Below are positions 1 through 36,918 of a stretch of DNA of 36,918 nt, one piece after another. Numbering within the stretch: the first letter of the stretch is position 1; the number at the start of each line of letters is the position of its first letter. This stretch comes from Nitrospirota bacterium (GTDB taxonomy: Bacteria; Nitrospirota; Nitrospiria; SBBL01; JAADHI01). The stretch covers positions 1 to 36,918 of the forward strand of contig JAJDBU010000049.1 in assembly GCA_029261195.1 (NCBI GenBank). The letters run 5' to 3'. The notes under the pieces are model-generated. The model did not search any database, was not told the DNA's origin, and worked only from the letters and a program-made list of their open reading frames with translations. Position numbers and translations under genes: made by a program.

Positions 1-136
1 CTTCAATGGTTTTTAATTGTGTGTCGTTCATAATGGTCTTCATCCCTCCATTATGAACAGGATCAGACTACTTCAGACTCATCTTGCGTTAGAAACAACT
101 CCTCAGTTCAGACTCATCTTGTATTGGAAGAGGCTT
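1..136 (-). mobile_element. 5' end of an insertion sequence, left copy (partial)
   Basis: These 136 bases are the exact reverse complement of 36778-36913 at the other end of the window. On the minus strand a transposase-like reading frame begins at position 31 (MNDTQLKTIE...) and runs off the window edge. The 105 bases upstream of it contain two identical 15-base direct repeats, TTCAGACTCATCTTG at 72-86 and 107-121, a layout typical of transposase-binding subterminal repeats. Identity with the other copy stops at 136, which I take as the element boundary. The N-terminal peptide resembles ISNCY-type transposases from memory; the family is not established here. Confidence 0.7.
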
Positions 137-154
137 TGGCTAGCGTTTTGGGGA

Positions 155-786
155 ATGAGCATGAAACGCCGACCGCTTTTTTGGAAACTGTACCCTTCCT
201 TTGTTTTAATTTCATTTGTTTCCCTGCTTGCCGTCACCATCATTGCCTGTCTGTCTTTTAAGACTTTTCACTACCAGCAACGGGAACTCGATCTTGAAGT
301 TCGAGCAAAACTCATCAAAGAAGAATTTGCCCACCTGATTCAAAATGAAAAATTTGAAGAGATTCAAGATCGTGCTGAAAAGTTGGGAGAGGATTCAAAT
401 ACCCGTATCACAATCATTTTGCCCTGTGTAATAGCCATCGACACAAACGAACGCATTTTACGGATCAATTCCTCAGCCTGTCAGATACTTGATATTACAA
501 AAATAGAGGTACAAGGCATGGCCGTTCAAGAAGTTATCCGAAATGCAGAGCTTGCAAAAGCTCGTATTGTTTTCATTGAAACAAGATACGGCTATTGGAC
601 AGGAAATTGAGATTCAACAAGAGAGTGGCACTTATCTTTTAATTCAATCCGCCCCTCTCTTGGAGATCCAGAAAAATAAATATGGGCGCCATTGTCAAAC
701 ATATCGCCTTGGCGCACGGTGGCACGGTGGAGGTGAGCAGTGAAATGAATGAAGGCAGCGTCTTCTCGATATATCTGCCAGGCTAA
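155..786 (+). pseudogene. Decayed PhoR-like sensor histidine kinase
   Basis: The first frame starts at ATG 155 or 161 and gives a basic N-terminus, a transmembrane helix (about residues 14-38) and the start of a periplasmic sensor ending near RITIILP. It then jumps directly into a PAS-like stretch (AIDTNERILRINSSA), so the second helix and HAMP region are missing. Near 580 the PAS reading moves to another frame (QEIEIQQESGTYLLIQSAPL). At 682 a third piece encodes only the tail of a kinase ATPase domain (AIVKHIALAHGGTVEVSS) and stops at 786. The phospho-acceptor His region and N, G1 and F boxes are absent. It lies immediately next to an IS end and downstream of pstB. It looks like an ancestral pst-linked phoR that has been lost; an intact PhoR is encoded at 10856. 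A non-functional remnant is near certain; the PhoR identity is likely. Confidence 0.8.
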
Positions 787-900
787 TTTTATAGGAAGTT
801 TAGAAAATTCTGATAAAGAACCCGTCATCATGTTCAAAGATGACTTTAGCCAATTTGTCTTTTATGTATGGAAAAGATGGAAGAGAAATAAAACATCTGC

Positions 901-1797
901 TTAACCGAAACGGCCCGTGACGTAATCTTCTGTGAGTGGATGCAGGGGGTTGAGGAAGACTGTTTTTGTTTCGCCCACTTCAACGAGGTGGCCGAGGTGG
1001 AAATAGGCCGTGCGATCCGAGATGCGTGAGGCCTGATGCATTGAATGTGTCACGATACAAATGCTGTAATTCTTCCGTAGTGTATCAATCAGTTCTTCTA
1101 TTTTCCCTGTTGCAATCGGGTCCAGTGCGGAGCAGGGCTCGTCCATTAGAATCACTTCTGGATTCACGGCAATGGTTCTCGCAATGCAGAGCCGTTGCTG
1201 TTGTCCTCCTGAAAGCCCAAGACCCGGTTGATGCAAGCGATCTTTCACTTCATCCCATAGGCCAGCTTGCTGGAGACTCTTGACGACGATTTCATGAATG
1301 CCGTCCTTCGTTTGTGCCAGACCGTGTATTCGAGGACCGTATGCGACATTTTCCCAAATCGATTTTGGAAAGGGGTTCGGTTTTTGAAAAACCATGCCGA
1401 CGCGAACCCTGAGTGCGACCGGGTCAATGACCGTGCCGTTGATGTCCTGACCATCCATCATGATTTTCCCTGTGACGCGGCAATTTGAAATGGTGTCATT
1501 CATTCGGTTGAAACACCTTAAAAAGGTGGACTTTCCACAGCCGGAAGGCCCGATCATTGCGATGACTTCGTTGTGTCCGATGTCGAGGTTGATCCCTCGA
1601 ATGGCCTGCTTATCGCCATAAAACACATTGACATCATGGCAACTTAAACGAGGGTTTTCCAGTCTGATTTCACCCACTGTTTCGCGAATTTCTTGTTCTT
1701 CGATCTGATCAAAGCGGACTGCATTTTTTCCTGTAAACCGCTGCTGAGTCATTGAGTACCTGCTTGTAAAGGGGATGTCAGCTTGAATTTCTTCCAT
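901..1797 (-). CDS. pstB: Phosphate ABC transporter ATP-binding protein PstB
   Basis: PstB is the cytoplasmic ATPase that powers PstCA in high-affinity phosphate import. From the chosen ATG at 1797 the protein has 298 residues: Walker A GPSGCGKS at 83-90, Q-loop in FQKPNPFP near 138, signature LSGGQQQ at 195-201, Walker B VILMDE at 215-220 and switch His 251. The FQKPNPFP segment and the [10 protein letters not shown] strand are PstB hallmarks. I chose 1797 because it follows the pstA stop by 16 bases and has AGGA seven bases upstream; an earlier ATG at 1860 overlaps pstA and lacks a ribosome site. A later ATG at 1752 would give a more usual length. About 45 charged residues precede the ABC core, more than in most PstB. 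Last gene of pstSCAB. Confidence 0.95.
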
Positions 1798-1813
1798 GAT
1801 GGAATCCTTTTTT

Positions 1814-3082
1814 TCATCGATGTCGCTCAAAATGTTTGCGTAGGATGACTGCACTTGCATTCATGATAATCAAAAAGAGCAGGAGGACCATGATTGCTGC
1901 TGAAGTCCGCTCCATAAAACCTCGTTCGGGGCTATCGGCCCAAAGAAAAATTTGAACCGGCAGTACCGTGCTTGAATCGAGGATGCTTCCCGGAATATCG
2001 ACAATAAATGCAACCATGCCGATCATGAGTAAGGGAGCGGTCTCCCCTAAAGCCCGTGCCATGCCGATAATCGTCCCCGTCATGATACCCGGCATGGCCA
2101 TCGGCAATACATGGTGCATCACCGCTTGCATTGGCGATGCGCCGACACCTAAGGCGGCTTCATAAATTGAGGGAGAAACCGATTTCAAGGCAGCACGGCC
2201 AGCGATAATAATGGTGGGGAGGGTCATCAATGAGAGCACCAATCCCCCCACAAGCGGAGCCGACCTTGGAAAACCAAAAAAGTTAATAAAAACAGCCAAA
2301 CCCAATAAACCAAATACAATCGACGGCACTGCCGCAAGATTGTTGATGTTCACTTCGATTAGATCTGTCCATCGGTTGCGCGGTGCAAACTGTTCCAAGT
2401 AAAGGGCTGCGGCAACACCAATTGGAAACGACAAGAGCAGAGTGACAAAAAGCGTCAAAATCGAGCCGACAAGCGCCCCCCAAATGCCAGCGAGCTCAGG
2501 GTCACGAGAATCACCTGCAGTGAAGAATGTGGTATTAAACTTTTTTTTAAGACGATTTTGACTGCTGAGTGCGTCAATCCACACAAGTTGTTTATCTTTT
2601 AAGGGCCGATCTGACTCTGCGGTATCACGAGAGATTGCCCCTTTCATCAACATGTCAACACTGCCATCCGCTGGCACCCAAATCGAGCGTTCCGTCCCGA
2701 TTTGTTCGGGATGCGCCAAAACCTGATTGCGCAACTCAAATTCTGCACCAGAGCTGAGTAAACGGTATAAGGCGCGTTTATCACGTCGTGCCGTAACCTC
2801 GGGAAAGGCCTTCCGCATGGCTTGCTTGATTAATGCGCCGAAATCTGCGGAGGACAAAAGCGCTCTGTCCCCAGTCCCTTCCGGGTCAAGCATTTCAGGA
2901 TCGATATAAACATCTAATAAAACGGAGGTCTGTTGAAAGGCCGTGTAGCCTTTTCCAATGATACTGATAAATAAAAGGGACAAAAAAAGCAGGCTGATCG
3001 CAACGGCTGATAGGCCATAGATTCGAAAACGGCGATCCGCTGCATAGCGCTTTTTTAAACGTTTATCCATACTGCTTTCCAT
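1814..3082 (-). CDS. pstA: Phosphate ABC transporter permease PstA (DUF3333 type)
   Basis: One of the two inner-membrane channel subunits of the Pst importer. The 422-residue protein is longer than E. coli PstA because it carries a DUF3333-like N-terminal half: one helix at about 24-44 followed by a large periplasmic region (to about 195). The permease domain with five to six helices fills 200-415. The ATPase-contact (EAA-like) loop is [20 protein letters not shown] at about 307-326. It begins six bases after the pstC stop and ends 16 bases before pstB, so the three are co-transcribed. A second possible start lies four codons in (ATG 3070). Confidence 0.93.
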
Positions 3083-3088
3083 TCTACC

Positions 3089-4462
3089 TTACTCATATTG
3101 TTCCCGATAGGTTCGCACGATATATAAGGCAATGACATTTAAAACCAGTGTGACGGCAAAGAGAAGTAAACCTAGCGCAAAGGCCGCCAGGGTTTTTGCG
3201 CTGTCGAATTCCTGATCCCCCGTTAAGAGCGTGACAATTTGAACCGTGACCGTTGTCACCGTTTCAAAGGGATTGAATGTGAGATTGGCAGACAAGCCGG
3301 CGGCCATCACAACAATCATTGTCTCACCCACCGCGCGTGAAACCGCAAGCAGAATACCACTAACGATGCCCGGTAAGGCCGCCGGAAGCACAACCCGTTG
3401 AATGGTCTCGGACTTGGTTGCGCCCAGTCCGTAAGAGCCGTCACGCAAAGATTGCGGCACCGCATTGATAATATCGTCGGAAATAGAAGAAACAAAGGGG
3501 ATAATCATAATGCCCATCACTAAGCCTGCGGCCAGGGCACTCTCAGAGGCCACTTCGGCACCGAATAGCTCGCCGGTGTCCCGGATAAAGGGCGCGACCA
3601 CAATCGCAGCGAAGAAACCGTAGACCACCGTTGGAATGCCTGCGAGGATCTCAAGCAGTGGTTTGGCAATGGCGCGAAAGGAGCGAGAAGCATATTCACT
3701 GAGGTAGATGGCCGACATCAGGCCGACCGGCACAGCGACGAACATTGCAATCAAAGAGATTAAAAGTGTTCCGACAAACAGGGGCACCGCTCCGAATGCC
3801 CCTGAGCCACCCACTTGGTCGCTTCGTATCGCGGTTTGCGGGCTCCACTTTAGTCCAAATAAAAAATCGCTTACTGGCACCAGTTTAAAAAAGCGGATCG
3901 ATTCAAAAACAACAGAAAGCACGATCCCGACCGTACTCAGGATCGCAATACATGAACAGATGAAGAGCAGGCCTTTGATAATGGTTTCGACGTGCTCTCT
4001 GGCGCGTTGTTTCTTTTGCATAAAATAGAGCGCCAGACTCCCGAAAACCAGCGCCAGTGTCAGGCTCACAAAGGCTAAGGTGGCATGGCTCATTGATTGA
4101 AGCGAGTGGTAGCGTTTGGCCGCAGAGAGCAGGTCGGCATCCTCAGAAACGATGATGCCAGCGGCAATATTTTTAACATCATTGATCACCAGGTTGAGGC
4201 GACCCGCTTCCAAGCGGCGAAGTGCCTCGGGTAACTCGGAGATGAGCAGGCGAGTGATCACGGATGTTTCAAAAATAGTCCAAAGCCCAAGGACCAACAA
4301 GGCCGGGAGGGCGGAGCAGATTGCGACATAAAAACCGTAGTGTTGTGGCAGGGAGTGCAGGGTGCGAATATCGCCTTCTGCAAGGTCAAGCGCGCGCTTG
4401 CGACCTAGGAAGTAGGCGATGAGGCTGAGTAAAATTAAAAAAAAGAAAAGTGTTAAGGTCAT
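3089..4462 (-). CDS. pstC: Phosphate ABC transporter permease PstC
   Basis: Second channel subunit of the phosphate importer, 457 residues. The N-terminus has two helices (about 2-20 and 44-66), an extracytoplasmic segment and more helices at 128-148 and 162-186, as in the PstC_N extension seen with DUF3333-type PstA. The conserved permease core spans about 225-450, with the ATPase-contact loop GLGATKSETIQRVVLPAALP at 345-364 and the conserved SRAVGET at 375-381. It is separated from pstS by 98 bases holding a hairpin, and followed after six bases by pstA. The ribosome site is weak. Confidence 0.93.
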   Translation of the reverse strand: MTLTLFFFLILLSLIAYFLGRKRALDLAEGDIRTLHSLPQHYGFYVAICSALPALLVLGLWTIFETSVITRLLISELPEALRRLEAGRLNLVINDVKNIAAGIIVSEDADLLSAAKRYHSLQSMSHATLAFVSLTLALVFGSLALYFMQKKQRAREHVETIIKGLLFICSCIAILSTVGIVLSVVFESIRFFKLVPVSDFLFGLKWSPQTAIRSDQVGGSGAFGAVPLFVGTLLISLIAMFVAVPVGLMSAIYLSEYASRSFRAIAKPLLEILAGIPTVVYGFFAAIVVAPFIRDTGELFGAEVASESALAAGLVMGIMIIPFVSSISDDIINAVPQSLRDGSYGLGATKSETIQRVVLPAALPGIVSGILLAVSRAVGETMIVVMAAGLSANLTFNPFETVTTVTVQIVTLLTGDQEFDSAKTLAAFALGLLLFAVTLVLNVIALYIVRTYREQYE

Positions 4463-4498
4463 TTGTAGGATTTGAGTCGATTAGGTCATTTAATCGCA

Positions 4499-4534
4499 AA
4501 GTCGGGGCGGATTGGCTAAAACCTGCCCCGACTT
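4499..4534 (-). terminator. Hairpin between pstS and pstC (possible attenuator)
   Basis: AAGTCGGGGC (4499-4508) pairs perfectly with GCCCCGACTT (4525-4534) around a 16-base loop. Read in the direction of the pst operon (minus strand) the stem is followed only by TTTGCG, a poor U-tract. It may therefore be a partial terminator or an mRNA-stabilising structure giving more PstS than PstCAB. Read on the plus strand it is followed by TTTTTT and would terminate efficiently, but no plus-strand gene precedes it. Confidence 0.6.
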
Positions 4535-4560
4535 TTTTGAAGGTCACAAGTGCTTAGCAC

Positions 4561-5616
4561 TTACATATCCAGTTTTTTCAAATGTTTTACATCATCCGAA
4601 AATTGATTGCGCTCCGCCTTTGGCATTGGAATCAAACCCCGGTCGCTCAGGTAGCCTTCATCGCCCCAGGCTTTTTCACTCGTAAATTCTTTGAGATAGG
4701 CCTTCATTCCCGGGATGACATTGATATGAGCCTTTTTAACATAAAAGTAGAGCGGACGGGAAATCGGGTAGCTACCGTCTGCAATAGATTCAAACAGCGG
4801 GTTCACGCCTTTGATCGAAGACCCTTGAACTTTGTCCAAATTTTGGTCTAGGAAGCTGAAACCAAAAACACCGAGGGCATTGGGGTTTGCCTGAAGTTTT
4901 TGGACAATCAAGTTGTCATTTTCCCCGGCCTCAATATAGGCGCCATCTTCTCGAACCGTGTGGCAGAGCCGTTTGTAGGCTTTTTTATCCTTTTTTTTCA
5001 TCGCCTTGATCCATTTGAAGGTTTTGCATCCGCCTTCCAAGGCAAGCTCGACAAAAGCGTCACGGGTCCCCGAGGTCGGTGGCGGACCCAGCACTTCGAT
5101 TTTTTGGTTCGGAAGTTTTGAATTGACCTCTTTCCAGGTTTTATACGGGTTTTCGACCAACCGTTCTCCCCCTTTGGGATCGGGCACATTTTTGGCCAAG
5201 GCCAAGAACAGGTCACGCAGTTCAAGCGAAAATTTTGTCGCTTTTTTTGAGTTGGCGATTGCAATACCGTCATAGCCGATTTTGACTTCAACGATCTCAT
5301 CAACGCCATTTTTGTGACATTTTTCAACTTCTGATTTTTTAATGCGCCGTGATGCATTGGTAATATCAGGATGCTCAATGCCCACTCCGGCGCAGAACAG
5401 TTTTAAACCACCGCCTGATCCCGTTGACTCGACCTTGGGTGTCTTAAAAGCAGTTGTTTTTCCAAATCGTTCCACAACGACGGTCGCAAAAGGATAGACC
5501 GTTGAAGAACCGACAATGCTGATATGGTCACGTGCGGCTTGCGCCGGAGTAAAACCCATCGCCAGTGAAGATGTTGCAAGGGCCAAGACTACAAGTTTTT
5601 TAATTTTCATGGTCAT
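4561..5616 (-). CDS. pstS: Periplasmic phosphate-binding protein PstS
   Basis: Captures phosphate in the periplasm and hands it to PstCA. The 351-residue protein starts with a Sec signal peptide (KIKK, hydrophobic core, cleavage after PAQA near 27). Ligand-loop motifs are visible: GSSTVYPF at 36-43, STGSGGG at 64-70, TNASRR at 86-91 and SGTRDAF at 182-188, the set that binds phosphate in this family. ATG 5616 sits four bases after AAGGAG; ATG 5610 (ten bases after it) is an equally plausible start. A longer frame from 5646 would put a non-signal extension before the leader. First gene of pstSCAB, with phased Pho-box hexamers 67-105 bases upstream. Confidence 0.95.
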   Translation of the reverse strand: MTMKIKKLVVLALATSSLAMGFTPAQAARDHISIVGSSTVYPFATVVVERFGKTTAFKTPKVESTGSGGGLKLFCAGVGIEHPDITNASRRIKKSEVEKCHKNGVDEIVEVKIGYDGIAIANSKKATKFSLELRDLFLALAKNVPDPKGGERLVENPYKTWKEVNSKLPNQKIEVLGPPPTSGTRDAFVELALEGGCKTFKWIKAMKKKDKKAYKRLCHTVREDGAYIEAGENDNLIVQKLQANPNALGVFGFSFLDQNLDKVQGSSIKGVNPLFESIADGSYPISRPLYFYVKKAHINVIPGMKAYLKEFTSEKAWGDEGYLSDRGLIPMPKAERNQFSDDVKHLKKLDM

Positions 5617-5682
5617 TTCTCTCCTTGTTTTAAATGCAAATAACAAACTATTTAAACTACGAGAGACAGAGTAAAGAGACTA

Positions 5683-5721
5683 TGTGATGAAAGAATGAAG
5701 GCTATGTTAAGTTTCTGTGAA
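5683..5721 (-). promoter_or_regulatory. Pho box upstream of pstS (four phased hexamers)
   Basis: On the minus strand the hexamers TTCACA (5721-5716), TTAACA (5710-5705), TTCATT (5699-5694) and ATCACA (5688-5683) recur every 11 bp, one helical turn. The first two match the TT(A/C)ACA-N5-TT(A/C)ACA pattern known for PhoP of Bacillus. Predicted PhoB binding site; no experiment is implied. Confidence 0.75.
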
Positions 5722-5938
5722 CTTGTTTGACCCCAATTGAAACGAGAGGGATTGTTATATAAAATTTGCTTGCCGGGATCGATCTCCATTATTAGGAAAG
5801 CGTTGATTCAGTCAGGCTTGAAATTTTCAAGAGAAAAAATTTTCAGATTCAAGGCGAAAATTACGCTTGCAACAATCCTCCTTCAGTAGAAAACCTTCCG
5901 AAGCTCTAAAATCTGATCTGCGATCATTGTTTGAATAG

Positions 5939-5977
5939 TTTACTCAATCTTCACAATTCGCTCATCATTTCTCAACA
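5939..5977 (+). promoter_or_regulatory. Pho box upstream of the porin gene
   Basis: Hexamers TTTACT (5939), TTCACA (5950), CTCATC (5961) and TCAACA (5972) are phased at 11 bp. Only the second is a perfect match to the pattern found upstream of pstS and phoB, so this site is weaker than those. The pstS and porin genes are divergent; the 471 bases between their starts hold both Pho boxes and no recognisable gene. Confidence 0.55.
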
Positions 5978-6087
5978 TAAACCCCCTAACATCCCGCTTG
6001 TCTATTGAAGACAAATAAAAGTGGAGAGTGAGCGCAAGGCATGTCTGGGCGCTCTCAATAAAAAGAATCTATAACGAGGAGGTTTTT

Positions 6088-7323
6088 GTGTTTAAGAATT
6101 TGATAACAAAAATAACAGTTTCACTTGTAGTGATCAGTATCATGACTTTAAGTGTCTTTTCTACGGCTTCTGCGGGCGGTGTGACTGTCTTTAAAGAGGG
6201 CGACAAATACGTCAAAATGGGCGGTCGGATCCAGATGCAGTATCATCAAAAAGATCCTGATGGCGGAGATGCGACCGATAGTGTGTTCTTTCGACGTTTT
6301 CGTCCCTATGTTGAAGGCAGCATTCACAAGGATTGGAAAGGAAAGTTTCAGTGGGACATGGGCAAAGCCGACGGAAGTAATGAACTTGCTGTAAAAGATG
6401 CTTATATGCAGTACAAGGGCTTTAACAACCTGAAAGTGACCCTGGGAAACACAAAAACACCTTTTTCACGTGAATTTCTCACTTCATCGAAGAAACAGCA
6501 ATTAGTAGAACGTACCTTTGTTGGTGACCATAATTTTGGATCTCCTGATCGAATGTTAGGCCTGAAACTTGAGGGACATAACGAAGATAAAATGATTGAG
6601 TACGGCGTGGCTTTTGGGAGCGAATCAATTGATCCTGACAACAATAAATTGGATTTTGACTCACCTGTCAATCAGAATTCTGATTTTAATGAAGGCTGGG
6701 TCGCTGCCGCACGTGTTGATTTTCATCCTCTTGGACACCTTGAAAAATCTCAAGGTGATTTTAAGGGAAAAACAAAGGCCACTATTGGTGTGGGTGTCTT
6801 TACTTGGAGTAACGACAATGACGTCCAAAATACTTCAAGCTCCACCACAACAACTGTAGACACGACAAATGCTGCCTGTCCGACGGCATGTCCCGTAAGC
6901 TCGTCAACAAGCAAAAGCGCGAGCACAAAAGATGTTGACGAAGCCACTGGTTTTGAAGTGAGCGCCGCGTTACGGATGATGGGGCTTTCTGTCGATGTTC
7001 AATATAATTCGATTGATGCCGACACAGTTGTCCCCGGTATCACAAGCGGCATCTATAAAAACGGCAGTACCACACTCAAAAGCTTTGCTGTGGAAGCCGG
7101 ATTTATGGTCGTTCCGAGCACACTTGAAGTGGCTGCGGGTTACCAATCTCAGGATGCGGATGGCTATGCCGAAGAATGGACTCGGACCTCTGTGGGTCTG
7201 AACTGGTTCATCAAAAAGCATGACATCAAAGTACAGGCAAGCTACCGGATGGGAGAAAGTCTTAAAGGCAAGGCAAATAAGGACGAGGATGAGATCTTCA
7301 TCCAAACTCAGTATGTCTTCTAG
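6088..7323 (+). CDS. Phosphate-selective porin of the OprP/OprO family
   Basis: Outer-membrane beta-barrel expected to pass phosphate or polyphosphate into the periplasm. From GTG 6088, five bases after GAGGAGG, the protein has 411 residues with a clear signal peptide ending STASA before GGVTVF. The body has alternating beta-strands typical of Porin_O_P (FFRRFRPYVEGSIHKDWKGK, LKVTLGNTKTPFSREFLTS) and ends in a C-terminal Phe (QTQYVF), the usual barrel-assembly signal. An ORF start at 6028 would bury the signal peptide. A Ser/Thr-rich segment around residues 250-280 with two nearby Cys (ACPTACP) looks like an exposed loop. It sits between pstS and other Pho genes with its own Pho box. Family assignment strong; phosphate selectivity inferred. 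Confidence 0.88.
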   Translation: MFKNLITKITVSLVVISIMTLSVFSTASAGGVTVFKEGDKYVKMGGRIQMQYHQKDPDGGDATDSVFFRRFRPYVEGSIHKDWKGKFQWDMGKADGSNELAVKDAYMQYKGFNNLKVTLGNTKTPFSREFLTSSKKQQLVERTFVGDHNFGSPDRMLGLKLEGHNEDKMIEYGVAFGSESIDPDNNKLDFDSPVNQNSDFNEGWVAAARVDFHPLGHLEKSQGDFKGKTKATIGVGVFTWSNDNDVQNTSSSTTTTVDTTNAACPTACPVSSSTSKSASTKDVDEATGFEVSAALRMMGLSVDVQYNSIDADTVVPGITSGIYKNGSTTLKSFAVEAGFMVVPSTLEVAAGYQSQDADGYAEEWTRTSVGLNWFIKKHDIKVQASYRMGESLKGKANKDEDEIFIQTQYVF

Positions 7324-7349
7324 TTTTCACTATCTGTATTCTAATCTAG

Positions 7350-7376
7350 GGTGGATGGGTTTCTTGCCCATCCACC
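7350..7376 (+). terminator. Strong hairpin after the porin gene
   Basis: GGTGGATGGG (7350-7359) and CCCATCCACC (7367-7376) form a perfect 10-bp stem with a 7-base loop, 27 bases after the porin stop. No T-tract follows, so it may stop exonucleases or be an incomplete terminator. The rest of 7377-7563 shows nothing I recognise. Confidence 0.55.
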
Positions 7377-7563
7377 ACCAAAAGTCTCTATTGATCGTGG
7401 CATCAACTATTTTGATCGATCAAGTCTAATCGCCGGGGGCAAGGAGGTTCTTTCCTCTTTAGTCAGCAGACACTGGCAGGGATTCTTCCCTTCTTGTCCT
7501 CGGTCCAAATGCCCTGATCATACCCGTGCTTGTCCAACATTTTTTCCTTCGGTTCTACCATCT

Positions 7564-7602
7564 TTCACAAAAACTTAACATCCGCTTCAAGAGACCATAA
7601 CA
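7564..7602 (+). promoter_or_regulatory. Pho box upstream of the sugar nucleotidyltransferase gene
   Basis: TTCACA (7564), TTAACA (7575), TTCAAG (7586) and ATAACA (7597) recur at exactly 11 bp. The first two match the pstS box. A possible -10 element (TATCTA at 7612 or CTATAA at 7615) lies downstream, followed by the ribosome site of the gene starting at 7661. Confidence 0.75.
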
Positions 7603-7660
7603 GTCGCCTTGTATCTATAAGATCAAATGAATGATCGACTTGATGAGGGAGGAAAAAGAA

Positions 7661-8590
7661 ATGAGCGTTGAAGAGAGACAAGCAGTTCGTTGCGGGATTA
7701 TTTTAGCTGCCGGAGAAGGAAAGCGTTTGAAGTCATTTGTGAAGAAATGGTCGGGAAGCGATTTGCCAAAACAGTATGTGAAGTTTACTGAAGAGGGCTC
7801 AAGCTTGGAGAGAACCTTTCAGCGGGTTGAAAAGGTGATTTCTCGGGAAAAGCTGTTTACCGTTGTTGACCAACAGCATCTTCAATATCCCGAGGCCTTC
7901 GATCAGCTGAAATGTCGACCTGAAGGACGACTTGTCTGTCAACCTCAGAATAAAGAAACGGCCCCCGGACTCCTGCTGCCACTCATTCATCTGCTCAAAC
8001 GCTACCCCCACGCAGATGTTGCTGTCTTTCCATCAGATCACCATATTGAGGAAGATGATCTTTTTTCAAGTTACTTGGAGCAGGCCTTTTCAGTTGTGGC
8101 AGATGACCCGTCCCGCATTGTTTTGCTCGGGATTGAGCCGAATCGTCCTGAAGTGGAATATGGCTATATCCTTCCAGGAAGCCCGATTGATCAAGGTCAG
8201 ACAGCCACTGTTGAAGGCTTTGCAGAAAAACCGAAAAAACAGATGGCGGAACGTCACATTTTAAATGGCGGGCTGTGGAACAGTATGGTCATGGTTTTTC
8301 AGAGCCAAACCTTGTTGAAATGGATTTTAAAAGAAATGCCTGCACTCTTTGGATCTTTTTTAACCATTTATACGGCCATTGGTACGCCTGAAGAAACAGA
8401 AATAACGGAGCGTGTTTACCAAGACCTTGAGCCACTTAATTTCTCAAGTCATTTTTTACATGAACTTGCCTTAAAACGACCTTCTCCTCTGTCCGTTTTG
8501 CCAATGCGAAACCTTTCATGGACCGACATCGGTTCTGAATCTCAAATTTTGTCCGTTTTAAAACGAGAAGAAAGGTTCCAGACCTGTTAA
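7661..8590 (+). CDS. Sugar-1-phosphate nucleotidyltransferase (mannose-1-phosphate guanylyltransferase-like)
   Basis: GT-A-fold nucleotidyltransferase that would join NTP and a sugar-1-phosphate, probably GTP and mannose-1-phosphate. The 309 residues show the nucleotide-binding signature AAGEGKRL (16-23) with PKQ (36-38), the NKETAPG motif (97-103), the metal-site stretch FPSDHH (123-128) and the FAEKP strand. The C-terminal isomerase domain of bifunctional ManC/AlgA is absent. ATG 7661 follows GGGAGG by eight bases, preferred to the upstream in-frame ATG at 7631. The gene lies alone between two Pho-island genes with four Pho hexamers ahead of it, suggesting envelope or exopolysaccharide precursor synthesis in phosphate starvation. 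GDP-mannose as product is inferred. Confidence 0.8.
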   Translation: MSVEERQAVRCGIILAAGEGKRLKSFVKKWSGSDLPKQYVKFTEEGSSLERTFQRVEKVISREKLFTVVDQQHLQYPEAFDQLKCRPEGRLVCQPQNKETAPGLLLPLIHLLKRYPHADVAVFPSDHHIEEDDLFSSYLEQAFSVVADDPSRIVLLGIEPNRPEVEYGYILPGSPIDQGQTATVEGFAEKPKKQMAERHILNGGLWNSMVMVFQSQTLLKWILKEMPALFGSFLTIYTAIGTPEETEITERVYQDLEPLNFSSHFLHELALKRPSPLSVLPMRNLSWTDIGSESQILSVLKREERFQTC

Positions 8591-8700
8591 TCCTTTCCTG
8601 AAATACCATACAAAAACATTTTAAATCAACACTTTAGACGAACTCTTTGGCGAAGCATCTAAAAAAATACATCCGAGCCAGATAAATTCTGTTTGGGGAT

Positions 8701-8748
8701 TTCATAAGTTTTTCACAATCTTAACCCGACAATCAGAAAACCGTAACA
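8701..8748 (+). promoter_or_regulatory. Pho-box-like hexamers upstream of the truncated phoX-like gene
   Basis: Two phased sets are visible: TTCATA (8701) with TTCACA (8712), and TTAACC (8721), ATCAGA (8732) and GTAACA (8743). Within each set the spacing is 11 bp, but the sets are offset by two bases (TTCACA to TTAACC is nine). This is a weaker or rearranged version of the neighbouring boxes. Confidence 0.5.
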
Positions 8749-8876
8749 AAAGACCTCTACGATAGGGATGTCCTCATAAAGGGACACGTTGTCAGGCGGA
8801 AGCTTATTTATGAAGTCAGCCTGGAATATTCATAAAAATGAAACAAAGGATCAAAACAAACCATAAGGAGAATATA

Positions 8877-9452
8877 GTGAAACAATTCAATACAAACTTC
8901 AAAAAGACACGGTTTGTTGCCAGCTTATTTCTTGCGGCGTTGGTGACATTCGTCGCGGTATATGCAGACGAAAACAAGGGATTCAATAAGGAACACGATT
9001 CCGCTCCAGAATCGGTCATCCCATATCGTTCAATGATACAAAACCCGGAAGCCCAAGTTTTGTTGGCAAAGGGACTTCATGTGAAGTATCTGACACGCAA
9101 TGCTGGCAACAAGGCAGACCTGTTTGCCTTCTTTCCGGCTGAAGAACCGACACATTTGATCGCCTGTGTTGAGGGCGGACGAGAATTGATTGCCGGCGCC
9201 GATCAATACAATCCTTCGGTTCAACGCGTCAATCTTACGACAGGGGAAGTAGACACGATGCTCCGTGGAATAGATCGCTGTGACGGCATTCGTTTGACCG
9301 CATGGGGAACGATTCTTGTCATAGAAGAAACGGATGATAGGGCAGCTTACGAAATTTTGAACCCATTAGAGTTCGTCGAGCAAACGGCGCTTGATCCTGT
9401 GAGGGGTCTTCTTAGTGATCCGATTCACATTGCAAAAAGAAGCAGCCCTTGA
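8877..9452 (+). pseudogene. C-terminally truncated PhoX-like (DUF839) phosphatase
   Basis: GTG 8877 follows AAGGAG by six bases and starts a 191-residue product with a signal peptide (basic KKTR, hydrophobic core, cleavage near VYA before DENKG). The rest matches, from memory, the N-terminal third of PhoX/DUF839 proteins: YRSMIQNPEAQVLLAKGL, HLIACVEGGREL, VQRVNLTTGEVDTMLRGIDR, CDGIRLTAWGTILVIEETDD. The frame stops after DPIHIAKRSSP, whereas this family normally runs to several hundred residues. Only about 70 bases separate the stop from the next gene, so the C-terminal metal and phosphate site is deleted. In another frame ALESHSGHTGRF may be a scrap of the lost part. Preserved promoter, signal peptide and ribosome site make it a recent loss; a secreted short product cannot be excluded. 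Confidence 0.65.
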
Positions 9453-9523
9453 ATCTCATTCAGGTCATACAGGCCGCTTTAAAAGGGCCACTGCAACATT
9501 CTACATTAAGATAGGAAAACAAC

Positions 9524-9970
9524 ATGAAGTTACAAGAAATCAAAGCAAAAAATATTTTCGACAAAGCACTACAACTCATCATCAACATCCTCATCATCTA
9601 CATCATTATTTTGTTGGTGATCGGGCTGGGAAAAACGATCATCGGCGTCAAAACACTCATGAACAATGACCCGATTGGGGATGCCTTCACAGGTATTGTT
9701 GCCGATATTCTGACCTTTTTAGTGATTATCGAACTGTTTCGGAATTTCATCGAGTATTTCAAAGCCCATCGTTTTCGTTTATATAATATGATGGATCCTG
9801 CGATTATTATTGTGGTGAGGGAACTGGTGGTTGGTCTCTACAAAAATGGACATTTTGCCTGGCAAGAACTCTTAGGATTCAGTGTCTTGATTCTATCTTT
9901 GGGAATCGTTCGTACGCTGGCCGTCCATTTTAGTCCGACCCGAAGCGCCAAACAAATCAAAGCGGCCTAA
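9524..9970 (+). CDS. PsiE-like phosphate-starvation-inducible membrane protein
   Basis: A 148-residue inner-membrane protein with four predicted helices (about 20-42, 58-76, 88-106 and 114-134). It resembles the PsiE family: short cytoplasmic N-terminus, IGLGKTIIG after the first helix, and an acidic/aromatic ELFRNFIEYF segment after the second. PsiE genes are phosphate-starvation-induced in E. coli; the biochemical role is unknown. It lies 71 bases after the broken phoX-like gene and would share that Pho promoter. A strong terminator follows. A short inverted repeat, GGCCTAAA/TTTAGGCC (9964-9987), overlaps the stop codon. Confidence 0.75.
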   Translation: MKLQEIKAKNIFDKALQLIINILIIYIIILLVIGLGKTIIGVKTLMNNDPIGDAFTGIVADILTFLVIIELFRNFIEYFKAHRFRLYNMMDPAIIIVVRELVVGLYKNGHFAWQELLGFSVLILSLGIVRTLAVHFSPTRSAKQIKAA

Positions 9971-10011
9971 AGACCTGAGTTTAGGCCGTCATAGCAGAGA
10001 AAGCATGAATC

Positions 10012-10043
10012 AATCGACTGCCTCGCATCAGTCGATTTTTTTT
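10012..10043 (+). terminator. Rho-independent terminator after the psiE-like gene
   Basis: AATCGACTG (10012-10020) pairs with CAGTCGATT (10029-10037) around an 8-base loop and runs into a row of T. It separates the psiE-like unit from the phoB promoter. Confidence 0.85.
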
Positions 10044-10056
10044 GCAATATAAAAAG

Positions 10057-10095
10057 TTCACACAAATTTAACAAAGACCTCATATCGTTTTAACC
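10057..10095 (+). promoter_or_regulatory. Pho box upstream of phoB (autoregulation)
   Basis: TTCACA (10057), TTAACA (10068), CTCATA (10079) and TTAACC (10090) are phased at 11 bp, directly after the preceding terminator and 66 bases before the phoB start. The arrangement implies positive autoregulation of phoBR. Confidence 0.75.
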
Positions 10096-10160
10096 GGGGG
10101 AAGTTGTTATATTGGGATCACTCCGTTTTTGAGCATCACAAAAATAAAGGTAGGTTCAGC

Positions 10161-10859
10161 ATGTCGAAAAAAAAGATTCTCATTGTTGAAGATGATCACA
10201 ATCTTTCACAGTTGATTATTTATAATTTAGAGAAATCCGGCTTTCATTGTTTTTCTGCACATGATGCAGAATCGGGTTTAGATCTCCTCGCAAAAAATGA
10301 AATGGACTTGGTGGTACTCGATATCATGTTGCCAGGAATGGATGGTTTTGAATGCTGCAAAAAAATCAAGCAAAACCCGAAACAGCATCATGTTCCGGTC
10401 ATTATGCTCACAGCAAAAAATGAAGAAATCGACCGGATTGTTGGTTTTGAATTGGGCGCGGATGACTATGTTGCAAAACCCTTTAGTACGAGAGAATTGA
10501 TCTTAAGAGTCAAAGCGGTCTTAAAACGAGCCAAGCGACCCGATGCAGAGGGCGAAGTCCTTTCCATTGAGGACTTAAGCATTGATATCCCTCGTCACCG
10601 AGTAACGGTCAAAAAAAAAGAAGTTGTGTTCACGCATATGGAATTTAAACTCTTGCTGACACTCGTGCAAAGAAAAGGACGTGTGCAATCGCGTGATCAA
10701 TTATTGGAGGATGTTTGGGACATCGAAAGTGATGTCACCACTCGAACGGTCGATACGCATATTCGGCATTTAAGGCAAAAGCTGGGAGAGATGGGGAAAT
10801 TGATCGAAACGATCAGAGGTTTGGGGTATCGGATTTACGAAGAGGAATCGCTGAGTTGA
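10161..10859 (+). CDS. phoB: Phosphate regulon response regulator PhoB
   Basis: OmpR/PhoB-class transcription activator, 232 residues from ATG 10161. The receiver domain (1-120) has the acidic pocket EDD 10-12, phospho-acceptor Asp 54 in VVLDIMLPG, Thr 84 and Lys 106 in VAKPF. The C-terminal winged helix (about 132-228) has the recognition region TTRTVDTHIRHLRQKLG and ends in the GLGYRI hairpin. The upstream in-frame start at 10104 would add an unlikely 19-residue extension. The stop overlaps the phoR start (TTGA), indicating translational coupling. The Pho cluster around it and the phased boxes make PhoB rather than a generic OmpR relative very likely. Confidence 0.93.
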   Translation: MSKKKILIVEDDHNLSQLIIYNLEKSGFHCFSAHDAESGLDLLAKNEMDLVVLDIMLPGMDGFECCKKIKQNPKQHHVPVIMLTAKNEEIDRIVGFELGADDYVAKPFSTRELILRVKAVLKRAKRPDAEGEVLSIEDLSIDIPRHRVTVKKKEVVFTHMEFKLLLTLVQRKGRVQSRDQLLEDVWDIESDVTTRTVDTHIRHLRQKLGEMGKLIETIRGLGYRIYEEESLS

Positions 10860-12625
10860 AAATCAACATCCAGTCCAAAATCACCCTCCTATTTACCTTC
10901 ACTACCGCCATCACCCTCTCCATCGCTTATCTTTATCTCAATGAAAATTTAAAAATACACACCCACCAGAACATCAAAATCGAACTCAAAAAGAAAACCA
11001 CACTCGTAAAATATAGCCTTGAAAAAATGAAAGCTGAGCAGATTGCCCCCGATCAAATCGATCAGATTACCGATCAACTGGGAGAAGACCTTCAACTCAG
11101 GGTAACGATCATCTCACTTAAGGGCCTTGTGCTGGGCGATTCTGAATTAGAGGGGACAAAACTGCTAGAAGTTGAAAACCATCTTCAGCGTCCTGAAGTT
11201 CAAGCGGCCCAAAATTTTGGATTGGGTGAAAGCGCGCGTTTTAGCACGACGGTCAACAAAAACATGTTTTATGTGGCAATGCGTTTTGATCATGACCGTT
11301 TAGGCGGCTATGTTCGTCTTTCCCTTCCGCTTTCAGAAATTGAGCTTATTTCAACACAGCGCAAAGGTATTAGTGCGGTCTCCCTTTTTATTGTCTTTGT
11401 GATGGTTGTTTTCATTAATTTTTTTGCTTCTGCCTTTATTTCAAAACCGATTCGAGTGATGTCAATTACGGCAAAGCGGATAGCAAAAGGGCATTTCTCA
11501 AAAATCAGCACGATCTCCCTAAATGATGAGATCGGAGATTTAGCGAAAGCCTTTAACGAAATGTCTGAACAACTGGAATCACGTGTAAGAGAAATGAATC
11601 TCAGTCGTTCCAGATTAGAAGCCGTTCTACTTAGTATGTTTGAAGGGGTTTTGGTGCTTGATGCCCAGGGGAAGATTTTGTTGGTCAATGACTCACTCAG
11701 AGATTTTTTTGATCTCAAGGGCGATGTAAAAGAGAAAAATATGATTGAAGTCATTCGACATCCTAAGATCCAAGACATCGTGAGTGCTGTCTTAAAAAGT
11801 GAATCTCGTTTAAAACCTTGTGAAATATCCGTTTTAAGTTCTGAAGAACTTAGCTTATCCGTTTATGCGACACCCGTTATTCGGGACAGTCAGCAGGAAG
11901 GGGCCATCCTTGTTTTTCATGACCTTACGAATGTAAGGCGGCTTGAAAAAATCCGGCAGGATTTTGTTGCCAATGTCTCCCATGAATTGAAAACCCCCAT
12001 TGCCAGCATCAAAGGTTTTGCCGAAACCTTGTTGGAAGGCGCACTTGACGATAAAGAACATGCAAGAAATTTTCTACAGATTATTTTTACAGACGCCGGT
12101 CGTCTCTCCATTTTAATTGATGACTTGCTCAATCTATCGAAAATAGAATCCGGCAAGTTGAACATGTCACTCAAACCGGTGCGCTTATCCCCGGTGGTTA
12201 AAAAGGTCATTGCGAGTTTAAAACCTCAGGCAGAAAAAAAATCAATCACACTTGCGCTGAGCATTCCCACCCACCTGCCTGAGCTCATCGCCGATGAAGA
12301 ACGCCTCATCCAAGTTTTTTTTAATCTGATTGACAATGCCATTAAATACAGCGAGGTGAATGGCCACATCAAAATTTCAGCCGTGGAGGACGAAAACAAT
12401 GTTGAAATTTCAGTTTCTGATGATGGCATTGGCATTCCAAAAAAAGATTTACCTCGACTCTTTGAGCGCTTCTACCGCGTAGACAAGGGCCGCTCCAGAG
12501 ACCTCGGTGGCACGGGTTTAGGGCTTTCAATCGTCAAACACATTGTTAAAGCACATCAGGGTGACATTTCTGTTGAAAGTAAATTAGGGAAAGGAACAAC
12601 CTTTTTTTTTACGCTCCCAAAGTAA
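10856..12625 (+). CDS. phoR: Phosphate regulon sensor histidine kinase PhoR
   Basis: Inner-membrane kinase that phosphorylates PhoB. It starts at a TTG overlapping the phoB stop and has 589 residues. Helix 1 is at about 9-28, a periplasmic sensor of about 140 residues follows, and helix 2 is at 172-194. HAMP spans about 195-248, a PAS domain about 253-362, and the phospho-acceptor His is 376 in NVSHELKTP. The ATPase domain has the N-box NLIDNAIKYS with Asn 494, DDGIGI at 522-527, LFERFYRVD and GGTGLGLS at 551-558. All catalytic boxes are present. The large periplasmic domain is typical of PhoR/WalK outside enterics, in contrast to E. coli PhoR. Confidence 0.93.
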   Translation: MKINIQSKITLLFTFTTAITLSIAYLYLNENLKIHTHQNIKIELKKKTTLVKYSLEKMKAEQIAPDQIDQITDQLGEDLQLRVTIISLKGLVLGDSELEGTKLLEVENHLQRPEVQAAQNFGLGESARFSTTVNKNMFYVAMRFDHDRLGGYVRLSLPLSEIELISTQRKGISAVSLFIVFVMVVFINFFASAFISKPIRVMSITAKRIAKGHFSKISTISLNDEIGDLAKAFNEMSEQLESRVREMNLSRSRLEAVLLSMFEGVLVLDAQGKILLVNDSLRDFFDLKGDVKEKNMIEVIRHPKIQDIVSAVLKSESRLKPCEISVLSSEELSLSVYATPVIRDSQQEGAILVFHDLTNVRRLEKIRQDFVANVSHELKTPIASIKGFAETLLEGALDDKEHARNFLQIIFTDAGRLSILIDDLLNLSKIESGKLNMSLKPVRLSPVVKKVIASLKPQAEKKSITLALSIPTHLPELIADEERLIQVFFNLIDNAIKYSEVNGHIKISAVEDENNVEISVSDDGIGIPKKDLPRLFERFYRVDKGRSRDLGGTGLGLSIVKHIVKAHQGDISVESKLGKGTTFFFTLPK

Positions 12626-12788
12626 AAATAGCTGGGAGAGCCCTTTTTTATTTCGCCCACTCTGAGGCGCTTGGCAGCTTCAAAAAAATATAACAAATTA
12701 GCGAAAGTACCTCGAAAATGTCACCTGCTTCCTGTAACATTGCTCTCAATAAGCTGAACGTTCATCAAAGCAGTCAGGAGAAAGAAGA

Positions 12789-13451
12789 ATGCCCAAACAT
12801 CTACAAAATGAACTGGAAAAATTAAAGAAAAAACTCTTGTCCTTAAGCGCCATTGTGGAAGGGACGCTTGACAAATCGATCCGCTCTTTGGTGGACAGAA
12901 GTGAAAAATTAGCCATTGAAGTCATTAAATATGATGACACCATTGATGCCATCGAAGTGGAGGTAGAGGAAGATTGCCTAAAGATTATGGCGCTTCATCA
13001 ACCCGTGGCGATTGATCTTCGCTTTTTAGTCGCCGTCTTAAAGATCAACAGTGACTTGGAGCGCATCGCAGATATCTCTGTAAACATCGCTGAACGTTCT
13101 CTTTATTTATGTCGAGAAAACCCAATAAAGATGCCTTTTGACTTTGAAGAAATGACGGCAAAAACACGCTCAATGTTAAAACGAGCCTTGGACTCACTGA
13201 TTCAGCAAGACCCTGAAATTGCACATCAGGTCTGTGCCGATGATGATGAAGTGGACAGTATGAATCGACAAATTTACAACTTATTTTATGAGGAGATTCG
13301 TAAATCCCCGCATCTTGTTGAAGCTCTCAGCCATTGTCTTTCGGTTTCAAGACATCTTGAAAGAATTGCTGATTATGCAACGAACATTGCAGAAGTTGTG
13401 ATTTACATGGTGGAAGGCAGCATCGTTCGCCATCGACCTGAACATTATTAG
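12789..13451 (+). CDS. phoU: Phosphate transport regulator PhoU
   Basis: Cytoplasmic all-helical protein linking the Pst transporter to PhoR and repressing the Pho regulon when phosphate is ample. The 220 residues form two PhoU repeats: residues near 68-88 (HQPVAIDLRFLVAVLKINSD then LERIAD) and near 185-205 (CLSVSRHLERIADYATNIAE), each with the E/DxxxD metal-binding helix. CAGGAGAAAGAAG gives a good ribosome site. It follows phoR by 163 bases with no clear terminator; TAACA-like hexamers there are not phased, so I would place phoU in the phoBR transcript or behind a weak promoter of its own. Confidence 0.93.
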   Translation: MPKHLQNELEKLKKKLLSLSAIVEGTLDKSIRSLVDRSEKLAIEVIKYDDTIDAIEVEVEEDCLKIMALHQPVAIDLRFLVAVLKINSDLERIADISVNIAERSLYLCRENPIKMPFDFEEMTAKTRSMLKRALDSLIQQDPEIAHQVCADDDEVDSMNRQIYNLFYEEIRKSPHLVEALSHCLSVSRHLERIADYATNIAEVVIYMVEGSIVRHRPEHY

Positions 13452-13529
13452 GGCCGAGGGGCGTTGTCGGCATCAATTTATTTTATTGATTTCCATTTAA
13501 AACCTTGTATCAATGGATACTTCCCGGTT

Positions 13530-15131
13530 TCAATGACGTTTATGAAGATCGATTAAATCCTTCAACGATGCAAGTCTTTCTTTGTATGGGGAGAATGAGT
13601 GACTCAGTTTTGAAAGGGAAAGCGGTAAGCGGTAGCGCCAGTTGTGTGTGCCCACCGTGGCAGGAAGGTTGATCCGGGCTTCTTCACCCATAATGTCCTG
13701 AATCGGGAGAATCACCCACTGTGACCCTGCCGCCAAAATCCGGTCAAGCATCACCAGATGAAGAGCCTCTGAAAGATTGCTGGCGCTAGCAAGAGATTCC
13801 GGAACTTGAAGCATCGTCAGAAAATGACCTCTCTCTGTGACAGAGCTGTCCCGCCACCAGGACAGCAAGGCTGAGGTATCATGTGTACCGGTCGTTGCCA
13901 GAGATAGCAGCGGAAACGTTCTCGGATCAGAAAATTGTTGCCCCAGCTTTTCCCATCTCAGAACCTTCATTCCGGGAATATCCAAGCCCTCTAATATCCG
14001 ACGTACTGCCCCAGGAACTGTCCCCAGATCTTCCGCGATGGCTAGCGTACTCCCTAGTCCCTGAAGAATGATGTTTAGCAGTAACTTACCTCTGCTCAGT
14101 TGCTCGCCCTCATCATGCGGTTCAAAATAGGCCTCTCCTTCCTTTGGCATGACCCAGACACGAAAATATCCGACCACATGATCCAGGCGAATCAGATCAA
14201 CAGCCTCTTTCACTTCGGCAATTCGCATCCGCCACCAGCGGAAATCGTTCTTTAACATTTCATTCCAGTCAAAGAGGGGAAGTCCCCAATCCTGCCCCGT
14301 CGCGCTGAAGTCATCGGGAGGCACACCCACAGTGAGTTCAGAGCTAAAGGTCGCTGTTTCGCTCCAGACATCGGCGCTGTCATGACTGATTAAAAAAGGA
14401 ATATCCCCCATAATCAGCACATCTCGTTTTTTTGCATGTCTGCGTACGATTTGCCATTGCTCCCACAAAGCCCATTGCAGGTATTTAATAAACAGCAACT
14501 CATCTGTTTCTTCTGACGCCAGTTGTTCAAGTGCGGCCTTGTCCCGATTCCGAAAGGCCTCAGGCCATTCTTTCCAGTGTGCCCACTTGTAGCGTTGCTT
14601 CAGTAGTCGAAAAAGGGCGTAGTCATCCAGCCAGTTTGATTTTTGTCTCATAAAAGACTGGAAGGCAAAGGCTCTGTCACTCTGCACAAGCCATTCATGT
14701 TTTATAAAAGATTTAAAGGCATAACGGAGCAATCTGTTTTTGAGACAACGCACCTGTTCATAACAGACGCGATGTGATGATTGCAGGGCCTGGAGATCGC
14801 GTTGAATCGTCTGATCGGCAAAAAAACGTCTTGCCTGGGAGGACTTTTGAATATCGGGCTGCACGAGGGAAAGATAAATCGGGTCGCGTGCAAAGCTGCT
14901 CAAGGCCTGATAGGGGCAGGTTTCTTCGGGGTTGGTTTCGTAGATCGGAAGGATCTGGAGTACAGACAGGTGATGATCTGCCATGAAATCAATAAAGGGG
15001 ATCAGGTCGAGTAACTCGCCGATACCGAGATTGTCTTCCGTGCGAATTGAAAATACGGGAAGCAGTACACCCGCGCGCTTGCGTTTTAGTCGGGTTGATT
15101 GAGGGGCTTGATTGATGGTTTGTTCAGTCAT
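13530..15131 (-). CDS. malQ: 4-alpha-glucanotransferase (GH77, MalQ)
   Basis: Transfers alpha-1,4-glucan segments in glycogen or maltodextrin metabolism. At 533 residues it has normal length for the compact bacterial GH77 type. Visible sites are the nucleophile Asp 317 in RLDHVVGYF, acid/base Glu 367 in AIAEDLG and the stabilising Asp 418 in GTHDTSAL; GVPPDDFSATGQDWGLP (269-285) is the family's donor-site block. The residues after the nucleophile (DHVVGYFRVW) differ from the common DHFRGF. The gene ends a minus-strand cluster behind an ABC exporter, 33 bases after the ATPase gene, converging with phoU. No ribosome site stands out. Confidence 0.92.
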   Translation of the reverse strand: MTEQTINQAPQSTRLKRKRAGVLLPVFSIRTEDNLGIGELLDLIPFIDFMADHHLSVLQILPIYETNPEETCPYQALSSFARDPIYLSLVQPDIQKSSQARRFFADQTIQRDLQALQSSHRVCYEQVRCLKNRLLRYAFKSFIKHEWLVQSDRAFAFQSFMRQKSNWLDDYALFRLLKQRYKWAHWKEWPEAFRNRDKAALEQLASEETDELLFIKYLQWALWEQWQIVRRHAKKRDVLIMGDIPFLISHDSADVWSETATFSSELTVGVPPDDFSATGQDWGLPLFDWNEMLKNDFRWWRMRIAEVKEAVDLIRLDHVVGYFRVWVMPKEGEAYFEPHDEGEQLSRGKLLLNIILQGLGSTLAIAEDLGTVPGAVRRILEGLDIPGMKVLRWEKLGQQFSDPRTFPLLSLATTGTHDTSALLSWWRDSSVTERGHFLTMLQVPESLASASNLSEALHLVMLDRILAAGSQWVILPIQDIMGEEARINLPATVGTHNWRYRLPLSLSKLSHSFSPYKERLASLKDLIDLHKRH

Positions 15132-15164
15132 CGTAGATTAAAGTGTGTTTAAATCAGCTTTTTC

Positions 15165-16139
15165 CTAGCGCTCTTCAAAGATACGCCGGATGACCTCTTC
15201 GATCTCGACTTCTTCAACGGAAAGATCTTCGACCGGGAAATCGCCCAGCAGCCTGTAGGTCATGGCAGCGATCTCTTTTTTATCAATCTTGATTTCCGCA
15301 TGGTGGATATCCCATTCAACGACTCCCTTTAAGTCCCGTGGCGGTGAAGCGGATTGAGGGGAGGCGAAACGAATTTTGAGTACCTTGTGATCGATGTAGC
15401 GTTCGGAAAGCGAAAGTAATGAGCCGTCATAGACGATGCCGCCATGATTGATCACAAGGACCCGCTCACAGAGCTGTTCGACATCCTGCATGTAATGACT
15501 GGTGAGCAGGACTGTTGTTTTTTTCAGGCGATTATATTCCTGAATAAAGCCACGTACTTTTTCCTGTGAAATGACATCGAGTCCGATGGTCGGTTCGTCC
15601 AGAAAAAGTACCTTCGGTTGATGCAGCAATGCGGCAAGCAGCTCACACTTCATACGCTCACCCAGAGAAAGCTGGCGAACAGGGATATCAAGCAGCGCTT
15701 TCAGGTCGAGCAGTTCGACCATCTCGTCCACCGTCCTTTGAAAGTCCTTGGGATTGATGTCGTAAATATCCCGATTGAGCAGAAAGGATTCAGCCGGGGG
15801 TAGATCCCACCAGAGCTGATTTTTCTGTCCCATCACAATAGAAAACTGACGCTGATAGTCCCGCTTCCTCTCCCAGGGCGTGTAGCCCAAAACAGAAATA
15901 CTACCCGAAGTCGGATAGAGAATACCCGAGAGCATCTTTAATAGCGTGGTTTTTCCGGCGCCGTTCGGCCCGAGAAAACCGACAAGTTCTCCGGTTTCAA
16001 GAGAAAAGGAAACCGATTTAACCGCATCCTTATACACCGTCTCCCGATGCAGGAGACCTTTGAGTGAGCCCATCAAGCCGGCCTCTTTTCGATGGGTTTT
16101 AAAAACTTTGCATAGTTGTTTGACTTCAATTGCGGGCAT
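15165..16139 (-). CDS. ABC-2 type exporter ATP-binding protein
   Basis: Cytoplasmic ATPase for the two membrane proteins encoded just upstream. In 324 residues: Walker A GPNGAGKT 57-64, signature LSLGE 157-161 (LSGGQ variant usual in this group), Walker B VLFLDE 177-182 and switch His 215 in LLTSHYMQD. The first 40 residues contain the insertion THRKEAGLMGSLKGLLHRET typical of ATPases that work with DUF990-type permeases. A C-terminal tail of about 90 residues follows the ABC core. Gene order permease-permease-ATPase with gaps of 14-21 bases marks one transporter; its substrate cannot be told from sequence. Confidence 0.9.
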   Translation of the reverse strand: MPAIEVKQLCKVFKTHRKEAGLMGSLKGLLHRETVYKDAVKSVSFSLETGELVGFLGPNGAGKTTLLKMLSGILYPTSGSISVLGYTPWERKRDYQRQFSIVMGQKNQLWWDLPPAESFLLNRDIYDINPKDFQRTVDEMVELLDLKALLDIPVRQLSLGERMKCELLAALLHQPKVLFLDEPTIGLDVISQEKVRGFIQEYNRLKKTTVLLTSHYMQDVEQLCERVLVINHGGIVYDGSLLSLSERYIDHKVLKIRFASPQSASPPRDLKGVVEWDIHHAEIKIDKKEIAAMTYRLLGDFPVEDLSVEEVEIEEVIRRIFEER

Positions 16140-16153
16140 TCATGATCCCTGTC

Positions 16154-16954
16154 TTAACTACTTGCAGAACTATAAAAATTGATACTGCGATTCCAGAAAA
16201 ATAGTCCGAGCGACAAAAAAACAGCTGCGACTGACACTGTCAATACAATTAATGCCGGTTCAGCACGTCCTATTAAGATGGTCGCCGGTGTGGTTGCAAT
16301 CAAGCTGCTTGGAATGATCACCGTAAAAATCGCCTTTCCGAGACCATGGTAAATATCGCGAGGATATCGGGCGGTATTCATAAAATAATAGACCACGGTA
16401 TTGAGTTCCTGGGACTTAATGAGCCAAAAGACAAGGCTGTTGATAATCAGACAAAAACCATAATAGATCGCAAGGGAGTTGATCAACATCAAAAGATAAA
16501 AGCCGATGCTGCTCAAACCAGCGTTCCCCAGTTGCACAAAACCATAGCCGACAAGTACCAGCCCCATCAGCCCCTCCCCGAGACTTTCGGTCAATGACAC
16601 ATGACGAAAGGCAAGATGTGCTGCCGCAGATATCGGGGCATGCAGCATGACGTCAAAATTACCGGTACGTACATACTCCCCCAATTCGAGAAAACCTTTT
16701 CTGAAAGTCAGATAGGCCAGTTCCCGGACAATGCCGACAGTTCCGACCAACACCAGGGTTTGATGAAAATTCCAGCTTCCGATTGTTTCGACATTCCCGT
16801 ACAGAATTGAAAAAAAGACGACATTGACCAGCATGAAAAAAATATCCATGCCGACATTGATGGCAAAGTTTGCCCGGTACATCATCTCGTTCTTGAGGTT
16901 ATGTTTTAAAAAAGAGATGTAGAGGGAGAAATAACGACTCAGTGTTTTTTTCAT
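16154..16954 (-). CDS. ABC-2 family permease (DUF990-like), second subunit
   Basis: Integral membrane protein of 266 residues with six predicted helices (about 28-50, 62-80, 108-140, 146-172, 200-225 and 230-252). The cytoplasmic segment around 83-105 (FRKGFLELGEYVRTGNFD) is the loop that in this family precedes the third helix and contacts the ATPase. It pairs with the permease at 16976, which has the same topology and the related motif NEIREGSFSNYLVKPLN. Probable heterodimeric exporter channel; substrate unknown. Confidence 0.83.
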   Translation of the reverse strand: MKKTLSRYFSLYISFLKHNLKNEMMYRANFAINVGMDIFFMLVNVVFFSILYGNVETIGSWNFHQTLVLVGTVGIVRELAYLTFRKGFLELGEYVRTGNFDVMLHAPISAAAHLAFRHVSLTESLGEGLMGLVLVGYGFVQLGNAGLSSIGFYLLMLINSLAIYYGFCLIINSLVFWLIKSQELNTVVYYFMNTARYPRDIYHGLGKAIFTVIIPSSLIATTPATILIGRAEPALIVLTVSVAAVFLSLGLFFWNRSINFYSSASS

Positions 16955-16975
16955 TGTAGATGTCCAGTCAGGCGC

Positions 16976-17764
16976 TCACCTTCCGACGGCCTCATAGCGT
17001 GTAATACCTCTACGCAGCATAAACCGAAGGAGGAAATAAAGAACGACAATCCAGACCACAGCAATGAGCAGGCCCTGGAGCGGTGCGGTTTCTTTTTCTA
17101 AAAAGATTTGAATCGGAAAGAAAACCAGAAATCGAAAAGGCAGGGCATTCGCCACATCTTGAAACAGTTTCGGGAAAAGGTCGAGCGGGAGCAAAGCGCC
17201 CGCCATAAAAAACATACTGTATTGCAGCATGTACTTAAACGAAGCGATTTGTACCACCCAAAAGGCCAGAATACCGATTAAAAAATCGAACTCAAACGCA
17301 AGGATGCCCCCTAAAATCATCGCAAGAAAAAAATAGCCCAGGCTCAATGCGCTGCTCGGAAAAGAAATATAGGCAATTAGCACAAAAAAAAGAACGGCCC
17401 CGACCACCAGAATCATCAGGCCTTCAAACAATTTTCCGGAAAGATTGATCGTAAACCAGTAATGAAGGTAATTCAGGGGTTTGACCAGATAATTTGAAAA
17501 ACTGCCCTCACGAATCTCATTGCCGATATCCCAGCTAATGTAAGAGAGCACCATGCTGTTGATCATTAACTGCAGGATATAATAAGTCATTAAGTCTGAA
17601 AGGCTGTAATCCCCAAGGCTTTGCTCACTCCGGTAAATTGCATTCCAAAGATAGAGCAGCACTGAAATATGAAGTAGATTTCCCAGAATAGAAATAAAGG
17701 TCGGACCACGATATTGCAGGGCATTCTGCCAGTTGACCCGGAAAACGGTCCAGTATTTTTTCAT
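16976..17764 (-). CDS. ABC-2 family permease (DUF990-like), first subunit
   Basis: A 262-residue membrane protein with six helices and the family segment NEIREGSFSNYLVKPLNYLH before helix 3. I start it at ATG 17764 (MKKYWTVFRVNWQNALQYRG), which aligns with its paralogue downstream. A GTG at 17812 would add 16 residues without the usual character, and no clear ribosome site favours either. First gene of the cluster with the second permease, ATPase and malQ. Confidence 0.83.
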   Translation of the reverse strand: MKKYWTVFRVNWQNALQYRGPTFISILGNLLHISVLLYLWNAIYRSEQSLGDYSLSDLMTYYILQLMINSMVLSYISWDIGNEIREGSFSNYLVKPLNYLHYWFTINLSGKLFEGLMILVVGAVLFFVLIAYISFPSSALSLGYFFLAMILGGILAFEFDFLIGILAFWVVQIASFKYMLQYSMFFMAGALLPLDLFPKLFQDVANALPFRFLVFFPIQIFLEKETAPLQGLLIAVVWIVVLYFLLRFMLRRGITRYEAVGR

Positions 17765-17812
17765 GCCGGGTAGCGATTCAGCTTGCCTGGATAGGTCCTG
17801 TGGACAAGACAC

Positions 17813-18153
17813 GAGGCGCTCATAACCTGAGCGTATGCGTCTATCCGCAAGGCTTCGAACACCACAGCAACACAGCCATCAAGTCTTTGATTCGGGAGTT
17901 GAATCGTCAGCATTCGGGAAGTATAGTCGATTCGGGGAGAGAGGTCTATTGTCTTGTAAATCATCTACTTGATATTTTTCAGAAGCAGCGTGGGTCGAAG
18001 CCTTTTATGTCGCACATTTTCCACTTCTTCTTGCATTTGATTCGTCAGGATAGTATTTTAGGCAGGTCTATTTTGAAAACTTTGTCCATCATAATGACCC
18101 TTGTCCCTGCGTTTAATAGGTCGATAATCGGAATTTCCTGACACCCCCTCCCC
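17813..18153. other. Gene-free stretch between divergent units
   Basis: About 340 bases between the ABC exporter genes (minus) and the sugar transferase (plus). Short open frames exist on both strands (for example plus 17800-18141 from GTG and minus 17761-17964), but none has a ribosome site or a recognisable domain, and they overlap each other. It must contain the two divergent promoters; I could not pick them out. Confidence 0.4.
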
Positions 18154-19575
18154 ATGCTCAAACAGAAAGCCAAACTTTTTGCATCTTCTCTATTACTGTT
18201 TGAAAACCTTCTTTTCGTTATTGCTTTTCTTGTCGCCTTCAAACTTCGCAATATCTACTTGCTAGACCGATTGAACCCTCTTCTTCCATTTCGAAACTAC
18301 CAGTGGCTCCTCGTCTTTATACTTCCAATTTGGACGACCCTTCTTTTTTATTTTCAACTCTACGAGTCTCAGAGAACAAAATCAGTGTGGCGTGAGACTC
18401 GGAAGATCATCCAGCTTACTGTTTGTGGCACCTTTTCTCTCATGGCGATTGTCTTCCTTTTTAAGGCCGAATATGTCAGTCGTATTTTTATCTTGGTCTT
18501 CGGTGGCACCGTTTTCTTTTTCCTCGTTATTGAACGGTATGTCTTGCGTTCATGGACACGCACAATGAGGCGTATGGGATATAATACCCGTAATATTTTG
18601 ATCGTCGGAACGGGTCGACGTGCACGGGAAATGCAGGATCTTCTCAATCAACATAAAGAGTGGGGCCTTTGCCTCATAGGTTTTGTCTCGGGTCTTCCCG
18701 AAAGCAAGCTGGGTCAGATTAAAGATGCCCCTGTGATCGGAACAGTGTCCGAACTCCCTGAATTATTAGAAAAATATGTGGTTGACGAACTGATCTTTGC
18801 GGTTTCCAGAAAACGACTGGAGGGACTTGAAGAACTTTTCCTCTTATGCGAAGAACAGGGGATTCGGACGCGAGTGGCCATTAATTTCTTTCCACATATG
18901 ATTGCAAAGGTTCACCTGGATGATTTTCATGGTGTGCCATTACTGACTTTTTCCACAATTCCGCATAACGAGCTTCTTTTATTCGCAAAAAGGATTTTTG
19001 ATCTCGTTATTGCCATCCTTTTCTTGACGCTCCTGTCCCCTGCCTTTCTGATCATTGCATGCGGAATAAAAATGACCTCTAAAGGCCCGGTTTTTTTTCG
19101 GCAAATACGTGTTGGCTTAAACGGTCGGCCCTTTGCCCTCTATAAATTCCGTTCCATGTGTGTCGATGCAGAGGAGAAGAAAGGCGGGCTTGCCTATCTT
19201 AATGAGATGGATGGGCCTGTCTTCAAGATAGCCAATGATCCAAGAACAACACCTTTCGGTTGTTTCTTGAGACGTTTCAGCCTCGATGAATTCCCCCAGC
19301 TCTATAATGTTTTGTTGGGACATATGAGTATCGTCGGCCCCCGCCCACCGCTTCAGGAAGAAGTTGCAGCCTATAAGCGGTGGCAACGCCGTCGTCTTTC
19401 AATGAAGCCGGGCCTGACCTGTCTTTGGCAGATTGGAGGTCGCAACAACGTAACTGATTTTAAAAAATGGATGGAACTCGATTTACGTTACATTGATAAC
19501 TGGTCTTTAAAACTCGATATGAAGATTTTCATGAAGACGATTTTTGTTGTCCTGGCGGGCCGTGGTGCTTCTTAG
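18154..19575 (+). CDS. Polyprenyl-phosphate sugar phosphotransferase (exopolysaccharide initiation)
   Basis: Transfers a sugar phosphate from a nucleotide sugar to undecaprenyl phosphate, the first step of an exopolysaccharide or O-antigen. The 473 residues have four N-terminal helices (about 12-30, 50-70, 90-104 and 110-128), a CoA-binding-like nucleotide fold (NILIVGTGRRAREM, 147-160), a fifth helix at 283-305 and the catalytic domain 307-473. Conserved motifs are KFRSM 331-335, the Asp-Glu pair 378-379 in RRFSLDEFPQLYNVL, SIVGPRPP 392-399 and PGLTCLWQ. This is the WbaP/EpsL-type architecture. No other polysaccharide genes are adjacent, so it may be an orphan. The initiating sugar is not predictable. 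Confidence 0.9.
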   Translation: MLKQKAKLFASSLLLFENLLFVIAFLVAFKLRNIYLLDRLNPLLPFRNYQWLLVFILPIWTTLLFYFQLYESQRTKSVWRETRKIIQLTVCGTFSLMAIVFLFKAEYVSRIFILVFGGTVFFFLVIERYVLRSWTRTMRRMGYNTRNILIVGTGRRAREMQDLLNQHKEWGLCLIGFVSGLPESKLGQIKDAPVIGTVSELPELLEKYVVDELIFAVSRKRLEGLEELFLLCEEQGIRTRVAINFFPHMIAKVHLDDFHGVPLLTFSTIPHNELLLFAKRIFDLVIAILFLTLLSPAFLIIACGIKMTSKGPVFFRQIRVGLNGRPFALYKFRSMCVDAEEKKGGLAYLNEMDGPVFKIANDPRTTPFGCFLRRFSLDEFPQLYNVLLGHMSIVGPRPPLQEEVAAYKRWQRRRLSMKPGLTCLWQIGGRNNVTDFKKWMELDLRYIDNWSLKLDMKIFMKTIFVVLAGRGAS

Positions 19576-19642
19576 GCACCCACTTGGAATGGACCCGTTC
19601 GGCCTTTATCCCCTTTAGGCAAAAAGAAGCCTGTAAGATTTT

Positions 19643-19665
19643 GGGGAATGCATTCCTCCTTTTTT
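19643..19665 (+). terminator. Possible terminator after the sugar transferase gene
   Basis: GGGG at 19643-19646 can pair with CCTC at 19655-19658 around AATGCATT, followed by TCCTTTTTT-like sequence. The stem is short and includes a G-T pair, so this is tentative. Confidence 0.35.
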
Positions 19666-19708
19666 AATCCGTAACGCTTCATGGCCTCTTCACACTTCAC
19701 GCTTCTTC

Positions 19709-19768
19709 AGGAGGTGATATCTATCCCTAAAACAGGGTAGGAGGTGATATCTATCCCTAAAACAGGGT
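19709..19768 (+). repeat. Two tandem 30-bp repeats containing an extended Shine-Dalgarno sequence
   Basis: The unit AGGAGGTGATATCTATCCCT followed by AAAACAGGGT occurs at 19709-19738 and again, identical, at 19739-19768. Each unit begins with AGGAGGTGAT, the exact complement of the 3' end of bacterial 16S rRNA, and ends in a CCCT-AAAAC-AGGG mini-hairpin. No start codon follows at a useful distance, so neither copy is an obvious ribosome site. It lies 68 bases before a sigma-70-like promoter. Confidence 0.85.
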
Positions 19769-19836
19769 CTCATCCGCACTAGAACCCTGCCTAGCATTTA
19801 AGCTTACCTTTTTCTCCAAAATCTAACCAAACCAAT

Positions 19837-19873
19837 TTGACAGCTTGTGGCTTCTAAAATACACTTTATACTG
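19837..19873 (+). promoter_or_regulatory. Sigma-70-type promoter giving a probable leaderless transcript
   Basis: TTGACA (19837-19842), a 17-base spacer and TACACT (19860-19865) form a near-consensus promoter. Transcription would start at about 19872-19873, which is the first base of the GTG that opens the FHA gene. No in-frame start lies upstream (TAA at 19855). Confidence 0.7.
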
Positions 19874-20958
19874 TGTTAGATGCATTAATTACCAGCCGGG
19901 AAAAAGCATTTGAAGCGCAGCTTCGCCCCGAAGATTCTATTGAAGCCCCGCTGAAAACCCTCTTGAAGAAAGAGGTATTTTCTACGGCAATTCTCATTTT
20001 GACTGAGGAAGGCGAAGAGAGGAGGTCTGAGACGAAGGCACCGCTTTCACTTTTTATTTTTCAAAACCTCCCCTACGCCTCCTACCGCCTCAATAAAAAT
20101 AGTCTGGAAGCACTATGCTTTTCAGACTATTTTAAGACGCTTTCTCAAACAAGTGGACGACTAAGCCTCTATCCGATCAGCCCCGTTTTGTTTAAGTCCC
20201 TGCTCATCGTGGCACAATGCGACCCAGTGATGCGTATGCCAAGTGATGTTGTTGACAAGAAACGCCTAATCGCCCGAATTGAGCAGAACAAGCAGGAGTT
20301 TGTACTGTCACTGAAAAAAGATGAACAAACGGCGCTCTATTATTTCCGTGAAGGAAAATTGCGAGACGGCTATTTCCAGCACTCCGCCAAAGAGGAATCA
20401 CCGGAAAATCTCAGGGAAAAGCTACTGTTACAAATCGATCCTTCAAGAGACAATGCCTTAGACCTTGCGCTCTACGAAGCCTCCGGCATTTCCGGGGCAG
20501 AAGATCAAGATCAGGCGGTGGAACAGATTGCAGCAGCCGTCCCTCTTGAAGATTTCGTCTGGACAAAAGCAGAGAAAGCTCACACCCCCGACCCGCCAGA
20601 GAATGGAGGGGAAGACGTCGATGCGGAATGGGGCGTCGAGTTCTTAAACGGTGACAAAACGGGTTCCATCGTACAAATCACCCAGCAGTATTGCTCCCTT
20701 GGACGCGGGAAAATGGACCTTCGTCTTGATGATCCCCAGGTTTCCCGGCACCATGCCGACCTGGAACAATCTCAGGGCGTCCTGACTCTGATTGACAACA
20801 AGAGTACGAATGGCCTCTTCGTCAACGAGGAAAAGATCATTAAAAAGGCACTGACAAAAGACGATATCATTCGCCTAGGAGATACTTCCTTAAAGGTTGT
20901 GCGTCAATCACAAGATTTCCAGGCACAAAACCCTCAGGCACGAGCCTCTCAGACATGA
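19873..20958 (+). CDS. FHA-domain protein, partner of the TPR kinase
   Basis: 361 residues. The C-terminal 90 residues form a forkhead-associated domain, which binds phosphothreonine peptides: CSLGRGK (about 273-279) with the key Arg, the SRHH motif in PQVSRHHADL, and NKSTNGLFVN near 315. The N-terminal 230 residues are unfamiliar; they include repeated short alpha-beta stretches (FSTAILILTEEGEERRSETK, FVLSLKKDEQTALYYFREGK) that could be a DUF4388/PATAN-like effector fold, but I cannot name it. An acidic linker joins the parts. GTG 19873 is the only reasonable start and has no ribosome site; the promoter position suggests leaderless translation. The stop overlaps the kinase gene start (ATGA), so the two are coupled and probably act together. 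Confidence 0.82.
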   Translation: MLDALITSREKAFEAQLRPEDSIEAPLKTLLKKEVFSTAILILTEEGEERRSETKAPLSLFIFQNLPYASYRLNKNSLEALCFSDYFKTLSQTSGRLSLYPISPVLFKSLLIVAQCDPVMRMPSDVVDKKRLIARIEQNKQEFVLSLKKDEQTALYYFREGKLRDGYFQHSAKEESPENLREKLLLQIDPSRDNALDLALYEASGISGAEDQDQAVEQIAAAVPLEDFVWTKAEKAHTPDPPENGGEDVDAEWGVEFLNGDKTGSIVQITQQYCSLGRGKMDLRLDDPQVSRHHADLEQSQGVLTLIDNKSTNGLFVNEEKIIKKALTKDDIIRLGDTSLKVVRQSQDFQAQNPQARASQT

Positions 20959-23375
20959 ACCCGTTAAAAGATCTGAACCTCAGTTTTTCCGGCCTGGGCG
21001 ATCAGGCGCTTGCCGCAGTGCAGACATTTTTTTCGACCGTCTCTTCTGCCGGACTGCTGGGATACGCTCTACTGATCCTGTTATTGGTATTGTCATTTTC
21101 ACTTTTTAAACGTGTCTTTCTTGGAGGAGGAAAAAGCACATTTTTTGCTTCAACAGATGCGAATCCCTCAGAAAAATATCAGGATCCTGTTCTTGCCGGT
21201 GAGTTCTTTGAAAAGGCTCAGGACTACCACCAGGCCATCGAGTCTTATAAACAAGGGCATGCTTTTCATCAGCTTGGACGTATTTATGAAATTTTAAAGC
21301 AGTGGGACGATGCCGCACAATTTTATAACATTGCCGGTGAAGCAGAAAAGGCCGCCCTGATGTATAAACGGGCCGGAGTCCACTTAAAGGCCGCTGCATG
21401 TTATTTGACCTGCAATAAAAACCTCCTTGCCGCAGAAATGTATGAAAAAGGCCATGAATATGGGGAAGCTGCCGCCCAGTATGAAAAATTTGGAAAGCTA
21501 TTCAAGGCTGCAGATCTTTACAAGCGCTCCAAAGATTACAAAAAAGCGGCTGACACATTCAGAGATTATTACCTGAAACAAAAAATGCTTTCTTCAAACA
21601 TGTCCATAGAAAAACAAAAACAGATCAAACTCGCGGCCCATGAAAGCGGAATGCAGTATGTGAAAGCCGCTCAATTCCGCTTGGCGATGGAAATCTTTTC
21701 AGATGCAGGACTCGACGAACAAGCGGCTGAAGCCGCCGTTCAGGCAGGAGAGGTCGAAAAAGCAGCCCGATACTACCTATCCGCAAAGGCCTTTGAAAAA
21801 GCGGCAAAGCTCTACGATGCGATGGGAGACCGGAAGCGGGGCCGTTGGATGATGGCGAAAAAATATCAGGAAGAAGAAAATTTCAGCGCTGCGGCTCAAG
21901 AATTTGAGCGAGGTGAAAGCTGGGTTGAAGCCGCCGAAATGTACGAAAAATCGGGAGATCAGATTGGTGCCGGCAGGATGTATCACCAGGCCGGGGATTA
22001 CCACCGTTCCGCCGATGCCTTCCTTTCCGGCGGAGACGCAGAATCAGCAGCCCAATCTTTGGAAAAGGGAGGGCGTTTGCAAGAGGCCTCCGATCTCTAC
22101 GTCAAACTCAAACAATTTGATCAGGCTGCTCGGATGCAGGAACTGATTGGCGATTATTATCAGGCCGCCCGACTCTTCAAAGAGCAGGGAGATGCAGATC
22201 AGTGTATTTCATATCTGCAAAGGGTGCAGGCGGACTCAAAAGATTATACCAAAGCCTCCCTTCTCCTCGGTGAAATGTTTATCGAACAAGGCATGCAGAC
22301 GGCCGCAAAAGATTGCTTCCGGAGAATCATCGCCCGGAAAGCGGTCTCATCGCTAAATATTTCCTGTTACTACAATCTGGCAAGACTGCATGAATCGGAG
22401 AAGGAATTTGAAGAGGCAGAAAAACTCTACGAAAGTATTTTAAGAAAAGACTACGCCTACAAGGATGTCAGGACCCGGAGCGCACGGCTCAAAAAAACAT
22501 TGGAAACAGTTAATAAGAAATCAGACCTAAAATCCGTTCCCCTACCGCCGACCCGCCAAATGGAAGTCGGTACTCAGGGTCGCATGACGCGCTATAAACT
22601 GATAAAAAAGGTCGGTCAAGGCGGCATGGGAGTTGTTTATAAAGCAGAAGATGCTGTTTTAAAGCGGATTGTTGCCTACAAAATTCTTCCAGAATCCATC
22701 AAAGAGAACCCCTCCGTACTTCAAAATTTTTTACAAGAAGCACAAATTGCGGCAGCCTTGAATCATCCGAACATTGTAACGATTTTTGATACCGGTAAAA
22801 ACGGACCAGACATTTATATCACGATGGAATATATTGATGGTATCAGTCTAAAGTACTACCTCGAACGCTATCCCTCTTCCATCCCTCAATTGCTGGAGAC
22901 CATGAAATCGATTTGCCGAGGTGTTGCTTATGCCCACAAGAAGAGGGTGATTCATCGAGACCTCAAGCCCTCTAACGTCATGCTGCTTCATGACTACACC
23001 GTCAAGATTATGGACTTTGGACTTGCCAAGATATTGACCGAAACGATGGTGGAAAAAACATCGATTAAAGGCACCCCCCTCTACATGTCGCCGGAGCAAA
23101 TTGTCGGGGCCAAGGTTGACACGCGCTCAGACATCTATTCCCTCGGCTGCACTTTTTATCGCATGCTGACAGGACGCCCTCCGTTTTCAAAGGGGGACAT
23201 TTATTATCAGCATCTCCATGCCACCGCAATCTCTCTCCGCTCAATCAATCCTGAAATATCACCGGAGCTTGAAAAAATCATCTTAAAATGCATCGAGAAA
23301 AAGAAGACATTGCGATACCAATCTGTCGATGAAATGATTTCAGCGATATCAAGGCTCGATAGAGCAGCAGTCTAG
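20955..23375 (+). CDS. Membrane-anchored TPR-repeat Ser/Thr protein kinase (Hanks type)
   Basis: 806 residues in an inverted order compared with PknB: membrane helix first (about 30-52), then some 15 short helical repeats (60-520), then the kinase (544-803). The repeats, many of the form AAxxYEKAGDYxxAA, resemble TPR/alpha-SNAP-like modules and probably form a solenoid scaffold in the cytoplasm. Kinase motifs are complete: P-loop GQGGMGVVYKAE, catalytic Lys near 576 in VAYKIL, HRDLKPSN near 666, DFG in KIMDFGLAK, the GTPLYMSPEQ activation segment and DIYSLGC. With the FHA protein encoded by the overlapping upstream gene, the likely scheme is phosphorylation of Thr residues read by the FHA domain. 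Substrates are unknown. Confidence 0.92.
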   Translation: MNPLKDLNLSFSGLGDQALAAVQTFFSTVSSAGLLGYALLILLLVLSFSLFKRVFLGGGKSTFFASTDANPSEKYQDPVLAGEFFEKAQDYHQAIESYKQGHAFHQLGRIYEILKQWDDAAQFYNIAGEAEKAALMYKRAGVHLKAAACYLTCNKNLLAAEMYEKGHEYGEAAAQYEKFGKLFKAADLYKRSKDYKKAADTFRDYYLKQKMLSSNMSIEKQKQIKLAAHESGMQYVKAAQFRLAMEIFSDAGLDEQAAEAAVQAGEVEKAARYYLSAKAFEKAAKLYDAMGDRKRGRWMMAKKYQEEENFSAAAQEFERGESWVEAAEMYEKSGDQIGAGRMYHQAGDYHRSADAFLSGGDAESAAQSLEKGGRLQEASDLYVKLKQFDQAARMQELIGDYYQAARLFKEQGDADQCISYLQRVQADSKDYTKASLLLGEMFIEQGMQTAAKDCFRRIIARKAVSSLNISCYYNLARLHESEKEFEEAEKLYESILRKDYAYKDVRTRSARLKKTLETVNKKSDLKSVPLPPTRQMEVGTQGRMTRYKLIKKVGQGGMGVVYKAEDAVLKRIVAYKILPESIKENPSVLQNFLQEAQIAAALNHPNIVTIFDTGKNGPDIYITMEYIDGISLKYYLERYPSSIPQLLETMKSICRGVAYAHKKRVIHRDLKPSNVMLLHDYTVKIMDFGLAKILTETMVEKTSIKGTPLYMSPEQIVGAKVDTRSDIYSLGCTFYRMLTGRPPFSKGDIYYQHLHATAISLRSINPEISPELEKIILKCIEKKKTLRYQSVDEMISAISRLDRAAV

Positions 23376-23401
23376 ACTTCGTCCTTCGGTCGGATTGCTT
23401 C

Positions 23402-23438
23402 AAAAAAAACCCGAAGAATTCTCTTCGGGTTTTTTTTT
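23402..23438 (+). terminator. Rho-independent terminator after the kinase gene
   Basis: CCCGAAGA (23410-23417) pairs with TCTTCGGG (23422-23429) around ATTC; the stem is flanked by A8 and T9, so it would work in both directions and also serve the converging scpB. Confidence 0.93.
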
Positions 23439-23499
23439 ACATTTTCCCCTTTGATACCTCGACCCCGGTAGCAGGAACTGCAAAGCTAAAACCGATGAT

Positions 23500-24168
23500 T
23501 CACTCGCTGTCTTTCCTGTTATGAACGATGGGGTCTGTATTCATCTCGTCAGTATCAGACCTGCTGTTGGAGGGGCTAAGCAGTGACTCCGACTCCGGGT
23601 CATAGACAAGCTCTGCCTGAGGCACTTCGTCATCGCCTGTCGTGTCGATTTCTGAAAACTCTTTCAAGGTCGGCAATGCGGATAAACTGGACAAACCCAG
23701 ATATTTTAAAAATGTTCGGGTCGTGCCGTAGAGCATCGGTCTTCCTGCTGCTTCTTTTCGACCCAGGATTTTCACCAGTTTTCTTTCAAGCAGGGTCTTT
23801 AGCACACCGGCGGTATCAACCCCCCGGATCATCTCAACCTCTCCCCGCGTCACCGGCTGTTTGTAGGCAATAATGGCCAGACTTTCAAGCCCGGGTCTCG
23901 ACAACCTGGAGGTCGCGTGAACACGCTCCATTTCTTTAATCCAGTGAGCAAGATCGCTACGCGTGACAAACTGGTAGCCCCCTGCAATTTGAACCAGGTG
24001 AAATCCACGGTTCGACAACATAAACTCTTCTTCCAACTGCAAGAGCAGGCTTTTGATTCTGCTGCGCTCAACGCCTTTTAGTACGCCCTGCAGGCGGTCA
24101 ATTGAGATCGGATCGGAGGAGACAAAGAGCAGGGCCTCAAGAATCGGTTTTAATTCATGATCTTCCAA
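23500..24168 (-). CDS. scpB: Segregation and condensation protein ScpB
   Basis: Winged-helix kite subunit of the SMC-ScpAB condensin. The 222 residues have the two winged-helix domains of ScpB (about 5-80 and 85-160), with PGLESLAIIAYKQPVTRGEV and IRGVDTAGVLKTLLERKLVK as the best conserved blocks. About 50 acidic, poorly structured residues follow. The start is a TTG (24168) 11 bases after the scpA stop, with AGGT upstream; no ATG is available in frame. Operon scpA-scpB. Confidence 0.93.
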   Translation of the reverse strand: MEDHELKPILEALLFVSSDPISIDRLQGVLKGVERSRIKSLLLQLEEEFMLSNRGFHLVQIAGGYQFVTRSDLAHWIKEMERVHATSRLSRPGLESLAIIAYKQPVTRGEVEMIRGVDTAGVLKTLLERKLVKILGRKEAAGRPMLYGTTRTFLKYLGLSSLSALPTLKEFSEIDTTGDDEVPQAELVYDPESESLLSPSNSRSDTDEMNTDPIVHNRKDSE

Positions 24169-24179
24169 GATGACCTGTT

Positions 24180-24914
24180 TTAAGTTTGAGGGAACACCCT
24201 CTGAGTTTTAATTAAGCGAAGCGGGCCGCAGATCTCGCCCTGCACCACACGGATGAGTCCGAGTCGAATGATTTCAAGGAGGGCAAGAAAGGTTACAACA
24301 ATTTCATGACGGCTCAATACCGCCTCAAAAAGGTCTCTAAAGAGAAGACTCTCGACGGTTTCAATCCGGTCCAGAATAAACTGTATCTTCTCTTTTACGG
24401 TCAGCACCTCCGATGAGATCTCCATGACGCTTGCATCGGGATGTCTGGCGAGCAGATCATTCAAGGCCTTCATCAGATCGTATAGCCCCAAATCGGCGAT
24501 TGGCACCTCTTCCGGCAATAATTTAGGAGTCGATACCGGGCCACGCCCATAAATATCTCGCCAAATGGATTCTCTGTCTTCCAGTTGTTCTGCGGCTTCC
24601 TGGTAGTGTTGAAGCTCTAAGAGGCGGACGACCAGATCGCTACGGGGATCTTCTCCCTCTTCTTCCACAGGAAGGGTCGGCAGGAGCATCCTTGATTTGA
24701 TGTGGATAAGTGTAGCCGCCATCACCAGAAACTCTCCGGCGATGGACAGGTTGAGGGATTCCATGAGGCCAAGGGCTTCGCTGTACTGTTCTGTGATCAA
24801 AGCGATAGGAATATCGTAGATGTCGATTTCATTTTTTTTAATGAGATGTAGAAGCAGCTCAAGAGGGCCTTCAAATTCTTCAAGCTTTATTTCGTAGGGA
24901 ATTTCAGTGTTCAT
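24180..24914 (-). CDS. scpA: Segregation and condensation protein ScpA
   Basis: Kleisin subunit that bridges SMC heads and binds ScpB. In 244 residues the N-terminal domain has the conserved FEGPLELLLHLIKKNEIDIY and the LVMAATLIHIKSRMLLP helix (about 65-82). The middle is acidic and the C-terminal winged helix (about 165-240) contains VTFLALLEIIRLGLIRVVQ. Length and order are normal. Immediately upstream of scpB. Confidence 0.93.
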   Translation of the reverse strand: MNTEIPYEIKLEEFEGPLELLLHLIKKNEIDIYDIPIALITEQYSEALGLMESLNLSIAGEFLVMAATLIHIKSRMLLPTLPVEEEGEDPRSDLVVRLLELQHYQEAAEQLEDRESIWRDIYGRGPVSTPKLLPEEVPIADLGLYDLMKALNDLLARHPDASVMEISSEVLTVKEKIQFILDRIETVESLLFRDLFEAVLSRHEIVVTFLALLEIIRLGLIRVVQGEICGPLRLIKTQRVFPQT

Positions 24915-25020
24915 GCAGGTCCAAAAACAAAGAGAATTTTGCAGATTTTTATATCAGTTACTTAGGGGAAAATCAAGGGGTAGTGGTAGATGTGTTCGTC
25001 AAACGCAAGATAAAGTGGGT

Positions 25021-25545
25021 TTAGATCAAGCCAGCCAATAGGGTTCTGGCATATGCCAGATCGGTTTTCCGCACAACCAGGCCTGCGCCTCCCGGAGCCG
25101 GGGCGGCGCCTGGACCAAAAATACCGATGTCTTCAGACTGAATCAAAAAAGGGAGTTCAGCCTGTTTTAAAATCTCTCCAATCATTTCCGCCTCCATCCT
25201 GGATGGGAAATGGTGGAGCCTCACAAAACCGTCCTCTGCAGAATAGCCATTGTCTTCCGTTCCTGCACTCCCTTGCGTCTGCTTTCCCGTTTCAGTTTTT
25301 TTCGACCGTTTCCGGCCAAGCCTGATATCAATGATCTCTGCCAAACCTTCTGTCTTCTTGGTTTTTTGAGTCGTCGATTGAGCACCAGAGGAAACCTGGG
25401 CTCCCGGAGGGACAGGGCTTAAAATCAACCGACCATCTTCCATCGCCTCAACCGAAAATGAGGTAACGTCCTTGGGAATTAAGACTGAGGGAAGGGTAAT
25501 TCTATTTTGATCGATTGAGATAATCTGCTTTTTTTTAGAGGCCAT
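25021..25545 (-). CDS. AbrB-like N-terminus joined to a DUF2007-like domain
   Basis: 174 residues from ATG 25545 (a GTG lies directly before it), with AAGGGA upstream. Residues 1-45 (IISIDQNRITLPSVLIPKDV, then FSVEAMEDGRLILSP) have the pattern of an AbrB/MazE swapped-hairpin domain. A Ser/Lys-rich linker (about 50-105) follows. Residues 108-174 (LHHFPSRMEAEMIGEILKQA, FLIQSEDIGIFGPG, LVVRKTDLAYARTLL) match the DUF2007 putative signal-transducing domain, usually a short stand-alone protein. The function is unknown; DNA binding by the first part is an inference. It lies between galE and scpA on the same strand. Confidence 0.7.
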   Translation of the reverse strand: MASKKKQIISIDQNRITLPSVLIPKDVTSFSVEAMEDGRLILSPVPPGAQVSSGAQSTTQKTKKTEGLAEIIDIRLGRKRSKKTETGKQTQGSAGTEDNGYSAEDGFVRLHHFPSRMEAEMIGEILKQAELPFLIQSEDIGIFGPGAAPAPGGAGLVVRKTDLAYARTLLAGLI

Positions 25546-25595
25546 CACTGTCCCTTTCGAGCGGGATTCTACTGATCTTTTCGCTTACTGTCAAT

Positions 25596-26606
25596 TTAGA
25601 TATAGCCCTTCGGGTTATTCGACTGCCAGCGCCAGGCATCGTCACACATTTGTTTTAACTCTATTTTGGCCGACCAATTGAGTTCTTGGCCGGCTTTAGC
25701 CGGATCGGCATAACAGGTGGCAATATCTCCGGGACGACGAGGGGCAATCTGATATCGCACCTGCTTTCCCGATGCCTTTTCAAAGGCTTTCACAATTTCA
25801 AGAACGCTGTATCCCCTTCCCGTCCCGAGGTTATAAATATGCGTTCCGGAATGTTCATCAAGCCTCTCCAATGCCTTTAGATGCCCTATGGCGAGATCCA
25901 GCACATGGATGTAATCTCGAACACCTGTACCGTCATAGGTTGGATAATCATCTCCAAACACAGCGAGTTCAGCTCGCCTGCCGACGGCAACCTGGGAGAT
26001 AAAGGGAAAGAGGTTGTTCGGGATGTCGTTAGGGTCTTCTCCAATCCGGCCACTTTGGTGGGCACCCACCGGATTGAAATAACGCAAAAGTGCAATCGAC
26101 CAACTGGAATCTGCGGCATAAAGATCCCGACAGATTTCCTCAACCATTAATTTAGATCGGCCATAGGGATTTGTGGGAGACACAGGAAAGTCTTCCGTAA
26201 TCGGAACCGTGTGCGGGTCCCCGTAGACGGTCGCAGAGGAGCTGAACACCAGTTTCGTCACGCCGTATTTAAGCATTGCTGCGCATAGATTCAAGCTGCC
26301 GGTGACGTTGTTGTGGTAGTAGTGCAAGGGCATGGCGACCGATTCCCCCACGGCTTTCAGACCGGCAAAATGGATCACAGCATCAATCGACGATTCTTTG
26401 AAAATATTGTCTAAGCCTTGCTCATCCAGAAGATCAATTTTGTGAAAAATAAGTTTCTTCCCGGTAATTTCCTGAACCCGCTTCATCGATTCTTCCCGAC
26501 TGTTGCAAAGATTATCCACTACAATAATTTCATATCCCGCCCCTAACAATTCAAGGCAGGTGTGGCTTCCAATATAACCGGCACCACCTGTGACCAGTAC
26601 TTTCAT
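25596..26606 (-). CDS. galE: UDP-glucose 4-epimerase GalE
   Basis: Interconverts UDP-glucose and UDP-galactose for envelope polysaccharides. 336 residues, typical length. NAD-binding GGAGYIG 7-13, catalytic Ser 124 in SSSATVYG, and Tyr 148 / Lys 152 in PYGRSK are all present, as are the substrate-loop blocks RYFNPVGAH and [21 protein letters not shown] precedes the ATG. It is divergent from the ferredoxin gene. Confidence 0.95.
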
Positions 26607-26666
26607 AAAATCCCCCTAATTCCCATATCCTTTACATCCCATCAAAGTAATTGTTATAAGCCAATC

Positions 26667-26972
26667 ATGCAGAGCATTCATTTATTTGTGTGTACCGGTT
26701 TAGCCTGCGCACTTGAGGGAGCTGAAGAGAACCTGGAAGCGCTTCAAAAGGGGCTTCAGCAATATAACCTCAAAAGAAAAATCCGGGTTTCTCTCGTTCG
26801 TTGCCTGGGACAATGCGGATATGGACCCAGCATGGTCGTCTATCCGGAAGGCATCTGGTACGCAAAATTAAACGAGGACGATATTGCCAAAGTCATTCAA
26901 AAACACCTCATCGAAGGAAAAGCCGTCACAGACCTGAGCCGCACCCCACTTGATACCGAAGACTCATTATAA
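26667..26972 (+). CDS. Thioredoxin-like [2Fe-2S] ferredoxin
   Basis: A small 101-residue electron carrier of the type related to the NuoE/HoxE C-terminal domain. The cluster ligands are visible as C-x4-C (VCTGLACALEGAEENLEALQ) and C-x3-C (RCLGQCGYGP), followed by the MVVYPEGIWYAKL strand. ATG 26667 is used because the ORF extension back to 26562 runs into the galE promoter and has no family resemblance. Its last six bases overlap the convergent glnD 3' end. The redox partner is unknown. Confidence 0.85.
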   Translation: MQSIHLFVCTGLACALEGAEENLEALQKGLQQYNLKRKIRVSLVRCLGQCGYGPSMVVYPEGIWYAKLNEDDIAKVIQKHLIEGKAVTDLSRTPLDTEDSL

Positions 26973-29579
26973 ACCTGTCCCCGCCCCGGAAAGCTGAGAC
27001 TGAATCCGCTGTCTCAAGTGATCCTTAATCTCTTGAATAAGCTCCGGATTGGTCAACTTTTTTTGATCCGGGCCCAGCACATAAAAAATGTCAACGACTT
27101 GATCAAGGCGCGTGGCAATCTTCGCCGAATACACAAAAAGTCCTAAATCAAAGAGGCTCTTGGCAATCATATAAAGAAGTCCTCTCCGATCCTTCGTAAA
27201 GATGTCGATGACCGTAAAAGAGTGAGAGCTATGGTTATCCACTTCAATACGGGGGGACTGCGACTTCACTTCCCCCTTTCGTTTCTTTGTGTAGCGGCGA
27301 CCCTTTTCAAAAAGATTCTCAACGCTCTCATCCCCGGTCAGAACCCGCTGCACCTCTTCTGAAATATCGGAGACCCGCCCCTCGGGAACCGTTTCTCTGT
27401 GATCCGGATCAATCACCTTGAAGGTATCAATGATAATGCCATTTGGATGAGTCCAGACTTGGGCACCCAGAATCTGGAGGCCTTTCGCTGCAAGGACACC
27501 GGTCATTTTTGAAAAAAGACCCGTTGCAATCCAATCATAGGCATACAGGGTATATTCGGTCACAACCTGATCGGACAAAAACCGCGCCTTCACCTGAATT
27601 GGATCGGTTTTGAGGCGAAACAGGGCGGATAGATCAATCAAAATTTTATCAAAAGAAGTAATCAATAAATATCGGTGTGTGAGTGAGGAGAGGATTTTAC
27701 TGATCCAGGCTGAGGGATACTTCCCTTCCACAGACTGATTTATTTTTGCTTTGATCTGCGCGACCTTTTGATGTTTCGGATCAAGGTCTTCCCCGGAGAG
27801 CAGTGCTGAGGTCGCTTTGTAGAGCCTGAGAAGGAAGTCACCCTTCCACTCCGTCCAGATACCGGGGGATGTGGCGCGGATATCCGCGCAGGTGAGAATG
27901 TAAAGTTTTTGAAGGAAAGCGATATGGGGAATTTCTTTCACAAACTGATGAAGTACCGGCTCATCTTCAAAGTCGCGAAAGAGGGCGACCTGAGAAAATC
28001 TCAAGTGCCGGCGAACGAGTAAAACCAAGTTATTCTGCTCCTCTTCACTATAAGAGAGATGACACGCAAGCTTCTCGGCCACCTTTGCACCGACCTCGCT
28101 GTGACTTTCTTTCCCTCCTTTACCAATATCATGAAGCAAAATAGCAATGTGCAAAATGTCTTTTCTTTTAATCCCCGCATAGACCATGTGGATCGACCCC
28201 GGCTCGTTCAGCATCCCTTCTGCCGTCTCAAGCACACGGAAGGTGTGCTCATCCACAGTAAAAGCATGAGAACGACTTTCCTGAACAAGACAGTGAATCT
28301 TTGAAAACTCGGGAATGATACGCCATAATAACTTCACTCGATGCATCACTCGAATCGTTTTCGCGATCCCGCCCGGTTCCGTCATGAGCGTTTTAAAGAG
28401 CGCCAGCGCCCCAGGCGCCAACAACACATCCTTTTTGCTTTCAGAAACCTGGTTCAAGACCTCCAGAATCGGGTCGGCTATACGGGCGGAATGGGTCTTT
28501 GCCAGCAGAAAAAGGCGCATCGCATTTTCATCATCTTCAAAAAACTGGAAGGGCCTTGAAGATTGAACTGAAATCTCCCCGGAAAAAAGTTGAAAACCCT
28601 TGGCGATCTGCTTTGTTTTCCAGGAACGACGCCACTTATCGCGGCGGCTGACCGGAAAGGCATCTCTCGTAAAACGATTGGAAATTTCCAATATTTTTTC
28701 GGCATGCATATAATATTCGTGCATCAAACCGCGACGATCGGAATATTTAAAAAAAGGGGCGACCTCTTCCTGAAATTCAATCGTCAGGAGATCTGAGACC
28801 TTTCCTGCAATGAAGTGAAGCTGATTTCTCAGCCGCCACAAAAAATTCTGAGCTTCGATCAAGCAAGTGTATTCAATCGTTGAAAGATGCCCCCACTGGT
28901 GAATCTGAGGGAGATGATGGGTGCGGTAGCGCACGGAAGCGATCCATTTAAGTGTATGGATATCACGCAAAGCCCCGGGACTCTGCTTGATATCCGGCTC
29001 TAGAAGGCAGGGGGTCGCGCCATACTCCTGCCGAACCTCTTCTCGTGCCTGTTTCAAATAGTGCAGCATTTTGACTAAATGTTTGTCGATTACCTTCTCA
29101 AAAAAGGTGGTGTGGAATGTTTTAAAAATACTCCGGTCACCATGAAGAAAACGGGACTCCAAAAGTGAAGTGGCGATGAGCCTGTCCTCTCGCGCCAGGA
29201 CAACCGACTCCTCCACCGTTCGGGCACTGTGACCGACTTTATAACCCAGATCCCACAGGATCCGCAGCAGTTCTGAAGTGGCAGCCTTTGATTCATCGGA
29301 TTCGGTCTCTGTAGATAAAAACATGAGATCGATGTCGGAAGCAGGTGAAAGCTGCTGTCGACCATAACCGCCGATGGCGATCATGGCACCGCCCCACTGC
29401 TGAGACAACACGGGATTGATCAGATGAAATCCCTTTCGAATAATCTCATCGGCCAGATCAGAGAGCGCCCTGACGACCGTAAGACCTCTGGCTCCGTTCT
29501 CATGCTGGAGACGAATTTCCTGATATTTTTCTGTATAGAGCAGACGGAGTTCCGCAATGATTTTATCGGATGGGGTCAT
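26967..29579 (-). CDS. glnD: Bifunctional [protein-PII] uridylyltransferase/uridylyl-removing enzyme GlnD
   Basis: Glutamine sensor that adds and removes UMP on PII protein. 870 residues in the standard order: nucleotidyltransferase with GGYGRQQLSPASDIDL (70-85; Asp 82 and 84), then the GlnD helical region with the GALRDIHTLKW block, an HD hydrolase domain (ILLHDIGKGG, near 485), and two ACT domains (about 690-760 and 795-860; KDRRGLLYMIAKSL in the second). It lies 16 bases after the toxin gene with no ribosome site visible, so it may be transcribed with the toxin-antitoxin pair or from a promoter inside it. No PII gene is in the window. Confidence 0.93.
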   Translation of the reverse strand: MTPSDKIIAELRLLYTEKYQEIRLQHENGARGLTVVRALSDLADEIIRKGFHLINPVLSQQWGGAMIAIGGYGRQQLSPASDIDLMFLSTETESDESKAATSELLRILWDLGYKVGHSARTVEESVVLAREDRLIATSLLESRFLHGDRSIFKTFHTTFFEKVIDKHLVKMLHYLKQAREEVRQEYGATPCLLEPDIKQSPGALRDIHTLKWIASVRYRTHHLPQIHQWGHLSTIEYTCLIEAQNFLWRLRNQLHFIAGKVSDLLTIEFQEEVAPFFKYSDRRGLMHEYYMHAEKILEISNRFTRDAFPVSRRDKWRRSWKTKQIAKGFQLFSGEISVQSSRPFQFFEDDENAMRLFLLAKTHSARIADPILEVLNQVSESKKDVLLAPGALALFKTLMTEPGGIAKTIRVMHRVKLLWRIIPEFSKIHCLVQESRSHAFTVDEHTFRVLETAEGMLNEPGSIHMVYAGIKRKDILHIAILLHDIGKGGKESHSEVGAKVAEKLACHLSYSEEEQNNLVLLVRRHLRFSQVALFRDFEDEPVLHQFVKEIPHIAFLQKLYILTCADIRATSPGIWTEWKGDFLLRLYKATSALLSGEDLDPKHQKVAQIKAKINQSVEGKYPSAWISKILSSLTHRYLLITSFDKILIDLSALFRLKTDPIQVKARFLSDQVVTEYTLYAYDWIATGLFSKMTGVLAAKGLQILGAQVWTHPNGIIIDTFKVIDPDHRETVPEGRVSDISEEVQRVLTGDESVENLFEKGRRYTKKRKGEVKSQSPRIEVDNHSSHSFTVIDIFTKDRRGLLYMIAKSLFDLGLFVYSAKIATRLDQVVDIFYVLGPDQKKLTNPELIQEIKDHLRQRIQSQLSGAGTGL

Positions 29580-29595
29580 TAACTTTTTGACTCAT

Positions 29596-29919
29596 TTACG
29601 TTAAACCGAGTTGGGCCTTGATCGCTACATCTATTCGGGCCATATCTGACTTTTCAACAAAACCATATTTCTGAATCAAGCGCAATTTACTAACAGTCAT
29701 TATCTGATCGGCCATCGCTTTCCCCTTTTTTCCCTTCACGGTAATGGACGACTCGCTTGGGTAAATACGACCTGTCTTGCTCGACAAAGGGATCACCTGA
29801 ACTCGATTCAAGAATTTATTGGATAGGTCATTGCTAATGATCACTGCCGGACGCTTCTTCTTAATTTCTCCTCCGATGGAGGGATCAAACTGAATCCACC
29901 AAACCTCACCACGTTTCAT
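29596..29919 (-). CDS. MazF/PemK-family toxin (endoribonuclease)
   Basis: 107 residues. Family blocks are MKRGEVWWIQFDPSIGGEIK, KKRPAVIISND (with the conserved Arg), VQVIPLSSKTG and KGKAMADQIMTVSKLRL. MazF proteins cut mRNA at short single-stranded sites. ATG 29919 follows GGAG by nine bases and overlaps the antitoxin gene by 14 bases; an upstream in-frame TTG at 29943 is less likely. It forms the second gene of the pair. Confidence 0.88.
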   Translation of the reverse strand: MKRGEVWWIQFDPSIGGEIKKKRPAVIISNDLSNKFLNRVQVIPLSSKTGRIYPSESSITVKGKKGKAMADQIMTVSKLRLIQKYGFVEKSDMARIDVAIKAQLGLT

Positions 29920-30145
29920 CGGCGCTGTCTCCGAAGTCTCCAATAACGGCCTCTGAGCATTGCAAAGCTTCCGCTTCGCGCTCTTCTTCTTTGGCCATTT
30001 CTTTATATGCGGCTTCTAAGCGGGGTTTTATAACATGAGGGCGGACCAGTTTTTCAACAAAACGGCTGATCTTTCCGGGACCAATCACTTCTCGCAAACC
30101 CTGATAGACCTCTTCGTCAAGCGTAATCGTTAGTTTCTTTTGCAT
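29906..30145 (-). CDS. MazE-like antitoxin (ribbon-helix-helix type)
   Basis: 79 residues. MQKKLTITLDEEVYQGLREV with KISRFVEKLV gives the beta-strand plus two helices of an RHH DNA-binding fold; the acidic C-terminal tail (EMAKEEEREAEALQ) would wrap the toxin. ATG 30145 follows a GGGGGG run. The gene overlaps mazF, the normal antitoxin-toxin arrangement. As usual the complex is expected to repress its own promoter. Confidence 0.82.
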   Translation of the reverse strand: MQKKLTITLDEEVYQGLREVIGPGKISRFVEKLVRPHVIKPRLEAAYKEMAKEEEREAEALQCSEAVIGDFGDSADETW

Positions 30146-30162
30146 GATGCGTCCCCCCAAAA

Positions 30163-30209
30163 ACACGTATACTACACGTATCTTATCCTCTTGCTCGTGA
30201 AAAGTCCAA
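30163..30209 (-). promoter_or_regulatory. Promoter and candidate operator of the toxin-antitoxin pair
   Basis: On the minus strand TTGGAC (30209-30204), an 18-base spacer and TAAGAT (30185-30180) look like a promoter. Two direct repeats of ACACGTAT (plus strand, 30163-30170 and 30174-30181, 11 bp apart) cover the -10 edge and start point, a suitable place for autorepression by the RHH antitoxin. Confidence 0.5.
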
Positions 30210-30284
30210 TTTTTTGTAGCCGTCTTGTTTTTCGCTTGTCGTTACCGCTATATTTTGTTCGCCCCTTGGAGATTAAAATTACAC

Positions 30285-30749
30285 GTGGATCTTTTTGAAG
30301 AATTTCTTCAATTAACAGAACAATTTGAGAGGGAACAGATTGAATACGCGCTCTGTGGCGGATTGGCAATGGCAGTCTATGCCTATCCCAGAGCGACGAT
30401 TGATATCGATATATTGATTGAAACCAAAACTTTGGAAAAAGCGAAAAAAACGGCAATGGCCTTAGGTTATGCTTTCGACGCCGGTTTAATGTCTTTTAAA
30501 GACGGGAAAATTCAGATCTATCGATTAACAAAAGTGCCGCCAGAGACCGGCGATGCTTTGGCCCTGGATATGCTCTTGGTGACCCCTGAAATTAAAGCGG
30601 TCTGGGAGGGGAAACAAATCTTGGATTGGGAGAAAGGGAAATTGCCTGTCGTTTCTCCCGAGGGACTGATTCATCTTAAATCCCTCCGCCAAAGCGGACA
30701 GGATCAGGATGACATTAAATATTTACGAAAGATGCTCAATGAAGGTTGA
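30285..30749 (+). CDS. AbiEii-like nucleotidyltransferase (minimal, orphan type)
   Basis: 154 residues from GTG 30285. The nucleotidyltransferase signature is intact: CGGLAMAVYAYPRATIDIDI, meaning GG followed by DxD, with the third strand Asp in ALDMLLV. The C-terminal part (VVSPEGLIHLKSLRQSGQDQ, DDIKYLR) matches the helical end of DUF6036/AbiEii-type proteins. Such enzymes include toxins of abortive-infection systems, but many have no known role. The ribosome site is weak (GGAG 13 bases upstream). It is divergent from the MazEF-type pair and overlaps the following small ORF by 11 bases. Confidence 0.75.
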   Translation: MDLFEEFLQLTEQFEREQIEYALCGGLAMAVYAYPRATIDIDILIETKTLEKAKKTAMALGYAFDAGLMSFKDGKIQIYRLTKVPPETGDALALDMLLVTPEIKAVWEGKQILDWEKGKLPVVSPEGLIHLKSLRQSGQDQDDIKYLRKMLNEG

Positions 30750-30912
30750 CATGTCTCCACAAGCGATTTCAAAACGTTTCAAACAGTGCAGCGAGCTGAG
30801 ACGGCTCTGCATTGCGCTTGCAGGACCCCGCGCCAAGAAACAAGAGCCTGAGCAGCCATCCCTTCTCTCGGGCACAAAACCGATTCCTCCCGCCAAGACC
30901 TCCGCTTCCTGA
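30739..30912 (+). CDS. Small basic protein overlapping the nucleotidyltransferase gene
   Basis: 57 residues (MKVDMSPQAISKRFKQCSEL...). Its ATG lies inside the end of the nucleotidyltransferase gene, so translation is probably coupled. A predicted helix with the pattern SPQAISKRFKQCSELRRLCI is followed by a Pro/Ser-rich tail. I recall similar short frames behind other AbiEii-like genes but cannot prove it; it could be the cognate antitoxin or partner. No known domain. Confidence 0.5.
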   Translation: MKVDMSPQAISKRFKQCSELRRLCIALAGPRAKKQEPEQPSLLSGTKPIPPAKTSAS

Positions 30913-30979
30913 TCAATATCTGCGCCAGGCACCTCGGAGAATCAAGGTGATGAGTCAATAAAAGATTTGCCCTCTTCAT

Positions 30980-31399
30980 TTACCGATCAGGCCGGTTTGC
31001 ATAGGTGGCCTTGTGTTCTCCTGATTTTTCCAAGATCTTGATTCGTTCTTCTAAGGCAGAAATGGACTTCTGTTGTGCCTGTACAACCTTGGTCAAAACA
31101 GCGACGATGTCCATTGGGATAATCCCTTTTCTTTCAGGCGTTGAGACCAGTTCCGGAACGTCCTCTGCGATAAACCCAACTTGGAGATCCTTATTCTCAT
31201 CGCTCTTGTAGCGAAATGTCACTGGGTCCAATGCCTCCAGGGTCTTCATCGCTTCGTTCAACGGGAGTTTAGCGATATTATACTTGAATGCTCTGGATGA
31301 GGAGACCCCACCCATCGCAAAAATAGTGCCTTCGACACGAAGCTTCGAAATTAGCGCGTTCCCGCCGATGCCGACGTTACCGTCAGTTGTAATCGTCAA
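30980..31399 (-). CDS. C-terminal S74-type intramolecular chaperone domain (detached by a frameshift)
   Basis: 139 residues from a TTG, in the +1 frame relative to the large fibre gene just upstream. SSRAFKYNIAKLP (about 33-45), LEALDPVTFRYKSDENKDLQ and VGFIAEDVPELV are the hallmark of the peptidase S74 / tail-spike chaperone domain, which trimerises fibres and cuts itself off at the Ser of the S-R motif. A coiled coil (VVQAQQKSISALEERIKILE) ends the protein, as usual. It has no ribosome site and begins with the continuation of the beta-repeat sequence (TDGNVGIGGN), so it is the 3' part of the gene at 31434-32999, not an independent gene. Confidence 0.8.
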   Translation of the reverse strand: MTITTDGNVGIGGNALISKLRVEGTIFAMGGVSSSRAFKYNIAKLPLNEAMKTLEALDPVTFRYKSDENKDLQVGFIAEDVPELVSTPERKGIIPMDIVAVLTKVVQAQQKSISALEERIKILEKSGEHKATYANRPDR

Positions 31400-31433
31400 T
31401 CGTTCCGTCCCGGTTGTGTTAATATTCGATTGA

Positions 31434-32999
31434 TCAAAAATACGAAAGAGGCCATGTCTTGCTTATAACCCCACCATCTTGGGCCAGCGTCAAACGACTG
31501 GTCGCAACAATCTCTCCATTCACGTCCAAAGACCTCCTTGGCGTCGTCGTCCCGATGCCGATGTTGCCTGTGGATTTTCTTAATACCATCTTCGGATTTC
31601 CTGTTCCATTGTTACCTGCATGAAATTCCAATCTATCAGTAGAAATACCCAATCCATAAAAGTCTGTACCTGCATTATTTTGGAAAACTGCTAACTTTCT
31701 GCCACCGCCTGAACCCAGATCCAAAAGATTATTCGGACTCGTGGTCCCGATGCCGACGAAGCCACCAAAAATACCTGTCCCTGTGATGTTTAAGTGGCCG
31801 GTGTTTGCCGTACCGGGAGTCGCTCCTTGCAGCTTCACAGCCTTCGGGTCGGTCTCTGAGGTAAGTCCCGTATTATCTATACCATCTGCAAAACCCGCAG
31901 GTTTCCCCGCAAGCTTTGACCAGGAAACTCCATCTTTTACAGATGCCAATACGGTCGGATCAGTCTCTGAGGTAAGTCCCGAGTCATCAACGCCATCGGC
32001 AAAACCTATGGGAATCCCTGCAAGCTCTGACCAGGAAACCCCATCTTTTACAGATGCCAATACGGTCGGATCGGTCTCTGCGGTAAGTCCCGTATCATCA
32101 ACTCCATCGGCAAAACCGGGAGGGACGCTTTTTAGTTGTGTCCAGTCCATAGGATTGGTTGCGGAGTTGAGCGTACCGGTGGTACCAAGAACATTAAGTT
32201 CACTTTGCGTGGCTGCATCAAAGGCCAGATCTCCGGTGGTCACCGTCCCATCAATGATTTCCGTTGAATCCACACAAGGACTGGTACAGATCAAATCACT
32301 TGGGGTTCCTCCGGTATTATCAACGCCATCGGCAAAATCTGCGGGAATCCCTGCAAGTTCCGCCCAGGAAACCCCATCTTTTACAGACACCGCTACAGTC
32401 GGATCGGATTCTGAAGTAATTCCCGTATCATCAAGGTTATCTGCAAAACCGGGAGGGACGCTTTTTAGCTGTGTCCAGTCAATGGGATTGGCGGGATCAT
32501 TGATTGTCCCAGAGGCACCCAGACTTACCACCGAATCAGCAATCTCGGCCCGATAAGCATAAGGCACGCTCACCAGTTGACGGTCGGGCACGAGGAGTTC
32601 GCCATCAAACCAGATCCGGAGAAATGTTTCGGGGTTGCCAAAAACAGCGCTTGGAATTGCGGTCATGTTCGCAAGTGTCGCGACATCCCCCAGCTTAAGC
32701 GAGAAAACCCCATTGGCGACCGTGAGGGTGACGGAGGCAATCGGCATGCTCCCGTCTACTGATGTACCATCATTCGACCAAAAGGTTCTACAATTGGAAG
32801 GCGTGGCAGCAACGCAGTCGGCGTGCCCGTTAATAATCGCAAACTTAAACTGACCCTCCACGTTTAAGGGGGTTCCCAGCGAGTCTCTCACGGTTCCACT
32901 GTGGGGGATCATGAGGGGGATTCCCGCGCCCCAGGCACTTGCCTGTGTTAAAATAAAGAGCATTGTCACGCTAATTAGACGTTGTCTGCCTGTATTCAT
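31434..32999 (-). CDS. Secreted repeat-rich fibre-like protein (frameshifted before its chaperone domain)
   Basis: 521 residues from ATG 32999, which follows AAGGAGGCGATC. There is a signal peptide (basic RQR, hydrophobic core, cleavage near WGAG), then a region of about 110 residues (VPYAYRAEIAD ends it) common at the start of such fibres, then repeats SWSELAGIPxGFADGVDDxG-LTSETDPTV, then beta-helix-like GIGTTSP / GIGTTTP segments. The frame stops in TATTTTTGA at 31434. Removing one T from the T5 run joins it in frame to SNINTTGTERLTITTDGN and the S74 domain. The complete protein would be about 670 residues. Part of an operon with the two genes upstream; the likely location is the cell surface. 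Confidence 0.78.
   Translation of the reverse strand: MNTGRQRLISVTMLFILTQASAWGAGIPLMIPHSGTVRDSLGTPLNVEGQFKFAIINGHADCVAATPSNCRTFWSNDGTSVDGSMPIASVTLTVANGVFSLKLGDVATLANMTAIPSAVFGNPETFLRIWFDGELLVPDRQLVSVPYAYRAEIADSVVSLGASGTINDPANPIDWTQLKSVPPGFADNLDDTGITSESDPTVAVSVKDGVSWAELAGIPADFADGVDNTGGTPSDLICTSPCVDSTEIIDGTVTTGDLAFDAATQSELNVLGTTGTLNSATNPMDWTQLKSVPPGFADGVDDTGLTAETDPTVLASVKDGVSWSELAGIPIGFADGVDDSGLTSETDPTVLASVKDGVSWSKLAGKPAGFADGIDNTGLTSETDPKAVKLQGATPGTANTGHLNITGTGIFGGFVGIGTTSPNNLLDLGSGGGRKLAVFQNNAGTDFYGLGISTDRLEFHAGNNGTGNPKMVLRKSTGNIGIGTTTPRRSLDVNGEIVATSRLTLAQDGGVISKTWPLSYF
31870..32480 (-). repeat. Imperfect internal repeats of the fibre gene
   Basis: Blocks encoding KDGVSWxxLAGxPxxFADGxDxTG, with ETDPTVxASV between them, occur near 31875-31960, 31985-32075 and 32310-32400; the related TQLKSVPPGFADxxDDTG occurs near 32085-32145 and 32420-32480. 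The DNA copies are nearly identical over tens of bases, so recombination could change the copy number. Confidence 0.75.
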
Positions 33000-33124
33000 G
33001 ATCGCCTCCTTCATTATTTAAAATGGACCTTATAAGCCTGAGGTCATGATATAGCTTGCACTTTTTGATTGGTCTGGGGATGGTCCTCCCGCTTTCATAC
33101 TGTAACTTGCACTACTTGATGTCC

Positions 33125-33772
33125 CTACGACGGCTGCCCCCCAAGCGGAGAGATTCCAGCGATATCTGTCATCGCATAGCTTGATGAAAACCTGAATATT
33201 TCTGCCGGCGGTTTGGAACTTGCGAGTTGGTGATTAGTTCCGAATTGCAGCTCTGCCAGATTTGTAAAACCATCGCCATCATCATCCAGAAACGTAAGTG
33301 AAGCAAATCCGACTGACGCTGTTGCATTCTCACTCACAACACCCTGTGATGTTTCGGTCGCAACCAGAACACCATTAAGGCTGTAGCGGATTGTAAAGGT
33401 GTAAGCGCCTGTCAGGAGTCCATCGACCCTACCACTCAATTGGTGGGTATCAGTATCGATGAAAAGTGGCTCTGTCCGGTCAACCGTGCCGTCATCTTTA
33501 ACAATCTGCACTTCTGCGCTAAGACCCACTCTATGTTTTTGAAGTGGTTTTGGAAGGGCCGTAGAGAATTCGCCACCGGCAGTCATAGAGCCGGACCCGG
33601 ATGATTGCCGGTTTGATGTCTCTCCACATCCATAAAAGAAAAGAAAAAAGGACAAGATCGCTACAATGGGATAAAGGCGATTCTTGAGAGAAAACGCCCC
33701 GTTTCCCAGCATGACCATGCTCACCCTTGTAGAAGGTTGTCTGCAATGTTTGCGTGATAATTTCATATCCAT
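33125..33772 (-). CDS. Lipoprotein with a calcium-type DxDxDG motif (3' end frameshifted)
   Basis: 215 residues from ATG 33772 after AAGGAGGG. A long basic N-region and a hydrophobic stretch end in the lipobox FFYGC, so Cys 50 or so would be lipidated. A beta-sandwich-like region (QLSGRVDGLLTGAYTFTIRY) follows, then DDDGDGFTNLAELQFGTN, a thrombospondin type 3/dockerin-like calcium site. The frame stops at 33125 after a G6 run (33137-33142 on the plus strand). One extra G would continue it as AAVVGTSSSASYSMKAGG and on to a TAA at 33030-33032, completing a repeat (SSSYAMTDIAG ... SASYSMKAGG ... SASYIMTSG). I regard the real 3' end as 33030. Second gene of the secreted-protein operon. Confidence 0.72.
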   Translation of the reverse strand: MDMKLSRKHCRQPSTRVSMVMLGNGAFSLKNRLYPIVAILSFFLFFYGCGETSNRQSSGSGSMTAGGEFSTALPKPLQKHRVGLSAEVQIVKDDGTVDRTEPLFIDTDTHQLSGRVDGLLTGAYTFTIRYSLNGVLVATETSQGVVSENATASVGFASLTFLDDDGDGFTNLAELQFGTNHQLASSKPPAEIFRFSSSYAMTDIAGISPLGGQPS

Positions 33773-33788
33773 CTATTCCCTCCTTCCC

Positions 33789-34283
33789 TTAGGGGGTCGC
33801 ACCCGAAAACTCGACCGATCCGGTTGCGGCTTCCTCACCGCCGCCACCTCCCGCTGCGGCCACGCCGCCTCCGACGACGACCAATGCAAGTGTCCAGACC
33901 CACCACTTTTTATACCAGGGTTTTTCAAGTGTTTTTCCGGTTCTTAATGCAATGGACTCTCTTTCCGTGGGAAAGAATTCCTCTGTGAGAACCGGCGCGG
34001 TCTCTTTTGGGGCCAGAGGCTTTTTGACTTCTTCTCCAACTGTGCGGTAAAAAAGGGTAACCTTGCCGACGCCGACATTATCTGTGATCTTCGCCATGAA
34101 TCTAAAGGACGACCCGGAGGTAATCGCTTGGCCGGGAGGCTCGTGCCGAATGACCGGGGCAAATAAATCGGCATCGGCTGGAAAATTCAAACCTTGCGCC
34201 CAAACGGGAATGAGGGGGAGAAGAACAACGACATAAAAGGAGACAACAAAGAGCAGAGCAGCCCTGCTTTTGATCGGTTTCAT
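33789..34283 (-). CDS. Secreted, C-terminally membrane-anchored beta-sandwich protein
   Basis: 164 residues. Signal peptide to about residue 29 (VWAQ), then a short fibronectin/Ig-like stretch (ITSGSSFRFMAKITDNVGVG, KVTLFYRTVGEE). A linker leads to a C-terminal helix, WVWTLALVVVGGGVAAAGGG, after the basic KKWW. The family is recognisable only as proteins with a 'potential reversal of charge distribution' domain, of no known function. GAGGTGG gives a strong ribosome site. First gene of an operon with the lipoprotein and the fibre protein (16 bases to the lipoprotein). Shorter than such proteins usually seem; an internal deletion is possible. Confidence 0.65.
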   Translation of the reverse strand: MKPIKSRAALLFVVSFYVVVLLPLIPVWAQGLNFPADADLFAPVIRHEPPGQAITSGSSFRFMAKITDNVGVGKVTLFYRTVGEEVKKPLAPKETAPVLTEEFFPTERESIALRTGKTLEKPWYKKWWVWTLALVVVGGGVAAAGGGGGEEAATGSVEFSGATP

Positions 34284-34525
34284 AACACCACCTCATTTAA
34301 AATACTAGCCCGTAAACACTCATTTTTTTCAGGCTTGAATTGGGCTAAGAAGCTATTTGACGGGTCATTTAAGACGGATTTCAGCATGATAGAAACACCT
34401 ACTTTCCAGTAATAGTCACTGCTGTTCAGCATCGACATAATATTAAAATAAAGTCAATCGCAGAAAGCAATTTTTAACAGTAATATAGTAAGATAGGCGA
34501 AGGCAGGGTGCTTCGTTTAGAGCTC
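34284..34525. other. Upstream region of the secreted-protein operon
   Basis: An AT-rich region with no gene I can support. It must contain the minus-strand promoter of the operon starting at 34283; several AT-rich hexamers are possible and none is clearly best. Confidence 0.4.
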
Positions 34526-34779
34526 TTATACTTGACTCACCAGGATGCAGAAAATATTATCATGCCTGACATTCTCATTCGCCGCATTGATTAAGTCTTC
34601 GCAGGTCGATTGGCCTATTTGGCGGGATAAACCTAATGAGTGTTCCCTTGTCAATCGCTCTAGACTGTGGGCGCGCATCCAGTAGAGCCGACTGCCCCCA
34701 CATACGCTATGAACACCCATCGATTCCTGATGAAAAGGGCAACGACGGGTGTGCCCATCCTTGTTACAAGGGTTGTCAT
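34526..34779 (-). pseudogene. Remnant of a PP2C-type Ser/Thr phosphatase
   Basis: Two frames on the minus strand hold successive PP2C motifs. From ATG 34779: RMGTPVVALFIRNRWVFIAY then VG, the MGTTVVA block and the strand before the metal site. A one-base loss at GTGGGGGCAGTCGG switches frame to GGSRLYWMRAHSLERLTREH, the GDSRxY block with the metal Asp lost. About 80 residues are then missing, and the frame ends with CEDLINAANENVRHDNIFCI, the last conserved block (RDNITxxLV), stopping at 34526. The N-terminal third and the SDG block are gone. Such phosphatases reverse Hanks-kinase phosphorylation. Confidence 0.68.
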
Positions 34780-34799
34780 TTTTTCTAAGGGAATTGCTT

Positions 34800-34835
34800 C
34801 AGGCCGCCTTGCTTCGATAAACGCCAGGCGGCCTG
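34800..34835. repeat. Perfect 10-bp inverted repeat
   Basis: CAGGCCGCCT (34800-34809) and AGGCGGCCTG (34826-34835) with a 16-base loop, 28 bases beyond the stop of the Zn-ribbon gene. No T-tract follows on either strand, so it may be an incomplete terminator for that gene. Confidence 0.6.
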
Positions 34836-34863
34836 AGTCTGTGAATTATTTTTCCGAAATTTT

Positions 34864-35301
34864 TTAGTGGTTGGACGAGACGAGTTTTCTCTCTTTGTCT
34901 TCAAAGATCAGAGTCATTTTTCTTGCTGCAGTTTCAAGAACCACCCCTTTTCCAAAGGTCTTGTGTAAGATAATGTCATTTATTTTGAAGGCCTTTGACA
35001 TGTTGTAAGGGACTTCCGCTCTTTGTGTGTTTTCCAAGGCAGCTTTCCATAGCGTTTCCGGATTCTTGGCTGAACTGCGCCTTTTTGTGGGTGTTGTGGT
35101 CTTCTTTGTAGAGGCCTTCTTTGCTGCCGTGGCCTTCTTTTTTGACCGGTCCCTGTAATTGTGCTCACCATTGCAGGTTCTGCAGACGACCCTGGCCACT
35201 TTATCTTCTTTCATGGCAACTATCGTATGGTCCAGATCGAGTTTACACTTGGTACAGTATGAAACGATCTCCTCTCCTGTCGCTGGTTCTTTTCCCATCA
35301 T
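34864..35301 (-). CDS. Zn-ribbon protein with Lys/Ala-rich linker and Tudor-like C-terminus
   Basis: 145 residues. The N-terminus has a four-Cys zinc ribbon (C-x2-C in YCTKCK, C-x2-C in CRTCNG). The middle (about 50-80) is a basic KKATAAKKASTKK segment like bacterial histone-H1 tails. The end, FKINDIILHKTFGKGVVLET and MTLIFEDKERKLV, resembles the Tudor/CarD-like module found at the C-terminus of PcrA/UvrD and RapA. The whole suggests a nucleic-acid-binding factor, maybe contacting RNA polymerase. It starts 35 bases after the helicase stop, so is probably co-transcribed with it. An ATG pair sits after AAAGGAAAGGG; the precise start may be three bases downstream. Confidence 0.75.
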   Translation of the reverse strand: MMGKEPATGEEIVSYCTKCKLDLDHTIVAMKEDKVARVVCRTCNGEHNYRDRSKKKATAAKKASTKKTTTPTKRRSSAKNPETLWKAALENTQRAEVPYNMSKAFKINDIILHKTFGKGVVLETAARKMTLIFEDKERKLVSSNH

Positions 35302-35336
35302 TCATTCCCTTTCCTTTTTGAAATCCGATTATTTTT

Positions 35337-36623
35337 TTATCCTTGAGAACGTCTTCCAGCAGATCGCGTAGAACGAAGCTTTGATGTGCTAAACCCGGGT
35401 CTTTCCTGTCTATTTCCGGATTTAGGCCCTGCACTATTAGGCCGAGGGCTATATTGACGTGGCGCACGGGCAAACTCTTTGCCGGCCCCTGGTACAGTAG
35501 CCTTGTAATCAAAATCCTCTACGGTACAGCGTTTCAAAGGGAAGCCCAGAACGCGTTCAATCGTCCGCACCATTGTCCTGTCTTCATCGGTCACCAGAGT
35601 AAAGGCATCACCCGTTTTAGCGGCGCGTCCTGTTCGACCGATGCGGTGAACATAGGCTTCCGGGGTATCTGGGATGTCGTAGTTGATGACATGAGAGATT
35701 TGTGAGACATCAATGCCCCGAGCGGCGATATCGGTCGCCACAAGAATCTGAAACTTGCCGTCGCGAAAGCCATTCAGCGCAGCCTGTCGCCTGTTCTGTG
35801 ACAGGTTCCCCTGCAAGGAGGTTGCACGATAGCCTGACTTTTCCAGCTGTTCACCAAGGCGTTTAGCCCGATGTTTGGTCCGGGTGAAGATGAGTACCGA
35901 CTCCGTATCTGCATGCTGCAAGAGCTTCCGGAGCAAGCGGGTCTTGAGTTGCTGTGTAACCGGGTAGAGGGCATGGGTCACTGTGACCGCCGCTTCGGTA
36001 TTTCCAACCTGAATGGTAATAGGGTCGGTCAGGATATTTTTAGCCAGTTTTCTGATTTCGCCTGGCATGGTGGCCGAGAAAAGCAGGGTCTGTCGCTTTT
36101 CCGGGATAGATGTAAGGATTCGCCGGATATCCGGGAGAAACCCCATGTCAAACATGTGGTCGGCCTCATCAAGCACAAGGACCTCCAGACGCTTGAGATC
36201 AATGGTTTTTTGCTGTATATGATCCAGGAGGCGACCGGGACAGGCCACAACAATATCGGCACCCCGTCTCAGTTTTTGAATCTGCATATTCATGCTGACC
36301 CCGCCGTAGACGGTAAGGCTTCGCAAGCCGGTCTCCCGACCAAGCATCTCAATTGCCTCGTGAATTTGTTCTGCCAGCTCGCGGGTCGGAGCGATAATGA
36401 GGGCACGAACCTGTCCTCGTTTTCCTTCCATAAAGCGGTGAAGAATGGGCAGACCGAAAGCGGCTGTCTTTCCCGTCCCTGTCTGCGCCAGTCCCATGAC
36501 ATCGCGTCCATCCATCACCTTTGGGATTGCTTTTTCCTGAATGGGTGTTGGTTTCGTATATCCCGCCTTTTCTATGCCCATCATCACTTTGTCATTGAAA
36601 TTAAATGTTTTAAATTCTTCCAT
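35337..36623 (-). CDS. DEAD-box RNA helicase, RhlE type
   Basis: ATP-dependent RNA unwinding enzyme for ribosome assembly or cold adaptation. 428 residues. Q motif FNFNDKVMMGIEKAGYTKPT-PIQ (6-29), motif I AQTGTGKT 46-53, PTRELAEQ 79-86, DEAD 152-155, SAT 183-185, then ATDIAARGIDV and YVHRIGRTGR of the second RecA domain. A short basic, Arg/Ser/Gly-rich tail (about 380-428) is typical of RhlE. AAAGGAAAAT precedes the start. A terminator-like hairpin lies 30 bases upstream of the start. Confidence 0.92.
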   Translation of the reverse strand: MEEFKTFNFNDKVMMGIEKAGYTKPTPIQEKAIPKVMDGRDVMGLAQTGTGKTAAFGLPILHRFMEGKRGQVRALIIAPTRELAEQIHEAIEMLGRETGLRSLTVYGGVSMNMQIQKLRRGADIVVACPGRLLDHIQQKTIDLKRLEVLVLDEADHMFDMGFLPDIRRILTSIPEKRQTLLFSATMPGEIRKLAKNILTDPITIQVGNTEAAVTVTHALYPVTQQLKTRLLRKLLQHADTESVLIFTRTKHRAKRLGEQLEKSGYRATSLQGNLSQNRRQAALNGFRDGKFQILVATDIAARGIDVSQISHVINYDIPDTPEAYVHRIGRTGRAAKTGDAFTLVTDEDRTMVRTIERVLGFPLKRCTVEDFDYKATVPGAGKEFARAPRQYSPRPNSAGPKSGNRQERPGFSTSKLRSTRSAGRRSQG

Positions 36624-36652
36624 ATTTTCCTTTCATCTTCTGTGTGTTCCAC

Positions 36653-36689
36653 AAAAAAAAGGCCCCAGAGTTACTCCGGAGCCTTTTTT
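36653..36689 (-). terminator. Bidirectional terminator-like hairpin upstream of the helicase gene
   Basis: A8 (36653-36660), GGC-CC-A-GAG, loop TTA, CTC-C-GG-A-GCC and T6 form a 9-pair stem with two mismatches. Read toward the helicase it ends in a T8 run 30 bases before the start codon. It is either the terminator of an upstream gene now lost to the IS or an attenuator in the helicase leader. Confidence 0.65.
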
Positions 36690-36777
36690 GTATATCGTAT
36701 TTTTCCTAGAATAGCTGTCTAACCGTATAAGCGCGTCTCAGGGTAAGATACAGGTTTCGGGTGAGATCGTCAATGGT
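36690..36777 (-). other. Open reading-frame tail cut by the IS end
   Basis: Directly at the IS boundary a minus-strand frame reads TIDDLTRNLYLTLRRAYTVR and stops at 36706. It could be the last two dozen residues of a gene disrupted by the insertion; I do not recognise it. Confidence 0.3.
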
Positions 36778-36918
36778 AAGCCTCTTCCAATACAAGATGA
36801 GTCTGAACTGAGGAGTTGTTTCTAACGCAAGATGAGTCTGAAGTAGTCTGATCCTGTTCATAATGGAGGGATGAAGACCATTATGAACGACACACAATTA
36901 AAAACCATTGAAGAAATC
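36778..36918 (+). mobile_element. 5' end of an insertion sequence, right copy (partial)
   Basis: 36778-36913 is the exact reverse complement of 1-136; the last five bases extend past the left copy. It holds two 15-base direct repeats and the first 12 codons of the transposase-like gene reading off the window. The right and left copies face outward. Confidence 0.7.
36883..36918 (+). CDS. Transposase N-terminus (partial, runs off the window)
   Basis: ATG 36883 begins MNDTQLKTIEEI and continues past the end. GGAGGG lies about 12 bases upstream; an in-frame ATG at 36871 is another possible start. Position inside a repeated element and resemblance to starts of ISNCY-type transposases support the call; 12 residues are too few for a firm family. 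Confidence 0.5.
   Translation, partial: MNDTQLKTIEEI

Follow-up and report, generated by a model that had tools for sequence, protein, structure and literature searches.

The window analyzed here, a stretch of 36,918 nucleotides forming contig C44 of a 3.04-Mb assembly from a Nitrospirota bacterium, carries a Pho island composed of pstSCAB on the minus strand and genes for a phosphate-selective porin, a nucleotidyltransferase, a phoX remnant, PsiE, PhoB, PhoR, and PhoU (Table 1). The gene termed phoX-like in a preliminary description of the locus is indeed related to phoX but is not whole: its 191-residue product corresponds to the N-terminal part of the 503-residue PhoX encoded in a related genome (G006), and the C-terminal part is absent.

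Table 1. Features of the Pho island. Operators are predictions; their scores are matches to four TTMACA hexamers (maximum 24). The −10-like elements lie 9 bp past hexamer 4 and were assigned from offset statistics.
Feature	Position	Strand	Hexamers or motif	Remarks
pstS, phosphate-binding protein, PF12849	4561..5610	-		
−10-like element, pstS	5668..5673	-	TACTCT	
pstSCAB Pho operator	5683..5721	-	TTCACA-N5-TTAACA-N5-TTCATT-N5-ATCACA	21/24; 0 mismatches to composite pattern
Porin Pho operator	5939..5977	+	TTTACT, TTCACA, CTCATC, TCAACA	18/24
−10-like element, porin	5987..5992	+	TAACAT	
Phosphate-selective porin O/P, PF07396	6088..7323	+		
Nucleotidyltransferase Pho operator	7564..7602	+	TTCACA, TTAACA, TTCAAG, ATAACA	21/24
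−10-like element, nucleotidyltransferase	7612..7617	+	TATCTA	
Nucleotidyltransferase, PF00483	7661..8590	+		
Pho operator, phoX remnant-psiE unit	8710..8748	+	TTTTCA, TTAACC, ATCAGA, GTAACA	18/24
−10-like element, phoX remnant-psiE unit	8758..8763	+	TACGAT	
Truncated phoX	8877..9452	+		
psiE, PF06146	9524..9970	+		71 bp past phoX remnant
phoBR Pho operator	10057..10095	+	TTCACA, TTAACA, CTCATA, TTAACC	21/24
−10-like element, phoBR	10105..10110	+	TGTTAT	TTATAT 2 bp further on
phoB response regulator, PF00072 and PF00486	10161..10859	+		Recognition helix RTVDTHIRHLRQ
phoR sensor kinase	10856..12625	+		

The hexamers that the preliminary description had listed upstream of pstS, the nucleotidyltransferase gene, and phoB were found letter for letter at an 11-bp pitch, and the degenerate versions it had mentioned at the porin and phoX-remnant promoters are present as well. 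We scored four hexamers against TTMACA across the whole window at each pitch from 7 to 15. At the 11-bp pitch, eight positions reached at least 18/24, all of them belonging to the five promoter arrays or to shifted overlaps thereof, whereas pitches of 7–10 and 12–15 gave 0–2 scattered matches each. One hundred order-1 Markov simulations yielded 0.32 positions per window at ≥18, 0.04 at ≥19, and none at ≥20, compared with a score of 21 for the three strong arrays. Perfect TTMACA pairs in the window occur three times at the 11-bp pitch and not at the other pitches tested. The whole genome contains four exact TTMACA-N5-TTMACA pairs, three of which reside in the island. Flanked on either side by a minus-strand gene, the remaining pair (C31:25079) is on the strand that points away from both, a context on which it was rejected as an operator. 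Direct repeats of 11-bp pitch on one DNA face, located upstream of phosphate-starvation genes and of phoB itself, are the general hallmarks of PhoB/PhoP-type Pho operators, and the island arrays show both.

The alignment of 17 operators from the family delimits the array. Hexamers 1–4 match TTMACA with means of 5.5, 5.5, 3.8, and 4.9 of 6 bases, and the neighboring 11-bp units fall to background (1.5–2.4), indicating that the number of units is exactly four; the first spacer typically reads nAAnC. The preliminary description had overlooked a −10-like hexamer located at a fixed distance of 9 bp past hexamer 4. The mean match to TATAAT is 3.88 at this offset and does not exceed 2.54 at the others between 0 and 29, and TAnnnT occurs at offset 9 in 15 of 26 cases as opposed to 0–1 at other offsets. 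A consensus sigma-70 −35/−10 pair was looked for at the five promoters and not found. As the distance from the array to the −10-like element is 9 bp, the array probably stands in for the −35 element. Assuming start positions from the N9 element as the −10 hexamer, the array would span from about −60 to −22.

Genome scans were carried out as pattern searches with the composite TTMACA-N5-TTMACA-N6-TCA-N8-TMACA-N9-TANNNT, allowing up to three mismatches and using the reversed pattern as a control. The 3.04-Mb host genome contains five sites, all of them in the island, and the control gave none. Of the regulon of at least five units proposed earlier, five units are supported. Since the composite pattern was drawn from these five sites, their recovery is by construction, and the independent evidence consists of the absence of the pattern elsewhere in the host genome and of its matches in relatives. 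Further regulon members had been predicted elsewhere in the genome, an expectation that the scans, at usable stringency, did not bear out: a first looser pattern gave six extra matches in the host genome, which is the level of its control (five), and a second gave five matches, all in the island, against one in the control, adding no site. On present evidence, the regulon is thus the island, as there are no clear matches elsewhere. One match resembling a tandem repeat falls where GspE- and GspF-like genes meet (C18:106956).

Applied to 15 genomes from the family and order of the host, the composite pattern gave 28 matches compared with one for the control. At least 11 of the 20 distinct sites examined in relatives precede pstS-type, porin O/P, Porin_5, PsiE, or PhoX genes, and others lie before an HGSNAT-type acyltransferase gene or genes without assignment. 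Among the island operators, that of pstS has an orthologous site upstream of pstS in G003, that of the porin recurs before porin O/P genes in G002 and G003, and an array resembling that of the phoX remnant sits before the full-length phoX in G006. A de novo EM motif search in sequences upstream of pho genes, given only the 11-bp period, returned TTcACAnnnnC for the island family (log-likelihood 117.7 vs. 33.3 for shuffled sequences) and ctTaACATngn for Clostridia (161.0 vs. 39.6). The sets from Nitrospira, other Nitrospirota, Negativicutes, and Proteobacteria were dominated by coding sequence and uninformative in this search. Upstream of pst/phoB genes, TTAACA-type arrays with N9 to the −10 element were found in Clostridia, Negativicutes, and other Nitrospirota. 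The hexamers are AT-rich, and the match between the GspE- and GspF-like genes has the look of a tandem repeat, as would be expected if the arrays were chance or compositional repeats of AT-rich intergenic DNA. The simulations, the pitch and reversed-pattern controls, the fixed −10 offset, and the conservation in relatives reduce this explanation to a negligible probability, and for the three strong sites it is already refuted.

The observed layout, phasing, fixed −10 distance, conservation, and gene context point to real, conserved PhoB operators, a well-supported reading of the sequences in which a known switch appears in a family-specific spelling and no new mechanism is required. We consider it very probable that the five arrays are operators of the island-encoded PhoB in a class-II layout. 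Under phosphate limitation, PhoR would phosphorylate PhoB, and two PhoB dimers would bind head to tail on one DNA face to the four half-sites, of which hexamers 1 and 2 are presumably strong, hexamer 3 the weakest, and hexamer 4 intermediate. Tandem dimers had already been suggested for this locus and are the natural reading of four phased half-sites per promoter. By analogy with E. coli, the promoter-proximal PhoB would recruit RNA polymerase via sigma region 4. The proposed targets are pstSCAB, the phosphate-selective porin gene, the nucleotidyltransferase gene, the phoX remnant with psiE, and phoBR, the last of which predicts autoregulation. Counting against this reading are the degeneracy of two arrays and the chance that a paralogous OmpR/PhoB-type regulator could bind similar repeats. 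The host genome holds 45 matches to PhoB, and in G006 a phased TTCATA array adjoins another histidine kinase-regulator pair. Nevertheless, that another OmpR/PhoB-family regulator binds the arrays instead of the adjacent PhoB appears very unlikely, given that the sites are concentrated at phosphate genes and at phoB, that the next best PhoB-like protein among the matches listed in the host genome is only 36% identical, and that pstS is the single PF12849 gene found there.

The geometry of the island operators is also that of E. coli. The PhoB promoters of E. coli are built from 11-bp direct-repeat units and have no −35 element, like those of the island, and the boxes lie 10 bp upstream of the −10 TAN3T/A (PMC1906773). 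Read in the GTCATA register, phoA, phoB, pstS, phoE, and phnC of E. coli show this N9 distance to the −10 element as well. The E. coli pstS promoter is likewise made up of four units, the third of which deviates (GTCATA, GTCATA, TACATA, GTCACC, N9, TATTTT), a deviation shared with the island pstS promoter and with Clostridia. The island arrays thus keep the class-II position about 10 bp upstream of the −10 element and replace the −35 element, as in E. coli, but they lack the CTGTCAT half-site letters (position 1 is T in 75% and G in 7% of half-sites, G being the E. coli letter). The shared N9 geometry identifies the island operators as standard PhoB class-II promoters with lineage-specific letters.

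The preliminary description had emphasized a Bacillus pattern in a Gram-negative genome. In B. subtilis, the PhoP boxes of activated promoters have their centers at −17 to −66 (PMC5253667). The letters and spacers of the island do agree with the consensus of that species, TT(A/T/C)ACA with a spacer of 5 ± 2 bp (PMC3036859). However, the 11-bp unit and the −10 distance are equally those of E. coli, and TTAACA-like boxes are widespread among Clostridia, Negativicutes, and Nitrospirota. Clostridia half-sites have position-1 T in common with the island, but position-3 C, which occurs in 54% of island-type half-sites and in E. coli GTCATA, was found in 0 of the 28 Clostridia pstS half-sites compared. 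The combination of T at position 1 and C at position 3 is the distinctive pairing of the island boxes. The Streptomyces PHO box GTTCACC is likewise organized in 11-nt units around a TTCAC core (PMC4415409), and the island hexamers differ by lacking the CC ending, their sixth base being mostly A. Cyanobacterial SphR boxes (CTTAACCT) are tandem 8-bp units with 3-bp linkers, for which at least three units have been reported (PMC1906773). They share the 11-bp pitch and the TTAAC core with the four-unit island arrays, but the island does not have the CTTAACC unit, as its sixth base is A in 65% and C in 18%. The PhoB boxes of other Nitrospiria (GTAACA/TTAACA) also consist of four units at an 11-bp pitch with N9 to the −10 element before pstS and phoB. 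Position-1 G occurs there in 21/40 half-sites vs. 5/68 of the island type, and position-3 C in 3/40 vs. 37/68. For these comparisons and for that with Clostridia, the Fisher values overstate certainty, since the half-sites had been selected for their resemblance to a TTMACA-like model and promoters from relatives do not count as independent. Four hexamers at an 11-bp pitch, N9, and TAnnnT thus form a Pho promoter grammar common to E. coli, Clostridia, and Nitrospirota. As this grammar is constant while the letters vary, phosphate genes in uncultured genomes can be found by layout, beyond any consensus.

The recognition helix of PhoB also differs from that of E. coli. The structure of the E. 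coli PhoB-DNA complex shows Arg201 hydrogen-bonded to a guanine and Val197 in contact with thymines (PMC3973317), whereas the island PhoB has His at position 201 and Thr at 197 (E. coli numbering). Position 201 is His or Asn in the island PhoB family, His in Negativicutes, mostly Gln, Tyr, or Asn in Clostridia, and mostly Arg in other Nitrospiria and Proteobacteria. Sister lineages with Arg201 have kept the G (GTAACA). Position-1 G was found in 25/43 half-sites with Arg201 and in 5/104 without it; counted by locus, 11 loci have Arg with G, two Arg without G, two another residue with G, and 22 neither. These counts would fit a clean rule that Arg201 reads position-1 G, which we rejected, since the tree offers only one to three independent contrasts and the association is therefore not significant. 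Cyanobacterial SphR reportedly retains the residues with which PhoB contacts DNA and yet uses CTTAACC (PMC1906773), a probable counterexample that further disfavors a strict rule. The data are suggestive of a tie between the loss of Arg201 and the change from G to T at position 1, and the letter shift relative to sister lineages and E. coli probably went along with this loss. Position 201 is hence a candidate for how the operator letters of PhoB change.

Could the system have arrived from a Firmicute, phoB and its TT(A/C)ACA operators together? Such a transfer of a Bacillus-type Pho system would account for the fit to the Bacillus consensus and for His201, which Negativicutes and Kroppenstedtia share, and it is in line with an island PhoB that is not of the Nitrospira/f5 type. 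In family f6 of the same class, PhoB is 72–75% identical to that of named Nitrospira, a kinship by which the window probably belongs to the class of Nitrospira, and three sister genomes (G001–G003) carry an f5-type PhoB with Arg201 in addition. In the PhoB tree, however, the island PhoB stands in a clade of its own (support 99) outside both the Nitrospira/f5 type and all Firmicute groups, although the deep branches are poorly supported, and the Clostridia pst systems in the comparison showed neither Thr197 nor position-3 C. To our knowledge, porin O/P and PsiE targets are also atypical of Firmicutes. We therefore regard the transfer as improbable and retain the island PhoB operators as a class-II system in lineage-specific letters.

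Another view of its origin is that the island represents a second, insulated Pho system, in which PhoB (His201, Thr197) and the TTCACA operators changed together, so that two systems would read different operators. In the host genome, the island Pho system is the only one found, and there is no second close PhoB among the matches listed. The two-operator reading concerns the sister genomes that carry the additional Arg201 PhoB and a second pst operon; the latter, with TTAACA/GTAATC boxes, is present in G001–G004. Of the features described here, the two Pho dialects that may exist side by side in these sister genomes hold the greatest interest, although we consider such insulation possible but rather doubtful.

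The phoX-like gene encodes an N-terminal PhoX remnant, and its full-length counterpart is a 503-aa PhoX (PF05787) in the sister genome G006. Since the truncated gene has retained its predicted Pho box and psiE lies 71 bp downstream, the box may now mainly serve psiE. A terminator-like stem that includes a T run separates psiE from the phoB operator, consistent with phoBR forming a separate unit.

Coordinates of the features in the window, its genome (G000) and G006
Feature	Location	Strand	Remark
phoX-like gene, N-terminal PhoX remnant	window 8877-9452		191 aa
Terminator-like stem and T run	window 10012-10037		
GTAACAGAGGT repeat, 11-bp period	G000:C18:106956-107009 (L258)		where GspE- and GspF-like genes meet
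Four phased TTCATA/TTCACA units, N9, TATATT	L252:4217 (G006:C53)	minus	

A second pstSCAB operon, preceded by boxes of the TTAACA/GTAATC type, occurs in four sister genomes (L243 in G001, L241 in G002, L244 in G003 and L242 in G004), and G001-G003 encode an additional PhoB of the f5 type, bearing Arg201 (loci examined: L241-L244 and L249-L251). In G000, we found neither a second pstSCAB operon, with only one PF12849 gene detected, nor an f5-type PhoB among the matches listed. The C18 repeat of G000 resembles a short tandem repeat rather than a Pho site.

The phased array in G006, located upstream of a putative secreted protein gene and next to another histidine kinase-regulator pair, probably belongs to a different OmpR/PhoB-type regulon sharing the layout of the Pho boxes. 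Among order-level relatives, Pho-type arrays precede an HGSNAT-like membrane acyltransferase gene in G015 (L209), G011 (L210) and G013 (L217), assigned by PF07786 for the G013 protein and by visual similarity for the other two. This acyltransferase is possibly a phosphate-responsive enzyme modifying the envelope or lipids in this order.
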